A stretch of 64,000 nucleotides of DNA, taken from assembly GCF_000058485.1 (NCBI RefSeq), contig NC_008278.1, positions 6,132,962 to 6,196,961 on the forward strand, given 5' to 3'. The stretch is from Frankia alni ACN14a (GTDB taxonomy: Bacteria > Actinomycetota > Actinomycetes > Frankiales > Frankiaceae). The notes beneath the pieces were generated by a model. It ran no database searches and was not told where the DNA came from. It worked only from the letters and a program-made list of their open reading frames with translations. Positions 1-64,000 of the stretch are shown in pieces. Position 1 is the first letter of the stretch. The number at the start of each line of letters is the position of its first letter. The position numbers were made by a program, and so were the translations under genes.

Positions 1-188
1 CGCCCATCGCAGTCACCTACATGTCGCCGTGACGCCGGCCGCCCCACCGCTGCCACGGCACCGCCCGCCGGTGCGGCGGGCGCCCATGGTCGCCGGACCG
101 AGTGTGTCGCGGGTACCGGCGCGTACCCCAGGTGGTCGCGCGTCGGCCGATGAACCGGTCCGGCGCCGTTCAGGCAAGGAGACGCACG

Positions 189-1592
189 GTGAGTCTGTCC
201 ACGATCGACCGAGTTGACCCACGCACACCCGAGGCCCGGCTTGCCCGGTTCTTCGACGCCGACACGGTGTCCCTGTTCGCAGCCGGCGACACATCCGGGG
301 TCGTCGCCGGCCAGGGCCTCGTCGACGGGAACGAAGTCGTCGCATTCGCCACCGACCCGACCGTACAGGGTGGGGCGATGGGGCGCGACGGCTGCGCCCG
401 GATCGTCCACGCCATCGAGTCCGCCGTCCGACTGGGCTGCCCGGTCGTCGGCATCTGGCACTCCGGTGGCGCCCGGCTCCAGGAGGGTGTCGCCTCGCTC
501 GACGGCGTCGGACGGATCTTCGCCGCGACCGTCCGGGCCTCCGGCCGCGTCCCGCAGCTCTCGCTGGTGCTCGGCGCGGCGGCGGGCGGCGCCGCCTACG
601 GCCCCGCGCTGACCGACATCGTCATCATGGGGCCCGAGGCGAAGGTCTTCGTCACCGGCCCGGACGTGGTGCGGTCGGTGACGGGCGAGGAGTGCACCGC
701 CACCAGCCTCGGCGGCCCCGAGGTGCACTCCAAGCGCAGCGGGGTCGTGCACGTGACCTGCGACTCCGAGGACGAGGCGATCGAGCGGACCCGCGCGCTC
801 GCGGTCCTGCTCGCCGACCAGCGTGACATCGGCCAGGTCGCCGGGCGCGAGCTCGCCGAGCTGCTGCCCGAGAACCCGCGCCGGGCCTACGACGTGCGGC
901 CGCTGGTGAACGCCGTGCTGGACGGCGAAGGCATCGAGCTGCACCCGAAGTGGGCCCCGAACATCGTGACCTCGCTCGGCCGGCTCGGTGGCCGCACTGT
1001 CGGGGTGGTCGCGAACAACCCGCTGCGCCGCGGTGGCTGCCTCGACGCCACCTCCGCCGAGAAGGCGGCGCGCTTCGTGCGCATGTGCGACTCGTTCGGC
1101 GTGCCGCTGGTCGTCCTGGTCGACGTGCCCGGCTACCTGCCGGGCGTCGGACAGGAGTGGGAGGGTGTCGTCCGCCGGGGGGCGAAGCTGCTCTACGCCT
1201 TTGCCGAGTGCACCGTGCCGCGGGTCACCGTCGTGACGCGCAAGGCCTACGGCGGCGCGTACATCGCGATGAACGCCAGCTCGCTCGGGGCGACGGCCGT
1301 GTTCGCGTGGCCGACGGCGCAGGTCGCCGTCATGGGCGCCGAGGCCGCCGTCGGCATCCTGCACCGGCGCAAGCTGGCCGAGGTGCCGGCCCAGCGCCGG
1401 CCGGACGTGCTGGCGGAGCTCACCGAGGAGCACATCCGCACCGTCGGCGGCATCGACCGGGCCGTCGAGCTGGGCGTGATCGACGCCGTCGTCACCCCGG
1501 CCGCGACCCGAGGCGCCGTCGCCTCCGCGCTGGCCAGCGCGCTCGCCGACGCCCGCGCCGACAAGAACGTCCACGGCAACATCCCCCTGTAG
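189..1592 (+). CDS. Acyl-CoA carboxylase, carboxyltransferase (beta) subunit
   Basis: 467 aa. It would transfer the carboxyl group from carboxybiotin to an acyl-CoA (acetyl- or propionyl-CoA), giving malonyl- or methylmalonyl-CoA in the cytoplasm. The N-terminal crotonase-like half has GARLQEG near residue 94 and GGAAYGPALTD near 134; the C-terminal half has AYGGAYIAMNA near 353. There is no AccD-type zinc finger, so it is the fused actinobacterial AccD/PccB type. I chose the GTG at 189 because AAGGAG lies 7 bases upstream; an ATG 29 codons earlier has no comparable site. No biotin carboxylase subunit is in view, so the substrate cannot be told. Length and motifs are normal for the family. 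Confidence 0.9.
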   Translation: MSLSTIDRVDPRTPEARLARFFDADTVSLFAAGDTSGVVAGQGLVDGNEVVAFATDPTVQGGAMGRDGCARIVHAIESAVRLGCPVVGIWHSGGARLQEGVASLDGVGRIFAATVRASGRVPQLSLVLGAAAGGAAYGPALTDIVIMGPEAKVFVTGPDVVRSVTGEECTATSLGGPEVHSKRSGVVHVTCDSEDEAIERTRALAVLLADQRDIGQVAGRELAELLPENPRRAYDVRPLVNAVLDGEGIELHPKWAPNIVTSLGRLGGRTVGVVANNPLRRGGCLDATSAEKAARFVRMCDSFGVPLVVLVDVPGYLPGVGQEWEGVVRRGAKLLYAFAECTVPRVTVVTRKAYGGAYIAMNASSLGATAVFAWPTAQVAVMGAEAAVGILHRRKLAEVPAQRRPDVLAELTEEHIRTVGGIDRAVELGVIDAVVTPAATRGAVASALASALADARADKNVHGNIPL

Positions 1593-1717
1593 CGGCCACC
1601 GGGGCCACCGCGCCCCGTCTCCCAGTGCCCTCGGACCCCCCTGACCCGGGGCCCGAGCCGCAGATCGTTCCGACGCCGACCGCCTCCCCCGGCCGCCGCG
1701 CCGCCCGATCGTGACGC

Positions 1718-2191
1718 TCATCCGTCCGCCAACTGCATCCAGGTGCGCACGACGTTGCTCATCTGCCGCGGGTTCATCCACAGGGCGGCACGGGCGAAGA
1801 TCGGATCCGCCCGCAACGCGACCTCACGTCGCTGCGGTGCGGCGGCGGGCGCGATCGCCCGCATGTGCTCGAAACTGAGGGTGCCCGCGCGGAAGGCCGC
1901 GCCGGAGGCCGGCAGCGCCTCGACGGCATGCGCGACCGCCAGTGCCGTGGCCGTCGTGGGGTGCACCAGCCGGCATTCCCGCCGCAGCCAGGCCGCGGCC
2001 GACCGCGCACCGTCGAGCCGCCAGAGCTCGCGCCGGTCGAACTCGGCCAGCAGCCGGATCCACAGCGCGTCGGTGGCGTCGACCAGCCGGCGGACGTCGA
2101 CGACCAGCAGGGCGACCTCCACATCGGGCAGCTCGCGCGCGTCGACGGCGACGACCCCGCCCAGCAACGCCTCGACATCGATCACGATCAC
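1718..2191 (-). pseudogene. Truncated 13E12-repeat/DUF222 protein
   Basis: About 157 aa resembling the N-terminal part of actinobacterial DUF222 (13E12 repeat) proteins, with the helical run LLAEFDRRELWRLDGARSAA followed by an AAWLRREC-like segment. Full members are usually about 400 aa or more and end in an HNH nuclease domain. This one stops after an RQMSNVVRTW motif, and nothing in the 125 bases downstream resumes the domain in any frame. The GTG at 2191 follows GGGAGGGG on the minus strand. I read it as a decayed copy of a mobile-like family common in high-GC actinomycetes, but a short functional protein is not excluded. Confidence 0.6.
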
Positions 2192-2413
2192 CAACCCCTC
2201 CCACACCGATGCACCGCACCGGACTCCGGCGGAACTCCGCCCACCCCACGGCACATCAATCGAACGTCTGTTCGCATAGTAGATCGGGACGCGCCGAAAG
2301 CCAACCGCCGGTTCAGCTCCGTCACCGACCGGGTCATCACCATCGGGCGAGACGTTTACCTGTTGCGAAATAACGATCTGCCGCCGGGCGTTGGTCAGCC
2401 TGGAGGTGTGTGC

Positions 2414-3796
2414 ATGTCCCTGCAGGTCGACAGTCCCGGCCGGCCCCCGGCGACGGAGCCGGACCGGCCGGACCCCGACACCACCGCCACGGACGGATCC
2501 GCCGTGGTGGCCTCATCGAAGGGCGGCACCTTCGCCGCCCTGCGGATCCCGAACTTCCGCCGCTTCCTCACCGGCCAGGTCGTCTCGCTGTGCGGGACCT
2601 GGATGCAGACCATCGCCCTGGGCTGGCTGGTGCTCTCGCTGGGCGCCTCGGGGACCGCCCTCGGCCTGGTGACGGCCGCGCAGTTCCTGCCGGTGCTGCT
2701 CTTCGGGCCCTACGCCGGCCTGATCGCCGACCGGACCAACCGGCGGCACCTGTTGATGTTCACCCAGGTCGGTTCCGGGCTCGCCGCGCTGGCCCTGGGC
2801 GTCCTGGATCTCACGGGCACCGCCCGGCTGTGGATGGTCGCGGTGGCCGCGGCGCTCATCGGCCTGTGCAACGCGGTCGACAATCCGGCCCGACAGACCT
2901 TCGTGCAGGAGATGGTCGGCTCCGACCACCTGCCGAACGCGATCACCCTGAACTCGGTGACAGTGAACGCGGCCCGCATCGTCGGACCGGCCATCGCGGG
3001 CGTGGTCATCCTGGCCGTCGGCACGGCCGGGTGCTTCCTGTTCAATGCGGCGTCGTTCGGTGCGGTGCTGGTCGCCCTGCACCGGATGGACACCTCGGCG
3101 CTGCACGAACGGCCGCCGGTGCAGCGGGCACCGGGGCAGCTACGGGCCGGTTTCGCCTACGTCCGACGCACCCCGGCACTGCGGATTCCGCTGATCATGA
3201 TGCTGGTCATCGGCGCGCTGTCGTACGAGTTCCAGGTCGTGCTGCCGCTGGTGGCGCGGGAGACGTTCGGCGGCAACGCGGCGACCTACAGCCTGATGAC
3301 CTCCGCCATGGGGGCCGGCGCGGTCGTCGGCGGGCTGCTGGTCGCCCGTCGCCGCCGCATCGGCGTCCGGCCGTTGGGAATGATCGCCGCAGCCTTCGGT
3401 CTCGCCTTCCTTCTCGCCGCCGCCGCGCCCTCCATCGAGCTGGAGCTGGCCGCGCTCGTGCTGGTGGGCGGGACGAGCGTCGCGTTCATCTCGACGGGGA
3501 ACGCGACCGTGCAGCTCTCCGCCGACCCGGCCATGCGAGGGCGGGTGATCGCGCTGTGGTCGGTGGCGTTCCTCGGCACGACCCCGTTCGGCGGCCCGAT
3601 CGCGGGCTGGGTCGCGCAGACTTTCGGCCCGCGTGCCGGCCTGCTGCTCGCCGCCGGCGCAGCCCTCGCCGCGGCCGCGTTCGCCTTCGCCTCGCTGCGC
3701 CCCGCCGCCTCGCCACGCGCCGCCGCCATCCAGGCCCAGCCCCAGCCCGGGACGGGCGAAGGCGATCGCCTGCCCCTCGACGGCCGCTCGACCTAG
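2414..3796 (+). CDS. MFS transporter, EntS/DHA3-like exporter
   Basis: 460 aa integral membrane protein of the major facilitator superfamily, EntS-like MFS_3 branch, which exports siderophores or drugs by proton antiport. After a ~45-residue polar N-terminus comes the family start LRIPNFRRFLTGQVVSLCG and then twelve hydrophobic stretches. The loop GLIADRTNRRHLL is the signature between TM2 and TM3. ATG 2414 is preceded by GGAGG with a 7-base gap; upstream in-frame extension lacks membrane character. It stands alone between a divergent DUF222 remnant and a convergent protease gene, so the substrate is unknown. Confidence 0.85.
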   Translation: MSLQVDSPGRPPATEPDRPDPDTTATDGSAVVASSKGGTFAALRIPNFRRFLTGQVVSLCGTWMQTIALGWLVLSLGASGTALGLVTAAQFLPVLLFGPYAGLIADRTNRRHLLMFTQVGSGLAALALGVLDLTGTARLWMVAVAAALIGLCNAVDNPARQTFVQEMVGSDHLPNAITLNSVTVNAARIVGPAIAGVVILAVGTAGCFLFNAASFGAVLVALHRMDTSALHERPPVQRAPGQLRAGFAYVRRTPALRIPLIMMLVIGALSYEFQVVLPLVARETFGGNAATYSLMTSAMGAGAVVGGLLVARRRRIGVRPLGMIAAAFGLAFLLAAAAPSIELELAALVLVGGTSVAFISTGNATVQLSADPAMRGRVIALWSVAFLGTTPFGGPIAGWVAQTFGPRAGLLLAAGAALAAAAFAFASLRPAASPRAAAIQAQPQPGTGEGDRLPLDGRST

Positions 3797-3853
3797 ACAC
3801 TCGGCCCAGACGCTCGGCCCAGACGACGCTCGACCCAGACGCTCGACCTAGAC
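3785..3853. repeat. Short tandem repeats in convergent 3' spacer
   Basis: Degenerate direct copies of a gctcg-accnagac unit (10-16 bases each) fill the 51-base gap between the MFS and FtsH-like genes and extend into both 3' ends. Both stop codons lie in copies of ctcgacctagac, where the palindromic CTAG supplies TAG on each strand. Confidence 0.6.
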
Positions 3854-6388
3854 GCCGGGGCCCTCCTGGCCCTGACCGGCGGCCGACGGCCGGCCGGCGG
3901 GTGGGACCGGCGGGGCCACCGCCGGCGCCGCGGACGACGGCCCCGGCGCCTCGACGGAGCTGCTCGCCGCCACGCGGCCGAGCTCGGGCAGCTTGTGCAG
4001 CTCCCGGGTCTGGCCGCGGTGCGCCCGCACGGCATCCGAGTGGTAGCGCTCGGCAACGTTGAGGAAGTCCGGCTCGTGGTAACGACGGCCGTCGACGGTG
4101 GGCCCCGTGCGGCCCTCCATGATGGCTTCCACATCCTCGCCGGTGATCGTCTTGTGGGTCTCCAGCGCGTGGGTCAGGGCGAGGATCTCCCGCCGGTTCG
4201 CGCCCAGCACCGCCTCGGTCCGCTCGTAGAGCTCGCGCAGTTTGACCTCGACCTGCTCACCGAAGGGCCGGTCGGCGTCGATGGAGGCGTTGCCCATCTG
4301 CTGTTCGAGCATGGACAGCCGGGAGGCCAGGGTCTCGCCCATCGCCGCCGAGGAGATGAAGTTCGCGACGAGCAGCGTGGCACTGCGCAGGTCACCGCCG
4401 ACCCCGACGGTGTTGTCCCCCTCGAAGAACATCCGCTCCCCGGCGAGGGACGCCAGCGAGACCATCACCTGGATCTCGATCTCGGACTTCCACATGAACA
4501 TCCGGTCCTCGACGGCGACGTGGGCCACGAAGCCGCCGACCCCGCCGCGCCGCTCGATGGTGGCCAGGTCGATCACGCGACCGCGCTGCATCCGGTAGGC
4601 GACGACGGCGTGGCACGCCTCGTGCAGGGCGATGCTGTGCCGTTCCCGGTCGATGTGCTCGTGGTCGTCGGCGAGGCCGTACTCCTTGATCACCCGGGCT
4701 CGGAGAATGTCCTGCCAGGTGATGACCTCGCGACCGTCCTTGACCGCCTGCACCAGCGCCTCGTTGACGGTGTCCTTGATCGTCGCGCCGGTGGACTCCG
4801 GGCTCATGATGGCCAGCCGCTCGATCTGCTCCGGGGTGAGCTCGTGGCGCACCTTCGCGAGGTAGCCCTCGAAGGTGCGGATGCGGCCCTCCTTGCTCGG
4901 GTAGCCGACCTTGTACTGGCGGTCGATGCGGCCGGGACGCAGCAGCGCCTCGTCCAGCGACTGCGGCATGTTCGTCGCCATCATCACCAGGATGCGGTAC
5001 TTCGGCGGCGGCTTCGGACGCATGCCGAGCGTGCGGCGCACCACCCGGTTGAGGAACCCGCGCGGCTTCTTCAGCCCCGACATCTCGGTGAGCAGCGCCT
5101 GCAGGGTGCCGTCGAACCCGCCGCCACCGCCGCCCATCACGAACTGCTCGCGGGCGGCCTCCCGGGTGATCTCCGAGCGGGCGGCGGAGCTGAGGTAGGA
5201 CAGCCCGTTACACAGGTCGCCGACGCCTCCGTCGCGCGCGCCGAACGCGTCCGGGCGACGGCCGGCCGCCCCCGGCCCACCCAGGCCTCCCGGCGCGGCC
5301 GAGGCGGGGGAGCCCTGGCGGGCGAACCATGACCGGGCGCCGTTACCCATCCCACCGAAGCCGCCGTTCAGGGCGCCGCGGCTGCCCAGCGTGTCGGCCT
5401 CGTCGAAGAAGACGATCACACCGCCATAGCGCAGCGAGAGCTTGCGCAGCTTGCGGAACAGCGACTTGACCTTGAGGATGCCCACACCGATGAACATCGC
5501 CGAGAAGGCACCCGGGTCGACGAACACGAAGGGCTTGCCGGTCTCGCCGGCCACCGCCTCCGCGATGAGCGTCTTGCCGGTGCCGGGCGGCCCCCACAGC
5601 AGGATGCCCCCGGGCACGTGGCCGCCGCGGCTCTCGATCTCCTCGGGCCGTTCCAGGTAGAAGACGTTCTCCTGGACCCGGCTGACGACGTGGTCCTGGC
5701 CCCACACGTCGGCGAAGCGGGTGGTGATGTCCTCCGGGAAGTAGGTGTCGACGCCGCCCTTGGACAGGAACCAGAACATGACGACGAACTGGCCGACGAC
5801 CAGGACCATCAGCAGGACGATCTGCAGGACGAACGGGATGGCCTTCCACAGGTCGCCAGGCACCTGGACGAGGGCGTCGAAGACCGAGGTGTGGGACAGC
5901 CGGGCGTAGACGAACAGGGCGAGGGCGAGCGCCACGATCCACTTCGCCGCGCGGCTGAGCCGGTAGCGGTTCCAGTCGTTGAGCCGCAGCATCCGGCGTT
6001 CCGCCCGGCCGAAGACCCGGTCGGTCCAGAACACGTGGTACGCCGACCACCGCTCGGCGATGAGCATGTGGAGCTGGTGCAGCACCTCGAGGCCGAACAG
6101 GACGAGCACCCAGGCGCTCTTGCGGGCCTGGATCCGCAACGCGTCGGCCCAGGTCATCAGCGGATCGCCGGAGACGTCCGCGGCCACCACGAACAGGAAC
6201 ACGGCGCCGAGCAGGATCAGGAACTTCACCCGGTCCCACAGCGGGAGCGGTCGGCGGCGTGGCTTCCCGTCGCCCTCGGCCGTCGTCTCCGGCTGTGCCG
6301 CCGCGGTCGACGCCGCCGACCCGCCGGGCGGCGTGGGGCCGCCCGGTCCGTCTGCGCGGATCCCGTCTGCGTGGTCCATCACGCCCAT
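3848..6388 (-). CDS. Membrane-bound FtsH-like AAA protease (M41)
   Basis: 846 aa. Four hydrophobic segments (about residues 54-74, 95-113, 147-165, 185-213) precede an AAA ATPase domain with Walker A GPPGTGKT (265-272), Walker B IVFFDEAD (about 328) and an arginine-finger region LRPGRIDRQ. A C-terminal M41 metallopeptidase domain has HEACH (about 590) and a GGDL third ligand (about 664). It should unfold and degrade membrane or misfolded proteins using ATP and zinc. It differs from classical FtsH (about 650 aa, two TM) by four TM segments, a ~100-residue Gly-rich insert after Walker B and a Pro/Ala-rich tail. ATG 6388 is two bases after the stop of the upstream lipoprotein gene, so the pair is translationally coupled; ATG 6379 is an alternative. 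Confidence 0.85.
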   Translation of the reverse strand: MGVMDHADGIRADGPGGPTPPGGSAASTAAAQPETTAEGDGKPRRRPLPLWDRVKFLILLGAVFLFVVAADVSGDPLMTWADALRIQARKSAWVLVLFGLEVLHQLHMLIAERWSAYHVFWTDRVFGRAERRMLRLNDWNRYRLSRAAKWIVALALALFVYARLSHTSVFDALVQVPGDLWKAIPFVLQIVLLMVLVVGQFVVMFWFLSKGGVDTYFPEDITTRFADVWGQDHVVSRVQENVFYLERPEEIESRGGHVPGGILLWGPPGTGKTLIAEAVAGETGKPFVFVDPGAFSAMFIGVGILKVKSLFRKLRKLSLRYGGVIVFFDEADTLGSRGALNGGFGGMGNGARSWFARQGSPASAAPGGLGGPGAAGRRPDAFGARDGGVGDLCNGLSYLSSAARSEITREAAREQFVMGGGGGGFDGTLQALLTEMSGLKKPRGFLNRVVRRTLGMRPKPPPKYRILVMMATNMPQSLDEALLRPGRIDRQYKVGYPSKEGRIRTFEGYLAKVRHELTPEQIERLAIMSPESTGATIKDTVNEALVQAVKDGREVITWQDILRARVIKEYGLADDHEHIDRERHSIALHEACHAVVAYRMQRGRVIDLATIERRGGVGGFVAHVAVEDRMFMWKSEIEIQVMVSLASLAGERMFFEGDNTVGVGGDLRSATLLVANFISSAAMGETLASRLSMLEQQMGNASIDADRPFGEQVEVKLRELYERTEAVLGANRREILALTHALETHKTITGEDVEAIMEGRTGPTVDGRRYHEPDFLNVAERYHSDAVRAHRGQTRELHKLPELGRVAASSSVEAPGPSSAAPAVAPPVPPAGRPSAAGQGQEGPGV

Positions 6389-6390
6389 CT

Positions 6391-7176
6391 CTACTGCCCT
6401 CGGTCCGTCGGCTCGATCGTGAAGGACTTGGCCACATCGCCGATCTGGTCTGCGTGTTGCGCGTAGCACAGCGACGAACACGCGAGGATGAGCTGATAGA
6501 GAACCGTCTGCCCGTTGTCGAGCAGACTCGTCTGGTCGATGGTGACCAGGCCGGCGTCGGTCTGCACCTGGTAGACGAGATGCACCCCGTGCACGCCGTC
6601 CTTCTTGTGCACGACCTCATCCGCCAGCAGCAGGAAGTCGGGCGTCAGCCGGGCGCCGTAGGGGTCCTGGCGCACGGCCTTCTCCTGGGCGGCCACCGCG
6701 TCGTCCACCGACAGGACGAAGTTGCGCAGGTCGTTGGTCGACACCGCGTTCGCCTCCTCCGGCAGCAGGTGGCGAACCTGCGCGAACCCCTTGGGCAGGG
6801 TGGCGTCCGGGACGAGCAGGCGCGAGGCGTCGAATCGCCGGGCCGCGTCGATGCCCACGACCCATTCCCGTGACATCAGCCCCTGCAGCATCTCGGGACT
6901 GACGTTGCGGGCATCGATACCGAACAGGGCGGGGCCGGGCATCTCCTGGTGATTCCACCCGTTCGGAACCTTCAGGAACGCGCCGTCCTTCTTGTTCGTC
7001 ACATATTCGTAACTCGGCGAGCCGCAGCCGCCGACCAAAAGCACCGCCGTCGCTACCGTGAGCAGTAGCAGGGTGCCTGGAAGGGACTTTCGGCGCGGAC
7101 AGGTCGTCCGACGTCGAGCCGCCACGGCAAACCTCCCGCCTCGCAAGGTCGAACGCATGGTGCGGCGCCGGGCCAT
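6391..7176 (-). CDS. Predicted lipoprotein coupled to FtsH-like protease
   Basis: About 261 aa. A basic N-terminus, a hydrophobic run LLLLTVATAVLLVGGC and a lipobox Cys near residue 51 predict signal peptidase II processing and membrane anchoring outside the cell. The mature part starts with a SPSYEYVTNKKDGAFLKVPN-like segment similar in style to beta-rich actinobacterial surface lipoproteins, but I recognise no named family. The start is uncertain: ATG 7176 and ATG 7158 both lack a clear Shine-Dalgarno sequence. The stop codon lies two bases before the protease ATG, which suggests the products act together, for example as substrate, adaptor or sensor of the membrane protease (inference). Confidence 0.7.
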   Translation of the reverse strand: MARRRTMRSTLRGGRFAVAARRRTTCPRRKSLPGTLLLLTVATAVLLVGGCGSPSYEYVTNKKDGAFLKVPNGWNHQEMPGPALFGIDARNVSPEMLQGLMSREWVVGIDAARRFDASRLLVPDATLPKGFAQVRHLLPEEANAVSTNDLRNFVLSVDDAVAAQEKAVRQDPYGARLTPDFLLLADEVVHKKDGVHGVHLVYQVQTDAGLVTIDQTSLLDNGQTVLYQLILACSSLCYAQHADQIGDVAKSFTIEPTDRGQ

Positions 7177-7688
7177 GGGTCCATAACGCTTTCTCCGAAA
7201 AGTGTGGCCCAGAAGCCGCCCGACGTGCACAACCTTCACCAAAAAGGGTGAGGCTCCATACCCTCCGCTGTCGGGCGTCGACCGGCGACGCCACCGTCCC
7301 GTGCAGGCGCGCCACCTGCCCATGAAGGGCCCCCGAGGGCCGGTCCGACGCCGCGGGGCCGGTCCTTCGGGCGGCCAGAATCACCGTCCCGTGCCGGCCC
7401 GGTCGTCGGCCCGCAGGTCGCCCCGGGCACGACGTGCATCACCGCGCGTCGGGCCGGTCGGGTCCCTGTTGGATTACCCGGAAGGCCCTGGCCGAATCCG
7501 CGGGAGGCGGTCCGCGCCGCCTGCTCACCCACACCGGGTCTCACCCATCGGACGAGCGTGCCGGTCGATCTCCCGGCCGGAGCCGACGCAACCCCCCGCG
7601 GTTCCCAACCGACCACATGGGGACACGACGGCCACGGGGGACCCGCCGGCCGCATGAGGACACGGCGGCCGTGGGGCACACTGTCGGT
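7177..7688. other. Divergent intergenic region, no gene seen
   Basis: 512 bases between the leftward lipoprotein gene and the rightward small membrane-protein gene. Open frames here have Arg/Pro-rich shadow composition and I support none. The segment near 7180-7260 is less GC-rich than the rest and should hold the lipoprotein promoter, but I see no convincing -35/-10 pair. Confidence 0.5.
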
Positions 7689-8111
7689 ATGGCGCACTAT
7701 CGGCGTGGCCGGAAGGTTCCCGCGCTTCGTCCCACGCGACGCCACCTGGTCGGGGGACTGACGGTGGTCGTGGTGTTCGCGCTGGTGGGGCTGACGGCGT
7801 GGAAACCGATCGCGGCCGTGCCCGCGCTGGCGACGATCGTCGTCCTCGGCGTGATCGACTGGGCCGTCGTGACGGCCGCGCCCGGCGCGGACGACCTGCC
7901 CTCCGGGCCGGCGGCCTTCACCGGCGACGAGCCCGAGTGGCCCGACGACCTCGACACCCCGACGCAGGTGCTACCCCGCCTGACCTTCGGCTACGCCCGG
8001 GCCACGAGCGGTGGCGAGCAGTACGAGGAGCCCGACCAGGACGCGGTGCGCACCATGGCGATCGACATGCGCGGCTACCTCGACGAGGCGGGCCCCGGCC
8101 GGATGGGCTGA
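7689..8111 (+). CDS. Small two-TM membrane protein, function unknown
   Basis: 140 aa. A basic N-terminus (MAHYRRGRKVP) is followed by two closely spaced hydrophobic segments (about residues 20-40 and 43-62, the second with a VIDWAVVTAA end). A cytoplasmic-type acidic tail follows, containing PEWPDDLDTPTQVLPRLTFG. I do not recognise a family. ATG 7689 is chosen because the hydrophobic gene body starts right after it and upstream sequence has shadow composition; no strong ribosome site is visible. Its 3' end overlaps the convergent DUF6457 gene by 37 bases. Confidence 0.6.
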   Translation: MAHYRRGRKVPALRPTRRHLVGGLTVVVVFALVGLTAWKPIAAVPALATIVVLGVIDWAVVTAAPGADDLPSGPAAFTGDEPEWPDDLDTPTQVLPRLTFGYARATSGGEQYEEPDQDAVRTMAIDMRGYLDEAGPGRMG

Positions 8112-8518
8112 GCGGTCTCGGCCCCGGCTGCGGTCTCGGCCCCCGCTGCGGTCTCGGCTGCGGTCTCGGCCCCGGCCTCGGCTGCGGCCGCGCGCCGGTC
8201 GAGCAGGCCGAGCACGGCGGCCGTCGCCGCCCGGACCGCCGCCGCCGCGTCGGTGCCGCCGACGGCGGCGTCCCGGCCCGCCGCGAGGCCCACCAGGAAC
8301 GCGGTCAGCGGCGCCGCCGGGCGCGCGACCCCGTGGGCGACGTCCCGGGTGAGGTCGAGCAGCGCGGCCACGTCGACGCCCGCCAGCTCCAGGCCGAGCT
8401 CGGCGCCGACCTGCGCGAACCATCGGTCCAGGACGTCGCCGCCGGCACCGCGCGGCGAGCCCTCCCCGGGCGGCTGGCCGTGTCCGGGTCGCGGGCTGTG
8501 GGCGGAGGTCATCGTCAC
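8075..8518 (-). CDS. DUF6457 protein of the molybdopterin operon
   Basis: 147 aa. The core (DVLDRWFAQVGAELGLEL through LTAFLVGLAAG) matches the small DUF6457 domain seen beside mobA in actinobacteria, often labelled a molybdopterin-guanine dinucleotide biosynthesis protein; its biochemical role is not established. GTG 8518 overlaps the mobA stop as GTGA; ATG 8512 is an alternative. The last ~40 residues are an Ala/Glu/Thr repeat (GAETAA-type) encoded by tandem repeats and run into the convergent neighbour, so the tail is probably dispensable. Confidence 0.7.
   Translation of the reverse strand: MTMTSAHSPRPGHGQPPGEGSPRGAGGDVLDRWFAQVGAELGLELAGVDVAALLDLTRDVAHGVARPAAPLTAFLVGLAAGRDAAVGGTDAAAAVRAATAAVLGLLDRRAAAAEAGAETAAETAAGAETAAGAETAQPIRPGPASSR
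8112..8190. repeat. ctgcggtctcggccc tandem repeats
   Basis: Five imperfect copies of a 12-18 base unit containing ctgcggtctcgg. They encode the repeated GAETAA-like tail of the DUF6457 protein on the minus strand and begin right after the stop of the rightward membrane-protein gene. Confidence 0.7.
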
Positions 8519-9132
8519 ATCGTGCCCGGTCGGACCCGGCCGGCCCAGCGCCGGGCACGGGCCACGTCGGCGGGCGCGTCACAGTCCAGGCACGCGAGTG
8601 CGTCCGCGCGCACGGACATCACCACCTGGTCGGCGAACAGACCGCGCACCGGCCGCCCGACCGGGTCCGCGGGCAACGCGGCACGCAGCCTCGCGGTGCG
8701 CCAGACCGCGGCGAGGTACTGGCGCCGCCCGCCCGGGTCGACCAGCACGGCGGCGTGCGCCGCCGGCTCCTCGGCGCCGCGGCGCAGCAGTTCGATCTCC
8801 CGACCGGTGAGGAACGGCAGGTCGGCCGCGAGGACGGCGACGAACGGGGTGGCGATCGCGACCAGCCCCGCGGCGATCGCCGCGACCGGGCCGCCGCCCG
8901 GCGGGTCCTCCCGGCACCACCACACCCCGCCCTCGGGAGGCGCCGCGAGGTCGCGGCGGGGGCCGACGACGACGATGCGCTCGGTGCCGGTGCCGCCGGC
9001 GACCGCGGCGAGCACCCGATCGAGCAGCGTGGTGCCGCCGACGACGACGCCCGGTTTGTCCCGGCCACCGAGGCGGCGAGCGGCGCCGCCGGCGAGCACG
9101 AGCGCGCTGCAGCCGGCCTGCGGGACGGTCAT
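8515..9132 (-). CDS. mobA: Molybdenum cofactor guanylyltransferase
   Basis: 205 aa. MobA joins GMP from GTP to Mo-molybdopterin to form the guanine dinucleotide cofactor. The nucleotidyltransferase signature LVLAGGAARRLGGRDKP lies near residue 10, and AADLPFL near 100 supplies the metal-binding Asp. ATG 9132 overlaps the moaA stop as ATGA, which fixes the start. It is the middle gene of the moaA-mobA-DUF6457 set. Length is typical. Confidence 0.9.
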   Translation of the reverse strand: MTVPQAGCSALVLAGGAARRLGGRDKPGVVVGGTTLLDRVLAAVAGGTGTERIVVVGPRRDLAAPPEGGVWWCREDPPGGGPVAAIAAGLVAIATPFVAVLAADLPFLTGREIELLRRGAEEPAAHAAVLVDPGGRRQYLAAVWRTARLRAALPADPVGRPVRGLFADQVVMSVRADALACLDCDAPADVARARRWAGRVRPGTM

Positions 9133-10115
9133 CCGCCGATCGCCGACATGGGCCGGTCCGGCTGCCGGAATCCGTGCTCGCCGATCCCGTGGCCGGTCTT
9201 CTTCCCCCGCACCGCGGCCCGCCACAGCGCGGCGAGCCGCTCGTCGTCCGCACCGGCGCGCAGGGCCGCGCGCAGATCGCTCTCCTCCCGCGCGAACAGG
9301 CAGTTGCGCACCTGACCGTCGGCGGTCAGCCGAACCCGGTCGCAGGCCGCGCAGAAGGGCGCGGACACGGAGCCGATCACCCCGACCCGGCCGGGGCCGC
9401 CGTCGACCTCGAACAGCTCGGCGGGCGCGCTGCCGCGCCCCGGCAGGGGCCGCAGCGTGAACTCGGCGCGCAGGGCGGCGAGGATCTCCGCCGCGGTGAC
9501 CATCGTCGAGCGCTGCCAGCCGTGCTGGGCGTCGAGCGGCATCTGCTCGATGAACCGCAGCTCGTAGCCCCCGGCCAGCGACCAGCGCAGCAGGCGGGCG
9601 GCCTCGTCGTCGTTGACGCCCCGGACGAGGACGCTGTTGACCTTGACCGGGGCGAGGCCGGCCGCCGCGGCGGCGCGCAGCCCCGCGAGCACGTCGCCGT
9701 GCCGGTCGCGGCGGGTGATCCGGGCGAAGCGGGTCGGGTCCAGGGTGTCCAGGGAGACGTTCACCCGGTCCAGGCCGGCCGCGCGCAACGGCTCGGCCAG
9801 CCGGACGAGCGAGAGCCCGTTCGTGGTGAGCGAGAGCTCCGGCCGCGGGCGCAGGGTGGCGAGCCGGGCCACCAGCGCCGCGAGACCCGGCCGCAGGGTC
9901 GGCTCACCGCCGGTCAGGCGGACCTCCGTCACGCCGAGCAGCCGCACCGCGATGCCGACCAGCCGAACGACCTCGTCGTCGGTCAGCAGGCGCGCCGACG
10001 CCAGCCAGGGCAGGCCCTCGGCAGGCATGCAGTAGACGCACCGCAGGTTGCACCGGTCGGTCAGCGACACCCGCAGGTCCGTCGCAATGCGACCATGGGT
10101 GTCGACAAGACTCAC
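9129..10115 (-). CDS. moaA: GTP 3',8-cyclase MoaA
   Basis: 328 aa radical SAM enzyme that carries out the first step of molybdopterin synthesis, GTP to (8S)-3',8-cyclo-7,8-dihydroGTP. The N-terminal cluster motif is DRCNLRCVYCMP; the C-terminal second [4Fe-4S] site is CAACDRVRLTADGQ followed by RNCLF. The chain ends in MSAIGG; the Gly-Gly end is characteristic of MoaA. The GTG at 10115 begins the conserved VSLVDTHGRIATDLRVSLT segment; the ribosome site is weak. It is the first gene of a three-gene coupled operon. Confidence 0.95.
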   Translation of the reverse strand: MSLVDTHGRIATDLRVSLTDRCNLRCVYCMPAEGLPWLASARLLTDDEVVRLVGIAVRLLGVTEVRLTGGEPTLRPGLAALVARLATLRPRPELSLTTNGLSLVRLAEPLRAAGLDRVNVSLDTLDPTRFARITRRDRHGDVLAGLRAAAAAGLAPVKVNSVLVRGVNDDEAARLLRWSLAGGYELRFIEQMPLDAQHGWQRSTMVTAAEILAALRAEFTLRPLPGRGSAPAELFEVDGGPGRVGVIGSVSAPFCAACDRVRLTADGQVRNCLFAREESDLRAALRAGADDERLAALWRAAVRGKKTGHGIGEHGFRQPDRPMSAIGG

Positions 10116-10492
10116 CGGCCTAGCGTATAGAGCCCAAGCGCCCGAACCCACCGGACCCTTCGGATGAGGCGAACTGCCGAGCGGACCGACCGGTGATGCC
10201 GACGGGGCAGACCCGGTCGGGCCGGCCGCACCGCGCCCGGCACCGTCCACGGACGCCGCCGGGCGGCGGGCCGGGGACGTCGCGTCGCGTCCGCCGACGA
10301 CCACCGCAGGGGCTGGCGGGCGGGCGGGCGGCGCCCGTGGTCAGCGGGCCTGCGAGACTTAGCACTCGGCGGTCGATGGACCGGCCCACCCGGGCGCGCG
10401 TGCGGCGGGGGGCGCCGTCCGCGCACGCGACCGCGGGGCCGGCGACGCCGGCGCCACAGGCGGGCACTTTCGGCGCGGGGAGGGGCTGGGCA
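10116..10492. other. Divergent moaA/ppgK intergenic region
   Basis: 377 bases with no supported gene. I looked for a molybdenum-cofactor riboswitch or clear promoter upstream of moaA and saw nothing I can defend. A GGGGAGGGG ribosome site for ppgK lies at the right end. Confidence 0.5.
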
Positions 10493-11362
10493 ATGCAGGT
10501 CTTCGGAGTTGACGTCGGAGGGAGCGGGATCAAGGGCGCTCCGGTCAACGTCGAGGACGGCACGCTGGCCGCGCCCCGGTTTCGGATCCCGACCCCGCAG
10601 CCCGCCGAGCCCGCCGCCGTCGCGGCGACCATCGCCGAGGTCGTCGGCCACTTCGACTGGTCCGGTCCGGTGGGTGTCGCCCTGCCGTCGGTGGTCAAGA
10701 ACGGCGTGGCGCTGACGGCGGCGAACATCGCGCCGTCCTGGATCGGCACCGACATCGTCGGCGTGCTCGCCGGCGCCCTCGGCCGCGCCGACGCCGACGC
10801 CACCTCGGTGCCGGCGCAGCCGGGCGGATCCGCCACTGCGGCGGACATCACCACGGTGAACGACGCGGACGCGGCCGGGATCGCGGAGATGGCCTTCGGG
10901 GCGGGCCGCGACACCGCCGGGCTGGTCGTCATGACGACGTTCGGCACCGGCATCGGAACCGCCCTGTTCCTGCACGGGCAGCTCGTTCCGAACACCGAGC
11001 TCGGGCACCTGGAGATCCACGGACACGACGCGGAGACGAAGGCCTCCGACGCGGCCCGCGAGCGGGAGGACCTGTCGTGGGAGAAGTGGGCCAAGCGGGT
11101 GACCCGGTACCTCAACACGCTCGAGGCACTGCTCTGGCCCGATCTGATCATCATCGGCGGCGGGGTCAGCAAGAAGGCCGACAGGTTTCTCGACCAGCTC
11201 GAGCTGCGCACCCGGGTGGTGCCGGCGCAGCTCCAGAACGAGGCGGGCATCGTCGGTGCCGCGCTGTCCGGCCTGGCCGATCAGAGCCGCCCGCGACCCT
11301 CGGCCCGCCCGGCGCGGCGGCGGGGACCGGCGACCCGGCCGCCCGGCGGCCGGCGACCGTAG
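10493..11362 (+). CDS. ppgK: Polyphosphate glucokinase (ROK family)
   Basis: 289 aa. It phosphorylates glucose to glucose-6-phosphate using polyphosphate, and often ATP, in the cytoplasm. [16 protein letters not shown] at the N-terminus is the phosphate-binding motif. [16 protein letters not shown] carries the catalytic Asp, and the [13 protein letters not shown] and ELGHLEIHG segments are diagnostic of PPGK. ATG 10493 follows GGGGAGGGG by about 8 bases. It is monocistronic. The last ~20 residues are an Arg/Pro-rich tail beyond the usual family end. Confidence 0.92.
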
Positions 11363-11608
11363 GATCATCCGGCCGGCTCCCGGCCCGGACGGACAGGCCC
11401 GACTCGGTCAGACTGTGCGTGTCGTCCGCCGCCAGCCCGCCAGCCGGCCGCATCGATGGCAGGCTGTCACCTACCGGGACGCACAGGCCTAAGGCGGGTT
11501 CGGGTGCGTCATGCCGATCTGCCCGCGGGCTCGTCGGCCGACCGGCGCGATGTGCGCCGCGGCGTGCCGACCCGGGCAGGGTACGGCTTCGAGTGAACAG
11601 GAGGCGCC

Positions 11609-13534
11609 ATGCGTGAGCTGAGGGCGGTCGCACTCAGCGAGGACGGCGGCTACCTCGTGCTCGCGGACGCAGGCGGCAGGACCGACGGCGAGCAGTTCCG
11701 CGTGCCGGTGGACGACCGGCTCCGTGCTGCCCTGCGCGGAATGCGCCGCAGCGAGGTGCGCACCGAAAGCGCGCTGACCCCGCGGGAGATCCAGGCCCGG
11801 CTGCGCGCCGGGGAGACCGCTGCGGAGGTCGCCAGAGCGGCCGGCATACCCGTGGAGCGCGTGGAGCGTTACGAGGGTCCGGTGCTGGCCGAGCGTGCGC
11901 GCGTCGTGCAGGAGGCCCGGGCTGCGCTGCTGCCCAAGGACCCCGGTGGGGTGCCCGGACGGCCGCTCGGCGAGGTCGTCGACGCCCGGCTGATCGTCGC
12001 CCAGGACAATCCCGCCGCCGCCCAGTGGGACGCCTGGCGCCGCGTCGACGGGATCTGGCTCGTCCAGCTCACCTCGGACAGCCGCTGCGCCCGCTGGACG
12101 TGGGATCCGGTCGTGCGCCGGGTGCGCCCCCACGACGACGCCGCCCGGGCGCTGGTCGCCCCGGAAAGCACCGAGCAGGCCCCCCCGCCGCCGCCCGCGC
12201 CGCCCGTGCTGCGGGCCGCCGGTCCGGCGCTGACACTCGTCTCCGACCAGGGTCTGCCCGCCACGCCGGCGCAGCCGGCGGTCGCCGCCGCCCCGCTCCC
12301 GGCGGTGCCGCAGGAGCCCGTGGTCCGGCCCCATGTCCAGCCCACCGCCTTTCCCGCCGTCCCGGCGGCCGCCTACCCCGCCGAGGATCGTCCGTCAGGT
12401 GGCGGCGGGACGACCCCGCAGCGCCCCGCGGCCGTGCCGCCGGCCGCCGCCACCATGCGGCACCCGTCGCCACGCGGCGACGGTCGCTGGCAGCCGGCGC
12501 CCCGGGAGCACTGGGACGAGCCTGCCCGGGCCGAGACCTTCCGCGCTGTGCCGGAGCCGGGCCCGGCCGCCGGCCACGACGACCCGCCCGCCGACTACAC
12601 CGCTGACTACACCGCCATCACCCGGCCCGAGCCGGACCCGGCCGGCGCGGCGGCCGGCCGGTCGGCCGACGGGCCGGCTCTGGGCGCCAGCACGCGGCCA
12701 GCCGAGTCCTGGGCCGCCCCGGTGGGGGGCGAGGCGGCCGGCGAGGCTCCTGATCCTTCCCTGCCCGCGGAGGAGGCTGGTGCGCGCCGCCCCGAGCCGC
12801 AGACACCGCGGCGCACGGCGGCGACCCGGGTCGGCTCCCTCTCCCGAGGGACCGGCCGCCGGGTCGCACCCGAGCCGGGCGGTACCAGGGCCGGCAGCGC
12901 GCCGCCGGCAGCCGCCCCCGGTCGCGCCGCGCCGGCCGCCCGGTCCCGACCGGCCGCCTCGGCCCCGGGTGCGGCCGGATCCGCGCGAACGGGAGGAACC
13001 TCCCGAGCCGCCGTCGCCCAGGCCGGCACACCGGCCGTGACTTCCGCCACATCGCCAGCCGGATCCGCCGCGGTGTCCGGCCCGAGCGCCGCCGCCGAGT
13101 CCCCCACCGGTCCGGCTGGGCCGGTCGTCACCCCTGCGGGCCGGCGTCCGCGCCAGGCCGACGATGCCGTCGCCGCAGCGCCATCCGCGGGCGGCGGCGC
13201 CTCCACCACCCCCACCGAGGAGTCCGCCCGGACACCCGCGGTGAGCCCACCGTCGGGCCCGAGCGTCGCGGAAGGGGCCCCCGGCGCGGCCGTGAGGCAA
13301 CGTCGAGGCGCATCGGCGCCGGCAGCCTCGGACGAGCCGACTTCCACCGATCCGGAGGAATCGACGACAGAGGGTGTCGACGAGTCGACCACAGAGAAGT
13401 CGGGTGCACCCGCTGCGTCACGAGGCCGCCAGAATAACGGCACCCGTGGGGGGGAACGTCCCGCAGGCGGTCGACGCGGACGCAAGTCAGTGCCAGCATG
13501 GGACGACATCGTCTTCGGCGCCCGACGGCCCTGA
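11609..13534 (+). CDS. sepH: Septation protein SepH (DUF3071)
   Basis: 641 aa. SepH is an actinobacterial cell division protein that binds FtsZ and promotes its assembly (known from Streptomyces). The N-terminal DUF3071 region (about 1-170) has MRELRAVALSEDGGYLVL, a helix-turn-helix-like TPREIQARLRAGETAAEVAR and RVDGIWLVQL. The C-terminal motif RRGRKSVPAWDDIVFG is the conserved SepH end. Between them lie about 450 residues of Pro/Ala/Ser/Thr-rich disordered linker, far longer than in Streptomyces (total about 350 aa). ATG 11609 has GGAGG 5-6 bases upstream. A monocistronic unit is likely. Confidence 0.92.
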   Translation: MRELRAVALSEDGGYLVLADAGGRTDGEQFRVPVDDRLRAALRGMRRSEVRTESALTPREIQARLRAGETAAEVARAAGIPVERVERYEGPVLAERARVVQEARAALLPKDPGGVPGRPLGEVVDARLIVAQDNPAAAQWDAWRRVDGIWLVQLTSDSRCARWTWDPVVRRVRPHDDAARALVAPESTEQAPPPPPAPPVLRAAGPALTLVSDQGLPATPAQPAVAAAPLPAVPQEPVVRPHVQPTAFPAVPAAAYPAEDRPSGGGGTTPQRPAAVPPAAATMRHPSPRGDGRWQPAPREHWDEPARAETFRAVPEPGPAAGHDDPPADYTADYTAITRPEPDPAGAAAGRSADGPALGASTRPAESWAAPVGGEAAGEAPDPSLPAEEAGARRPEPQTPRRTAATRVGSLSRGTGRRVAPEPGGTRAGSAPPAAAPGRAAPAARSRPAASAPGAAGSARTGGTSRAAVAQAGTPAVTSATSPAGSAAVSGPSAAAESPTGPAGPVVTPAGRRPRQADDAVAAAPSAGGGASTTPTEESARTPAVSPPSGPSVAEGAPGAAVRQRRGASAPAASDEPTSTDPEESTTEGVDESTTEKSGAPAASRGRQNNGTRGGERPAGGRRGRKSVPAWDDIVFGARRP

Positions 13535-13693
13535 TCAGGCCGCAGCTCGCCGGGGGCGAGCAACCGTCCGCGGATCCGAAGCTCCGCGGACACCACGCCG
13601 CTCTGGATGCAATGACGCCACGAGAGCCGGCTGTGAGTAAACCGTCACATGGTCAGCAGGAACGTCTGACCGCCTAACACAGTTGGAGTAGAT

Positions 13694-13894
13694 GTGACAG
13701 GGACTACCACGAAGCCGACGCTGACCAACCTCGATCGTTGCGACCGGTGCGGTGCCCAGGCATACGTGCGGGTGGTGCTGCCTGGCGGCGGGGATCTCCT
13801 TTTCTGCCGGCATCACGCGAAGTCGCACGACTCCAAGCTGCGTGAGATGGCCGTCGAATACCACGACGAGACCGACAAGCTCAGCGTGTCCTGA
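13694..13894 (+). CDS. DUF7455 small zinc-ribbon-like protein
   Basis: 66 aa. It contains RCDRCGAQAYVRV followed by LLFCRHHAK, a CxxC...CxHH arrangement expected to bind zinc, and a C-terminal acidic helix. It matches the actinobacterial DUF7455 family of unknown function. The GTG at 13694 has GGAG about 6 bases upstream. It lies 159 bases after sepH and ends just before a strong hairpin terminator, so it is likely a single-gene transcript. Confidence 0.85.
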   Translation: MTGTTTKPTLTNLDRCDRCGAQAYVRVVLPGGGDLLFCRHHAKSHDSKLREMAVEYHDETDKLSVS

Positions 13895-13912
13895 GCCCGA
13901 CGCTCAGGTATC

Positions 13913-13948
13913 AAAGGGGCATGCCACGACCACGTGGCGTGCCCCTTT
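13913..13948 (+). terminator. Intrinsic terminator after DUF7455 gene
   Basis: A 16-base arm at 13913-13928 pairs with 13933-13948 with a single mismatch around a 4-base loop. The left arm begins AAAGGGG and the right arm ends CCCCTTT, so the hairpin can work in either direction. It starts 18 bases after the stop codon. Confidence 0.85.
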
Positions 13949-14093
13949 CGCTGCTCCTCGGCGTCACGGGGAGTGGACACGGTGACCTCGGGCCACGCGT
14001 TTTCCCTTCCGTTCCCCCGATCGGGGGATCTACCCCGACACCGCGTGGGCGCCGTTGACCTCCCTGCTCTCCACCAGGCCATACGGTGGGGCC

Positions 14094-15416
14094 GTGTCCG
14101 CCATGGGGAAGGAGGCGTCCACCCCCGTGGCTCCCAGCCCGGTGCGGGGCCGCTGGTCGGTGCTGCTGCGCCGGGCCGTCCTCGAGGCCAATCCGGAACT
14201 GGTCGCCCACGCCCGGGAGCGCCGCACGGTGGCCCAGGCGAAGGTGCGGCGCAGCGCGATGTTCCGTCGTCTTGACCGCCAGCAGCGCCGGGTCCCCCGG
14301 GGGCCGTTGCGGCTGGCGCGCACGACGCTCGCCAACGCCTGGCGCCACCGGGTGCTGGGCCTGGCGGCGGAGGCAGGATTCTGGCAGTTGCTGTCCCTGC
14401 CCCCGTTGCTGCTGTCCCTGCTCGGCGCGCTCGGCTACGTCGCCGACGCCATCGGCGGGGACGCGCTCAGCAGCATCCGGGACAGCATCCTGCGCGGAGC
14501 CGGTGACCTGCTGACCGAGTCGGTGGTCGACGACGCGGTCCGGCCCACCGTGGACGAGATCCTCTCCCGCGGCCGGCCGGATGTGATCTCCATCGGCTTC
14601 GTGCTGTCGCTGTGGACCGGTTCGACGGCGATGGCGACCTTCGTCAACACCATCACCATCGCCTACGGCCAACGTGACCGGCGTTCTGCGGTGCGTAGCC
14701 GACTGGTGGCGCTGGGGCTTTTCCTCGCGCAGGTCACCAGCGGCGTGATCATCCTGCCGGCGCTGATCCTCGGACCCGGGCTGATCTCCCGCATTCTCGA
14801 CGCCGACCAGCACCCGTCGGTCGACCATCTGCTGACCCTGCTGTTCTGGCCGGTCGTCGGGCTGGTCGCGCTCACGATGCTGACCTCGCTTTACCACCTC
14901 TCCCTGCCAGTGCGCAGGCCCTGGTGGCGGGCGCTTCCGGGGGCGACCCTGGCGCTGGTGTGCTGGCTGGTCGGCAGCGACGTGCTGCGGCTGTACCTGG
15001 AGATCGTGTTCAGCCACGAGCTGGTCTACGGCTCGCTGGGTGCACCCGTGGCCGCGCTGCTGTTCTTCTACATCACCGCGCTGGCGGTACTGCTGGGCGC
15101 CGAACTCAACGCGGCGCTGGACGAGCAGTCCTCGCAGCGGCGGAAGAGGCGGGACGGCGGCCCCGCCACCGACGACACCCCGCCTCCCCCCGCCAGCCCA
15201 CCCGCTGCCGACGCTCAGCCCGCCGATGGTCAGCACGCTGACGCTCAGTCGGGCGGCGGTCAGTCCACCGGCGGCTCGCCCCCCGGCGACGGTCCGTACT
15301 CGGTCGACGGGCAGGCCGATCCGCCCGGCCCCGGCGGCGTCTCGTTCGACCGTTGCGCCGTCGACGACATCCCCACCGCGCCGACGACCGCGCTGTGGCC
15401 AGGGGCTGCTCAGTAG
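14094..15416 (+). CDS. YihY/BrkB family inner-membrane protein
   Basis: About 440 aa. After a basic N-terminal helix region (to about residue 75), six hydrophobic segments follow, with family features such as GFWQLLSLPPLLLSLLGALG, FVLSLWTGSTAMATFVNTI and a final SLGAPVAALLFFYITALAVL before LGAELNAALDEQ. YihY/BrkB proteins were once called RNase BN; their transport or envelope role is unproven. The C-terminal ~95 residues are a Pro/Gln/Ala-rich repeat tail. GTG 14094 or ATG 14103 is the start; neither has a strong ribosome site. The 3' end overlaps the convergent LCP gene by 7 bases. Confidence 0.85.
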   Translation: MSAMGKEASTPVAPSPVRGRWSVLLRRAVLEANPELVAHARERRTVAQAKVRRSAMFRRLDRQQRRVPRGPLRLARTTLANAWRHRVLGLAAEAGFWQLLSLPPLLLSLLGALGYVADAIGGDALSSIRDSILRGAGDLLTESVVDDAVRPTVDEILSRGRPDVISIGFVLSLWTGSTAMATFVNTITIAYGQRDRRSAVRSRLVALGLFLAQVTSGVIILPALILGPGLISRILDADQHPSVDHLLTLLFWPVVGLVALTMLTSLYHLSLPVRRPWWRALPGATLALVCWLVGSDVLRLYLEIVFSHELVYGSLGAPVAALLFFYITALAVLLGAELNAALDEQSSQRRKRRDGGPATDDTPPPPASPPAADAQPADGQHADAQSGGGQSTGGSPPGDGPYSVDGQADPPGPGGVSFDRCAVDDIPTAPTTALWPGAAQ

Positions 15417-16978
15417 GTGCAGGAGACGCCCGCCGGGGCGGCGGCCGCAGTCGGCTGTGCGCCGGCCGGGGCGCCGTCGCCCGCGGCCACGGCCGCCGGG
15501 CGGGACCAGGACACCGCGACGGCCCTAGTGGTGGCCGGACCGGCAGGCAACGCGCCCGCCGGGCTCGCCGTGGCGGCGCGACCACCGAAGGGCTTCAGAA
15601 AGGCACCGAGCTGGTCGGGATCGGGCACCAGCACGCTCTGCCCGGCACGTTGACCGGCCGCGGCCGGCACCGTGGCGAACGCAACCCCCCCGGAGCCGAC
15701 GGACTGCATGCGGACCGCCAGCAGGCGCAGATCGGCCAGTGAGGTGCCGTCGTCGAGGGTGATCGCGGAAGTCGCGGCGTCGACCACATTGATCAGCTTC
15801 GCTGGATTGAGCAGCGTGTCGGTCGAGGCGATCCGTTGGAAGACGACCCCCAGGAACTGCTGCTGGCGGCGGATCCGGTCGATGTCGCTCTCCGGCAGAC
15901 CGTAGCGCTGGCGGACGAAGGCGAGGGCCTGCGCGCCGGTGAGCCGGTTCTCCCCCACCTGGCCGGAGAACCCCGAGTAGTGGTCGTGCAGGTTGTCGAA
16001 GCCGCGCGCCTTCAGCTCGGCCGGCAGCTCCCTGATGCAGACGGTGACTCCGCCGAGCGCGTCGGTCATCCCCTGGAAGCCGACGAAGTCGATCTGGACG
16101 TAGTGGTCGACGCGGATCCCGGTGAGACCCTCGATGGTCGCGACCAGCAGGGACGGGCCCCCGTAGGAGAAGGCCGAGTTCAGCTTGGAGCGCTGAGCCG
16201 CATGCTGGGTGCCCCGCGCATCGGTGTAGGCCGGGATCCGCACCCACAGGTCACGCGGGAAGGAGATCAGGGTCGTCGACCCGTTGCCGTCGAGGTGGGC
16301 GAGGATCGTGGTGTCCGACCGCTGCCCCTCGGCCACCCCGAACTCGCCGTTGGTCCCCGCCCGGGTGTCGGATCCGACCAGCAGGATGTTCTGCGTCCCG
16401 CCGGCGGCCGACGCCGGCCGGTCCACGCCGGCGGAGAAGGTCAGGGGGGTGTGTCGGACCCTGCCGTCGTAGTGTCGCAACACGGCCCAGCCGCTGGTGG
16501 CCAGCACGAGCACGACCGCCGCCAGCACCGCCGCGACCGCCGTGACGCCGCGGCGGATCGAGCTGCGGCGCGGCCCGGGTTCGCCGGTCTCGGGCAGGTC
16601 CGGCCGGGTGGGGCCGGGCGGCGCGGCAACCCGACGGCCGGCGTGCGGCGCTGCGCGGCCGGCCCGAGGATCACGCTCGGTGTAGGGATCACGTCCCGCT
16701 CCGGGATCGCCGTACGGATCGCCGTAGGGATCGCGGGAGCCGCCGCCCGCGCCGGGCTGGGCCCGCGGACGAGCCGGACGATCCACCGCGGGTGGAGGCG
16801 ACCCGGCGTCGCGGCGCGGCCACTGCCCCGCGGGCCAGTTCTCCTCGGACGCGGGCCGGGGGGCATCGCGTCGAGGGACATCGCGTCGAGGGACATCGCG
16901 TCGCCGGCCGTCATCCTCTCCCCCGCGGCGTTCCTCGGGCGGCCCGTGCCGTTCCGGCCGATCCGGAGGCCAGGTCAT
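15410..16978 (-). CDS. LytR-CpsA-Psr (LCP) family cell-wall ligase
   Basis: 522 aa. LCP enzymes transfer undecaprenyl-linked glycopolymers onto peptidoglycan (arabinogalactan or teichoic acid type) outside the membrane. A ~145-residue Arg/Pro/Asp-rich cytoplasmic region precedes one TM segment (about 146-168). The LCP domain shows ILLVGSDTRAG, RSDTTILAHLD, ISFPRDLWVRIP, KLNSAFSYGG and a late AFVRQRYGLPESDIDRI with the catalytic Arg pair. ATG 16978 follows GGGGAGG at a good distance. The tail contains Ala/Pro-rich sequence. No sugar-polymer genes adjoin it. Confidence 0.9.
   Translation of the reverse strand: MTWPPDRPERHGPPEERRGGEDDGRRRDVPRRDVPRRDAPRPASEENWPAGQWPRRDAGSPPPAVDRPARPRAQPGAGGGSRDPYGDPYGDPGAGRDPYTERDPRAGRAAPHAGRRVAAPPGPTRPDLPETGEPGPRRSSIRRGVTAVAAVLAAVVLVLATSGWAVLRHYDGRVRHTPLTFSAGVDRPASAAGGTQNILLVGSDTRAGTNGEFGVAEGQRSDTTILAHLDGNGSTTLISFPRDLWVRIPAYTDARGTQHAAQRSKLNSAFSYGGPSLLVATIEGLTGIRVDHYVQIDFVGFQGMTDALGGVTVCIRELPAELKARGFDNLHDHYSGFSGQVGENRLTGAQALAFVRQRYGLPESDIDRIRRQQQFLGVVFQRIASTDTLLNPAKLINVVDAATSAITLDDGTSLADLRLLAVRMQSVGSGGVAFATVPAAAGQRAGQSVLVPDPDQLGAFLKPFGGRAATASPAGALPAGPATTRAVAVSWSRPAAVAAGDGAPAGAQPTAAAAPAGVSCTY
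16866..16902. repeat. 15-base in-frame tandem repeat in LCP gene
   Basis: About two and a half copies of a 15-base unit containing ggacatcgcgtcgag. On the minus strand it encodes the RRDVP-type pentapeptide repeat in the cytoplasmic tail of the LCP protein. A second repeat nearby encodes DPYGDPYGDP. Confidence 0.7.
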
Positions 16979-18145
16979 GGCCGCCTCCCCCTCCCTCATG
17001 CACCGGGAGCAGATCTCCCGCGCCGGTGACACCGTCGGTGTTCCGGGCATCCGTTCCAGGCGGGCCGCCCCGCCAGTGTCGCGCGCCTCACGCCCGCCGA
17101 CGCGACCGCCGTCCGCATCCGACAGCCCGGCGATGCGCCCGGCGGGGGCAGGACGCCGAGCGGGCCGACCTCGCCGAGCCCGCCGTTCACACCGAGCCGG
17201 CGGCCGCCGAACCACCGGGCCGCCGGCGCCGGCCGGCCCGCGATCGACGCGGTGCCGTCGATCGCGGCGGCAGGCCGCGAGCCGACGAACGGAACACTCC
17301 GGGACAGCCTCTCACCGATCCCGTGCTGTGGTGCACCCTCGCCGTCCTCGGCCGCTGTCGGATGGGCGACCGGCCATGCCGGCTACCGCGAGTCCGACGA
17401 CCGCGGTCCGACGCGCCCGATCCGACGAGCCCAGTCCGACGAGCCCGGTCCGACGACGGCGGGACGAGTCCGACGAACGCTCGGCGTGCGGTGCCGACTC
17501 GCAAATCCATGGGCGAGGCCGTCGAACCGCAATTGCGGGCCTGTGTCGACGATCGGGCCGACAATGCTGACCTCGCCCGGATGTGAGGTCACTGACAGCA
17601 CCCTCGTGGCGTCACCCTCGTCGACTCGGATGTCGGGGCTCGGCGGGGGCCGCCCGAGCCTGCCCCGGCAGGCGGATGAACGCGTGGATATCGGACCAGG
17701 ATTGGCGGGGACCGACGACGTCCGCACCCGGACCGATCCTCCCTCGGACACACCGCCCCGGGCCCTTACCCGGGGTCCGGCACCCCCGTCAACGGACAGC
17801 GACAGAAAGTTACGTAACGGCACATTGGGCGGATCTCGCACAACCGGTTGCTTGCTCGCGTTAACCCGTTCGAAGTGGGAAGGCCAGCCCTTGGGTAACC
17901 CACCGATGCCGCCGGGCACGGCCGGCATGCTCCCTCGACCACGCCGATCGGATGACGGCATGCGTGAGTACCCGATCGCCGAGCGGCGGATCGGCTCGGG
18001 CGCCATCCGGATCTCACTTCATCCGGACGATCGGCGTACCGAAAATCCGGCTCCGATCGCGGCGAGATGTCCACCGCGGTCCCGATGGACGATGGACCGG
18101 TTCAGCACTACCCACCGGCGCTCGACCCGGCCTACCGTTAACGGT
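16979..18145. other. 1.17-kb divergent intergenic region
   Basis: The longest stretch without a supported gene, between the leftward LCP gene and the rightward M24 peptidase gene. Open frames through it show shadow composition. It holds a tandem repeat (17392-17478), a somewhat AT-richer part around 17800-17890 with the palindrome GTTACGTAAC and a GCGTTAACCC element, and a 14-base palindrome overlapping the peptidase start. I see no tRNA fold. Confidence 0.5.
17392..17478. repeat. tccgacga tandem repeat array
   Basis: Six copies of tccgacg (at 17394, 17407, 17421, 17435, 17449 and 17469), spaced mostly 14 bases apart with partly conserved gcccrg spacers. Intergenic. Confidence 0.75.
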
Positions 18146-18146
18146 A
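18133..18146. promoter_or_regulatory. 14-base perfect palindrome at peptidase start
   Basis: TACCGTTAACGGTA reads the same on both strands, and its last base is the A of the ATG at 18146. It could be an operator; related GTTAAC/GTTACGTAAC elements lie about 300 bases upstream. No regulator is assigned. Confidence 0.45.
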
Positions 18147-19837
18147 TGAGTGCCCAGTCCCACCAAAGCACACCTCCAACGGCCGGCACGGGGGTACCCG
18201 AGGGAGCCCCGGCGGAGCGTGACCAGAACGTCATCACAGCCGACGAAGCGGACGTTGTCCGCCCCCGCACCGATGTACCCGGGGTGGCGACGGATTCCAC
18301 CGGCGCGGAGTCGGATTCGGCGCCGGCGGCCGCCGGGGCCGGCGAGTCGACGGTCGAACCGACGGCGTCTTCCGGCCGCGAACCCGGCCAGGCCAACCAC
18401 GATGAGGAACCGCACGCGGCGTTCCGGCGGTTTATGGCAACCGGCTGGGCGCCCATTGACGACGCTGCGCCATCCCGCGATGACTGTGCACCCTACACCG
18501 CGAAACGCCGCGCCTTGTTGGGCTCACGGTTCCCGACCGATGCCCTCGTGGTGCCCAGCGGCGGCCTGCGGGTACGGGCAAACGACACGGATTTTCCGTT
18601 CCGTCCGGGAAGTGACTTCTTCTGGTTGACAGGCTGTCATGAACCCGATGCGGTGCTGGTTCTGCTACCCAACGCGGCCGGTGAGCACGATGCCACGCTG
18701 TATCTCGCCGGCCGCTCGGACCGGTCCAGCTCGGCGTTCTACACCGACCGCCGATACGGGGAACTCTGGGTCGGTCCCCGGCCGGGGGTTCGCGAGACAG
18801 CCGCGGCCCTGGAGATCGAGTGCCGGCCGCTGACCGATCTGCCGGGCGCGCTGGCCCGGCTGGCCCCGGGAAACACCAGGACGCTGCGGGGAATCGATCC
18901 GCTGGTCGACCGCTCGGTGCTGCGGTGGTCGGACGACAGATCGGGCGACGACCGCGATGTGGTCCTCGCGCAGGCCCTTTCCGAGCTCCGGCTGGTCAAG
19001 GACGACTTCGAGATCGCCCGGTTGGACGAGGCGGTCGCGGCGACGGCGCGAGGCTTCACCGAGTGCGTGGGGGAAATCGGCCGCGCGATGGAGCTGCCCA
19101 ACGGGGAACGCTGGTTGGAGGGCACCTTCTGGCGGCGTGCCCGGGTCGACGGCAACGACGTCGGCTACGGCTCCATCGTCGCCTGCGGACACCATGCGAC
19201 CACCCTGCACTGGGTGCGCGACGACGGACCGGTGCGCGCCGGTGATCTGGCCCTGCTGGACATGGGCGTGGAGGGCAGATCGCTCTACACCGCCGACGTC
19301 ACCCGCACGCTGCCGATCACCGGCCGATTCACGGACCTGCAGCGCCAGGTATACGACGTGGTTCTGCGCGCGCAACAGGCCGGCATCGACGCGGTCCGCC
19401 CGGGAGCCTCGTTCCTGGCTCCACACCGAGCGGCGATGCAGGTCATCGCCACCGCGCTGGCGGACTGGGGGCTGCTGCCGGACGGAGCCCAGGCATCGCT
19501 GTCGGAGGACCCGCACGCGCCGGGCGCCGGGATCCACCGCCGATACACGTTGCACGCCACGTCGCACATGCTCGGGCTGGACGTGCACGACTGCGCCCAG
19601 GCGCGGGACGAGACCTACCGGGATGCGGCGCTGGAGCCGGGGATGGTGCTGACGGTCGAACCGGGTCTGTACTTCCAGCCCGACGACCTCACCGTTCCGC
19701 CCGAGCTGCGCGGCATCGGGGTCCGGATAGAAGATGACATCCTGGTCACCGGGCAGGGATGGCGCAACATGTCCGCCGGGCTTCCGCGAACCTCGGAAGA
19801 CGTCGAAAACTGGATGGGCCGCCATCTGCCCAACTGA
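18146..19837 (+). CDS. pepP: Xaa-Pro aminopeptidase (M24B family)
   Basis: 563 aa. It should remove N-terminal residues preceding proline, using two metal ions. A ~95-residue acidic, low-complexity N-terminus is followed by the aminopeptidase P N-domain (FRPGSDFFWLTGCHEPDAVL). The creatinase-fold catalytic domain has the ligands in LLDMGVEGRSLYTADVTRT, HATSHMLGLDVHD, LEPGMVLTVEPGLYF and GVRIEDDILVTG, so the Asp-Asp-His-Glu-Glu set is complete. ATG 18146 lacks a ribosome site, so the transcript may be nearly leaderless. Upstream frame extension is implausible in composition. Two hairpins follow the gene. Confidence 0.9.
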   Translation: MSAQSHQSTPPTAGTGVPEGAPAERDQNVITADEADVVRPRTDVPGVATDSTGAESDSAPAAAGAGESTVEPTASSGREPGQANHDEEPHAAFRRFMATGWAPIDDAAPSRDDCAPYTAKRRALLGSRFPTDALVVPSGGLRVRANDTDFPFRPGSDFFWLTGCHEPDAVLVLLPNAAGEHDATLYLAGRSDRSSSAFYTDRRYGELWVGPRPGVRETAAALEIECRPLTDLPGALARLAPGNTRTLRGIDPLVDRSVLRWSDDRSGDDRDVVLAQALSELRLVKDDFEIARLDEAVAATARGFTECVGEIGRAMELPNGERWLEGTFWRRARVDGNDVGYGSIVACGHHATTLHWVRDDGPVRAGDLALLDMGVEGRSLYTADVTRTLPITGRFTDLQRQVYDVVLRAQQAGIDAVRPGASFLAPHRAAMQVIATALADWGLLPDGAQASLSEDPHAPGAGIHRRYTLHATSHMLGLDVHDCAQARDETYRDAALEPGMVLTVEPGLYFQPDDLTVPPELRGIGVRIEDDILVTGQGWRNMSAGLPRTSEDVENWMGRHLPN

Positions 19838-19846
19838 CGGAACGAA

Positions 19847-19876
19847 CAGAGCCGACGACAGCGCGCGTCGGCTCTG
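19847..19876. terminator. Hairpin after pepP, 11-bp stem
   Basis: Arms 19847-19857 and 19866-19876 (CAGAGCCGACG and its complement) form a perfect 11-bp stem with an 8-base loop, 10 bases after the pepP stop. Confidence 0.75.
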
Positions 19877-19885
19877 AGGTCAAAC

Positions 19886-19922
19886 GTTCCTGCCACACCG
19901 GCCAGGCCGGTGTGGCAGGAAC
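19886..19922. terminator. 18-bp perfect hairpin between pepP and lsr2
   Basis: Arms 19886-19903 and 19905-19922 are perfect complements around one central base. The element lies between convergent genes and is symmetrical, so it can stop transcripts from both sides. Confidence 0.8.
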
Positions 19923-20057
19923 CTGCCCTGGCAAAACCTGATCAGCAGGTCTTCGGGCAGCGGGGCCTGCGGCCCGCGGCCGAATACCGCGGGCACGACG
20001 GGTACTACTGGGTCCACCGCTTCGAGTCTCGACCCGGAAAAGTCGTCAAGACCAGGA

Positions 20058-20399
20058 TCAGTGGGCCTTGTCGTACGCCTCGACGATGTTGGAGGCGATA
20101 CGGCCACGGTCACTCACCGTGTATCCGTTGCTGCGCGCCCACTCGCGAATGTCGGCGGTGCGGTCGGTTCCGCCGGTACGCCGCGAAGCGGTACGCACGC
20201 CACGGCGGCTGCCCGCCGCACGGCCGCCGGAACGGCGGGCCGCGGTCACGAACGGGGCCAGCGACTCACGCAACTTCGTCGCGTTCTTCTCCGACAGGTC
20301 GATCTCATACTGCGCACCGTCGAGGCCGAAGCGGACAGTCTCGTCGGCCTCTTCTCCACTGAGATCGTCAATCAACGAGACGATGGTCTTCTGGGCCAT
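20058..20399 (-). CDS. lsr2: Lsr2-family nucleoid-associated protein
   Basis: 113 aa. Lsr2 is the actinobacterial H-NS analogue; it bridges AT-rich DNA and silences foreign genes. The N-terminal dimerisation domain has MAQKTIVSLIDDLSGEEADE and VRFGLDGAQYEIDLSEKN; the C-terminal DNA-binding domain has REWARSNGYTVSDRGRI, where the family AT-hook-like RGR is intact. The linker is Arg/Gly-rich. GAAGGAG lies 7 bases before ATG 20399. The length is typical. A plausible promoter is listed separately. Confidence 0.95.
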   Translation of the reverse strand: MAQKTIVSLIDDLSGEEADETVRFGLDGAQYEIDLSEKNATKLRESLAPFVTAARRSGGRAAGSRRGVRTASRRTGGTDRTADIREWARSNGYTVSDRGRIASNIVEAYDKAH

Positions 20400-20836
20400 G
20401 CCACACTCCTTCAGGTCAGCGGACCGCAGAACTCACGCGTCTAGTATTACCACGAGAACACCGGGAACTGTCACGCCTGGTTCGGCGGACTCGCAGACTT
20501 GGGGCCGCCGAACACGAAGACACCGGTCTAGGCACGCTGGTGAGGCTGTCGGAGTGCGGAACCCAAAGACTGTGGCCAAGCTCGGCATGATAGAGGCGAT
20601 CATGTTCTGCGAATCACACCTTCCGAGCCGAAACGCCGGCCGCAAGCGGACAGTTGGGCCGCCGTCGGCCGGGCGGCGACCATGTCCGCCGACCTTGGGA
20701 CACCGATCGTGTTCGTCTACCGACTCCGGGGCCGATTGCCGGGCAATCGGCCGGCATCAGCCGGCGGGTGCTTTGGGGTGCTGGCGCCGCGAGCGGAACC
20801 GACCGGTACGAATGCCAAAGGGGATCGTGGCGGCGG
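20400..20836. other. Divergent lsr2/NYN-gene intergenic region
   Basis: 437 bases without a supported gene. It carries the lsr2 ribosome site and promoter candidate at the left end; the rest shows nothing I can name. Confidence 0.5.
20444..20474 (-). promoter_or_regulatory. Candidate lsr2 promoter
   Basis: On the minus strand GTGACA (20469-20474) and TAATAC (20444-20449) are separated by 19 bases and would start transcription about 35 bases before the lsr2 ATG. This resembles a principal-sigma promoter with a long spacer. Confidence 0.45.
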
Positions 20837-21529
20837 ATGAGTACGCCTGATTCCGGCGCCGACCCTATGGCTCGGCGCACGGACGAGTACCCACGGACGT
20901 GGGTGGTGGACGGTGCCAACGTCATTGGGTCCCGGCCCGACGGCTGGTGGCGCGACCGTCCGGGCGCTGCCCGGCGCCTGCTCGCCGATATTTCGGCCTG
21001 GATCGCCGGGTCCGACGGGCACGTCGGATCGCAGCGGTCAGCGGAATGGCCGACGGGGATCGTGGTCGTTCTGGAAGGGGCGGCCCGGGCCGGGGTTCCC
21101 GCCGCGGGGGTGGTCGTCGGGCCGACTCCGGCGAAGCCCCTGGCTCCCGACGCCCACTCCGCCGGGAACGGCGGCCGGCGCACGGGGAAGGGCGAGCACT
21201 CCGCCGAGAACGGCGATCGCGTGAGGAAGGTCCGCCGCTCCCTCCCGGACGGCGACGGCAATTCCGGGAACAGCACCGATCCATCGGACGCGACGATCAA
21301 CGACGGTGCCGGCGACGACGGTGCCGGCGACGACGGTGCCGGCGCCACACCCACGCTCACAGTCGTCCACGCCCCCGGAAGCGGCGATGACGCGATCGTC
21401 GATGCCACCCGCGAGGCCGGCCCCGGCGTCGTCGTGATCACCTCGGACCGCGGTCTGGCCGCCCGCGTCCGAGCCCTCGGCGCCGAGGTGCGCGGCGCCG
21501 GGTGGCTGCGGGACCGGCTTCGGCGCTGA
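20837..21529 (+). CDS. NYN/PIN-like domain protein
   Basis: 230 aa. TWVVDGANVIGSRPDGWW at the N-terminus and VVITSDRGLAARVRALGAEV plus AGWLRDRL at the C-terminus resemble NYN/PIN-fold proteins, which use clustered Asp residues and are often nucleases. Actinobacterial homologues are sometimes labelled NTP pyrophosphohydrolase. PGSGDDAIVD supplies another acidic pair. Between them lies a ~90-residue low-complexity insert with a repeated DDGAG encoded by 15-base repeats near 21302-21350. ATG 20837 has no clear ribosome site; a nearby ATG 30 bases on is possible. Function is not established. Confidence 0.6.
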   Translation: MSTPDSGADPMARRTDEYPRTWVVDGANVIGSRPDGWWRDRPGAARRLLADISAWIAGSDGHVGSQRSAEWPTGIVVVLEGAARAGVPAAGVVVGPTPAKPLAPDAHSAGNGGRRTGKGEHSAENGDRVRKVRRSLPDGDGNSGNSTDPSDATINDGAGDDGAGDDGAGATPTLTVVHAPGSGDDAIVDATREAGPGVVVITSDRGLAARVRALGAEVRGAGWLRDRLRR

Positions 21530-22002
21530 AGGCGCCCGCCGCCACCCGGCCGCGCCCGGCCCCGCCCGGCGGGCGGCCCCGCCCGGCGGGCTCACTGCCC
21601 GACAGCTCCCGGCCGGGGCCCGCGCGGCATACCCCTTCCGGGGCTCTCAACGCGCGTTCGGGGCCAGGGGGGTGCTGTGGGAGAAAAAAGACCCGGCCCT
21701 CGCGTCAACACGATTCTGGCGCCTTCTGAGGGCCTCGCGTCGCCCGGGCGCATCAGGCCGCGCCGCGGCAACCACGCAACACCTGGGGTACCTGCCGGCC
21801 GATACGCCTGCGCGGCTCACCCAGGCGGTGGTCCGCCGGCGCGATGCCGGCCGCGTCGAACCCCGGCTCCCTCCTTCACGCCCGGCACCCTCCGATCCGC
21901 CAGACGGTCCCTGAGACCCGTGGCGCGGCCGGCCAGCTCAGCAGAGCCGGGCGAAGCAGAGGGGCGAAGCGGAGCCAGCCGGGCCGGCGGGCGGGCGCAG
22001 GC
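21530..22002. other. Convergent intergenic region with GC-rich hairpins
   Basis: 473 bases between convergent genes, with no supported gene. At 21561-21590 two tandem copies of a self-complementary CCCGCCcGGCGGG element could act as a bidirectional terminator. A GAAAAAAG run lies near 21683. Confidence 0.45.
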
Positions 22003-22827
22003 TCAGACGGCCACGGACACCGGTCGCCGCGGCGGCGGGCCGGCGGCCAGACGGGCGGCGTAACGCCCGGCCGTGACGCTCACGTCGAGGGGAATGCCGA
22101 AGCAGTCGGACAACCGGGATGCGGTGAGCACCTCGGCCGCCCGACCCGCCGCCCGCACCTGGCCGCCGCGCACCAGCAGGGCGTGGGTGACGCCCACCGG
22201 GATCTCCTCGACGTGATGGCTCACGAGGACGCTGACGGGCGCCGACGGGTCGGCGGCGAAACGGGTCAGCCGGCGCAGCAGTGCCTCCCGGGCCCCGAGA
22301 TCAAGCCCGGAGGCGGGCTCGTCGAGCAGGAGCAGCTCCGGGTCACTCATGAGCGACCGGGCGATCAGCACGCGCTTGCGCTCGCCCTCGGAGAGCGTTC
22401 CGAAGCGCCGGTCCCGCAGCTCCCGGCAGCCGAACTGGGCCAGCAGGCCGGCAGCACGGGCGAGGTCGACGTCGTCGTACGGCTCGTCGCCGCGCCCGAG
22501 CACCGACCAGCCGGCGGTGACCACGGCATCGAGCACCCGCTCGTCCGGGGGCGGCGTCTCGACCAGCGCCGGGCTGACGACGCCGACCCGGTAGCGCAGC
22601 TCGAGAAGGTTCACCGTGCCCAGCCGATGACCGAACAGGTCGACCGCGCCCGAGGTCGGGAACAGCCGGCCCGAGGCCACCTGCAGGAGGGTCGTCTTTC
22701 CCGCGCCGTTGGGGCCGAGGACGACCCATCGTTGACCGGGAAGCACCTCCCAGGAAACATTTCGCAGAAGGTACGACCCATCCCGCACGACATTGACGTT
22801 GTCGAGCCGCAGCACCGCGTCCGGCAT
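22003..22827 (-). CDS. Stand-alone ABC transporter ATP-binding protein
   Basis: 274 aa ATPase subunit: Walker A GPNGAGKTT, signature LSEGERKRVLIA, Walker B LLLLDEPASGLD and H-loop VSHHVEE, all intact. The N-terminal LRLDNVNVVRDGSYLLRNVS is the usual A-loop region. No permease gene is adjacent, so partner and substrate are unknown; the sequence resembles actinobacterial single-domain ABC proteins of the ModF/YlmA type. ATG 22827 was chosen; a GTG 9 bases upstream is possible and neither has a strong ribosome site. Confidence 0.85.
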   Translation of the reverse strand: MPDAVLRLDNVNVVRDGSYLLRNVSWEVLPGQRWVVLGPNGAGKTTLLQVASGRLFPTSGAVDLFGHRLGTVNLLELRYRVGVVSPALVETPPPDERVLDAVVTAGWSVLGRGDEPYDDVDLARAAGLLAQFGCRELRDRRFGTLSEGERKRVLIARSLMSDPELLLLDEPASGLDLGAREALLRRLTRFAADPSAPVSVLVSHHVEEIPVGVTHALLVRGGQVRAAGRAAEVLTASRLSDCFGIPLDVSVTAGRYAARLAAGPPPRRPVSVAV

Positions 22828-22921
22828 GCCGCTCACGTTACGCGAGCGGTGCCCGCCCGGCGGAGTCGGGACGGCCCGACCCCACCACACTCGCCCCGTG
22901 CCGCCCGCGCGGGCGAGCCGA

Positions 22922-25900
22922 TCACGGCGCGCCCGGATCGGCGGGGACCGACTCCACCAGATCGACCTCCGCCCAGACCACCTTGCCGTCGGGGATCGGA
23001 CGGAAGCCGTGCCGCACGGCGAGCCGGGAAACCAGGTCGAGCCCGCGCCCGGCCTCGTCGTCCGGCGCTGCGTGCCGGCGCCGGGGCAGCCGGCCGCCAC
23101 CGTCGGCGACCTCGACGACGGCCCGGTCGCCGAGCCGCCGCAGCCGCACGGACAGCGGCGGGCGGCCGTGGCGCACGGCGTTGCTCGTCAGCTCGGACAG
23201 GACCAGGACGACGGTGTCGATGATCTCGACCGGCAGGTTGGCGTTCTCCAGCGCGAGCCGGCACTGTGCCCGCGCCGCCCGCAGCCCGGACGGCCCGTCG
23301 ACGGTGACGTCGAGCAGCGTGGGCCCGGCGGTCGGTTCGTCGGGCAGGCGGGCGAGCAGCAACGCCACGGCGTCGTCGGCGGGTGCCGGCTGGTTGTCGC
23401 GGCCGAGGCCCGCGCAGGCGGCGCTCGCCAGCGCGTCGAGGTTGTCGTCGGACGCGTCGCTGGTGCGGGCCAGGACGGCCGCGAGGTCCGAGACGCCGGC
23501 GTCGACGTCCCGGCCACCCCCGCGGACCAGGCCCTCGGTGAACAGGGCGATGAGGTAGCCCCGGCCCAGACGGACGGTGTACTCGGTGGCGTCGGTGTGC
23601 CCCGACGGATCCCGGAGGACGTCGCCGAGCGGGGAGCCGACCGCCATGTAGAGCCGCGAGACGAGGCCGTCCGGGGCGACCACGAGGGGCGGCGGATGGC
23701 CGGCGCTGGCCAGGGTCAGCACGCCCGTGTCGAGCTCGGCGATCGCGTAGATGCAGGTCGCGATCTCGTGTCCGGGCATGTCCGCGACGACGCCGTCGAG
23801 CAGCGCCAGCACCTCGCCGGGTGGCAGATCGAGCCGGGCGCAGGCCCGCGCGGCGGCGCGTAGCTGCCCCATCACGGCGCTCGTGCGCAACCCCCGGCCC
23901 CGGACGCCGCCGATCACCAGGGCAGCCCGGCCCGCCCCGAGGTCGATCACGTCGAACCACTCGCCGCCGGCGTCCCCCTCGGCCCCGGCGGGCAGGTAGC
24001 GCGAGGCCACCTGCAACCCCCGGGGCACCACCGGCGCCGCGCCGCGCAGGGTCTCGTGCAGCTCGTCGGCGCCGCTGCGCGCGCTGTGCTCGCGGTCGAT
24101 GCGCTCCAGGGCGACCCCGGCGCGGGCGGCGAGCTCGGTCAGGAAGGCCAGGTCGGCCTCGGTGAACGGGGCCCGGTCACCGACGGCGGTCAGGCTGAGC
24201 ACGGCCGCGACCCGGCCGGCCAGCACCACGGGTAGCACGGCCGTCGTGTGGGCACCGGCCTGCCGGATCCAGCGCGCGATGTCGGACGGCGGCTCCCAGC
24301 CGTCCGCGGCGTGGCTGACGATCTCCCCGACCCCCCGGGCCGCGACCTGGCTGACCGGGTTCGACGACGAGGCGAGCGCGGCGATCCAGGCGCCGGTCGA
24401 GGGCACGGCGCCGGTCGCGGCGGAACCGGCGAGGATCAGCGGCCGGAGCTGGGGAGTCGGCGGCGCCCCACCCGTCCGCCCGGCGCCGTCCGGCCCGGCC
24501 CCGGCGACCGGTTCAGTTCCAGCGACCGGTTCAGTTCCAGCGACCGGCGCAGATCCGGCGATCTGCCCGGACCCGCCGACCTGCCCGGATCCGCCGTCCC
24601 GCTCGGTTCCGGTGACCAGCGCGCCGTCGCCCGCCGCCGGGACCGCGGTGGGCGCGAGAGCCGGACGGGCCGCGACCAGGTGGACCGCGCACAGGTCCGC
24701 GATCTCCGCCACGATGAGCTCCGCGACGGCCCGCAGGGACGACTCCGGGTCCTCGGCCGCGGTCACGATCTCCGTGGCCCGGGTCAGCAGGCGCAGCCGC
24801 TGGTCGCTGCGCTGCCGGGCCGCACGCTCCTCCGCCGCCGCGGTGAGCGCCGCCTGAGCCCCCGCCGCCTCGGTCACGAGCCGCTCGTGCGCCCTGGCCC
24901 GTTCCAGCGCCCGTGCGCCGGCTGCGGCGATGCCAGCGAGGTAGGCCCGGTCGGCGGCGGTGAAGGTCCGCGGGGCCGGAAAGGCGAAGGTCACCACCCC
25001 GAAGGCCGAACCGTCGACGGCGACCAGCGGCAGCATGGCCCACGCCTGCTCACCCGCCGCCGCGGTGGCGTCGGCGAGACCGGACACCGGCCAGCGAGCG
25101 AGCAGCTCCTCCCGGTCGGCCAGGAACAGCGGTCGCGCTCCCCGCACCACCTCGGCCACCGGATGCACCGCTCCCAGCGCCACGTCCGGCCAGCGGCCGG
25201 GCCGCTGTGCCGGGTCCCCGCCGGGACGGGTGAATCGCAGCTCCTCGCGGCCGTCGTCGACCAGCGCGACCCCGCGCCCGGCCGCCCGCGCCGCCTGACC
25301 GCCGACGTCCAGGATCGCCGCGAGGACCTCGTCGACCGTGCTGGCCCGGGCCAGCGCGACGGAGTACAGCCCGCCGGACTCGGCCCGCTGCGCGGCCGCC
25401 TCGGCCTGTTCGACGGCCGCCTCGGCCCGCTGATCGGCATCGGCCCGCGCCGCCTCGGCGGCCCGCTCCCCGGTGAGGTCGCGGACGACGCCGAGCCACT
25501 CGGTCGGCCGGCCGTCCCGCGCCGGCCCGTTGCCGGCGGCGGCCTGGCCGCCGGCGGCATCCTCCGGGGGCCCGGACACGGGCAGCACTCGGGCGGTGAC
25601 GACGCGCTCGGCGACCCCCACGCCGCTCGGCGCGGAGATCCGGAACTCGGCCTCGAAGGTCTCGCCGCGTTCGACCGCCCCCCGCCACAGCCGCGCGACC
25701 CGGTCCCGGTCGTCCGGATGCACCCCGGCCAGCCAGCCGCCGCCGGCCAGGGCCCCCGGTTGCTGGCCGGTGGCGGAACGCCAGCCGGGCAGGTCGACGT
25801 CGAGCGCGCCGTCCGCCGTCGCGTGGAACACGTCCAGGCCGGCGGCGTCGGCGAGCCCGCGGTAGCGCGCCTGTGCCCGCAGCCGCTCCCGATCGGCGAT

Positions 25901-26941
25901 CTGCAGGCCGGTGACGTCCAACGCGACGAAGGACACCCCCACCGGACCAAGCTGCGGATCGCTCACCGGGAACCAGCTCGCCAGCCAGGTCAGCGGCGTC
26001 CCGGCCGGTCCCGCGACCCCCACCTCCAGATCCACCACGGGCTCGCCGGTACGCAGCACCCGGGCCAGCAGGGCGTCGAGTTCGGCATCGCTGTCACCGA
26101 GCACCTCGGACACGGTGCGGCCCAGATGGTCCCGGGCGGACCGGCGGTCCAACCGGGTGAGCGCGTCGTTGACACGTACGAACCGGCCGGCCCGGTCGAG
26201 CAGGGCGAGTCCGACGGGTGCCCGGACGAACAGGGCGTCCACCATCGCGTACGCCGCCACCGCGGGATCCACCCCGCCACCAGCACCAGCACCGCCACCA
26301 CCACTGCCACCACCGCCACCCCCGGTCGGCGCCGGTGCCGGTGGCCCGCCGCGGGCAACGCTCAGCGGCCCGCGCTCCGGGGGGGCGTCCTCGGGGACTC
26401 GCCGCGGGCCGGTCCCGTCGATGACGTCGCGCGGCGTCGCATCACCGGCCGGCGGCCGATCGACCCGCGGGACCAGTGGCCATCCCGCGGGCAGCACGGG
26501 CAGGTCCCGGCCGGCGCCGCGCTCGGGGTCCTGGCCGGGCACGCGGGTCGGCCCCGTCGAGGCCGGCCCGGTGGTGATCGGCCTCGTCGAGATCGGCCCG
26601 GTGCTGGTCGGCCCGGTGGTGATCGGCCCCGTCGAGATCGGCCCGGTGCTGGTCGGCCCGGTGGTGATCGGCCCCGTCGAGATCGGCCCGGTGCTGGTCG
26701 GCCCGGTGCTGATCGGCCTCGCGCCGTCCGGACCGCTGCCGGCGGGACCTGTCGCCCCCGATTCGGGCGGCCGCTGCGCACCCCGCTCCGGGCCGTACAT
26801 CGGCACCAGCTGCGCCTGCCCGGGTGTCCCCGCCCCGGGGGTGCTCATGGCCTCGATGGGCCCCCCGGAATCGGACTGCGGCACCCCGAAGGCGCCGGAT
26901 GCGGGCCAGACGGGCGGCTGCCCGGAGTACGGCGACGTCAT
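22922..26941 (-). CDS. Multisensor PAS-GAF SpoIIE-type phosphatase/ATPase regulator
   Basis: 1339 aa. Order: ~200-residue disordered N-terminus with pentapeptide repeats; PAS (about 230-345, LLDRAGRFVRVNDALTRLD); second PAS-like segment; two GAF-like regions; SpoIIE/PP2C domain (about 975-1190); C-terminal HATPase with SELTSNAVRHG, VADGGG and GRGLDLV (GHKL anti-sigma kinase type). Such proteins adjust partner-switching sigma pathways. The phosphatase metal sites are altered: GGEWFD for GGDWYD, GGVRGRG for GDVxGHG and FTEGL for YTDGL; the final DD remains. ATG 26941 overlaps the pat stop as ATGA, so it is coupled to the acuC-pat operon. No anti-anti-sigma gene is nearby. Confidence 0.9.
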   Translation of the reverse strand: MTSPYSGQPPVWPASGAFGVPQSDSGGPIEAMSTPGAGTPGQAQLVPMYGPERGAQRPPESGATGPAGSGPDGARPISTGPTSTGPISTGPITTGPTSTGPISTGPITTGPTSTGPISTRPITTGPASTGPTRVPGQDPERGAGRDLPVLPAGWPLVPRVDRPPAGDATPRDVIDGTGPRRVPEDAPPERGPLSVARGGPPAPAPTGGGGGGSGGGGAGAGGGVDPAVAAYAMVDALFVRAPVGLALLDRAGRFVRVNDALTRLDRRSARDHLGRTVSEVLGDSDAELDALLARVLRTGEPVVDLEVGVAGPAGTPLTWLASWFPVSDPQLGPVGVSFVALDVTGLQIADRERLRAQARYRGLADAAGLDVFHATADGALDVDLPGWRSATGQQPGALAGGGWLAGVHPDDRDRVARLWRGAVERGETFEAEFRISAPSGVGVAERVVTARVLPVSGPPEDAAGGQAAAGNGPARDGRPTEWLGVVRDLTGERAAEAARADADQRAEAAVEQAEAAAQRAESGGLYSVALARASTVDEVLAAILDVGGQAARAAGRGVALVDDGREELRFTRPGGDPAQRPGRWPDVALGAVHPVAEVVRGARPLFLADREELLARWPVSGLADATAAAGEQAWAMLPLVAVDGSAFGVVTFAFPAPRTFTAADRAYLAGIAAAGARALERARAHERLVTEAAGAQAALTAAAEERAARQRSDQRLRLLTRATEIVTAAEDPESSLRAVAELIVAEIADLCAVHLVAARPALAPTAVPAAGDGALVTGTERDGGSGQVGGSGQIAGSAPVAGTEPVAGTEPVAGAGPDGAGRTGGAPPTPQLRPLILAGSAATGAVPSTGAWIAALASSSNPVSQVAARGVGEIVSHAADGWEPPSDIARWIRQAGAHTTAVLPVVLAGRVAAVLSLTAVGDRAPFTEADLAFLTELAARAGVALERIDREHSARSGADELHETLRGAAPVVPRGLQVASRYLPAGAEGDAGGEWFDVIDLGAGRAALVIGGVRGRGLRTSAVMGQLRAAARACARLDLPPGEVLALLDGVVADMPGHEIATCIYAIAELDTGVLTLASAGHPPPLVVAPDGLVSRLYMAVGSPLGDVLRDPSGHTDATEYTVRLGRGYLIALFTEGLVRGGGRDVDAGVSDLAAVLARTSDASDDNLDALASAACAGLGRDNQPAPADDAVALLLARLPDEPTAGPTLLDVTVDGPSGLRAARAQCRLALENANLPVEIIDTVVLVLSELTSNAVRHGRPPLSVRLRRLGDRAVVEVADGGGRLPRRRHAAPDDEAGRGLDLVSRLAVRHGFRPIPDGKVVWAEVDLVESVPADPGAP
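26548..26720. repeat. 45-base coding tandem repeat (SpoIIE-type gene)
   Basis: Three consecutive 45-base units (starting 26571, 26616 and 26661, near identical) flanked by partial copies. Each contains three 15-base subunits. On the minus strand they encode ISTGP/ITTGP/TSTGP pentapeptides near residues 73-130 of the SpoIIE-type protein. Being a multiple of three, copy-number change would keep the frame. Confidence 0.9.
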
Positions 26942-29583
26942 GGGAGACGATTGTGGACGGTGTGACCATGTTGTGCCGAACCGCCCCGGACGGGGGATCG
27001 GTCGACTACAGGCAGCGCCGGGGTCCAGAAACGCCGCGGTCCGGCGTCCGCCCGGGGGACGGACGGGCCGGCCACGACCTCCGCCGACAGCACGGTGACC
27101 CGCCCGGTCGACACGATGACCGGGTCAAGAGTGAGATGAACCACCTCGGGGACGTCGTCGGCGAGCCGGCCGACGCGCAGCACGAGATCCTCCAGCGCCG
27201 CGATGTCGACGGGAGTCGAACCGAGGTAGCCCAGCAGCAGCGGCGCCGCCCGCACCGAACGGACCAGCCGGGCGGCGTCGACGTCGGTCAGCGGCAGGAT
27301 GTGGTGGGCCCGGTCGCCGAGCAGCTCCGTCGCCGGGCCCGACAGGCCGAAGGAGACCAGCGGGCCGTACTGCGGATGCTCCTCGGACCCGACGACCACC
27401 GACACCCCGACCGGCGCCATCCGCTGCACGACGATCGGCACCTCCGGCCCGAGCTGGGAGCGCAGCGACGTCCAGGCCGCGCTCACCGCCGCCGCGTCGG
27501 GCAGGTCGAGGCGCTGCCCGCGCAGGTCCGGCCGGTGCCGGTACGGGCGTGAACGGGCCTTGACGGCCACCGGGTACCCGAGCCGCTGCGCCGCCTCGAC
27601 GGCGCGCCGCGGCGAGGTCACGAGCTCCGCCGGCTCCACCGTGATGCCGTAGCAGTCCAGCAGCGCGGCGGAGCGTTCCTCGGGCAGCCGACCGGTCAGG
27701 CCGGCGATGAGCGCGCGGGCCTCGTCGGTCCGCACGGCCGTCGCCGGCTCGGTGCCGGTCGGGCGGGACCGCCACTGCGCGTAGCCGACGACGCGACGCA
27801 GTGCCGTCACCGCGGCCTCCGGGGACGCGTAGGCCGGGATGCCGGCGAGCTCGCTCGGCATGTCGACGCCCTGCACGGAGGCCAGGATCGGCACGGTGAT
27901 GCGCTCGGCCGCCTCGACGGCGCCGGCGGCGACCGGGCCCGACGACGAGGGCGGCAGCCGGGCCAGCGTCACGACGAGTGCGTCGGCCCGGTGCGCCGCG
28001 GCGAGCAGCGCGGCCGTGATCGCCGCCGAACCGCTGCCCGCGGGCAGCAGGACCTCCTCGGCGATCAGGCCGGCGGCGTCGGCGGCGTGCGCGGTGAGCC
28101 GGACCAGTGCCCGGGAGTCACCGATCACCGCGACCCGGTTTCCCGCGGGCAGCGGCTGCGAGGTGAGCAGCAGCGCGACGTCGAACGCCTGCGAGATGCG
28201 GTCCACGCCGATCACGCCGGCCTGCCGCAGCAGGGCGTCGTCGAGCGCGGAGCGGCCGGAGTAGACGGTCACGATCGGCTTGCGCCGGCCGAGACGGCGC
28301 GCCAGCCGGGCGAACTTGCGCGGGTTGCCGAACGTCTCCAGGTGCATGATCACCGCGTCGGTCTCCGGGTCCTCCTCCCAGTACTGGAGCAGGTCGTTGC
28401 CGCTGACGTCGGCCCGGTCCCCCGCCGAGACGAACACGGACAGCCCGACCCCCCGCGCGGCGGCCGCCGCCAGGATCGCCCCGCCGAACGGGCCGGACTG
28501 CGAGTAGCAGCCGACCCGCCCGGCCGGCGGCATCTTCGGCACCATCGACGCGTTCAGGCCGCCCGCCGGGTTCTGGATGCCCATGCTGGCCGGGCCCACG
28601 ACGCGCATGCCGTCGGCTCGCGCCTCGGCGGCCAGGGCGGCGTCGGCGGCGTCGTCGCGCTGGTCGGTGAGCACGACCAGGCCCCACACGCCGGCCCGCC
28701 CGCAGGCGGCCACGACCCCGGGCACCTCGGCCGGCGGCACGCACACGACGGCCAGGTCGATCGGGCGGGGCACCTGTTCGATGCCGCTGTAGGCGCGGAT
28801 CGAGGCGACCGCGGTGCCGGCCGCCGCGGCGGCCGGGTTCACCGGGTAGACCGGCCCGTCGAAGCCGCCGGTGAGCAGGTGGCGCAGCACCGAGTTGCCC
28901 ACCGAGCCCGCGGCCCGCCCGGCGCCGATGACGGCGATCGACCGGGGATGCAGCAGCCGGCCGATGGAGGCCGCCTCCGCGCGGTGCTCGCGGGCGCGCA
29001 TCACCGTCACCGACTTCTCGGTGGGGGTGATCTCGAACGACAGCCGGACGGCGCCGGAGTCCCAGGCCCGGGCGACGGTGTAACCGGCGTCGAGGAAGAC
29101 ACGGATCATCTGGCGGTTCTCGCCGAGCACGTCGGCGTCGAAGCGGCGGATCCCGCGGTCCCAGGCCGCGGCGGCGAGGTGCTCCAGCAGCACCGAGCCG
29201 AGACCCCGACCCTGCTGGGCGTCCTCCACGAGGAAGGCCACCTCCGCCTCGGTCGGCCGGGCCGCGGCCCCCTCCCAGTGCGCCACCGCGACGAGATCGT
29301 CCCCGATCATCGCGACGATGGCGCCGCGCAGCCGCTGGTCCACCACGGTCATCCGGTGGATGTCGGCGTCGCTCAGCGCCCGGCGGGCGGTGAAGAAGCG
29401 GAAGTAGATCGACTGGGGGGACAGCCGGGTCCAGAACGCCCGCAGCAACGGACCGTCGGTCGGCAGGATCGGCCGGATGTGGGCCGTGCCGCCGTCGGTG
29501 AGGATGACGTCGGCCTCCCACTCCGCCGGGTACGCCAGGGGCGTCCCGTCCCCGGCCGGGGAGGGCAGCGGCGCGGCGCTCAC
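26938..29583 (-). CDS. pat: Protein lysine acetyltransferase Pat (GNAT + NDP-forming acyl-CoA synthetase domains)
   Basis: 881 aa. The N-terminal GNAT domain (about 20-190) has the acetyl-CoA motif QGRGLGSVLL. It is followed by an NDP-forming acyl-CoA synthetase region: CoA-binding SIAVIGAGRAAGSVGNSVLR, succinyl-CoA synthetase-like domains (VGCYSQSGPFGGAI) and a C-terminal ATP-grasp part (GYPVAVKARS). Pat enzymes acetylate the catalytic lysine of AMP-forming acyl-CoA synthetases. GNAT-first order matches Streptomyces lividans PatA rather than Salmonella Pat. GTG 29583 overlaps the acuC stop as GTGA, and its own stop overlaps the next ATG. The GNAT domain could also act on other proteins. Confidence 0.9.
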   Translation of the reverse strand: MSAAPLPSPAGDGTPLAYPAEWEADVILTDGGTAHIRPILPTDGPLLRAFWTRLSPQSIYFRFFTARRALSDADIHRMTVVDQRLRGAIVAMIGDDLVAVAHWEGAAARPTEAEVAFLVEDAQQGRGLGSVLLEHLAAAAWDRGIRRFDADVLGENRQMIRVFLDAGYTVARAWDSGAVRLSFEITPTEKSVTVMRAREHRAEAASIGRLLHPRSIAVIGAGRAAGSVGNSVLRHLLTGGFDGPVYPVNPAAAAAGTAVASIRAYSGIEQVPRPIDLAVVCVPPAEVPGVVAACGRAGVWGLVVLTDQRDDAADAALAAEARADGMRVVGPASMGIQNPAGGLNASMVPKMPPAGRVGCYSQSGPFGGAILAAAAARGVGLSVFVSAGDRADVSGNDLLQYWEEDPETDAVIMHLETFGNPRKFARLARRLGRRKPIVTVYSGRSALDDALLRQAGVIGVDRISQAFDVALLLTSQPLPAGNRVAVIGDSRALVRLTAHAADAAGLIAEEVLLPAGSGSAAITAALLAAAHRADALVVTLARLPPSSSGPVAAGAVEAAERITVPILASVQGVDMPSELAGIPAYASPEAAVTALRRVVGYAQWRSRPTGTEPATAVRTDEARALIAGLTGRLPEERSAALLDCYGITVEPAELVTSPRRAVEAAQRLGYPVAVKARSRPYRHRPDLRGQRLDLPDAAAVSAAWTSLRSQLGPEVPIVVQRMAPVGVSVVVGSEEHPQYGPLVSFGLSGPATELLGDRAHHILPLTDVDAARLVRSVRAAPLLLGYLGSTPVDIAALEDLVLRVGRLADDVPEVVHLTLDPVIVSTGRVTVLSAEVVAGPSVPRADAGPRRFWTPALPVVDRSPVRGGSAQHGHTVHNRLP

Positions 29584-30848
29584 CGGTCCACGGTCGGGTC
29601 GAGACCGTGCAGGGGCAGCACCTCGCGCCGGGTGGCGGCGACCGCACGGTCCAGCGGGTCGTCGGGGTCGCCCTCGCCGGCGTCCCAGGGCCGGTACCGC
29701 ACGCTCACCCCGTCGCCGAGGGTCCGGGGCATCCCCGCGGTGGCCCCGACGGAGTCGTGGCCGGTGGCGGCCCGCACCCGCTGCGGGGCCTCGACGCGCC
29801 ACTGCGCCGGCAGCGCGGTACCCGGTTCGAGGGAGTGGTGGGCGGCGACGGCCAGCAACTGCGTCCACGCCCGCGGCACCACCGCGTCCAGCGCGTACCC
29901 GCCGCCGCCGCAGGCCAGCCAGCGGCCGTCGCACAGCTCGTGGGACAGCGCGTGCAACGCCTCGTAGGAGGCCCGCTGCCCGTCGACCGACAGCTCCAGA
30001 TCGGCCAGCGGATCGAGGGTGTGGGTGTCGCAGCCGTGCTGGGTCACCAGCACCTGCGGCCGGAACGACCGCAGCAGCACCGGCACGACGCCGGAGAAGG
30101 CCCGCAGCCAGCCGGCGTCGCCGGTGAACGCGGGCAGCGCGACGTTCACGGCGCTGCCCGCGGCGCCGGGCGCGCCGACCTCGTCGGGGAAGCCGGTGCC
30201 GGGGAACAGCGTCCGCCCGGTCTGGTGCAGCGAGATCGTGAGCACCCGCGGGTCGTCGTAGAACGCCGTCTGCACCCCGTCGCCGTGGTGCACGTCCACG
30301 TCGACATAGGCGATCCGGCTCACCCCGGCGGCGAGCAGCCAGGCGATCGCGATCGCGGGATCGTTGTAGATGCAGAAGCCGCTGGCCATCCCCGGCATCG
30401 CGTGGTGCAGACCGCCGGCGATCGACACGGCGTGGCGCGCCGGTCCTCCCCACACCGCCCGGGCGGCCTCGAGCGTCCCGCCGGTGATCAGGGCGGCGGC
30501 CTCGTGCATCCGCTGGAAGACGGGATTGTCGGCGGTGCCGAGGCCGAACAGGGCCGCCATCCGGGCCCGGGTGGGGTCGGGCGCGGCGCGGACCGCGTTG
30601 AGGTACAGCGGATCGTGGACGAGTTCGATCAGCTCGTCGGGGGCCAGGGTCGGGGTGGCGATCCGCAGCCCCGGGGCGTCGAGCACGCCCAGACTCTCGG
30701 CGAGGTCCATCGTCAGGCCCAGCCGGACGGGGTGCAGCGGATGCTGCGGCCCGAAGTCGTAGCCGGCCATGGCCGGATCCCACGCCAGGATGGTGGGTTC
30801 GACCGCCGACGGCAGGGTGCCGCCGGACCGCTGTGTTCCGCCCGGCAC
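29580..30848 (-). CDS. acuC: AcuC-like lysine deacetylase (histone deacetylase fold)
   Basis: 422 aa zinc-dependent deacylase. Catalytic features: GGLHHAMPGMASGFCIYND (His pair), YVDVDVHHGDGVQ (metal ligands), VTQHGCDTHTLDPL (metal Asp) and GGGGYAL. AcuC removes acetyl groups from acyl-CoA synthetases, reversing Pat. I chose GTG 30848 since GAGGGG precedes it by 5 bases; GTG 30854 lies too close to that site. First gene of the coupled acuC-pat-SpoIIE operon, divergent from acetoacetyl-CoA synthetase by 123 bases, which suggests shared control of acetyl-CoA/acetoacetate use. Confidence 0.92.
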   Translation of the reverse strand: MPGGTQRSGGTLPSAVEPTILAWDPAMAGYDFGPQHPLHPVRLGLTMDLAESLGVLDAPGLRIATPTLAPDELIELVHDPLYLNAVRAAPDPTRARMAALFGLGTADNPVFQRMHEAAALITGGTLEAARAVWGGPARHAVSIAGGLHHAMPGMASGFCIYNDPAIAIAWLLAAGVSRIAYVDVDVHHGDGVQTAFYDDPRVLTISLHQTGRTLFPGTGFPDEVGAPGAAGSAVNVALPAFTGDAGWLRAFSGVVPVLLRSFRPQVLVTQHGCDTHTLDPLADLELSVDGQRASYEALHALSHELCDGRWLACGGGGYALDAVVPRAWTQLLAVAAHHSLEPGTALPAQWRVEAPQRVRAATGHDSVGATAGMPRTLGDGVSVRYRPWDAGEGDPDDPLDRAVAATRREVLPLHGLDPTVDR

Positions 30849-30971
30849 CGTCACCCCTCGACGGTAGCCCGAACGGGTCCTGTGCCGGTAGCGGTGGTGA
30901 CGGTCCCGACCGGCCACCGGCGGATCGAGGTTCGCCGTAGATCCGCGCGAAATGCCCTAGGGTCAGTGCCC

Positions 30972-33077
30972 GTGGCAGCAGACGGACCCGTGGCAGCAGA
31001 CGGAACGGCACCGCAGCGTCCGGTGCCGGCGGGCGCGGAGCACTCCGCGGCCGCCTCCTCGACCGGGGTGCGTCCCGGCACGCCGCTGTGGGAACCCTCC
31101 GCGCGGCGGGTCGAGCAGGCGGCGGTGACGAACTACCGCGGCTGGCTCGCCGCCGAGCGCGGCATTACCCTCGGCGACGAGGCGGCCCTGTGGGAATGGT
31201 CGGTCACCGAGCTCGGCCCCTTCTGGGAGTCGATCTGGGACTTCTGCGCGGTCGAGGGCGAGCGCGGCGACGGCCCGGCCCTCACCGGGACCGGGATGCC
31301 GGGCGCCGTCTGGTTCCTCGGCGCCCGGGTCAACTACGCCGAGAACGCGCTCACCCGGCGGGGTGGCGCGCCGGCGGTGATCGCCGTGCGGGAGGACGGC
31401 GCGACCGCGGTGGTCTCCTGGGATGAGCTGCGTCGCCAGGTCGCCCGCGCCGCGGCCGGCCTGCGCGCCCTGGGCGTCACCGAGGGCGACCGGGTCTGCG
31501 GGGTGCTGCCGAACACCGTCTACGCGACGGTGGCGATGCTCGCGGCCGCCAGCATCGGCGCGGTGTGGTCGTCCTGCTCGCCCGAGCTCGGCGCCACCGC
31601 CCTCACCGCCCGCTTCGCCCAGATCGCCCCGAAGGTACTCGTCGGCGTCGACGGCTACACCTACCGCGGCCAGAGTCACGACACCGTCGCCGCACTCGCC
31701 GCGCTCGCCGCCGACCTGCCCGGACTCGCCGCGACGGTCATCGTGCCCTACCTGGCGCCGGACGCGTTCGCCCGGGCCCGCGACGCGGGGCTGCCGGGCC
31801 TGCTCACCTGGGACGAGCTGATGGCGGCGGAGAACGCCGAGCTGGAGTTCACCCGGGTCGCCTTCGACGCGCCGCTGTGGATCCTCTACTCCTCCGGCAC
31901 GACGGGACCGCCCAAGGCGATCGTGCACGGGCACGGCGGCATCCTGCTGGAGCACCTCAAGGCGCTGGCGCTGCACCTCGACCTCGGCCCCGACGACCGG
32001 TACTGCTGGTTCACCACGACCGGCTGGATGATGTGGAACTACCTCGTCTCCGGCCTGCTGGTCGGCGCGACGGTCGTGCTCTACGACGGCGCCGCCGGCC
32101 ACCCGGCGCTCGGCACCCTGTTCGGCCTGGCCGAGGCGCTCGAGGTGACCTGCCTCGGCACGTCCGCGGCCTACCTGCAGTCCTGCCGCGACGCGGGCCT
32201 CGTGCCCCGCGACCATGCCGATCTGTCCCTGTTGCGCACCATCGGGTCCACCGGGTCGCCGCTGTCCGCCGCCGCCTACGCCTGGGTGTACGAGGCGGTC
32301 AGCCCGCAGGTGATGCTGACGTCGGTCAGCGGCGGCACCGACGTCTGCACCGCGCTGGCGGCCGGCCTGCCGACCATGCCGGTGCGCGCCGGGGAGATCG
32401 GCTCGCGGGCGTTGGGCTGCGCCGTGGCGGCCTTCGACGCCGACGGCAAGGAGGTCGTCGACGAGGTCGGCGAGCTCGTCGTGACCGCGCCGATGCCCTC
32501 GATGCCGCTGTTCCTGTGGGGTGATCCGGACGGCAGCCGGCTGCATGACAGCTACTACGCGACCTACCCCGGGGTCTGGCGGCACGGCGATCGGGTGCGG
32601 ATCACGCCCGACGGCGCGGTCGTCGTCGAGGGACGGTCGGACGCCACCCTCAACCGCGGCGGGATCAGGATCGGCACCGGGGAGCTCTACAGCGTCGTCG
32701 AGGAGCTCGCCGAGGTCACCGACAGCCTCGCCGTGGACACCTCGGACGCCCCCGGCGGCGGGTTGCTGCTGTTCGTCGCCCTCGCCGAGCCGGGCCTCAC
32801 CGCGGAGCTCGCGCAGCGGATCCGGCAGACGCTGCGCACCGAGCTCAGCCCGCGGCACGTGCCGGACCGGATCCTCGAGATCGCCGCGGTGCCGCGGACG
32901 CACACCGGCAAGAAGCTGGAAGTCCCGGTCAAACGGCTGCTCACCGGCGCGGCGCTGGCGGACGTGGTGAGCCTCGACGCGGTCGCCAACCCGCAGGCCC
33001 TGCTGGCCATCGCGGCCGCCGCCGAACAGGCCCGAGCTGCCACCGGCGAACGGGCCCGAGCGGCCGCCGGCGACTAG
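30972..33077 (+). CDS. Acetoacetyl-CoA synthetase (AMP-forming)
   Basis: 701 aa ANL-superfamily ligase making acetoacetyl-CoA from acetoacetate, ATP and CoA. Visible features: RVNYAENAL, the P-loop LYSSGTTGPPKAIVHGH (about residues 304-320), GWMMWNYLVSGLLVGAT, SVSGGTDVCTA and the C-terminal PRTHTGKKLEVPVKR. The latter contains PX4GK around the catalytic lysine, the motif Pat enzymes acetylate. GTG 30972 sits 9 bases after AGGG; GTG 30966 is possible. The first residues VAADGPVAADG come from an 18-base direct repeat. A strong hairpin follows the gene. Confidence 0.92.
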   Translation: MAADGPVAADGTAPQRPVPAGAEHSAAASSTGVRPGTPLWEPSARRVEQAAVTNYRGWLAAERGITLGDEAALWEWSVTELGPFWESIWDFCAVEGERGDGPALTGTGMPGAVWFLGARVNYAENALTRRGGAPAVIAVREDGATAVVSWDELRRQVARAAAGLRALGVTEGDRVCGVLPNTVYATVAMLAAASIGAVWSSCSPELGATALTARFAQIAPKVLVGVDGYTYRGQSHDTVAALAALAADLPGLAATVIVPYLAPDAFARARDAGLPGLLTWDELMAAENAELEFTRVAFDAPLWILYSSGTTGPPKAIVHGHGGILLEHLKALALHLDLGPDDRYCWFTTTGWMMWNYLVSGLLVGATVVLYDGAAGHPALGTLFGLAEALEVTCLGTSAAYLQSCRDAGLVPRDHADLSLLRTIGSTGSPLSAAAYAWVYEAVSPQVMLTSVSGGTDVCTALAAGLPTMPVRAGEIGSRALGCAVAAFDADGKEVVDEVGELVVTAPMPSMPLFLWGDPDGSRLHDSYYATYPGVWRHGDRVRITPDGAVVVEGRSDATLNRGGIRIGTGELYSVVEELAEVTDSLAVDTSDAPGGGLLLFVALAEPGLTAELAQRIRQTLRTELSPRHVPDRILEIAAVPRTHTGKKLEVPVKRLLTGAALADVVSLDAVANPQALLAIAAAAEQARAATGERARAAAGD

Positions 33078-33122
33078 GCCTCGACCAGGCCTCGACCAGG
33101 CACGCGGCCACCACCGACAGCA

Positions 33123-33160
33123 AAGCCGGATCTTCGCTGGTCCCAGCGAAGATCCGGCTT
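33123..33160. terminator. Bidirectional terminator, 18-bp perfect stem
   Basis: Arms 33123-33140 and 33143-33160 are perfect complements around two central bases. The left arm begins AAGCCGG and the right ends CCGGCTT. It separates the convergent acetoacetyl-CoA synthetase and sigma-factor genes. Confidence 0.88.
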
Positions 33161-33269
33161 CCATGGAACACCCGGCCACGCCGTCACCGGCGTGCCGTGC
33201 CCCCCGCGGGGGCTGCCACCCGTGGCCCTGTGCGCGCCCGCCGTGCCGGCGGTCTTCGGCCGCGAGCGG

Positions 33270-34535
<1,266 letters not shown>

Positions 34536-35345
34536 CAGTGGCAAATCCGATGGTCGGTGCGGGTGGGACGTCTGTTTCCGTGCACGTGGGAGGTAACGAA
34601 CGAAGTCGCGGAACCATTCCCCGTGCAGGCGCACCCGGACATCAGCGATCGCCGGGCCTACCGGCAGTGTAGACCCATGCCCTCGAGACGCTGAACTCGC
34701 TGTCGCGAAGACTACCTGGCAGATCCCGTGGTGTGGCGCGTTCCGCGAACTATCTTGACCTTCTCGCGTGGCCAGACCCCCGTCGAGAGCCCAGATCCTG
34801 AACGTTGAGTACTCGACCACTCACCAGGTGTGAGGATTTTCGAGGGGCTGCCGTCCGCACCACATTTTCCGTCCAGTACCGCCATCGGGCGGCGTCGGTC
34901 ATCCGACAATCCCGACAGTGCCGCCGCGTCTCCCCGATGCCCCCCCGATGCCTCCCGAGACCCCCTCGAGAACCGGCTCGGCAGCGTGGCCCGGACTCGG
35001 ATCCGGCCGGATCGGCATATCCGTACCACCCACTCGGGCGGCACCCGGCGCCCGGCCTGTCTCACCCCGAGACCGCCACAGCGCCAGGAACCCCACAGCC
35101 CCGAGGCACCACAGCCCCGAGAGCACCACAGCCCCGAGAGCACCATGCCGGTGAGACCGGGACGCCCAGTGAGACCGCGACACCCGGTGAGACCGCGACG
35201 CCGCGACCGCCCGCGGTCCTGTCCTCGACCGCCGGTCGCCCGACGCATCCGGTCGGCCGCGGGGTGCCAACGAGGTTTTCGTTAGGCAGACCACACCAGG
35301 GGCACCCTCCCCTTGTGCACAGCGTGTGACGGCTACTCTCACACG
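34536..35345. other. Divergent sigA/glycosidase intergenic region
   Basis: 810 bases with no supported gene. It holds the sigA leader at the left and two tandem repeat arrays (35091-35203). Near 35250-35340 the sequence is less repetitive and should contain the glycosidase promoter, but no clear hexamers stand out. Confidence 0.5.
35091..35203. repeat. Two adjacent intergenic tandem repeat arrays
   Basis: About 35091-35146 holds three copies of a ~17-base unit containing accacagccccgagag. It is followed at 35150-35203 by three copies of an 18-base unit (ggtgagaccgcgacgccc type, starting 35150, 35168 and 35186). Confidence 0.8.
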
Positions 35346-36683
35346 ATGTCCGTCCCCAGCCTCCCGGCAGAGCTGGCGGAGTTGCGCGAGACCGCGGTCT
35401 CCGTGCTGCGCGGCAACGACCTCGGCGACATCACGCGGCCGTCGCCGACGCTGTACCCACACCAGTGGCTGTGGGACTCCTGCTTCATCGCGATCGGGCT
35501 GCGCCATCTCGACCCGCAGCGCGCCGCCGCCGAGATCCTCTCCCTGCTGCGCGGGCAGTGGCCGAACGGCATGATCCCGCACGTGATCTTCGCGGAGACC
35601 ACCGACTTCTACCATGCGGGTCCGCAGCGCTGGCGCTGCGATCGGGTGACGACCACCGCCGGCGGCGCGCAGAGCACCGGCGTCACGCAACCACCGATGA
35701 TCGCCGAGGCCGCGGTCCGGGTCGGTGCCCTGATGTCCGACTCCGAACGCGGGGAGTTCTACCGCCGGCTGTTCCCCGGGCTGCTGCGCTTTCACCAGTG
35801 GCTCTACGACGAGCGCGACCCGGACGACGACGGTCTGGTGTCACTCGTTCACTCCTGGGAGTCCGGGATGGACAACACCCCGACCTGGATGGAGATCACC
35901 AGGCCGGTGGCGCCGCTGGGCGTGCGGGCGCTGCGGCGCATCAACGGCGACGATGCCCTGGACGCACTGCGCCGCGATTCCAAGGAGGTCCCCTCGGACG
36001 AGCGGCTCACCTCGGGCGACCTGTTCACGCTGTACCGGATCGTGCGCGAGCTGCGCCGGGCGCACTACAACTTCCGCGAGATTCGGCGGACCATCGTGCC
36101 GCTCGTGCAGGACGTGGCGTTCAACGCGATCCTGGTCCGCGCCAACGAGCACCTGAGCACCATCGCCGCCGAGATCGGCGAGGTCATCCCTGCCAGGTTG
36201 CGCCGGTCGGCGCGGCGCACCCGGGAGGCGATGGGGGAACTCGTCGTCGACGGCGTCTACTACAGCCGCGACTTTCGGACCCGGACCCTGCTACGCCACG
36301 AGACGATCGCCGGCCTGCTGCCGCTCTACGCCGGCGTCGTGCCCGAGGACCGCGTCGACGAGATGGTCAAGACACTCACCTCGCCGCGCTACTGGTCGCG
36401 CTTCGGCGTCGCGAGCGTCCCTCTGGACGACCCGAACGTCCTGCCCCGCTGCTACTGGCAGGGCCCCCTCTGGGTCAACATGAACTGGCTGATCGCCGAC
36501 GGGCTGGAGCGCTACGGTCGGCTCGACGCCGCCGAGAACCTGCGCCGCAACACGGTCGACGTGATCGCCTCCTCCGGGGCGATGTTCGAGTACTACTCGC
36601 CACTCGACGGTTCGGGCGCCGGCAGCAACCGGTTCTCCTGGACCGCCGCGCTGCTCATCGACCTGCTCGCCGCCGAACGCTGA
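35346..36683 (+). CDS. MGH1-like (GH63-type) glycoside hydrolase
   Basis: 445 aa. PHQWLWDSCFIAIGLRHLDP and LLRGQWPNGMIPHVIF near the N-terminus, HSWESGMDNTPTW and the C-terminal CYWQGPLWVNMNWLI followed by FEYYSPLDGSGAGSNRFSWT are the (alpha/alpha)6-barrel features of mannosyl/glucosylglycerate hydrolase-type enzymes. The likely role is hydrolysis of a compatible solute such as glucosylglycerate, but trehalase-like or debranching activity is not excluded. ATG 35346 has no ribosome site; the transcript may be leaderless. No signal peptide, so cytoplasmic. No neighbouring sugar genes. Confidence 0.82.
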   Translation: MSVPSLPAELAELRETAVSVLRGNDLGDITRPSPTLYPHQWLWDSCFIAIGLRHLDPQRAAAEILSLLRGQWPNGMIPHVIFAETTDFYHAGPQRWRCDRVTTTAGGAQSTGVTQPPMIAEAAVRVGALMSDSERGEFYRRLFPGLLRFHQWLYDERDPDDDGLVSLVHSWESGMDNTPTWMEITRPVAPLGVRALRRINGDDALDALRRDSKEVPSDERLTSGDLFTLYRIVRELRRAHYNFREIRRTIVPLVQDVAFNAILVRANEHLSTIAAEIGEVIPARLRRSARRTREAMGELVVDGVYYSRDFRTRTLLRHETIAGLLPLYAGVVPEDRVDEMVKTLTSPRYWSRFGVASVPLDDPNVLPRCYWQGPLWVNMNWLIADGLERYGRLDAAENLRRNTVDVIASSGAMFEYYSPLDGSGAGSNRFSWTAALLIDLLAAER

Positions 36684-36809
36684 TCTCCTGCGAGACGACA
36701 GCCCTGGTCGATGCCACCGCTGGTGGCAACGCGGCGGACCGTCATCGCCGGCTGGCCGGCCCGGCCGGCGGAACCCCTCCCGGCCGGGCCGCGGACCCCA
36801 CCGGACCGC

Positions 36810-39800
36810 TCAGCTGCAGCCGCTGGTGGAGCCGCACTGCTCGCAGACGTAGCAGCTCCCCGCGGGGCGCATCGTCACCCCGCAGGTGAAGCACAGCGGC
36901 GCGTCGACGACCGTCTGGGCGAGCAGCGACTCGCCGGGCGTCGCCAGCCGCAGCTCGCGCGCCACGTGCGCGGGCCCGTGGCCGACAGCGACCCCGTTGC
37001 TGCCCGGCCCCGGACGGCTGGCCGGCGGCGCCGACCCGGCGCCGACCGGACCCGCGGCAGAACCCCCCACGGCAGAACCCGCCGCGGCTGAACCCACAGC
37101 CGAACCCGCGCCCGGCTCCGGGGCGTGCGCGCCGGGCAGCGCGTCCGCGAGTGGCCCGGCGGGCGCCTCGACGGGGTCGACGACCGCGTCGGCCTGCACT
37201 CCGTACCGGCCGTTGACCTCGCGGAGCCGTTCGGCCGCGGTGGAGATGCCGAGCTCGGCACGGCGGTCGGCGTCGAGGTAGTCCAGAGCCAGCCGGCGGA
37301 ACAGGTAGTCCATGATCGACTGAGCGATCCGGACGTCCGGGTCGTCGGTCATCCCGGCCGGCTCGAAGCGCATGTTGATGAACTTGCTGACGTACGCCTC
37401 CAGCGGCACCCCGTACTGCAGGCCGATCGAGATGGCGATCGCGAAGGCGTCCATCACGCCGGCCAGCGTGGAGCCCTGCTTCGACATCTTGATGAAGACC
37501 TCGCCGAGGCCGTCGTCCGGGTAGGAGCCCGCGGTCAGGTACCCCTCCGCACCGCCGACGGCGAACGAGACCGTCTGCGACGGGCGGGTCTTCGGCAGCC
37601 GCCGGCGCACCGGCCGGTACTCGATCTCGGCGGCGGCGGTCCCGACGAGCGCGGTCCCGACGGGCGTGGGCGCGCCGGCCGGGGGCGCCGCCAGGGCCGC
37701 GGCGGTCGCGGCGCTCGCCGCGGCGTCCCGCTTCGCCCCCCGGACGTCGGACAGCGGCTGGCCGACCTTGCAGTTGTCCCGGTAGATCGCCAGCGCCTTC
37801 AGGCCCAGCCGCCAGCCCTCCAGGTAGATCTCCTCGACCTCCTCGACGGTCGCGGTCGAGGGCATGTTCACCGTCTTGGAGATCGCGCCGGACAGGAACG
37901 GCTGCACCGCGGCCATCATCCGCACGTGCCCCATCGGGGAGATGGCCCGCTCGCCGATCGCGCAGTCGAACACGTCGTAGTGCTCCGGACGCAGGCCGGG
38001 GGCGTCGACGACGTGGCCGTGCTCGGCGATGAACTCGACGATCGCCTCGAGGGTCTCCTCCGGGTAGCCGAGCGCGCGCAGCGCCGCCGGGACCGTCTGG
38101 TTGACGATCCGCATGCTGGCGCCGCCGACCAGCTTCTTCATCTTCACCAGGGCGAGGTCCGGTTCGATGCCGGTGGTGTCGCAGTCCATCGCCAGGCCGA
38201 TCGTGCCGGTCGGGGCGAGCAGGCTCACCTGGGCGTTGCGCCAGCCGTGCTTGTCGCCCAGCGTCTGCGCCCGGGCCCACTCCTTGGACGCCGCGGCGAG
38301 GACCCGGGTGTCCTCGGTGTGCACGGACCGTACGGCGTCGTTCGCGGCGGAGTGCTTGCGCACCACCCGGCGGTGCGCGTCGGCGTTGCGGGCGAAGCCG
38401 TCGTAGGCGCCGACGATGCCGGCGAGCTCCGCCGAGCGCCGGTAGGCGGTGGCGGTCATCAGCGAGGTGATCGACGCGGCGAGCGCGCGGCCGCCGTCGG
38501 AGTCGTAGGCGCGGGCGCTGGCCATGAGCAGCGCCCCGAGGTTGGCGTACCCGATGCCGAGCTGGCGGTAGGCGCGGGTGACTGCGGTGATCTCCGGGGT
38601 CGGGAAGTCCGCGAAGCAGATCGAGATGTCCATCGCAGTGATGATCAGCTCGACCGCGGCGACGAACCCCTCGGCGTCGAAGGTCCGGTCCGGGCGCAGG
38701 AACGTCAGCAGGTTCAGCGACGCGAGGTTGCAGCTCGAGTTGTCCAGGTGCACGTACTCGCTGCAGGGGTTGGAGGCGCTGATCCGGCCGCTCTCGGGGC
38801 AGGTGTGCCAGTCGTTGATCGTGCCGTCGTACTGGATGCCGGGATCCGCGCAGGCCCACGCCGCCTCGGCGATGGTGCGGAACAGCCCCTTGGCGTCGAT
38901 CGTCTCGATGGTCCGACCGTCGAGGCGGGCCCGCAGGTCGAAGCTGCTCCCATCGACGACCGCGCGCATGAACTCGTCGGTGACCCGGACCGAGTTGTTG
39001 GCGTTCTGGTACTGCACGGAGGCGATGTCCCGCCCGCCGAGGTCCATGTCGAACCCGGCGTCCCGCAGTGCCCGGATCTTGTCCTCCTCCCGGGCCTTCG
39101 TCTCGACGAACTCGACGATGTCCGGGTGGTCGACGTCGAGCACGACCATCTTCGCCGCCCGCCGGGTCGCCCCACCCGACTTGATCGTGCCCGCCGACGC
39201 GTCCGCGCCGCGCATGAAGCTCACCGGGCCGGAGGCCGTGCCGCCGGAGGACAGCAGCTCCTTCGAGGAGCGGATGCGGGACAGGTTGAGCCCGGCCCCC
39301 GAGCCGCCCTTGAAGATCAGCCCTTCCTCGCGATACCAGTTGAGAATCGACTCCATAGTGTCATCAACTGAAAGGATGAAACACGCGGAGACCTGCTGGG
39401 GGGCTGGGGTTCCGACGTTGAACCAGACCGGGGAGTTGAAGCTGAACACCTGGTGAAGCAGCATCCAGGTCAGCTCGTGCTCGAAGATCTCGGCGTCGGC
39501 GTCGGTGGCGAAGTAGCCGTGCTCGCGGCCGGCGGTGCCGTAGGCGCGCACGACCCGGTCGATGAGCTGGCGCAGGGAGGACTCCCGGCCCGGCGTGCCC
39601 AGCGCCCCGCGGAAGTACTTGCTCGTCACGATGTTCGACGCGTTGACCGACCAGGATTCGGGGAACTCCACCCCGCGCTGTTCGAAGTTGACCGAGCCGT
39701 CCCGCCAGTTGGTCATGACGACGTCCCGGGTCTCCCAGGTGACCTCGTCGTACGGGTGGACGCCGGCGGTGGTGCGCGAGCGCCGGATCTTCAATCCGCT

Positions 39801-39848
39801 CGCCCTGGCCGCAGACCTGCCCGCCTTCGTGCCGCGACTTTCGGTCAT
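36810..39848 (-). CDS. nrdJ: Adenosylcobalamin-dependent (class II) ribonucleotide reductase
   Basis: 1012 aa. It reduces ribonucleotides to deoxyribonucleotides with a B12-generated thiyl radical. Features: QVSACFILSVDDTMESI, GGSGAGLNLSRIRSS, NPCSEYVHLDNSSCNLASLNL and APTGTIGLAMDCDTTGIEPD. The C-terminal CFTCGVTMRPAGSCYVCEQCG is the Cys cluster typical of NrdJ. A ~80-residue Ala/Pro/Gly linker precedes that cluster. ATG 39848 follows GAGGAG. It is downstream of nrdR on the same strand (435-base gap). I saw no cobalamin riboswitch consensus in that gap. Confidence 0.95.
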   Translation of the reverse strand: MTESRGTKAGRSAARASGLKIRRSRTTAGVHPYDEVTWETRDVVMTNWRDGSVNFEQRGVEFPESWSVNASNIVTSKYFRGALGTPGRESSLRQLIDRVVRAYGTAGREHGYFATDADAEIFEHELTWMLLHQVFSFNSPVWFNVGTPAPQQVSACFILSVDDTMESILNWYREEGLIFKGGSGAGLNLSRIRSSKELLSSGGTASGPVSFMRGADASAGTIKSGGATRRAAKMVVLDVDHPDIVEFVETKAREEDKIRALRDAGFDMDLGGRDIASVQYQNANNSVRVTDEFMRAVVDGSSFDLRARLDGRTIETIDAKGLFRTIAEAAWACADPGIQYDGTINDWHTCPESGRISASNPCSEYVHLDNSSCNLASLNLLTFLRPDRTFDAEGFVAAVELIITAMDISICFADFPTPEITAVTRAYRQLGIGYANLGALLMASARAYDSDGGRALAASITSLMTATAYRRSAELAGIVGAYDGFARNADAHRRVVRKHSAANDAVRSVHTEDTRVLAAASKEWARAQTLGDKHGWRNAQVSLLAPTGTIGLAMDCDTTGIEPDLALVKMKKLVGGASMRIVNQTVPAALRALGYPEETLEAIVEFIAEHGHVVDAPGLRPEHYDVFDCAIGERAISPMGHVRMMAAVQPFLSGAISKTVNMPSTATVEEVEEIYLEGWRLGLKALAIYRDNCKVGQPLSDVRGAKRDAAASAATAAALAAPPAGAPTPVGTALVGTAAAEIEYRPVRRRLPKTRPSQTVSFAVGGAEGYLTAGSYPDDGLGEVFIKMSKQGSTLAGVMDAFAIAISIGLQYGVPLEAYVSKFINMRFEPAGMTDDPDVRIAQSIMDYLFRRLALDYLDADRRAELGISTAAERLREVNGRYGVQADAVVDPVEAPAGPLADALPGAHAPEPGAGSAVGSAAAGSAVGGSAAGPVGAGSAPPASRPGPGSNGVAVGHGPAHVARELRLATPGESLLAQTVVDAPLCFTCGVTMRPAGSCYVCEQCGSTSGCS

Positions 39849-40283
39849 GACGCTCCTCGTCCTGTCTTCTCATCGGCGCGCGCTGGCGCACTGGTGGTGG
39901 CATCCCCGCCCGGGCCCGGTCCACTGCATGCGTGGACGGCGGACCGCGGGCGAATCGGCGTGCCGGCCGAGCCGAACCCCGGGGTCAACCGGTCCGGCGG
40001 GAGCGGCACGCATGGCGAACACACCGACCCCGGCGGCCCGACTCCCATCCCGGCGCCCGTCCGGCCACGGACACGGCCAGGTGGGGGACGGCCGGGACAC
40101 GCGAAACCGGGTCGCCGCGACCGGGCCGCGCGGGCATCGAGTAACGCGGAATCGGGTCACACGGGTTCGGACGCCCACGCCGGCCGGGTCAGGTCGTCCC
40201 GTGCGCGCGGGAACGGGCCGGCGGGGCGGCGATGCTGCTGGTGGGACGGGCGGGCGGGGCCTGCGCGGCCCGGCGGCGGCCCG
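39849..40283. other. nrdR-nrdJ intergenic region
   Basis: 435 bases without a supported gene. Searching the minus strand for cobalamin-riboswitch core elements gave nothing convincing. A GAGGAG ribosome site for nrdJ lies at 39852-39857. Confidence 0.5.
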
Positions 40284-41078
40284 TCAGGTGCGGGTGGCCG
40301 AGGCGCCGCGCGCCCGGCCGACCTCGTACTCCCCCGTACTCGGCTCGGCCCGGCCGAGGCCGCCCTCGACGATGTTCAACGGGTTCCCGCCGCTGCGGCG
40401 GCCCGGGGTCTCCGGGTGCTCGCGAACGGCGGCGAGCATGTCCCGGCCTGGGCGGCCGGGGCGTGAGGTGTCCGAGTCGACCCGCCGGCCACCGGACGGG
40501 GGGCTGTCGGGGCCGGCCCGCTGCATCGGGTCCGCCGGGTCGGTGAACGCCCCACCGGTGTGGCGGCCGGCCGGGCCCCCCAGCTCGTCGAGATCGTCGA
40601 GGTCGTCCGGCTCGGCGCCGCGGCGGGTACCGGACGTCTCGGCCCGCAGCGCCGCGATCGCGTTCTCGAAGTCGCCGAGCGACTCGAAGGCCAGGTACAC
40701 CGAGGCGAAACGGAGGTAGGCCACCTCGTCGAGCTCGCGGAGCGGGCCGAGGATCGCCCGGCCGATCGCCTCCGCGGGGACCTCCGCCGAGCCCGAGGAG
40801 CGCACGGCATCCTCCACGCGCTGGGCCAGCAGAGCAAGATCATCGTCGCGCACCGGCCGGCCCTGGCACGCCTTGCGCACGCCGGTGATCACCTTGGCGC
40901 GGCTGAAGGGCTCCGCCACGCCGCTGCGCTTGAGCACCCGCAGCGACGCCTCCTCCATGGTGGTGAACCGGCGACCACACGACAGGCAGGATCGCCGCCG
41001 CCGAATCGCCGAGCCCTCTTCGGCCTCCCGGCTGTCGACGACACGGCTGTCCGGATGCCGGCAGAACGGGCATCGCAC
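40284..41078 (-). CDS. nrdR: Transcriptional repressor NrdR with long C-terminal extension
   Basis: 264 aa. NrdR represses ribonucleotide reductase genes when dATP is bound. The N-terminal zinc ribbon is [18 protein letters not shown] ... [15 protein letters not shown], followed by the ATP-cone ([23 protein letters not shown]). The family is normally 150-180 aa; here ~110 extra residues of Asp/Pro/Gly/Arg-rich sequence follow the cone. GTG 41078 has AAGGAGG 8 bases upstream. Upstream sites include an NrdR box and DnaA-box-like repeats, suggesting autoregulation. Confidence 0.93.
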
Positions 41079-41176
41079 GCGATACGCCTCCTTCGTCCGG
41101 TCCGGCGCGGACCACCCGGCGCGGCGGGACGACGAGCCGGGAGCCGGCCCACGCCCGAGCACCGGCCAAGCCGTCC

Positions 41177-41230
41177 TGTGGACGGCCGCCCGCACCTCTG
41201 TGGAAAGCCTGTGCATCAACCTGTGGATGA
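41177..41230. promoter_or_regulatory. Cluster of DnaA-box-like sequences upstream of nrdR
   Basis: TGTGGACGG (41177), TGTGGAAAG (41199), TGTGCATCA (41210) and TGTGGATGA (41222) all run in one direction; the last three are 11-12 bases apart. Read on the minus strand they resemble TTATCCACA, each with two to four mismatches. Confidence 0.4.
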
Positions 41231-41245
41231 CTTACGCCCTCGTAA

Positions 41246-41261
41246 GCACCAGATGTTGTGT
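41246..41261 (-). promoter_or_regulatory. NrdR box upstream of nrdR
   Basis: The minus-strand ACACAACATCTGGTGC matches the palindromic NrdR-box pattern acaCwAtATaTwGtgt at about 12 of 16 positions. A weaker partner (41277-41292) lies 31 bases centre to centre, the phased spacing NrdR box pairs usually have. The box overlaps a possible promoter starting with TTGGAC. Confidence 0.55.
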
Positions 41262-41463
41262 CCAACCTAGCGCACAACCCCAGTGATGGGGACACCGGCC
41301 CCCCCGCGTGTCACACCGGGACATCAGCCCGCGGGGGCGCGACAACCCTGCGCGAGGGCGCCTCACCCGCCCGCTGCCGCCGGAGACCGGCCCGTCACGG
41401 CGACGAGCCGCCGAGCGCCGGCCGGGATCAGACGGTGGCGGAGTGGACCGCCCGACCGGCGGG

Positions 41464-41973
41464 TCAGCCCAGCACCAGGAACTGGCCGGGGGTGAGCTCG
41501 ACCGAGGGGAGATGGTTGATCCGCATCAGCCGATCCACGACGACACGGGTGTCGGCGTCGGGGTCGAGCGCAACGGCGATCTCCCACAGCGTCTCTCCGG
41601 CGAGCACCAGGTGACCCCGCGGCGGCTCGCCGGACCACGCGATCGAGGCGCGCGGCAGGACGCCCACCAGCACCGCGGCGAGGGCCAGCGCGACGACGGC
41701 GACCACGACAACCCGGCCGCGGCGGGTCAGCCGCAGCGGCGGCAGCGGCTCGCCGGCGCCACGGCGCACCGCCGACCGAGAGACCGGCGAGCGAGAAACC
41801 GGTGAACGAGACAGGCACGCCCCCGGAACCGGCCTCCCGGCACCGACCCCGGCGGCCGGCCGGGCCACTCGCACCCGCGCCGGACCGCCCGCCGGCCATC
41901 TCCCGGCCCGGCGCGCCGCCCGTTCCCGGGCAGCCGCCAGATCGACCACCTGCGTGGTGTGCGCGCTGTGCAC
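41464..41973 (-). CDS. SOS-controlled LysM protein, YneA/ChiZ-like division inhibitor
   Basis: 169 aa. VHSAHTTQVVDLAAARERAAR begins the protein. A single TM (RVVVVAVVALALAAVLVG) follows an Arg-rich cytoplasmic part, and a C-terminal LysM domain (LVLAGETLWEIAVALDP ... LTPGQFLVLG) lies outside. Proteins of this layout divergent from lexA (YneA in Bacillus, Rv2719c/ChiZ in mycobacteria) block cell division during DNA damage. GTG 41973 follows GGGGAGG, and a perfect LexA box lies about 43 bases upstream. Confidence 0.82.
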   Translation of the reverse strand: MHSAHTTQVVDLAAARERAARRAGRWPAGGPARVRVARPAAGVGAGRPVPGACLSRSPVSRSPVSRSAVRRGAGEPLPPLRLTRRGRVVVVAVVALALAAVLVGVLPRASIAWSGEPPRGHLVLAGETLWEIAVALDPDADTRVVVDRLMRINHLPSVELTPGQFLVLG

Positions 41974-42015
41974 GGCTTCCTCCCCAGGCACCCCGAACCA
42001 GGTCGCGGACGCCAC

Positions 42016-42027
42016 GAACTCCCGTTC
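42016..42027. promoter_or_regulatory. LexA (SOS) box, LysM-gene side
   Basis: GAACTCCCGTTC is a perfect match to GAAC-N4-GTTC, the actinobacterial/Gram-positive SOS box. It is ~43 bases before the LysM-gene GTG, placed to repress that gene. Confidence 0.8.
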
Positions 42028-42084
42028 GATCGAACTCCTGATCGATTGTCGCACCGGAGACCCGCCAGGAAAAGGGACACGCTC

Positions 42085-42096
42085 GAACAGACGTTT
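42085..42096. promoter_or_regulatory. LexA (SOS) box, lexA side
   Basis: GAACAGACGTTT with flanking TC/GA matches GAAC-N4-GTTC with one change (last base). It lies 195 bases before the lexA ATG. Confidence 0.7.
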
Positions 42097-42290
42097 GAGA
42101 TTCCGCGACCGGGCGGTTACCGTCGAGACGATCAGGTTTGCACCGGGCGGTTTCCCCCGGTCGCGGACAGCCGGGTGCCGTGGGGGGTGCCGGTCTCGCC
42201 GGGCGAGGCCGTCAGCCGCGCGCACGTCCGGCGCGCGGCCGCGCGGCGACCAACCGGCGACGGAGTAGGCGACGAGGAGAGCGGTAGGCG

Positions 42291-43052
42291 ATGACCAGCC
42301 AAGGCAGGGGTACACGCCGGGGCGGGGCCCGCGGCAACGTGCGGGCCTTTCCCGAAAACCCCGCGGACGCAGCCGGCCTGACCCCCCGGCAGCGCAAGGT
42401 GCTCGAGGTCATCCGGGCCGAGGTGGAACGGCGCGGGTACCCGCCCAGCGTGCGGGAGATCGGGGAGGCGGTGGGGCTGACCAGCACGAGCAGCGTGGCG
42501 CATCAGCTCAAGGTGCTGGAGGAGAAGGGCTACCTGCGCCGGGACCCGAACCGTCCGCGGGCCATGGAGGTGCTCAGCCCCGACCGGCCACGGCGCAAGG
42601 CCGATTCCGGCGCGGCGGCTGTCGTGTCGACGTTCCCGGGCGCCGCGGCGGCGCCGGCCGGGGTGGGCGGCGAGGGGTCCGCGGCCTACGTGCCGGTCCT
42701 CGGGCGGATCGCCGCCGGCGGGCCGATCCTGGCCGAGCAGGCGATCGAGGACGTCTTTCCCCTGCCGAAGGAGATCGTCGGCGAGGGCACTCTGTTCCTG
42801 CTCCGGGTCGTCGGCGAGTCGATGATCAATGCAGCGATCTGTGACGGCGACTGGGTGGTGGTGCGCCAGCAGCCGGTCGCGGACAACGGTGAGATCGTCG
42901 CCGCGATGATCGACGGCGAGGCGACGGTCAAGCGCCTACGGGTCCGCGACGGGAAGATCTGGCTGCACCCGGAGAATCCGACGTTCAGCGACATCCCCGG
43001 CGAGGAGGCGACGATCCTCGGGCGGATCGTCGCCGTGCTGCGCCGGATCTGA
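42291..43052 (+). CDS. lexA: SOS repressor LexA
   Basis: 253 aa. The winged-helix DNA-binding domain ([40 protein letters not shown]) is followed by a ~35-residue Ala-rich linker and the S24 self-cleaving domain. The cleavage site is in [11 protein letters not shown] (Ala-Gly), the catalytic Ser in GESMIN and the Lys in ATVKRLRV. RecA-DNA filaments trigger autocleavage and induce repair genes. ATG 42291 follows GGTAGGCG, a modest site. LexA boxes upstream indicate autoregulation. A typical gene in all key residues. Confidence 0.96.
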
Positions 43053-43154
43053 CCGTGGACGGCCGGCCGCGCGAGGCGGCCGGCCGGTTCGGCTGCCACG
43101 AACCGCGGGACAGGTGCCACCGGCCGTGCCGTGCCCGTCGGCGGCGGGTCAATG

Positions 43155-43275
43155 CCGGTCCCGACAGCCCCGGTCCCGACAGCCCCGGTCCCGACAGCCT
43201 CGGTCCCGAGGGAACAGGGCTGACGGGCCAGGGCTGGGGGAATGGGTCAGGGCTGAGGGCAGGTCAGGGCTGGGA

Positions 43276-43283
<8 letters not shown>
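43155..43283. repeat. Tandem repeats between lexA and hflX
   Basis: 43155-43210 has four copies of a 15-base ccggtcccgacagcc unit. It is followed to 43283 by dispersed copies of gtcagggctgg. The second set reaches the hflX stop codon. Confidence 0.75.
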
Positions 43284-44736
<1,453 letters not shown>

Positions 44737-45173
44737 ACCATCCGTTCTCAACGCGGCTCGCTGCCGCGAGATTCCGCGCCGCTTCGTCCGGCCAGGTCAC
44801 GCGCGGGTTCCGGCGACCTGATGAGGTCCGCGACAGGGGCCGGCGCGGGCGTCGGTCGCTGCCTTGCGGATTCATCCCGTCTCCGACCAGGGTCCCACGC
44901 CGCCATGACGATCGCGAACGGTTTCCGGGTTGGCATGCCGTGGCCTTCACATCGGCCGGCACAGGCACCCGGAACGGGGCATGGGCGCCCAGACAGCGCA
45001 ACGGACCCTCGGCGGCCACCTCACCGCGCTGCGGGCGCCCTGGCCTCGCCGACCTGACGCAAAGCGCTCCCGTGCACCACTGTCGTGACCGCGGGTCGAC
45101 AAGCCCCCGGCACGAGGTAGACGCCCCGTTCGGGGCGCCCCGAACGGGACGTCGGCCGCGTACCGTCGACGCC
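44737..45173. other. Divergent hflX/AraC-gene intergenic region
   Basis: 437 bases with no supported gene. A 24-base perfect palindrome lies at 45125-45148, near the start of the AraC-like gene. Nothing else stands out. Confidence 0.5.
45125..45148. promoter_or_regulatory. 24-base perfect palindrome upstream of AraC-like gene
   Basis: Two 12-base half sites, beginning CCCGTTCGGGGC, meet without a spacer and are exact complements. The element ends 25 bases before the GTG at 45174. It may be an operator for the regulator or a transcribed hairpin. Confidence 0.6.
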
Positions 45174-46073
45174 GTGTACCGGGAACGACCGGCGACCCGG
45201 CTGCCGGCCACGATCTGGTCCGCGCACGGCCCGTCCGGGCCTGCCGGCGGCCTCGATCAGGCGGGGGCCGACCCGCTGCGGCGACGCCTGCCAGCGGGTG
45301 GCCCGGCCCCCGACGGGCGGGTGGCGCAGGTCCACCGGATCCTGCCCGACGGCTGCATCGACATCATCTGGAGCTCCGACGGCCGACTGATCGTCGCCGG
45401 CCCGGACACGGTCGCCACGCTCGCGAGCTGGGCGCCGGGGGTGCGCCACCTCGGCCTGCGCTTCGATCCCGGGTGCGGTCCGGCCCGGCTCGGGGTGCCC
45501 GCCGCGGAGCTGCGCGACCGCCGCTCGGAGCTTGCCGACCTGTGGGGCGCGGGGCCGGCTCGGCGACTCGCCGAGCGGCTCGCCGACGCGGGCGACCCGG
45601 CGTGGGTGCTCGAGACGTGCGTTGCCGCCCGTCCCCGCCACCCGGCACTGGGCGATCCGCTCATGCCGACGATCGTCGCCGGCATCCGGGCCGGATTGCC
45701 GGTGGCCGAGGTGGCGCGGGCAGCCGCGCTCAGCGAACGTCAGCTCCTGCGCCGCTGCCGGCAGATGTTCGGGTATGGCCCGAAGACACTCGCCCGCATC
45801 CTGCGGCTGCAGGACGCGCTGCGCTCGGCGCGGGCCGGCCGGCGCCTGGCGGTGGTGGCCGCCGACGCCGGCTACGCCGATCAGGCCCATCTGGCCCGGG
45901 AGGTGCGTGCCCTGGCCGGCGTCACGCTGACCAGCCTGCTGGACCCCCCGCCGAGGCCCCGGAGGACGGCGGGGGACAAGCCTGCCGGTTCTTGCGGTCA
46001 GGCAGTCGCGACGGCGGGTAGCGGGGCGAACAGGTCGACGTGGTTGCCGTCCGGATCGAGGACGGTCGCGTAG
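45174..46073 (+). CDS. AraC-family transcriptional regulator
   Basis: 299 aa. The N-terminal DUF6597-like sensory part (RILPDGCIDIIWSSDGRLIVAG) is followed by a C-terminal AraC helix-turn-helix pair (VARAAALSERQLLRRCRQMFGYGPKT, ARILRLQDALR, VAADAGYADQAHLAREVRAL). Such regulators usually activate a neighbouring gene, often of enzyme type; the convergent VOC gene overlaps by 76 bases. GTG 45174 is the likely start; ribosome site weak. The 24-base palindrome just upstream suggests operator control. Confidence 0.82.
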   Translation: MYRERPATRLPATIWSAHGPSGPAGGLDQAGADPLRRRLPAGGPAPDGRVAQVHRILPDGCIDIIWSSDGRLIVAGPDTVATLASWAPGVRHLGLRFDPGCGPARLGVPAAELRDRRSELADLWGAGPARRLAERLADAGDPAWVLETCVAARPRHPALGDPLMPTIVAGIRAGLPVAEVARAAALSERQLLRRCRQMFGYGPKTLARILRLQDALRSARAGRRLAVVAADAGYADQAHLAREVRALAGVTLTSLLDPPPRPRRTAGDKPAGSCGQAVATAGSGANRSTWLPSGSRTVA

Positions 46074-46408
46074 CGCTGGCCCCAGAAGGCGTCCCAGGGC
46101 GGCAGGTGGCCGGGGTGGCCGGCGGCGAGCAGGTCGGCGTGGAGCGCGTCCACCTCGGCGGGACTGTCACAGGCGAAGGCCAGGGTCACCCGCCCGGCGC
46201 CGCCGGTGGCCGGCGACCAGTCCGGGTCGAAGGAACGGATCGTCTCCTCGGTGTCGAAGGCCAGGCGCAGCCCGCCGGGCAGGGACACCTCGACGTGCGG
46301 TTCGGCGTCGGCGCCGGCCGGCGGGTCGAGCCCGAGCAGGCGGTAGAAGGCCAGGCTGCGGCCCATGTCGGCGACGATCAGGCCGATGAGACTGAACGTG
46401 GATGGCAT
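45998..46408 (-). CDS. VOC/glyoxalase-fold protein
   Basis: 136 aa. FSLIGLIVADMGRSLAFYR at the N-terminus and the C-terminal YATVLDPDGNHVDLFAPLP are the paired beta-alpha-beta-beta-beta units of the vicinal oxygen chelate superfamily; GHLPPWDAFWGQRY is also typical. Many are small dioxygenases, isomerases or resistance proteins, so the substrate is open. ATG 46408; no strong ribosome site. The 3' end overlaps the convergent AraC-like gene, whose last codons may be readthrough. Confidence 0.82.
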   Translation of the reverse strand: MPSTFSLIGLIVADMGRSLAFYRLLGLDPPAGADAEPHVEVSLPGGLRLAFDTEETIRSFDPDWSPATGGAGRVTLAFACDSPAEVDALHADLLAAGHPGHLPPWDAFWGQRYATVLDPDGNHVDLFAPLPAVATA

Positions 46409-46497
46409 GACCGCACCGTAGGACGTCGCAGGCCAGGCGGTCTTGTCGAAAACGGACGTCGCCGTCGGCGGACACGCCCGAGGTCCGCCGGAGCGGA

Positions 46498-47604
46498 TCA
46501 GCGGCCGGAGGAGCCGGGCAGTCCGGCGGCCGCCAGGATCTCGGTGGCGTCGGCGACCCCGGCCACGTCCGCGCTCGCGGCCGCGCCCTGCCCGCCCGGG
46601 TCCGCCGGGCCCAGGGTGGCCGGGCCCAGGCTGGCCGGGCGCAGCACACCGTCGTAGACCAGCTCGGCCGGTCCCCGCAGCAGCACGGTGCCGGGACGCC
46701 AGACGACCACCAGGCCGCCGCCCGGGACGTCGACCTCGACCTCGACCTCGACCGCCGACGGCGCCGCGCCGGCGCCGTGGCGCACCCCCGACACAGCCGA
46801 CGGGCGGACGCCCGCCGCCGCGCTTTGCCCCGGCTCGGCGTCAGGCGCGGGCTCGGAGGCGAGGGCAGATCCGGGGGTGGGACGCAGACCCTGGCGGGCG
46901 GCCCAGGCCACCGCGACCGCGCAGGCACCGGTGCCGCAGGAGGCCGTCTCCCCGACCCCGCGTTCGTAGACCCGCATGGCGACCCCACCCGGCCGCTCGA
47001 CGACGATCTCGACGTTCACCCCGTCCGGGAAGTCCACCGGGGAGAACGCGGGGGGGCGGGTCAGGTCGAGATCGCGCAGCGCGGGCACGTCGAGATCGTC
47101 GGCGAAGCAGACCGCGTGCGGGTTGCCCATCGACACCCCGACCGCCGTGAAGTCGCGCTCGGCGACGGTCACCGCCGACCCGGCCCCGGCAGACAGCCTC
47201 GGCGGCCCCATGTCGACCGTGACGTCCCCCGCGGCCGGCACCTCCACGAGGCGCAGGCCGGCGCGGGTCGCGATGGTGAAGCGGCCGGGCTGGGCGTAGC
47301 CGGCGGCGACCAGGTAGCGGGCGAACACGCGGGCGCCGTTGCCGCACATCTCGGCGACGGACCCGTCGGCGTTGCGGTAGTCCATGAACCAGCGGGCGGC
47401 CCCGGCGAGGGGGGCGACCTCGGGGACGGCGGCGGACAGCACGACCCGCAGCACGCCGTCCGCGCCGACGCCGGTGCGCCGGTCGCACAACGCACGGACC
47501 AGGTCCGCGGTGAGCTCGAGGTCGCCGTCCGGGTCGGGCAGCACGACGAAGTCGTTGCCCGTGCCATGGCCCTTGACGAAGCGCAGCTCCCGGTCGTCCC
47601 GCAC
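46498..47604 (-). CDS. dapF: Diaminopimelate epimerase with insertion and tail
   Basis: 368 aa. DapF converts LL- to meso-diaminopimelate for lysine and peptidoglycan. Both catalytic cysteines are present: FMDYRNADGS...EMCGNGARVFARY and GVGETASCGTGACA. The family is 270-290 aa; extra length is a ~40-residue Ala/Pro/Glu insert after the second Cys motif, with an EVEVEVD run, and a ~40-residue Ala-rich C-terminal tail. GTG 47604 begins MRDDRELRFVKGHGTGNDF, the standard start, though the ribosome site is weak. Confidence 0.93.
   Translation of the reverse strand: MRDDRELRFVKGHGTGNDFVVLPDPDGDLELTADLVRALCDRRTGVGADGVLRVVLSAAVPEVAPLAGAARWFMDYRNADGSVAEMCGNGARVFARYLVAAGYAQPGRFTIATRAGLRLVEVPAAGDVTVDMGPPRLSAGAGSAVTVAERDFTAVGVSMGNPHAVCFADDLDVPALRDLDLTRPPAFSPVDFPDGVNVEIVVERPGGVAMRVYERGVGETASCGTGACAVAVAWAARQGLRPTPGSALASEPAPDAEPGQSAAAGVRPSAVSGVRHGAGAAPSAVEVEVEVDVPGGGLVVVWRPGTVLLRGPAELVYDGVLRPASLGPATLGPADPGGQGAAASADVAGVADATEILAAAGLPGSSGR
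46730..46753. repeat. Hexanucleotide (gacctc) x4 inside dapF
   Basis: Four perfect copies of a 6-base unit encode EVEVEV on the minus strand. They lie in the non-conserved insert, so slippage would change only repeat number. Confidence 0.8.
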
Positions 47605-47733
47605 GAGGCGATCGTACGGCGCGACAACCCAGGCCGCCGAGCCGCCCGGGCCGATGGGGCCGCCCGGGCCGATGGGGACGATGGGGACGATCAGCGGATC
47701 AACCGTTCAGGTCGATCACACCGACGCCGCGAC

Positions 47734-48624
47734 TCATCCCCCGGCGGCGCGCACCCACTCCCCCATCCGGTCGTCGGTCCGCGCCGGCGGCCTGTACCAG
47801 CGGTCCGGGCGGCCCCGCCCCAGCGCGATCATCCGGGCGTCCTCCACCGGGACCGGCGGGCAGAACACCGGCCCGATCGCCCGGTCGCAGCCGAGCTCGA
47901 CCACCCGGGCGGCCAGCCGGGCGGTGTCCACGCCGTCGGCGACCACGGTGAGCCTCCGCTGGTGAGCCAGCCGGGCGATCGCCGCGACGACGGCCTCCCC
48001 CTCCAGGTCGCGCATGGTCGCCCGCAGGAAGACGCCGTCGAGCTTGACGAGGTCCAGCGGCAGCAGGTCGAACATCGCCAGCGACCCGAACCAGGTGCCG
48101 AACGACTCGACGGCGATCGCGACGCCGAGGCCGCGCAGCCGCTCCAGCAGGCGGGGCACCACCGGCGCGGCGAGCCCGAGGTCGCGCTCGCTGAACTCCA
48201 GGCCGATCGCCCCCGCCGGCAGCAGCCGGCCGGAGAGCAGCCGGTCGACCTCGGCGACGAAGGCGGGGCTGGCGAGCTGGCGGCCGTCGACGTTGACCCA
48301 CAGCCGGGGCGGGCGGATCGGCGTGCCCACGGCCATCCGGTGCCAGGTGCGCGCCTCCGTCACCGCCATCCGCAGGACCCACTGGTCGACCTGGTGGACG
48401 AGGCCGGCGGCGGCGGCGATCGGCATGAACTCCGCCGGGCCGAGCACGCCGCGCTCAGGATGCTGCCAGCGCGGGTGGGCTTCCATTCCCGGAACCGAGC
48501 CGTTACGCAGGTCCACCTCGGGTTGGAAATGCAATCGCAACGAGCCGTCGTCGAAAGCGGCGTAGAGGGCGGGAACGAGAGTCAGGTCGGGTGGGGAACC
48601 GGCAGCAGCGGAGGGCGCGGTCAC
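47734..48624 (-). CDS. EAL-domain protein with degenerate active site
   Basis: 296 aa; EAL domains degrade c-di-GMP. The chain shows the fold (LRLHFQPEVDLRNGSVPGMEAHPRW, LWVNVDGRQLASP, GLEFSERDL). Several catalytic residues are changed: EAH for EAL, AVESFGTW for IDDFGTG, VADGVDT for AEGVET and CDRAIGP for CQGYLF-like. Enzyme activity is doubtful; a c-di-GMP binding or regulatory role is more likely (inference). GTG 48624 follows GGAGAG. Located between dapF and miaA with no GGDEF partner nearby. Confidence 0.82.
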   Translation of the reverse strand: MTAPSAAAGSPPDLTLVPALYAAFDDGSLRLHFQPEVDLRNGSVPGMEAHPRWQHPERGVLGPAEFMPIAAAAGLVHQVDQWVLRMAVTEARTWHRMAVGTPIRPPRLWVNVDGRQLASPAFVAEVDRLLSGRLLPAGAIGLEFSERDLGLAAPVVPRLLERLRGLGVAIAVESFGTWFGSLAMFDLLPLDLVKLDGVFLRATMRDLEGEAVVAAIARLAHQRRLTVVADGVDTARLAARVVELGCDRAIGPVFCPPVPVEDARMIALGRGRPDRWYRPPARTDDRMGEWVRAAGG

Positions 48625-48732
48625 ATCGATCTCTCCAGACGCCGAGCGGGACCGGCCGCCGCACGCCGCGCGTCGGTGACGCCGTGGTTCGGCGCCGACC
48701 CGTCGCCCCGGAGCCGTTTGACCGATCACCCG

Positions 48733-49668
48733 TCAGAGCGAACCCACCAGCCGTAGCACCTGGGTGACATCCGGTTGGTCCAGCCAGACTATCCGCTCGT
48801 CCCGACGAAACCAGGACCTTTGCCGTCGGGCAAAGCGTCGCGTCGCGGTAATTGTGGCCTGCTTGGCCTCCTCGGCGGAGTCCATTGCTCCGTCGAACCA
48901 GGCGAGCAGCTGAGCGTATCCCAGCGCACGGGACGCCGTACGACCTTCCCGGAGGCCCATTTCCGCCAACCTTCGCACTTCGTCGGGAAAACCCGCGCCC
49001 CACATTCTCTCCACCCGTTCGACGATCCGTTCGTCGAGATCGGTCCGGTCGATCCCGATCTGGACGACGTCGTAGACGGAGCGATGCTCGGGCAGGGTGG
49101 CCTCGAAGGTTCCGGTCAGCTCGACGACCTCCAGCGCGCGCACGATGCGGCGACCGTTGGTGGGCAGGATCGCCGCCGCGGCCCGCGGCGCGAGCCGCGC
49201 CAGCTCGCCGTGCAGCGCCGGCGCCCCGCGGCTGGCCAGCTCCCGCTCCCAGCGCGCCCGCACGGCCGGATCGGTGCCCGGGAAGGTCAGATCGTCGAGG
49301 GCGGCGCGCAGGTACAGCCCCGACCCACCGACCAGCACCGGGGTCCGGCCCACCGCGAGCAGGCCGTCGATCACCCGTCGGGCGTCGGCCTGGAAGCTGG
49401 CGACGTCGGCGGCGCGGGTCACGTCCCAGACGTCGAGCAGATGGTGGGGCACCCCGCGGCGCTGCTCCAGCGGGACCTTGGCGGTGCCGATGTCCATCCC
49501 GCGGTAGAGCTGCATCGAGTCGGCGTTGACGACCTCGCCGCCGAGCGCGAGCGCCAGCTCGATGCCGAGATCGCTCTTGCCCGCGGCCGTCGGCCCCACC
49601 ACCGCCACCACCGGTCCCGGTCCCGAACCCGACTCTGATCCCGACCCTGACCGCTCCCGCGTGCTCAT
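48733..49668 (-). CDS. miaA: tRNA dimethylallyltransferase
   Basis: 311 aa. MiaA transfers a dimethylallyl group to A37 of tRNAs reading UNN codons. PVVAVVGPTAAGKSDLGIEL is the P-loop (about residue 20), with VNADSMQLYRGMDIGTAKV, VGGSGLYLRAALDDL and RRIVRALEVVELTG following. The C-terminal region FARRQRSWFRRDERI is diagnostic. ATG 49668 follows GGGGCG. Together with miaB it makes 2-methylthio-N6-isopentenyladenosine. Confidence 0.94.
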   Translation of the reverse strand: MSTRERSGSGSESGSGPGPVVAVVGPTAAGKSDLGIELALALGGEVVNADSMQLYRGMDIGTAKVPLEQRRGVPHHLLDVWDVTRAADVASFQADARRVIDGLLAVGRTPVLVGGSGLYLRAALDDLTFPGTDPAVRARWERELASRGAPALHGELARLAPRAAAAILPTNGRRIVRALEVVELTGTFEATLPEHRSVYDVVQIGIDRTDLDERIVERVERMWGAGFPDEVRRLAEMGLREGRTASRALGYAQLLAWFDGAMDSAEEAKQATITATRRFARRQRSWFRRDERIVWLDQPDVTQVLRLVGSL

Positions 49669-49739
49669 CGCCCCGATCGTGCCACGCGCCGGCGCGGCAT
49701 CGGCGCGCCCGCCCGATCGGCAGCCCTCGGCCCAGCCGG

Positions 49740-50645
49740 TCAGGCGGCTCCGGAGCTGGCCTCGGCGACGGCGGGCGCCGGCCGCCGCGCCGGCAGGCCC
49801 GACGACCGCCAGAAGCCGACCAGTGTGGCGACCAGCGCGTCCGGGGCGTCGGCCGCCGGGTCGTGGCGGGCACCCGGCAGCACCTCGTAGCGGGCCGCGA
49901 GCCGGCGGGCCATGTCGGCCTGCACGGCGGCCGGCCATCCGTCGTCGCTCTCACCGTGCGCGACGAGCACCGGCAGGCCCACGCCGCGGGCGACCGCCGC
50001 CAGCTCCGTGACCCGGTCGGGGGTGTCGAGCAGGTGCTGGGCGATCGCCATCAGGGCGGTCTGGTTGTGGGCGAAGAACCGTCGTCGCAGGAAGTCGGCC
50101 GTCGGCGCCGGCCGGGGCCGCTCCATGGCGTGCAGCGCCGCCCACACCGCGGCCGGCCCGCCCCGCTCCAGGACCAGCCGGATCGTGCGCAGCGCGGCCT
50201 GACGCCGCCCGACGATCCCGGCCGGTCCGGAGGACAGCAGGGTCAGCGTGCGGATCCGGCCGGGGTCGGCGATGACCGCCGCGCGGGCGACGAGGCCGCC
50301 GAAGCTGTGCCCGACCAGGTGCACGCCGTGCCCGCCCGGTGCGCCCGCCTGCAGGCCGAGCGCGCCGATCACACGATGCACGTCCTCGGCAAACGCCTCC
50401 AGGCTGTAGGCCGCGATCTCGTCGGGGCCGGGCGACTCGTGCTGGCCCCGCTGATCGAGCGCCGTCGCGGCAAAGCCCGCGGCGGCCACCGCCGGCATGA
50501 TCGGCAGAAAGTCCTCCTTGCTCGCCGCGTAGCCCGGCAACAGCAGAACCGCCGGGGCGTCCACCGACCCGCACCGCAGCGCGGCCAGGCCGGCGACATC
50601 GGTCCGCCACACACCTGGCGGCAGCTCAGCCGGACTCCCTACCAC
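49740..50645 (-). CDS. Alpha/beta hydrolase
   Basis: 301 aa. LLLPGYAASKEDFLPIMPA (oxyanion region), VHLVGHSFGGLVAR (nucleophile Ser in GHSFG), VLVAHGESDDGWPA (Asp) and the final LPGARHDP (His) form a full catalytic triad. Substrate unknown. The start is uncertain: GTG 50645 (overlapping the previous gene by 20 bases) or GTG 50612 have weak sites. It belongs to the leftward miaB-extradiol-hydrolase-miaA cluster. No export signal. Confidence 0.82.
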   Translation of the reverse strand: MVGSPAELPPGVWRTDVAGLAALRCGSVDAPAVLLLPGYAASKEDFLPIMPAVAAAGFAATALDQRGQHESPGPDEIAAYSLEAFAEDVHRVIGALGLQAGAPGGHGVHLVGHSFGGLVARAAVIADPGRIRTLTLLSSGPAGIVGRRQAALRTIRLVLERGGPAAVWAALHAMERPRPAPTADFLRRRFFAHNQTALMAIAQHLLDTPDRVTELAAVARGVGLPVLVAHGESDDGWPAAVQADMARRLAARYEVLPGARHDPAADAPDALVATLVGFWRSSGLPARRPAPAVAEASSGAA

Positions 50646-51459
50646 CTTGCGCGACCCCCCGATTCCAAACGGCAACCAGATAGCCGACACCGTAGGGCGC
50701 GTCGTCATAGGTGAGCTCGCTGGACCAGGCTTCGGTTGGCGTGTCGTCCCGAGTCGCGGCGAGTAGCGCACCGGCGAGGACCTGCCACGAGGCCCGGCCG
50801 GCGGCCAGCAGCTCGGCCGCCAGCTCGGGATCGAGGTCGAGCAGCGCACCGGGATCGGGTCCGGCCAGGGCCGCCGCCGCGGCGGCGTCGAACGCCGCGG
50901 CGCGCTCGTCAAACCCCCCAGGCGCCTTCAGGGTGCGCCGCGCCGAGCCGTCCCCCATGACCAGCAGCGCGAGCCGCTGCCCGGGCCGGGCCTGCACGAC
51001 GAGGCGTTCACCGAGGTCGGCCGCCTGCCGCGGGGAATGGCCGGCCGGCACCCCGAGCGCCGCGCGATCCCCGGACCAGCCGGCGCTCGCCAACAACCAG
51101 GCGCCGACGGTCAACGACAGAGGCAACGACGGCGCCACGGCGGCGGACGGCCCTGGGACCGGCGGCCCCGCGAACGGCGGCCCTGCGAACGGCGGCCCTG
51201 CGAACGGCGGGCCGGCGGGGGGCGGCCCGAGCGGCACGCGCAGGTCCACGCCGAAGCCGGCGAGCGATCCGGCCGACTCGGACCCGAAGCGCGTCTCGGC
51301 CGGTGCGTCCCCGACGACCACGATGCCGTCCGGCCGCGCGGCGCACAGCCGCCGCACCGCGTCCACGGCGGCGGCGCGGGCGTGGACCTGCTCACCGCGG
51401 CCGACCTCGGGGACCAGCAGCGGCGGGTGCGGGCAGACGGCCGCGGCGACGAGGGTCAC
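50626..51459 (-). CDS. Class III extradiol dioxygenase-like protein between miaA and miaB
   Basis: 277 aa. The N-terminus [32 protein letters not shown] and late [16 protein letters not shown] match the LigB-like fold of class III extradiol ring-cleavage enzymes; a His pair typical of iron binding (CPHPP, GHSP) is partly present. The reaction is unknown. GTG 51459 overlaps the miaB stop as [15 protein letters not shown] repeat (15-base units) interrupts the chain near residue 80. Homologues sit between miaA and miaB in other actinobacteria (inference). Confidence 0.75.
51163..51210. repeat. 15-base tandem repeat in extradiol-like gene
   Basis: Three copies of a gcgaacggcggccct-type 15-base unit encode PPFAG/GPPFA pentapeptides on the minus strand; in frame. 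Confidence 0.8.
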
Positions 51460-52949
51460 CGACGGCCCGGACTCGGCGCCGGGCCCACCGACGGCATGCC
51501 GAGGGCGACGGTCTGCCGGGCCGCCGTGGTGCCGGCACCGTCGCCGGCGGCGGGCACGGGGGCGGTGCGGGCGAGTTCCCAGGCGTCACCCGCGCGGGTG
51601 CGGCGGTGGGACAGCAGCGGACCGTCGGCCGTCAGATGATGCGGCGCCGCCCGTGTCACCACGGTCTCCACGACGTCACCGGGCCGTGCCGCAAGTCCCG
51701 CACCGGCCCGGAAGTGCACGAGACGACCGTCGCGCGCCCGGCCGGACAACCGGCCGGTGGCGTCGTCCTTGCGACCCTCGCCCTCCGCGACGAGCAGCTC
51801 GACCCGCCGGCCCACCAGCTCGCGGTTCTGCGCCCAGGAGACCTCGTCCTGCAGCGCGACCAGGCGGGCGTACCGCTCGGCCACGGTGGTCCGGTCGATC
51901 TGGCCGTCCATCGTCGCCGCCGGGGTTCCCGGACGCGGGGAGTACTGGAAGGTGAAGGCCCCGGCGAAGCGCGCCTGGCGCACCACGTCAAGGGTGTCGG
52001 CGAAGTCCGCCTCGGTCTCGCCGGGGAAGCCGACGATGATGTCGGTGGTGATGGCCGCGTCGGGCATCGCCGCCCGCACCCGCTCGACGATGCCGAGAAA
52101 CCGGTCCCGCCGGTAGGAGCGGCGCATCCGGCGCAGCACGTCGTCCGAGCCGGACTGCAGGGGCATGTGCAGCTGGTGGCAGACGTTGGGCGTGGCGGCC
52201 ATCGCCTCGATGACGTCGTCGGTGAAGTCCCGCGGATGCGGCGAGGTGAAGCGCACCCGCTCCAGGCCGTCGACCCGGCCGCAGGCGAGGAGAAGCTTGG
52301 CGAACGCCCCCGGGTCGCCGAGCGAACGGCCGTAGGAGTTCACGTTCTGCCCCAGCAGGGTGATCTCCAGCGCTCCCTCGCCGACGAGCGCCTCGACCTC
52401 GGCCAGCACGTCGCCCGGCCGGCGGTCGCGCTCGCGGCCGCGCAGGCTGGGCACGATGCAGAAGGTGCAGGTGTTGTCGCAGCCCACGCTGATGCTGACC
52501 CAGGCCGAGTGGTGGCTGGCCCGCCGCGTCGGCAGCGAGCTGGGAAACACCTCCAGCGCCTCGGCGATCTCCAGCTCGGCGGCGGCGTTGTGCCGGGCCC
52601 GTTCCAGCAGCACCGGCAGGCGATGCAGGTTGTGGGTGCCGAAGACGACGTCGACCCAGGGCGCCCGGTCGAGGATCGTCGAGCGGTCCTTCTGCGCCAG
52701 GCAGCCCCCGACGGCGATCTGCATCCCCGGGTGGCCCTTCTTCACCGGGACGAGCTGGCCGAGGTTGCCGTACAGCCGGTTGTCGGCGTTCTCCCGCACC
52801 GCACAGGTGTTGAACACGACGACGTCGGCCTCACTGCCGGGGGGGGCCGGAACGTAGCCGGCGGACTCGAGCAGTCCGGAGAGCCGTTCGGAGTCGTGAA
52901 CGTTCATCTGGCACCCGAACGTGCGTACCTCGTAGCTGCGGCCCGTCAC
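51456..52949 (-). CDS. miaB: tRNA-2-methylthio-N6-dimethylallyladenosine synthase
   Basis: 497 aa radical SAM methylthiotransferase. The MTTase N-domain cysteines are in [17 protein letters not shown] and GGCLAQ; the radical SAM motif is [11 protein letters not shown]. Next come [27 protein letters not shown] and [12 protein letters not shown]-terminal TRAM domain is followed by a ~40-residue tail. It completes the modification started by MiaA. GTG 52949 begins [13 protein letters not shown]; ribosome site weak. First gene of the miaB-to-miaA set. Confidence 0.94.
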
Positions 52950-53278
52950 GTCAACCAGCCTACGGCGCGTCGCTCGCGGCCAGGTGGGCGACCGGCGCCC
53001 CGCCAGGCCGGACCGCCGGGCCGGGTCGACCGCACCGCGACGTCGCCCGGAGGGACGTGGACCCCCGAATCCATGTCGTTAAATATACAGATTCGCGGTC
53101 TTCGACGGCCCGTCGCGTATCATCCGCGAATGTCGCCGCAACGGTCCGGAAACGCTGGCGCAGCGGCCGTCCACCTGTCCGGCCCACGACAATCCGCGCG
53201 CCTGGCCCGTCCGTCCCGGATCCGCCGGGATGCTCGGTCCACCACCACACCGTTCTGCCATTGTGTCGGGAGGTCGAT

Positions 53279-54013
53279 GTGCCCCTGGTGACCCTGGAGG
53301 GAGTCGGGAAGTCCTTCGGCGACAACCGGGTACTGAGCGACGTCGATCTTTCTGTCGAGGCGGGAGAGGTCGTTGTCGTCATCGGGCCCTCCGGGTCCGG
53401 GAAGTCGACGCTGTGCCGCTGCATCAACCGGCTGGAGACGATCGACGAGGGCCGTATCCTGTTCGAGGGGAACCCGCTGCCCGCGGAGGGGCGGGAACTC
53501 GCCCGGATGCGCTCCCGGGTGGGAATGGTTTTCCAGTCGTTCAATCTGTTCGCCCACCGCACGATTCTCGACAACGTGACGCTCGGGCCGACGAAGGTGC
53601 TCGGACAGAAACGGGGCCAGGCCGAGGCCCGCGCCCGCGAACTGCTGACCAGGGTCGGCATCGCGGACAAGGCCGACCGGCTCCCCCGGCAGCTCTCCGG
53701 CGGCCAGCAGCAGCGCGCCGCCATCGCCCGGGCGCTGGCCATGGACCCGGTTCTCATGCTGTTCGACGAGCCGACCTCGGCCCTGGATCCCGAGATGATC
53801 TCCGAGGTGCTCGACGTCATGCGGTCCCTGGCCGCGACGGGAATGACCATGATCGTGGTTACCCACGAGATGGGCTTCGCCCGCTCCGCCGCCGACCGCG
53901 TGGCCTTCATGGCCGACGGTCGCATTCTGGAGATCGCGCCGCCCGACGACTTCTTCGGCGCGCCAAAGTCGGACCGGGCCAGGGACTTCCTGGCCAGGAT
54001 CCTGCAGCACTGA
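53279..54013 (+). CDS. gluA: Glutamate ABC transporter ATP-binding protein GluA
   Basis: 244 aa. Intact Walker [11 protein letters not shown]-loop VFQSFNLF, signature LSGGQQQR, Walker [15 protein letters not shown] and H-loop VTHEMGFA. It drives amino acid uptake with GluB-GluC-GluD. GTG 53279 follows GGGAGG by 5 bases; extension upstream lacks homology. First gene of the rightward glu operon; the next gene starts 229 bases on. Confidence 0.93.
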
Positions 54014-54014
54014 T

Positions 54015-54105
54015 GCGCAAGCACTGAACGCAAGAGCTGGTCGCAACGCAAGGGCTGGTCGCAAGCACCGACGCAAGCACTGCCACAAGCACTGACCGGG
54101 GCCGG
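54015..54105. repeat. gcaagcactg dispersed repeats between gluA and gluB
   Basis: Five or more copies of gcaagcactg/gcaacgcaag-like units occur right after the gluA stop, near 54018-54100. A GGGGCCGGCCCCG stem follows. This may be an RNA processing or attenuation region. Confidence 0.5.
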
Positions 54106-54242
54106 CCCCGGCGCCGGGCCACCCCCATGGCCCGCCGCGCGCCGGGCGGGAGCCGCGCCCCGGGCGGCACACCGGGACACCTCCTTCGACACCAGACCCC
54201 GTTCCGGACCCGGCGGTCCGGGGCACCGCGAGAGGATCGGTC

Positions 54243-55235
54243 ATGCGTACACCGTTCAGTCGGGGCCGGCGGCCATCCGCCGGGCGTCCTACCGGTGACC
54301 CCGGGCAACCCGGCGGGAACTCACCCCGACGTTCCGCCGGGTCCGGCCGCGCCCGGCGGCGCGGCGGCGCGCTGCTGCTCGGCGCCGCGATGGTCGCCAC
54401 CCTCGGCCTGACCGCCTGTGGCAGCAGCGACGACGACACCAAGGACGCGGCGCCCACGGGCGCCGCGGCCAGCTTCGCCCCGGGCACCACGATGGCCCGC
54501 CTCCACGACGCCGGGAAGATCACCGTCGGGACGAAGTTCGACCAGAACCTGTTCGGCCTGAAGAACCTCAGCGGCAAGCCCGAGGGCTTCGACGTCGAGA
54601 TCGCGGAGATCATCACGGATGCCCTCGGGATCCCCCGGGACAAGGTGAACTTCGTGGAGACGGTGTCGGCCAACCGTGAGCCGTTCATCCAGCAGGGCCG
54701 GGTCGACATGGTCGTCGCCACGTACACGATCAACGACAAGCGCAAGAAGGTCGTCGACTTCGCCGGGCCGTACTACGTCGCCGGACAGTCGATCATGGTG
54801 GCGAAGAAGAACACCGACATCACCGGCAAGGACTCCCTCGCCGGCAAGAAGGTGTGCTCGGTCAGCGGGTCCACCCCGGCGGAGAACATCCGCAAGGTGG
54901 CACCGGCCGCCCAGCTGGTGCTGTTCGACGTGTACAGCAAGTGCGCGGACGCGCTGAAGAACGGGCAGGTGGACGCGGTCACGACCGACAACGTGATCCT
55001 GCTCGGCCTGATCGACAAGGATCCGGACGCCTTCAAGCTCGTCGGCGGCACCTTCACGAAGGAGCCGTACGGCATCGGGATCAAGAAGGGCGACACGGCC
55101 TTCCGGACGTTCATCAACGACACGCTGGAGGCCTCGTACTCCGACGGCCGCTGGGCGAAGGCGTTCAGCTCGACCGTCGGGAAGGTCGAGCCCAACACCC
55201 CGACCCCGCCGCCCGTCGACCGCTACACCTCCTGA
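54243..55235 (+). CDS. gluB: Glutamate-binding lipoprotein GluB
   Basis: 330 aa substrate-binding protein. After an Arg-rich start comes a signal peptide with lipobox LGLTACGSS, so it is lipid-anchored outside. SBP_bac_3 features: KITVGTKFDQNLFGLKN, GFDVEIAEIITDALGI, QGRVDMVVATYTINDKRKK and FAGPYYVAGQSIMVAK. Closest type is glutamate/aspartate binding. ATG 54243 follows AGAGGATC. It delivers substrate to GluC/GluD. Confidence 0.93.
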   Translation: MRTPFSRGRRPSAGRPTGDPGQPGGNSPRRSAGSGRARRRGGALLLGAAMVATLGLTACGSSDDDTKDAAPTGAAASFAPGTTMARLHDAGKITVGTKFDQNLFGLKNLSGKPEGFDVEIAEIITDALGIPRDKVNFVETVSANREPFIQQGRVDMVVATYTINDKRKKVVDFAGPYYVAGQSIMVAKKNTDITGKDSLAGKKVCSVSGSTPAENIRKVAPAAQLVLFDVYSKCADALKNGQVDAVTTDNVILLGLIDKDPDAFKLVGGTFTKEPYGIGIKKGDTAFRTFINDTLEASYSDGRWAKAFSSTVGKVEPNTPTPPPVDRYTS

Positions 55236-55310
55236 CCCACCGGTCGCGGTGATCGGCTGGTTCCGCCGGTCACCGCGACCAGGCGTTCCACCGCACGAGG
55301 GAGCTTCGCG

Positions 55311-55958
55311 ATCGACGCCGTCTTCGACAACCTCGACATCTTCGCCGAGGGATTCCGCCGCACGGTGGGCCTGAGCCTGTTCGCGGCGATCGCGGCGCTG
55401 ATCCTCGGCACCGCGCTCGCGGCGATGCGGGTCTCGCCGGTGCCTCCCCTGCGCTGGCTCGGCACCGCCTACGTGGAGATCGTCCGCAACACCCCGCTGA
55501 CAGTGGTGTTCTTCTTCGTCGTGTTCGTCCTGCCGCAGGTCGACATCGTGTTCTCCTACTTCACCTTCGCGGTGGTCGCCCTGTCGATCTATCACGGAGC
55601 GCTGGTCTGCGAGGCGGTCCGCTCGGGCATCAACGGGGTCGACCTCGGTCAGGCGGAGGCCGCCCGCGCGCTCGGCCTGACCTTCACCCAGTCACTGCGG
55701 ATGATCGTGCTGCCGCAGGCGTTCCGCAACGTGCTCCAGCCCCTCGGCAGCGTGATCAGCGCCCTGATCCGCAACACCTCGATCGCCGCGGCGTTCGGCG
55801 TCCAGGAGCTGACCGGGGTCGTGCAACGGCTGACGACGGCGAACCCGGACTCGGTCATCGCCGTTCTGCTCGGCGGCGTGGTCGCCTACCTGATCCTCAC
55901 CCTGGCACTGGCGGGCGCACTGGCCCTGACCGAACGACGGGTGGCGAGGGCACGATGA
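55311..55958 (+). CDS. gluC: Glutamate ABC transporter permease GluC, probable ATC start
   Basis: 215 aa, HisM-type permease. MSD motif: EAARALGLTFTQSLRMIVLP (EAA loop). The frame opens after the gluB stop (55233) but has no ATG or TTG and only a poor CTG (55257) before a GTG at 55365. Starting at that GTG would lose IDAVFDNLDIFAEGFRRT, the segment that lines up with the normal N-terminus of GluC proteins. GAGGGAG (55297-55303) sits 7 bases before ATC 55311, a good ribosome-site distance. I therefore propose AUC initiation, with GTG 55365 as fallback. The stop overlaps gluD as ATGA. Confidence 0.8.
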   Translation: MDAVFDNLDIFAEGFRRTVGLSLFAAIAALILGTALAAMRVSPVPPLRWLGTAYVEIVRNTPLTVVFFFVVFVLPQVDIVFSYFTFAVVALSIYHGALVCEAVRSGINGVDLGQAEAARALGLTFTQSLRMIVLPQAFRNVLQPLGSVISALIRNTSIAAAFGVQELTGVVQRLTTANPDSVIAVLLGGVVAYLILTLALAGALALTERRVARAR

Positions 55959-56872
55959 GCGGCACGCCGATCGTCCTGGCGGATCCGCCCGGCCCCCGGG
56001 GCCGGCGGCGCATCCTGATCTCCAGCATCGTCGCGCTCGCCGTCATCGCCGGGCTGATCACGTTGGCCCTGCTGCGGCTGGCGGACCACGGGCAGCTCGA
56101 CGGCGAGCTGTGGAGCGTGTTCGTCGACCAGCCAGACCTGCGGACCCTGCTGTGGAACGGCCTGCTCGACACGCTGCGTGCGGCGCTGACGGCGATGGTC
56201 TTCGCCGTGGTCCTCGGCGTCGCGCTGGCGATGGCGCGGATGTCGCGGCACCGCGCCGTGCGCATCCCCGCCACCGCCGTGGTCGAGCTGTTCCGCAGCC
56301 TGCCGGTGCTCATGCTGATCCTGTTCGCCTACCTGGGGCTGCCGGCGCTCGGCTGGAAGCTGTCGGCTTTCTGGGCCCTGGTGCTCGGCCTGACCGCCTA
56401 CAACGGGGCGGTGATCAGCGAGATCTTCCGGGCGGGGATCGCCTCGATCGACCGGGGGCAGACCGAGGCCGCCGCGGCGCTCGGGCTGCGGCCGGTGCAG
56501 GTCTTCCGGCTCATCCAGTTCCCGCAGGCGGTCCGGCGGATGAGCCCGACCCTGATCAGTCAGCTGGTGACCCTGCTCAAGGACACCTCCCTCGGTTTCG
56601 TCATCGCCTACAGCGAGCTGCTGCGCTCCGGGCGCGGCGCCGTGGAGTTCCTCGGCAGCCGGTACGCCCTGCCGATCTACACGGCGATCGCGGTCATCTA
56701 CATCGTGACCAACAGCCTGCTGTCGGCACTGGCCCGGTGGCTCGACCGGCGGCAGAACCGCCGGCTCGGCGGCGGGCACGCGCAGCTGCCCCTGGACGCC
56801 GCGACGGCCGCCGGCGCCCCGCCGGCGGCAGCGGTGCCCGAGCAGGGCGGCTCGGGTGGCACCCTGACCTGA
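55955..56872 (+). CDS. gluD: Glutamate ABC transporter permease GluD
   Basis: 305 aa permease. TM segments start near residue 20 (LISSIVALAVIAGLITLALL), then an EAA loop EAAAALGLRPVQVFRLIQFP and YAIPIYTAI-like end. Together with GluC it forms the transport channel. ATG 55955 overlaps the gluC stop (ATGA). The C-terminal ~45 residues are Ala/Gly/Pro-rich. Last gene of the operon. Confidence 0.92.
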   Translation: MSGTPIVLADPPGPRGRRRILISSIVALAVIAGLITLALLRLADHGQLDGELWSVFVDQPDLRTLLWNGLLDTLRAALTAMVFAVVLGVALAMARMSRHRAVRIPATAVVELFRSLPVLMLILFAYLGLPALGWKLSAFWALVLGLTAYNGAVISEIFRAGIASIDRGQTEAAAALGLRPVQVFRLIQFPQAVRRMSPTLISQLVTLLKDTSLGFVIAYSELLRSGRGAVEFLGSRYALPIYTAIAVIYIVTNSLLSALARWLDRRQNRRLGGGHAQLPLDAATAAGAPPAAAVPEQGGSGGTLT

Positions 56873-56943
56873 GCCGTCCCGACCGGGCGCCCGGTCCAGC
56901 GATCCGACAGGACGCGCGGTCAGCGGGCCGACGGGACGCCCGG

Positions 56944-59121
56944 TCAGCGAGCCGTGCCCACCGCCCGGGTCTCCCGGACCACGGTCACCCGGATCTGACC
57001 CGGGTAGGTGAGCTCGTCCTCGATCTGCCGGGCGACGTCGCGGGCGAGCAGGTGGGCGGCGACGTCGTCAACCTCCTCGGGGACGACCATGACCCGCACC
57101 TCCCGGCCCGCCTGCATCGCGAACACCCGGTCGACCCCCGGGCGATCACCGGCGATCTGCTCGATCCGTTCGAGCCGCTTCACGTACGACTCCAGGCTGT
57201 CGCGGCGCGCCCCCGGCCGGCCGCCGGAGATCTGGTCGGCCGCCTGGGTCAGCACGGCGCACAGCGAGCGGGGCGCGACCTCGTTGTGGTGCGCCTCGAT
57301 CGCGTGCACGACCTCCTCGGACTCCCCGTAGCGGCGGGCCACGTCCGCGCCGATGAGGGCATGGGACCCCTCGACCTCGTGCGTCAGCGCCTTGCCGAGG
57401 TCGTGCAGCAGCGCCGCGCGCTTCGCCAGGGGCAGCGCCATCCGCAGCTCCGCGGCCATGATCCCGGCGAGGTGAGCGCTCTCGATGAGGTGCGCGAGCA
57501 CGTTCTGGCCGTAGCTGGTGCGGTAACGCAGCCGCCCGAGCAGGGTGACCAGCTCGGGGTGCATCTCGGAGATCCCGGTCTCGAGCAGCGCGTCCTCGCC
57601 GGCGCGCACGCAGCGCTCCTCGACCTCCACCTGAGCGCGCGCGTACTCCTCCTCGATGCGATGCGGGTGGATGCGCCCGTCGGACACCAGCGCCGCGAGC
57701 GTGATCCGGCCGATCTCCCGGCGCACCGGGTCGAAGCAGCTCAGCAGGACCGCCTCCGGGGTGTCGTCGATCAGCACGTTCACCCCGGTGACGGACTCGA
57801 AGGTCCGGATGTTGCGCCCCTCGCGGCCGATGATCCGGCCCTTCATCTCGTCGCCCGGCAGGTGCAGCACGGTGACGACGGACTCGGTGGTCTGGTCGGA
57901 GGCGACCCGCTGGATGGCCGTGGTCACGATTCGGCGGGCGCGTTCCTCGCCCTCCTCCTCGGCCCGCGCCTCGATCTCACGGACCAGCAGGGCAGCCTCG
58001 CGGCGGGCCTCGTGCTCGATGGTCGAGACGAGCTCGGCCCGGGCCTGGACCGCGGTGAGCTCGGCGATGCGCTCCAGCGCCGCCTGCCGGGCGGCCTCGT
58101 CGTCGGCCGCCTCCGCCGTCCTGTGGGCCAGCTCGTCCTCCCGGTCGAGCAGGTCCTGCTCACGCCCGGCGAGCCGGCTGGCGTGCTCGTCCAGACCGGC
58201 GGTGCGCTCTTCGACTCGCTGTTCCCGGGCCGCAAGTGCCTCCTCCCGGCCGCGCAGTTCGGCCCGCCGGACCCGCAGCTCCTCCTCGAAGGAGGTCCGG
58301 GCCGTGGCGATCTCGGCCCGGGCGGCCTCCAGCTCGACGCGGGCCGCGTCGCGTACCGCGGCCTCCGCGCGGGAGGCGTCGGCCGCAGCCTCGGCACGAG
58401 CCTGGTTACGCAGCGAGGCGACCTCGTCCTCGCCGCGTCGGCGGATCTCCGCGGCCTCCCGCTCAACCCGGGCGAGTCGCTCCGCGGCCTCACGTTCCGC
58501 CCGAGCGACGATCTGCGCCGCCTCGCGCTCGGCCGCCCGTCGCACCGACGCCGACTCCCCCGGCGCCGACTCCCGCAACGCCGACTCCCGCAATGGCGCT
58601 TCGAGCGATGTGTCCTCCGTCGCGGCAACCCGGCTAGGCGTGTCGGCGACGGCCGCCACGGCGAGGACCGTCCCCGTGTCGACCGTCTCGGCGATCCGGC
58701 CCGTATCCGACGCGTCGGCGGGTGATCCGGCGGCCGGCGTGGGTGCACCACCGATCGCCGCCCCGGGCTCCGGCGCGGCGGCCGCATCGTGGTGGGGCGC
58801 CCGAGGGGCCGGGGAGCCGAGGCCGGCGTCCGGTGCGGCCGCTGACTCGCCGTAGGCCGCACCGGGAGCGTCACCCGCCGGCCGTTCGCCTTCGGCCGCG
58901 GGCCGGACGGGGGGCAGTACCCGCACCGCGGGTCCGTCGTCGTCGTCGAGCGCAAGCGCGTCGACGGAGGCCGCCATACCCGAGGAGCTCCGGGTTGCGC
59001 GTGTCGCGGCGCCGTAATGCCGGTCCCCCCGCGCCGTGCGCGCCAGCCACGCCACGGCGAGGATAAGCGCGACGAGCACGAGGAGAACGAGCGACAAGAG
59101 GATGACGAGAACGCCGTCCAC
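56944..59121 (-). CDS. rny: Ribonuclease Y
   Basis: 725 aa membrane-anchored endoribonuclease that starts mRNA decay. TM at the very N-terminus (VLVILLSLVLLVLVALILAV), then a ~160-residue Ala/Pro linker, a long Ala/Glu/Arg coiled coil (about 160-400), KH domain (GRIIGREGRNIRTFESVTG, about 424) and HD domain (LLHDLGKALTHEVEGSH, about 572; metal ligands His-Asp present). The usual length is ~520 aa; the linker before the coiled coil is the extra part. GTG 59121 follows GGAGGGAG. A promoter candidate lies ~270 bases upstream, so the leader is long. Confidence 0.93.
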   Translation of the reverse strand: MDGVLVILLSLVLLVLVALILAVAWLARTARGDRHYGAATRATRSSSGMAASVDALALDDDDGPAVRVLPPVRPAAEGERPAGDAPGAAYGESAAAPDAGLGSPAPRAPHHDAAAAPEPGAAIGGAPTPAAGSPADASDTGRIAETVDTGTVLAVAAVADTPSRVAATEDTSLEAPLRESALRESAPGESASVRRAAEREAAQIVARAEREAAERLARVEREAAEIRRRGEDEVASLRNQARAEAAADASRAEAAVRDAARVELEAARAEIATARTSFEEELRVRRAELRGREEALAAREQRVEERTAGLDEHASRLAGREQDLLDREDELAHRTAEAADDEAARQAALERIAELTAVQARAELVSTIEHEARREAALLVREIEARAEEEGEERARRIVTTAIQRVASDQTTESVVTVLHLPGDEMKGRIIGREGRNIRTFESVTGVNVLIDDTPEAVLLSCFDPVRREIGRITLAALVSDGRIHPHRIEEEYARAQVEVEERCVRAGEDALLETGISEMHPELVTLLGRLRYRTSYGQNVLAHLIESAHLAGIMAAELRMALPLAKRAALLHDLGKALTHEVEGSHALIGADVARRYGESEEVVHAIEAHHNEVAPRSLCAVLTQAADQISGGRPGARRDSLESYVKRLERIEQIAGDRPGVDRVFAMQAGREVRVMVVPEEVDDVAAHLLARDVARQIEDELTYPGQIRVTVVRETRAVGTAR

Positions 59122-59465
59122 CGCTGCTCCCTCCGCTATCGTCGGACCCGCCCAGGCGGGCTGGATCGGAGCGGCGAAGGACCCACGACCCGGCGCGATC
59201 AGCCGTGGAGGGGCAGCGCGGACTCCACCATTACGATAAGAAGCCCATGGCGGCAAGCTGGAGCAGACCATCAACAGAGATGGCCCATCCCGGCATGGCG
59301 ACTCGGACACCCGCTCGCGGCGGCTGCCTCCTTGTGAAGTTGAACGAGCTATCGTCACCGCGTCCCCGCGGAGGATCCTGTCACCTTTCTGGGAGAATAA
59401 GACGGGTCACATTCTCCGGTCAAGAAATTCGTCACATTGACAACAGGCGGAATTCCCGCTAGAGC
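59122..59465. other. Intergenic region and leader of rny
   Basis: 344 bases between recX (stop 59466) and rny. It has an AT-rich portion at 59370-59450 with the rny promoter candidate and then a ~265-base leader. No ORF with proper codon use is visible inside it. Confidence 0.5.
59394..59423 (-). promoter_or_regulatory. Candidate principal-sigma promoter for rny
   Basis: On the minus strand TTGACC (59418-59423) and TATTCT (59394-59399) are 18 bases apart. These are close to the TTGACA/TATAAT pattern in a locally AT-rich region. Confidence 0.65.
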
Positions 59466-60068
59466 TCAGGCGGAGGGGCCGAGGTCGCCGTCGTCCCACG
59501 TCGGCGGCTCCTCCTCTTCGGTACCGGCGCCGACCAGCTCCTGCACGACCCGGATCGCGAGCTCGGCCGGATAGCCCCGCCGCATGAGCATGGCCAGCAG
59601 CCGTCGCGTCCGCGCCTGCTCGGGCAGCCGGTCCATCGATCGCAACCGGCGCCGGACCAGATCCCGGGCCGCGTCCTCCTCGTCCTGCGCGGCGAGAGCG
59701 GACGTGGCCCCCTCGACCACGTCCGGCTGGACTCCCCGCCGACGCAGCTCCGCGGCGAGTGCCTGCCGACCCAGCCCGCGGTGGGTACGCGCCGAGGACA
59801 CGAAGGCGGCGGCGAAGGCCTTGTCGTCGACGAGCCCGACTGCGGTCAGTCGGTCGAGCACCGTCGCGGCGACGTCGTCGGTCACGCCTCGACGGCGCAG
59901 GGTCGCGGCCAGTTCGGCCCTGCTACGCGCCCGCGCCGCCAGCTGGCGCAGGCAGATCTCCCGCGCGACGACGACCGGATCGGCCGGCCGACCGGCACCG
60001 GGATCGCCTGCGGCGTCGGTGCCGGCGGCCGGACGGCGGCCGGCGTCGCGCCGACCGGCTCCCACCAT
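59466..60068 (-). CDS. recX: RecA regulator RecX
   Basis: 200 aa. RecX caps and limits RecA filaments. Three-helix repeats: REICLRQLAARARSRAELAATL, VLDRLTAVGLVDDKAFAAAF, TRRLLAMLMRRGYPAELA. ATG 60068 is 3 bases past the recA stop, so expression is tied to recA and SOS induction. Ribosome site weak, as expected for coupling. The length is typical. Confidence 0.92.
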   Translation of the reverse strand: MVGAGRRDAGRRPAAGTDAAGDPGAGRPADPVVVAREICLRQLAARARSRAELAATLRRRGVTDDVAATVLDRLTAVGLVDDKAFAAAFVSSARTHRGLGRQALAAELRRRGVQPDVVEGATSALAAQDEEDAARDLVRRRLRSMDRLPEQARTRRLLAMLMRRGYPAELAIRVVQELVGAGTEEEEPPTWDDGDLGPSA

Positions 60069-60071
60069 CGG

Positions 60072-61112
60072 TCAGAGGTCGATGGGGACCGGTGCCACCG
60101 CGTCGGATTCGACGCTGGGCAGGATGCCGAGCTTTTCCTTGATCTTCTTCTCGATCTCGTTGGCCAGGTCGGGATTGTCCCGCAGGAACGACCGGGCGTT
60201 CTCCTTGCCCTGGCCGAGCTGGTCGCCGTCGTAGGTGTACCAGGCACCGGACTTGCGGATGATGCCGTGTTCGACGCCCATGTCGATGAGGGAACCCTCG
60301 CGACTGATACCACCGCCGTAGACGATGTCGAATTCGGCGGTCCGGAACGGCGGGGCGACCTTGTTCTTCACCACCTTGACTCGCGTGCGGTTACCCACGG
60401 CCTCCGTGCCGTCCTTGAGCGTCTCGATACGGCGGACGTCGAGGCGCACCGACGCGTAGAATTTCAGCGCCTTTCCACCGGTCGTGGTCTCCGGCGAACC
60501 GAACATGACGCCGATCTTCTCGCGGAGCTGGTTGATGAAAATCGCGGTCGTGCCGGAGTTCGCCAGCGCGGCCGTCATCTTGCGCAGGGCCTGCGACATC
60601 AGCCGGGCCTGGAGGCCGACGTGGCTGTCGCCCATCTCACCCTCGATCTCGGCCCGCGGGACCAGCGCCGCCACCGAGTCGATGACGATGATGTCCAGCG
60701 CACCGGACCGCACCAGCATGTCCGCGATCTCAAGCGCCTGCTCACCGGTGTCCGGCTGGGAGACCAGCAGGTTGTCGATATCGACCCCGAGCTTCCCGGC
60801 GTACTCCGGGTCGAGGGCGTGCTCGGCGTCGATGAACGCCGCGATGCCGCCGGCCGCCTGCGCGTTCGCCACGGCGTGCAGGGCGACGGTCGTCTTCCCG
60901 GACGACTCCGGGCCGTAGATCTCGATGACGCGGCCCTTCGGAAGGCCACCGATACCGAGCGCGACATCCAGCGCGATCGAGCCCGTGGGGATGGCCTGGA
61001 TCGGCGGCCGGGTGTCGTCCCCCAATCGCATGACCGATCCCTTGCCGAACGCCTTGTCGATCTGCGCCAGGGCATTGTCCAGCGCCTTGTCACGGTCGAG
61101 TCCTGCCGCCAT
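60072..61112 (-). CDS. recA: Recombinase RecA
   Basis: 346 aa. RecA makes the strand-exchange filament and triggers LexA cleavage. N-terminal [20 protein letters not shown], Walker [10 protein letters not shown], Walker [15 protein letters not shown], loop L1/L2 region [20 protein letters not shown] and [18 protein letters not shown]-terminal acidic tail. ATG 61112 follows GGAG by 8 bases. A LexA box lies ~125 bases upstream and two DnaA-box-like sites lie between. No intein. Confidence 0.97.
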
Positions 61113-61202
61113 TGGGGTTACTCCATGCTGAGGTCGTCGATTCTTGGCCACGGAGGTGACGTTAGGCCGTGGGTCCGACAGTTTCGAGGGCCGGGGGTGA
61201 TC

Positions 61203-61229
61203 TGTGGATAAGTGCCCGCATGGGGATAA
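61203..61229 (-). promoter_or_regulatory. DnaA boxes upstream of recA
   Basis: The minus strand carries TTATCCACA (61203-61211, a perfect E. coli-type DnaA box) and TTATCCCCA (61221-61229, one mismatch), 18 bases apart and in the same orientation. Confidence 0.6.
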
Positions 61230-61237
61230 CTCTAGCC

Positions 61238-61249
61238 GAACAGGCGTTC
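61238..61249. promoter_or_regulatory. LexA (SOS) box upstream of recA
   Basis: GAACAGGCGTTC with flanking C/G is a perfect GAAC-N4-GTTC palindrome, about 126 bases upstream of the recA start codon. Confidence 0.85.
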
Positions 61250-61279
61250 GACGGCTCGGCGACACGCCGATCGGCGCGC

Positions 61280-61474
61280 TCAGCGCTCCCGGGCGGGCAC
61301 GTCGAACTCGTCGCACACGGCCCGCCACACGGTCTTGGCGTCGTCACCGCGGGCCAGGGCCGCCTCCACCGTCGCGCCGCCGAGCCCCGCGAGCACATGA
61401 TCGCGGGCAAACGACTCCGCGTAGGCCGAACCGAACCGTATGTCCATCTTCGCCCAGAACTCGGTCAGCCTCAC
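61280..61474 (-). CDS. DUF3046 protein upstream of recA
   Basis: 64 aa. [27 protein letters not shown] and [24 protein letters not shown] followed by EFDVPARER match the actinobacterial DUF3046 family, unknown function, usually next to recA. GTG 61474 (V of VRLTEFW) gives the standard start; a GTG 15 bases upstream is possible. It ends 30 bases before the LexA box, so it is upstream of the SOS promoter and may also read into recA. Confidence 0.85.
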
Positions 61475-61659
61475 CTCACCAGTGTGCACCGGCCGGAAAG
61501 GGTCGGGTCAACCGCCGCCGCGGCGATCGGTCCCCCTCTCGGCGGGCGCCGCCGGACCCGAACGCACCCGGCGCAACCGGGCGGCCCACAGCCGGACTCC
61601 CGAGCCCGACGGACCGCGGCCGCCGGAATCTGTCGGTGCCGCGTCGCAGACTGGACGAC

Positions 61660-64000
61660 GTGCCCAGTCGCAGCCCCACCGATCAGCCGGATCCGCTCGC
61701 GCCGTTCTCCGCGCCGACGCGGAGCTGGTTCGGCGCGGCCTTCGCCGCCCCGACGCCCGCCCAGCACGGTGCGTGGGAGGCGATCCGTGGGGGCGGCAAC
61801 GCGCTGGTCGTCGCCCCCACGGGCTCCGGAAAGACCCTCGCCGCGTTCCTGTGGTCCCTGGACACGCTGGCCCGGTCGCAGCCGCCGCCAGAGCCGACGC
61901 GCCGGTGCCGGGTGCTCTACATCAGCCCGCTCAAGGCGCTCGGCATCGATGTGGAACGCAACCTGCGCGCCCCGCTGGCGGGGATCCGGGGTGCCGCGCA
62001 GCGCCTCGGCCTGCCCCAGCCCGACATCACCGTGGGGGTTCGTTCGGGCGACACCCCGGCCGCCCAGCGGCGCGGCTTCGGGACCCGTCCGCCCGACATC
62101 CTGATCACCACGCCGGAGTCGCTGTTCCTCATGCTGACCAGCGCGGCCCGCGAGGCGCTGCGCGGAGTCGGCACGGTGATCGTCGACGAGGTGCACGCGG
62201 TGGCCGGCACCAAGCGCGGCGCCCACCTGGCCCTCAGTCTGGAGCGCCTCGACGCGCTGCTGGACCGGCCGGCACAGCGGATCGGCCTGTCGGCCACGGT
62301 GCGCCCGGTCGAGGAGGTCGCGCGCTTCCTCGGTGGGGCGGCCCCGGTGGAGGTGGTCCGGCCGCCGGCGGCGAAGACCCTCGAGATCGAGGTCGTGGTC
62401 CCCGTGGAGGACATGACCCGGCTGGGCGAGCCGCTCGTCGACGCGCCGGCGGACGGCTCCGCCGCGGCCGCCCCGCCCCGGGCGTCGATCTGGCCGGCGG
62501 TCGAGGAGCGCGTGCTCGACCTGGTGCTGGCGCACTCGTCGACGATCGTGTTCGCCAACTCGCGGCGGCTCGCCGAGCGGCTGTGCGCACGGCTGAACGA
62601 GCTCTACGCCGACCGGCTGGTCGAGGCCGCGGCCGCTGCCGACGGGCCGGAGTCGAGCCCGGCCGCGGCCAGTTCCGACGGCGCCGGCGCACCCCCGGCG
62701 CGCCTGGCCCCGGCCGCGATGATGGGCGCGGCCGGCCAGGGCGGCGGCACCGCCGCCGGGTGGCCGGAGGTCGCGCGGGCCCACCACGGCAGCGTCAGCC
62801 GCGAGCAGCGGCTGCTCATCGAGGAGGATCTCAAGGCCGGGCGGCTGCCGGCGGTCGTGGCGACCTCCAGCCTGGAGCTGGGCATCGACATGGGCGCGGT
62901 CGACCTCGTCGTCCAGATCGGCTCACCGCCGAGCGTGGCCGCCGGCATGCAGCGCGTCGGGCGCGCCGGTCACCAGGTCGACGCCACGAGCCTCGGCGTC
63001 GTCCTGCCGCAGCATCGCGGGGACCTGCTCGAGAGTGCCGTCGTCGCCGAGCGGATGCGGGCGGGGGCGATCGAGGAGGTCCATGCTCCACGCAACCCGC
63101 TCGACGTGCTCGCCCAGCAGATCGTGGCGATGACGGCGATGGACGACTGGTCCGTCGCCGATCTCGGCGTGCTGGTCCGGCGGGCGGCGTCCTTCGCGTC
63201 CCTGCCGGGGTCGGTTCTGGAGGCCGTGCTCGACATGCTCGCCGGGCGCTACCCCTCCGACGCCTTCGCCGAGCTGCGCCCCCGCATCACCTGGGACCGG
63301 GCCACCGGCATCCTGCACGGCCGGCCCGGCGCGCAGCGGCTTGCGGTGACCAGCGGCGGAACGATCCCCGACCGGGGCATGTTCGGCGTGTTCCTGATCG
63401 GGGAGAAGGCCAGCCGGGTCGGGGAGCTCGACGAGGAGATGGTCTACGAGTCGCGGGTCGGCGATGTCGTGCTGCTCGGCTCGTCGAGCTGGCGGATCGA
63501 GGAGATCACCGCGGACCGGGTGCTGGTCACCCCGGCGCCGGGCCGCCCCGGCCGGCTGCCCTTCTGGCACGGCGACGCCCCCGGTCGGCCCGCCGAGCTC
63601 GGCCGCGCGCTCGGGGCCTTCCTGCGCGAGGTCGGCCGGCTGCCGGCGCCGGCGGCGGCCGAGCGGATGCGGGCCGCCGGGCTCGACGACTGGGCCGCCG
63701 CGAACCTGCTGCGCTACCTCGACGAGCAGCGGGCCGCCGTCGGGCATCTGGGGGACGACCGGACGATCGTCGTCGAGCGGTTCCGGGACGAGATCGGCGA
63801 CTGGCGCCTCGCGGTGCACTCGCCGTTCGGCGCCCCGGTCAACGCCCCCTGGGCCCTGGCGCTCGGGGCGCGGCTGCGGGAGCGGTACGGCACCGAGGTA
63901 CAGATCATGCACACCGACGACGGCATCGTCGCCCGGATCCCGGACGCGGCGGAGGTGCCGGGCGCAGATCTCGCCCTGTTCGAGCCGGACGAGATCGACG
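61660..64000 (+). CDS. Lhr-type large DEAD/DEAH-box helicase (partial, runs off edge)
   Basis: At least 780 codons to the window end, no stop reached. N-terminal helicase motifs: APTGSGKTLAAF (about 52-63), ITTPESLFLML, VIVDEVHAVAGTKRGAHLAL (DEVH box), LSATVRP, GSVSREQRLLIEEDLKAGRLP-like, TSSLELGIDMGAVDLVVQ and MQRVGRAGH. The downstream SGGTIPDRGMFGVFL and GELDEEMVYESRVGD are typical of Lhr proteins (about 1500 aa), DNA/RNA helicases acting in repair. The start is GTG 61660; an upstream GTG 61636 is possible. A ~45-residue Ala/Gly insert sits before the second helicase lobe. Confidence 0.9.
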   Translation, partial: MPSRSPTDQPDPLAPFSAPTRSWFGAAFAAPTPAQHGAWEAIRGGGNALVVAPTGSGKTLAAFLWSLDTLARSQPPPEPTRRCRVLYISPLKALGIDVERNLRAPLAGIRGAAQRLGLPQPDITVGVRSGDTPAAQRRGFGTRPPDILITTPESLFLMLTSAAREALRGVGTVIVDEVHAVAGTKRGAHLALSLERLDALLDRPAQRIGLSATVRPVEEVARFLGGAAPVEVVRPPAAKTLEIEVVVPVEDMTRLGEPLVDAPADGSAAAAPPRASIWPAVEERVLDLVLAHSSTIVFANSRRLAERLCARLNELYADRLVEAAAAADGPESSPAAASSDGAGAPPARLAPAAMMGAAGQGGGTAAGWPEVARAHHGSVSREQRLLIEEDLKAGRLPAVVATSSLELGIDMGAVDLVVQIGSPPSVAAGMQRVGRAGHQVDATSLGVVLPQHRGDLLESAVVAERMRAGAIEEVHAPRNPLDVLAQQIVAMTAMDDWSVADLGVLVRRAASFASLPGSVLEAVLDMLAGRYPSDAFAELRPRITWDRATGILHGRPGAQRLAVTSGGTIPDRGMFGVFLIGEKASRVGELDEEMVYESRVGDVVLLGSSSWRIEEITADRVLVTPAPGRPGRLPFWHGDAPGRPAELGRALGAFLREVGRLPAPAAAERMRAAGLDDWAAANLLRYLDEQRAAVGHLGDDRTIVVERFRDEIGDWRLAVHSPFGAPVNAPWALALGARLRERYGTEVQIMHTDDGIVARIPDAAEVPGADLALFEPDEID

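Follow-up and report, generated by a model that had tools for sequence, protein, structure and literature searches.

On balance, the sensor protein encoded next to pat in Frankia alni ACN14a is best explained as a pseudophosphatase that serves as a sensor-kinase or adaptor beside an ordinary module of the acetyltransferase Pat, the deacetylase AcuC and acetoacetyl-CoA synthetase (AacS). Metal ligands of its SpoIIE-type phosphatase domain are replaced and the motifs of its ATPase domain are kept; from these residues we infer that phosphatase activity has been lost and kinase activity is present. The window, a 64,000-nucleotide stretch of contig NC_008278.1, contains the following features.

22003-22827, minus strand: ABC ATPase gene that may belong to the transcription unit as its fourth gene (synteny)
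22922-26941, minus strand: sensor gene, 1339 aa; low-complexity N terminus, PAS, PAS, GAF, GAF, SpoIIE/PPM (degenerate), HATPase_c
22970-23284, minus strand: GHKL-type ATPase domain (HATPase_c_2) at aa 1220-1324; motifs SELTSNAVRHG (N box), DGGG and GRGL (Pfam and alignment)
23351-24004, minus strand: putative SpoIIE/PPM pseudophosphatase domain, about aa 980-1197 (Pfam SpoIIE aa 1003-1197 and alignment)
23369-23374, minus strand: codons 1190-1191, Asp-Ala replacing the usual Asp-Asp pair of the Asp795 region (alignment)
23534-23536, minus strand: codon 1136, Glu replacing the Asp746-type ligand, TDG to TEG (alignment)
23906-23908, minus strand: codon 1012, Gly replacing the bridging Asp628-type ligand, IGD to IGG (alignment)
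23960-23962, minus strand: codon 994, Glu replacing the Asp610-type metal ligand, GGD to GGE (alignment)
26938-26941, minus strand: ATGA overlap of pat stop and sensor ATG start (read directly)
26938-29583, minus strand: pat, 881 aa; GNAT at the N terminus, followed by a degenerate region resembling NDP-forming acyl-CoA synthetases
29580-29583, minus strand: GTGA overlap of acuC stop and pat GTG start (read directly)
29580-30917, minus strand: acuC, lysine deacetylase of the class I HDAC-like type; homology from about aa 40, start codon uncertain
30972-33077, plus strand: aacS, divergent acetoacetyl-CoA synthetase gene; GTG start assumed
32910-32912, plus strand: codon for the lysine presumed to be the acetylation target (PX4GK; K624 of P0004)

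A first-pass annotation of this DNA had proposed that the two overlaps couple acuC, pat and the sensor gene. Indeed, both are present, and the pat/sensor overlap is conserved in Frankia (genus g1) and in its sister genus g2. The pat/sensor overlap is available in all ten g1 loci and all six g2 loci having both genes, the sensor start being seen as ATG in 13 of these 16; two g2 loci have an additional upstream sensor start. It is missing from all eight readable loci of genera g3, g5 and g6, where one further locus (L056) is broken. Of the 13 g1 loci, nine offer the acuC/pat overlap and three (L043, L044 and L047) do not; L049 was not judged. The ABC ATPase gene lies 94 bp downstream of the sensor gene on the same strand and is also syntenic. 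A scan of 21700-33400 returned no consensus promoters and no terminators, of which few were expected there. The layout suggests that acuC, pat and the sensor gene are co-transcribed. In the start region of aacS, a second GTG arises from a duplicated 18-bp unit.

Pfam agrees with the first-pass description of a GNAT-first Pat, a deacetylase and a PAS/GAF/SpoIIE/HATPase protein. In Pat, GNAT (aa 81-168) precedes CoA_binding_2, Succ_CoA_lig and ATP-grasp_5, which is the layout of S. lividans PatA (GNAT first, with an NDP-forming acyl-CoA synthetase-like region). All 31 aligned Pats, including four outgroups, keep the AE of the GNAT motif AE[VI]AF, whose Glu we take to be the catalytic residue. 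The acuC product matches Hist_deacetyl (2.2e-80), and its HH, DxH, D and Y residues, presumably catalytic with roles as in HDACs, are present in the window (LHHAM, D.D.HHGDG, HGCDTH and GGGGY); these motifs are kept in nearly all of 31 aligned sequences. The divergent gene encodes, as annotated, an acetoacetyl-CoA synthetase with a PX4GK motif: AacS is full length with P-loop, hinge and C-terminal lysine, its residues 618-625 (P0004) read PRTHTGKK, and it exceeds two NCBIfam acetoacetate--CoA ligase cut-offs (903.1 versus 639 and 782.6 versus 520.9 bits). Pat and AcuC are likely to be the writer and eraser of an ordinary actinobacterial lysine-acetylation module, with AacS as their likely substrate. 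Acetylation of S. lividans AacS by PatA, which had been cited as known, is in print, at K617 (available text of PMC8007912, PMC4053389). The S. lividans eraser reported in the same portions of these papers is a sirtuin-type enzyme, so the accompanying statement that AcuC reverses such a mark is, for AacS, a carry-over from Bacillus AcsA. In g2, the motifs and target lysine of AacS are lost (6/6), and the genus retains the sensor, acuC and pat despite the degenerate synthetase. The g5 synthetase is degenerate too, and the g5 phosphatase is alive.

Pfam matches in the sensor are PAS_4, PAS_3, GAF, SpoIIE (2.5e-31) and HATPase_c_2. We number its ligands as in B. subtilis SpoIIE (Asp610, Asp628, Asp746 and Asp795); one Asp of the Asp795 pair is kept. 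Asp610-type and Asp628-type residues are described as PPM metal ligands in the accessible text of PMC3517971, and that of PMC5468089 also supports the role of the latter. With these ligands lost in Frankia, the partner-switching phosphatase of the first-pass annotation could not be upheld, and an active Frankia phosphatase was rejected on the replacements in the alignment. The phosphatase is probably dead. A Glu or Asn at a ligand position might still hold a metal. The GHKL kinase N, G1 and G2 boxes are all kept (SELTSNAVRHG, VADGGG and GRGL). Foldseek matches of a weak AF2 model (mean pLDDT 56.3, alignment of four sequences) to SpoIIE, RsbX and RssB point to a PPM/SpoIIE fold, and the closest solved structure by sequence, and by fold from that weak model, is the RsbU-RsbW part of Rv1364c (3ke6).

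Some relatives of the sensor display the same loss. The Asp628-type residue is replaced in 12/12 readable g1 sensors (G in six, E in five, N in one) and in all eight sensors of a second genus, g6, but is kept in all 12 g2, g3 and g5 orthologues and in 20/20 paralogues from g1 genomes, the paralogues being a non-random pick of better-scoring matches. Of the 47 columns without variation in intact relatives and with 90% or more conservation in paralogues, only column 1012 is lost from all g1 and all g6 sequences. The g1 sensors also lose the Asp610 type in 11 of 12 cases and the Asp746 type in six of 12, whereas g6 sensors keep both; G010, too, keeps several metal ligands. The ATPase N box is intact in 13/13 g1 and 8/8 g6 sensors; g3 sensors are without the G1-box glycines and g5 sensors without the N box, so retention of the ATPase is not universal. 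Phosphatase motifs are intact in g2 and g3, and the SAGHPPPLV loop is near-identical between live and dead forms. In a tree of pat, acuC and hrdB, intact g2 joins g1 with support 1.0 and g6 lies outside (0.995); the g1 node itself has support 0.696, and g3 rows L099 and L100, without pat and acuC, are placed by hrdB alone. Two ligand losses are therefore simplest, and the g1 and g6 losses were apparently independent.

The degenerate PPM domain is under purifying selection: its dN/dS is 0.10-0.34 over 12 g1 pairs, similar to the 0.09-0.37 of the ATPase domain (simple Nei-Gojobori counts, dS being large in the widest pairs). Intact lineages have slightly lower values (g2, 0.09-0.20; g3, 0.06-0.10), hence some relaxation in the dead lineages is possible. 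The GAF2 segment gave 0.43-1.09 because of low-complexity, poorly alignable stretches.

Linkage of acuC, pat and the sensor gene is a family trait. Pat and sensor genes adjoin in 25/35 family genomes from five genera, with contig ends hiding the answer in five. Among actinobacterial pat loci (the best 80 of 531 candidates), acuC adjoins pat in 57, but a SpoIIE-type match flanks pat in only three, one of which is a different, distant gene; this search was queried with the C-terminal part of the sensor, and contigs L136, L138, L140 and L141 end within about 1.5 kb of pat, where a sensor could not show. The first-pass annotation named a SpoIIE gene unlinked to pat in related genomes as a refuting outcome; within the family the link is found, and outside it, among these loci, it is missing. 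We rejected acuC-pat-SpoIIE as a general actinobacterial operon on the 3/80 count. Three genomes in which acuC and a true pat are missing still have a well-conserved sensor, which is therefore not obligately tied to acetylation. The proposed joint tuning of acetylation and sigma control is not supported in view of these three genomes, and we rejected an obligate dependence of the sensor on AcuC or Pat on the same ground. In g3, three of five genomes have lost acuC-pat, and the phosphatase there stays alive.

How far the sensor is involved with its neighbors can be read in several ways. That it merely shares the acuC-pat transcript and serves a separate pathway, the overlap only securing expression, has somewhat less than an even chance. 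The sensor persists after acuC-pat loss, the overlap is missing from 8/8 readable g3, g5 and g6 loci, and 4-base gene overlaps are common in GC-rich actinobacteria; on the other hand, a bystander sits poorly with linkage maintained across those 25 genomes and five genera, and with a phosphatase lost, in the genomes read, only in genera whose AacS, AcuC and Pat are intact. The sensor might also control acetylation: by analogy with Bacillus AcuB, it could bind AcuC or Pat and tune AacS acetylation by signal and ATP state, but we regard this as unlikely. The three genomes lacking acuC or true pat argue against it, as do g2, which retains sensor, acuC and pat though its AacS is degenerate, and the Pfam result, which gives the sensor no CBS or ACT domain. 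The layout does resemble Bacillus, where acsA is divergent from acuABC (PMC13121692, PMC13039410, in their available parts); all 16 linked g1 and g2 loci have the pat/sensor overlap, and the accessible portion of PMC12143880 presents RssB as a precedent for a phosphatase turned adaptor. Decidedly unlikely is the idea that the locus is an acetylation switch whose parts co-evolve and that silencing the phosphatase was adaptive, making the PPM domain a docking module, gated by nucleotide, for direct action on AcuC or Pat. On that reading, silencing occurred twice, in Frankia and in the second genus, both with intact synthetase, AcuC and Pat; the docking module would be an unrelated counterpart of AcuB; and where the circuit is broken (synthetase in g2 and g5, acuC-pat in g3) the phosphatase is alive. 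G014 (g3) is an exception: it has every part, and its phosphatase is live.

Simple decay of the SpoIIE domain in Frankia and Pseudofrankia-like genomes is improbable: frames are open, dN/dS stays at 0.10-0.34, and 1012 is the one conserved column lost throughout both clades, even though dN/dS is slightly raised and the replacements differ among sub-lineages (G, E, N, H). An active partner-switching phosphatase and kinase that jointly tunes sigma control and AacS acetylation is very improbable. Domain order, tight gene coupling and the intact g2 and g3 motifs would suit it, but the residues that should bind metal have been replaced in this genome and throughout the 12 readable Frankia sensors.

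For the favored pseudophosphatase sensor-kinase or adaptor, we propose the following. The third gene, particular to this family and translated directly behind pat, would encode a descendant of an Rv1364c-like bifunctional protein in which PAS/GAF sensing was combined with an RsbU-type phosphatase and an RsbW-type kinase; in Frankia, the phosphatase would have been inactivated and the ATPase and a partner-facing loop retained. PAS/GAF input would pass through helical linkers to the PPM pseudophosphatase, which may still dock the client and position the GHKL ATPase. Of a partner switch, this would leave just the half that phosphorylates or sequesters, and phosphate removal would fall to the other SpoIIE-type phosphatases of the cell. 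G014 with its live phosphatase, the Asp610- and Asp746-type ligands kept in g6, and the incomplete ATPase boxes of g3 and g5 speak against this reading. The client is probably a STAS protein encoded elsewhere. PF01740 has no match within the window and nine elsewhere in the genome. The neighboring hrdB-like sigma, of the principal type, was considered as a regulatory target; synteny is what speaks for it.

If inactivity is borne out, point substitutions will have turned a bacterial PPM phosphatase into a pseudophosphatase, it seems on two occasions within a single family. The sister genera supply live orthologues as ready controls, so that close natural pairs would allow a test of how a phosphatase becomes an adaptor or a kinase-only switch. 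Natural knock-outs at the locus (acuC-pat missing, synthetase degenerate) can probe the relation of Pat and AcuC to the sensor in nitrogen-fixing plant symbionts. In the open-licence literature, with subscription journals outside the search, we found no report of a SpoIIE/PP2C-type pseudophosphatase like that proposed for Frankia and no paper on Frankia and acetoacetyl-CoA synthetase.

Among known systems, S. lividans PatA is GNAT-first like Pat of the window, whose GNAT matches 4nxy at 160 bits. In Bacillus, too, the genes of an acetyltransferase and AcuC come with a third one, and acuABC runs divergent from the gene of an AMP-forming CoA ligase; AcuB is described, in the available text of PMC13121692 and PMC13039410, as a sensor of adenine nucleotides or Ap4A that binds and inhibits AcuC. 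The Frankia sensor may be likened to it as a nucleotide-linked sensor, but AcuB is a CBS-ACT protein without homology to it. The eukaryotic PPM pseudophosphatases PHLPP2 and TAB1 have lost metal ligands and retained the fold, as the Frankia sensor appears to have done (PMC12002173, accessible part), in unrelated architectures. E. coli RssB, a PPM-fold pseudophosphatase that evolved into a signaling adaptor, is inactive by C-terminal truncation, has receiver-domain input and has no GHKL domain (PMC12143880, in the text available); the Frankia sensor, in contrast, is full length and predicted to be inactive by point changes. M. tuberculosis Rv1364c, a PAS-RsbU-RsbW-RsbV fusion, shares with it a PPM phosphatase and a GHKL kinase behind PAS, but keeps GGD, GDV and TDG where the Frankia ligands are replaced, and has its own anti-anti-sigma domain, whereas the Frankia sensor has two PAS and two GAF domains and no STAS match in Pfam.

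The first-pass annotation had acuC, pat and the gene for a PAS/GAF/SpoIIE/HATPase protein (the sensor) coupled through GTGA and ATGA overlaps, with a divergent acetoacetyl-CoA synthetase gene (aacS) carrying a PX4GK motif. Both features are present in the window (G000:C1:6132962-6196961, in a single-contig genome of 7,497,934 bases). The overlaps, as read from the sequence, are:

29583-29580, (-) strand, GTGA overlap of acuC and pat
26941-26938, (-) strand, ATGA overlap of pat and the sensor gene

AacS is full length and contains PRTHTGKK, and its gene is divergent from acuC. The identities of the acuC, pat, sensor and aacS products are confirmed by Pfam and NCBIfam; the nearest PDB match of the Pat GNAT domain is 4nxy, S. 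lividans PatA (160 bits), with other Pats alongside. In the window and in relatives, the HDAC-type residues are present in AcuC, as is the AE motif in Pat. The genome encodes a second GNAT-Pat-like protein, 41% identical, at G000:C1:5307757-5310372. A tandem repeat at 26564-26718 (45-bp unit, 3.4 copies, 98%) codes for STGPI/TTGPT repeats near the sensor N terminus, and an exact 18-bp duplication (30969-31004) at the presumed aacS start gives two candidate GTG codons. Adjoining aacS is an hrdB/RpoD-like sigma factor gene (33270-34820); many actinobacteria beyond the family likewise have a sigma gene of related type close to acuC-pat.

When pat regions were taken from relatives (35 family genomes), the order gh - hrdB - aacS / acuC - pat - sensor - ABC was found to be conserved. 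We take genera g3 and g6 to be Protofrankia and Pseudofrankia. Pat and the sensor were seen together in 25 of the 35 genomes (Frankia 10/13, Parafrankia 6/6, g3 2/5, g5 1/1, g6 6/8), and in five (G002, G007, G009, G049, G050) contig ends mask the linkage. G015 (g4, 63% complete) and G018 (g7) have pat and lack an orthologous sensor; the 3-Mb genome of G018 holds several near-equal pat copies, at 52-55% to the window pat. A 4-base pat/sensor overlap is available at 16/16 linked Frankia and Parafrankia loci versus 0/8 readable linked loci of other genera. Outside the family, the survey covered the 80 top-ranking pat loci among 531 candidates. There acuC adjoins pat in 57/80, a strong divergent aacS is present in six (L136-L141, apparently Frankiaceae), and a SpoIIE-type match in three: L137 (Frankia sp. 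QA3), L139 (Parafrankia sp. EUN1f) and L167, a distant gene of Blastococcus. The acuC-pat-SpoIIE linkage is a trait of the family rather than of actinobacteria at large.

The first-pass reading is supported only in part: the genes are linked in the family, but joint tuning of acetylation and sigma control by a partner-switching sensor is not supported, and the phosphatase metal ligands are replaced in Frankia sensors. The ligands of B. subtilis SpoIIE are given as Asp610, Asp628, Asp746 and Asp795, Asp628 serving both metals (excerpts of PMC3517971 and PMC5468089). In the window sensor, the first three positions are occupied by Glu994, Gly1012 and Glu1136, and Asp-Ala replaces the usual Asp-Asp pair of the Asp795 region. 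In the orthologue alignment, 12/12 readable Frankia sensors carry G, E or N at the Asp628 position (the 13th, from G007, breaks off ahead of this site), and 8/8 from g6 carry N or H; the residue is Asp in Parafrankia (6/6), g3 (5/5), g5 (1/1) and 20/20 paralogues chosen from Frankia genomes. Asp610 is lost in 11/12 Frankia sensors (G010 retains it) and retained in 8/8 from g6, but there both glycines just before it are altered; Asp746 is lost in 6/12 and 0/8, respectively. The alignment has 47 columns that never vary in intact relatives and are conserved in paralogues at 90% or more; of these, column 1012 is the only one lost throughout all Frankia and g6 sequences. Because Frankia groups with Parafrankia in a tree built from pat, acuC and hrdB (support 1.0), with g6 outside them (0.995), two separate losses are simplest, and the Asp628-type ligand would have disappeared independently in Frankia and g6.

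The degenerate phosphatase domain nevertheless remains under constraint. Its dN/dS is 0.10-0.34 in 12 Frankia pairs, and two pairs from g6 gave 0.21 and 0.25; values are 0.09-0.20 for the intact domain (three Parafrankia pairs) and 0.09-0.37 for the Frankia ATPase domain. The SAGHPPPLV loop is near-identical between forms with lost and intact phosphatase motifs, and the ATPase N box is retained in 13/13 Frankia and 8/8 g6 sensors. In g3, the glycines after the G1-box Asp are absent. The reverse loss is seen in g5 (L055, genome G016), with phosphatase motifs intact, the N box gone and the synthetase degenerate. A low-confidence AF2 model (382 residues; pLDDT 56.3, pTM 0.53) gave Rv1364c (3ke6) as top Foldseek match, then SpoIIE and RssB.

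In the best-supported reading, the PPM domain would now be a docking and coupling element and the GHKL ATPase the working output of the sensor. PPM domains of the SpoIIE family are described as driven via helical linkers and dimerisation (PMC12143880, in excerpt). A STAS protein encoded elsewhere and acting in trans is the probable client; the genome has nine STAS matches, none within the 64-kb window. Direct control of AcuC or Pat by the sensor is a fair rival, given the resemblance to the Bacillus locus. There the ligase gene acsA diverges from acuABC, as the ligase gene here does from the acetylation genes, and the nucleotide sensor AcuB is an inhibitor of AcuC (excerpts of PMC13121692 and PMC13039410). 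Natural deletions of acuC-pat argue against such control being obligatory. Three g3 genomes (G023, G043, G044; completeness 81-88%) have no acuC match, present in 11 of the 14 genomes tested, and no true pat, their best pat matches being partial and distant (4.8e-20, 3.1e-21 and 2.1e-45). The deletion site is readable in G043 (L100) and G044 (L099), where aacS is followed by a short stretch with acuC scraps, then by the sensor gene and ABC; the G023 contig ends short of it. Over the readable part, the three sensors have intact phosphatase motifs (one stretch is masked in G043, and the G023 contig begins within the gene), and their pairwise dN/dS is 0.06-0.07. Loss of acuC-pat beside an intact, constrained sensor indicates that the ancestral sensor has a role independent of AcuC and Pat. 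In G020, the pat match ends at residue 683 and the sensor is in pieces, through decay or sequencing error.

In Parafrankia and g5, the synthetase has degenerated. In 6/6 Parafrankia genomes, the divergent aacS ends near residue 545 of 678, and the lid and target lysine are therefore gone; the SSGTTG P-loop, RHGD motif and hinge are missing as well. Of the 210 columns that do not vary among 16 live enzymes, 147 are retained in all six; dN/dS is 0.21-0.36, and the product is possibly a pseudo-synthetase. The lid-less gene stands divergent from acuC at L050, L052, L058, L097, L103 and L139. A search at E 1e-60 found no second close AacS in Parafrankia genomes; the proposed Pat target is therefore absent from this sister genus, which still holds acuC, pat and live phosphatase motifs. 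The g5 aacS keeps the lid, with degenerate motifs, the lysine site included. The target lysine is retained at 13/13 Frankia loci (full GK in 11/13) and at the g6 (3) and g3 (4) loci read.

E. coli RssB is a precedent for a dead PPM domain turned adaptor (PMC12143880, in excerpt). In S. lividans, PatA acetylates AacS at K617, and the deacetylase reported there is of the sirtuin type (PMC8007912, in excerpt); at the Frankia locus, in contrast, AcuC is the presumed eraser of the AacS mark.

Follow-up and report, generated by a model that had tools for sequence, protein, structure and literature searches.

A probable AUC start codon for a gluC-like permease gene, conserved across Frankia and Parafrankia

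Where does translation of gluC begin in Frankia? Frankia and Parafrankia are nitrogen-fixing bacteria living with plants, and the 64,000-nucleotide stretch of Frankia alni ACN14a DNA analyzed here (the window; positions are counted from its first letter unless otherwise stated) carries a permease gene whose probable start had been placed at AUC, a very rare start codon. Direct reading of the sequence agreed with the preliminary description that no ATG, GTG, or TTG lies in frame between the gluB stop and GTG 55365: the gluC-frame codons at 55236-55364 contained none, and the first canonical start was this GTG, codon +18 when ATC 55311-55313 is counted as 0. Based on comparisons with relatives, the start codon in use is very probably AUC 55311, while its purpose is a matter of graded likelihood.

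The gluABCD-like operon and the start region of gluC

Profile searches of the window identified an operon in the order ATPase, binding protein, permease, permease (Table 1), which we take to be the order of the gluABCD glutamate uptake system of Corynebacterium glutamicum (ATPase, binding protein, two permeases). While the C. glutamicum system takes up glutamate, the Frankia operon is likened to it by gene order and gene families, with a putative substrate specificity. The name gluC thus follows operon order, and its identity as a glutamate transporter permease is putative; in the profile search, no equivalog model reached its cut-off for glutamate specificity of GluC. The gluB product matched TIGR01096 with an E-value of 7.6e-49, yet under the curated cut-off. 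GluC scored above the cut-offs of both TIGR01726 (HEQRo_perm_3TM; 83.2 bits, cut-off 42.2) and PF00528 (65.5 bits, cut-off 26.4), and had a solved relative in 4yms chain D (E 3.7e-29). The gluC stop and the gluD start overlapped as NTGA in 19/19 Frankia and Parafrankia species (ATGA or GTGA, and TTGA once).

Table 1. Positions of the operon genes and of features around the gluC start in the window, and of infC in the source genome
Feature	Position	Strand	Remarks
gluA-like ABC ATPase gene	53273..54013 (approximate start)	+	GlnQ/EhuA-type ATPase models, E ~1e-91
gluB-like solute-binding protein gene	54243..55235	+	ATG start, TGA stop 55233-55235; SBP_bac_3, E 2.6e-27
Strong hairpin, gluB-gluC spacer	55242..55280, arms 55242-55257 / 55265-55280	+	16-nt inverted repeat, 94% complementary
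Shine-Dalgarno GAGGGAG	55297..55303	+	G at -12, -11, -10, and -8 in 16-19 of 19 species; neighbors vary
Probable ATC start codon of gluC	55311..55313	+	19/19 Frankia/Parafrankia, all three bases invariant
gluC permease gene	55311..55958	+	215 codons + TGA
gluD second permease gene	55955..56872	+	PF00528, E 5.3e-20; its ATG within ATGA 55955-55958, overlapping the gluC stop
Frankia infC (L185), source genome	near 5653636-5653845 (source genome)	-	ATC in start position

Starting at AUC 55311, GluC would begin with fMet-Asp-Ala-Val-Phe-Asp-Asn, residues 2-17 counted from the ATC being DAVFDNLDIFAEGFRR. The 18 residues that a start at GTG 55365 would drop had been said to align with GluC N-termini, and the TIGR01726 profile bore this out, being covered at positions 2-99 from the ATC (83.2 bits) vs. 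14-99 from the GTG (71.4 bits). The Shine-Dalgarno (SD) motif GAGGGAG was likewise located as described, occupying 55297-55303 and separated from ATC 55311 by 7 nt. SD/anti-SD duplex energies, calculated with what we assumed to be the standard anti-SD tail sequence, ranged from -7.9 to -17.6 kcal/mol in the 19 species and from -5.8 to -17.3 kcal/mol in canonical-start homologues. Given this overlap, the SD of the ATC-bearing clade is good but not uniquely strong.

The start column across relatives

We searched for GluC in the whole genus and family, in a sample of the class, and also in a public genome collection. The check proposed earlier, inspection of the start codon in close relatives, returned ATC at the same column in 19/19 species, comprising 13 Frankia genomes (source genome included) and 6 Parafrankia genomes. 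Named Frankia with ATC were sp. AiPs1, torreyi CpI1, sp. QA3, tisae, gtarii, sp. AiPa1, sp. R82, sp. AgB32, nodulisporulans, canadensis, and sp. AgKG'84/4, and the relatives included Parafrankia soli, P. colletiae, and Parafrankia sp. EUN1f. A sequencing or assembly error in this codon, the alternative offered in the preliminary description, is excluded given that 18 further Frankia and Parafrankia species carry the same ATC in their genomes, among them named assemblies produced by different groups; the probability that we leave to it is negligible.

Outside this clade, the same column was canonical in 31/32 more distant homologues (ATG in 18, GTG in 13). These homologues came from two other genera in the family, from additional actinobacterial families, and from MAGs. 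The sole exception (L048) had an ATG three codons before the column and another one codon after it. These counts, together with the invariant ATC within the clade, go beyond chance and upheld the earlier proposal of a probable AUC start. A maximum-likelihood tree was inferred from 51 GluC proteins with the start residue left out, and in it all ATC rows formed one clade with support 100/98. Given that one change is needed to account for ATC rows in one supported clade, ATC has a single origin, and the AUC start, as read from these sequences, goes back to one event in the common ancestor of Frankia and Parafrankia.

Conservation had a sharp edge at this codon. Column counts across the 19 species gave ATC in 19/19, nearly invariant codons after it, and mixed columns upstream except for the SD block; relative to the window copy, residues were changed in 205/306 codons at positions -17 to -1 vs. 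42/306 at +1 to +17. In a competing reading, gluC would start further along, at GTG 55365 or at the ATG of codon +38, and the conserved codons ahead of that start would be untranslated leader. In its favor, the ATG at +38 was found in nearly all species, and the window shares the GTG at +18 with its closest relatives. However, the GTG was absent in L011, L012, L013, L014, and all Parafrankia, and we rejected GTG 55365 as the gluC start because it is not conserved. Moreover, codons +1 to +17 were protein-like and matched the N-termini of homologues that have ATG or GTG at the ATC column, the first 12 positions of TIGR01726 would be lost with the GTG, and, judging from the alignment to 4yms, the first membrane span would go with a start at +38. 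We consider a downstream start very unlikely.

It is even less probable that the ATC is a plain Ile codon inside the gene and that ribosomes initiate upstream of it, at starts differing between lineages or by reading through from gluB. Such a reading draws on several species with an in-frame GTG, TTG, or ATG upstream, and on the window itself, in which gluB and gluC share one reading frame. In L007, L009, L010, L014, L015, L144, L145, and L148, an in-frame canonical codon 3-29 codons upstream could serve as the start. However, four species had no usable upstream start, for which reason we rejected upstream starts as a general answer. In L011, a TGA closed the frame four codons ahead of the ATC and no canonical start followed until +26, L143 and L013 had an open frame without a canonical codon until +26 and +30, respectively, and the one upstream canonical codon of L012 was a GTG 60 codons away, inside gluB. 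The upstream codons also lacked protein conservation. Across the 19 species, gluB-gluC spacers measured 34-203 nt, varied in sequence apart from the SD block, and placed the two genes in frame relations 0, 1, and 2, so that gluC as an extension of gluB or a fusion with it is impossible in general and was rejected.

The AUC start at 55311 is also consistent with a class of conserved non-canonical starts, as gluC appears to combine a start other than ATG, GTG, or TTG, conserved in relatives, with an SD at proper spacing. Apart from infC, not many bacterial genes are known in which a non-canonical start is retained over many species, and gene finders generally miss such starts; annotations that place the GluC N-terminus at a standard start codon would be wrong across Frankia. 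We also surveyed the window against three genomes for a second gene lacking a canonical start and found none, although this crude, noisy method is not a reliable negative, given that it missed even gluC, hidden behind an overlapping hit in the gluD frame. The survey raised ten flags, seven of which were inspected, and those that could be resolved looked like shadow frames of other genes or contained a conserved ATG at a more internal position.

Precedents and a possible role for weak initiation

Conserved non-canonical starts are already known from infC, sigR (GUC), and ccpN (AUA), and gluC would add the case of an ABC permease, well supported as a start by sequence comparison. Our literature search, which had partial coverage and reached few subscription papers, turned up neither a conserved non-canonical start, AUC included, for an ABC permease gene nor an account of this Frankia case. 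The infC gene is reported to start with ATT in Escherichia coli and ATC in Streptomyces (PMC5472188). In Frankia, we found ATC behind a GGAGGAA-type SD in 11/11 genomes in which the IF3 gene was found, and the gene thus appears to be AUC-started in this genus. Given this start in infC itself, initiation from AUC codons is to be expected in Frankia. Like gluC, infC (AUU, AUC, or AUA starts) has an AUN start behind a strong SD, kept within a lineage; unlike gluC, which encodes a membrane permease with no tie to translation fidelity, infC is autoregulatory.

Two further cases resemble gluC in other respects. Streptomyces sigR begins with a GTC that IF3 represses, lies in an operon with ATGA coupling (Feeney et al. 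2017, PMC5472188), and shares with gluC its actinobacterial setting, genus-wide conservation, strong SD, ATGA overlap, and a partner-protein stoichiometry at stake. However, it differs in codon and gene class, and its IF3 effect was experimentally shown, whereas that of gluC is putative. In Staphylococcus aureus, the starts of ccpN (AUA) and cvfC1 (AUU), found by Ribo-Ret, are conserved, non-canonical, accompanied by SD motifs as in gluC, and associated with lowered initiation (PMC13009471); these genes encode regulators or small proteins and have extended SD motifs, in contrast to the transporter subunit gene gluC. Initiation at AUC has been weak in measurements on other bacteria: in one reporter set, AUU, AUA, CUG, and AUC as a group reached 0.1-0.3% of the AUG level in E. 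coli vs. 5-20% in two clostridia (PMC9680021).

If AUC 55311 is the start, the GAGGGAG motif would hold the 30S subunit at this codon, and the ordinary initiator fMet-tRNA would be used, mispaired at the third codon base. Given that IF3 discriminates against AUC-type starts, AUC would throttle GluC. GluD, whose start lies inside the gluC stop (ATGA), would be coupled to GluC and throttled with it, and GluB, which has its own ATG and an mRNA hairpin after its gene, would be left in excess over both permease subunits. We infer the low efficiency, the stoichiometric purpose, the GluC-GluD coupling, and the IF3 sensitivity of the gluC start. A regulatory purpose of AUC, by which the cell would make little permease compared with binding protein, seems to us somewhat probable.

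Whether AUC is under selection was approached through the third codon base, at which a C-to-G change would give AUG. Across the 19 species, G appeared somewhere at 32/37 of the C-majority fourfold sites in gluC, with 5/37 sites without G and 2/37 invariant, and a reversion to ATG was seen in none of the species. Given that most fourfold sites gained G while the start never became ATG, there is a hint of selection for AUC, and its retention by selection is suggestive, the argument being one from a single codon. An internal Ile codon of gluC (column 152) was also ATC in 19/19 species, so that AUC and AUU are indistinguishable as the selected form. Weak starts are known to tend toward AUG, ancestral GUG having changed to AUG in 202/5,080 cases vs. 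363/61,358 for AUG to GUG, and an AUG-to-AUU switch was seen once only in this large start-codon survey (PMC5622118). AUC has thus stayed the same as two genera diverged and most fourfold sites in the gene changed. This pattern suggests selection for weak initiation itself, possibly keeping the transporter subunits below the binding protein.

A different account accepts the same AUC start and departs from ours in the functional part alone: AUC could be a neutral relic, fixed once by drift, without a regulatory role or meaningful IF3 control. The single origin of ATC fits such a relic, as does the point that one site is insufficient to prove selection, the regulatory role of AUC being putative. 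On the other hand, no reversion to ATG, presumably the stronger start, occurred despite G having been gained at so many comparable sites, the SD was retained, and the sigR (PMC5472188) and ccpN (PMC13009471) precedents are functional. We regard a neutral relic as a real contender, if on balance a doubtful one.

In addition to Streptomyces sigR, gluC is thus a candidate actinobacterial gene for control by IF3. A broader proposal, that gluC and gluD of Frankia and Parafrankia belong to a small set of IF3-controlled AUC-start genes through which the IF3 level tunes amino-acid uptake alongside infC, is tentative and rather unlikely. If true, IF3 tuning of uptake could act, for example, in nodules or under nitrogen change.

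Hairpins and repeats in the intergenic spacers

The gluB-gluC spacer of the window had a fold of -43.6 kcal/mol, and its strong hairpin (Table 1) was not followed by a T-run. Most relatives also had strong spacer hairpins, unrelated in sequence, and L012 and L013 had weak folds only. These hairpins may shield the 3' end of gluB or cause attenuation of transcription further downstream. In the spacers of L016, L017, L144, L146, and L147, the gluB stop-codon context (e.g., CTCCTGATCCA or CACGTCTGATCGC) was seemingly repeated several times downstream, as though the gluB 3' end had undergone tandem duplication. Repeats were also present between gluA and gluB in the window, where the spacer directly 3' of the gluA stop (54016-54094) contained four copies of the short direct repeat CGCAAGCACTG and an 18-nt tandem pair.
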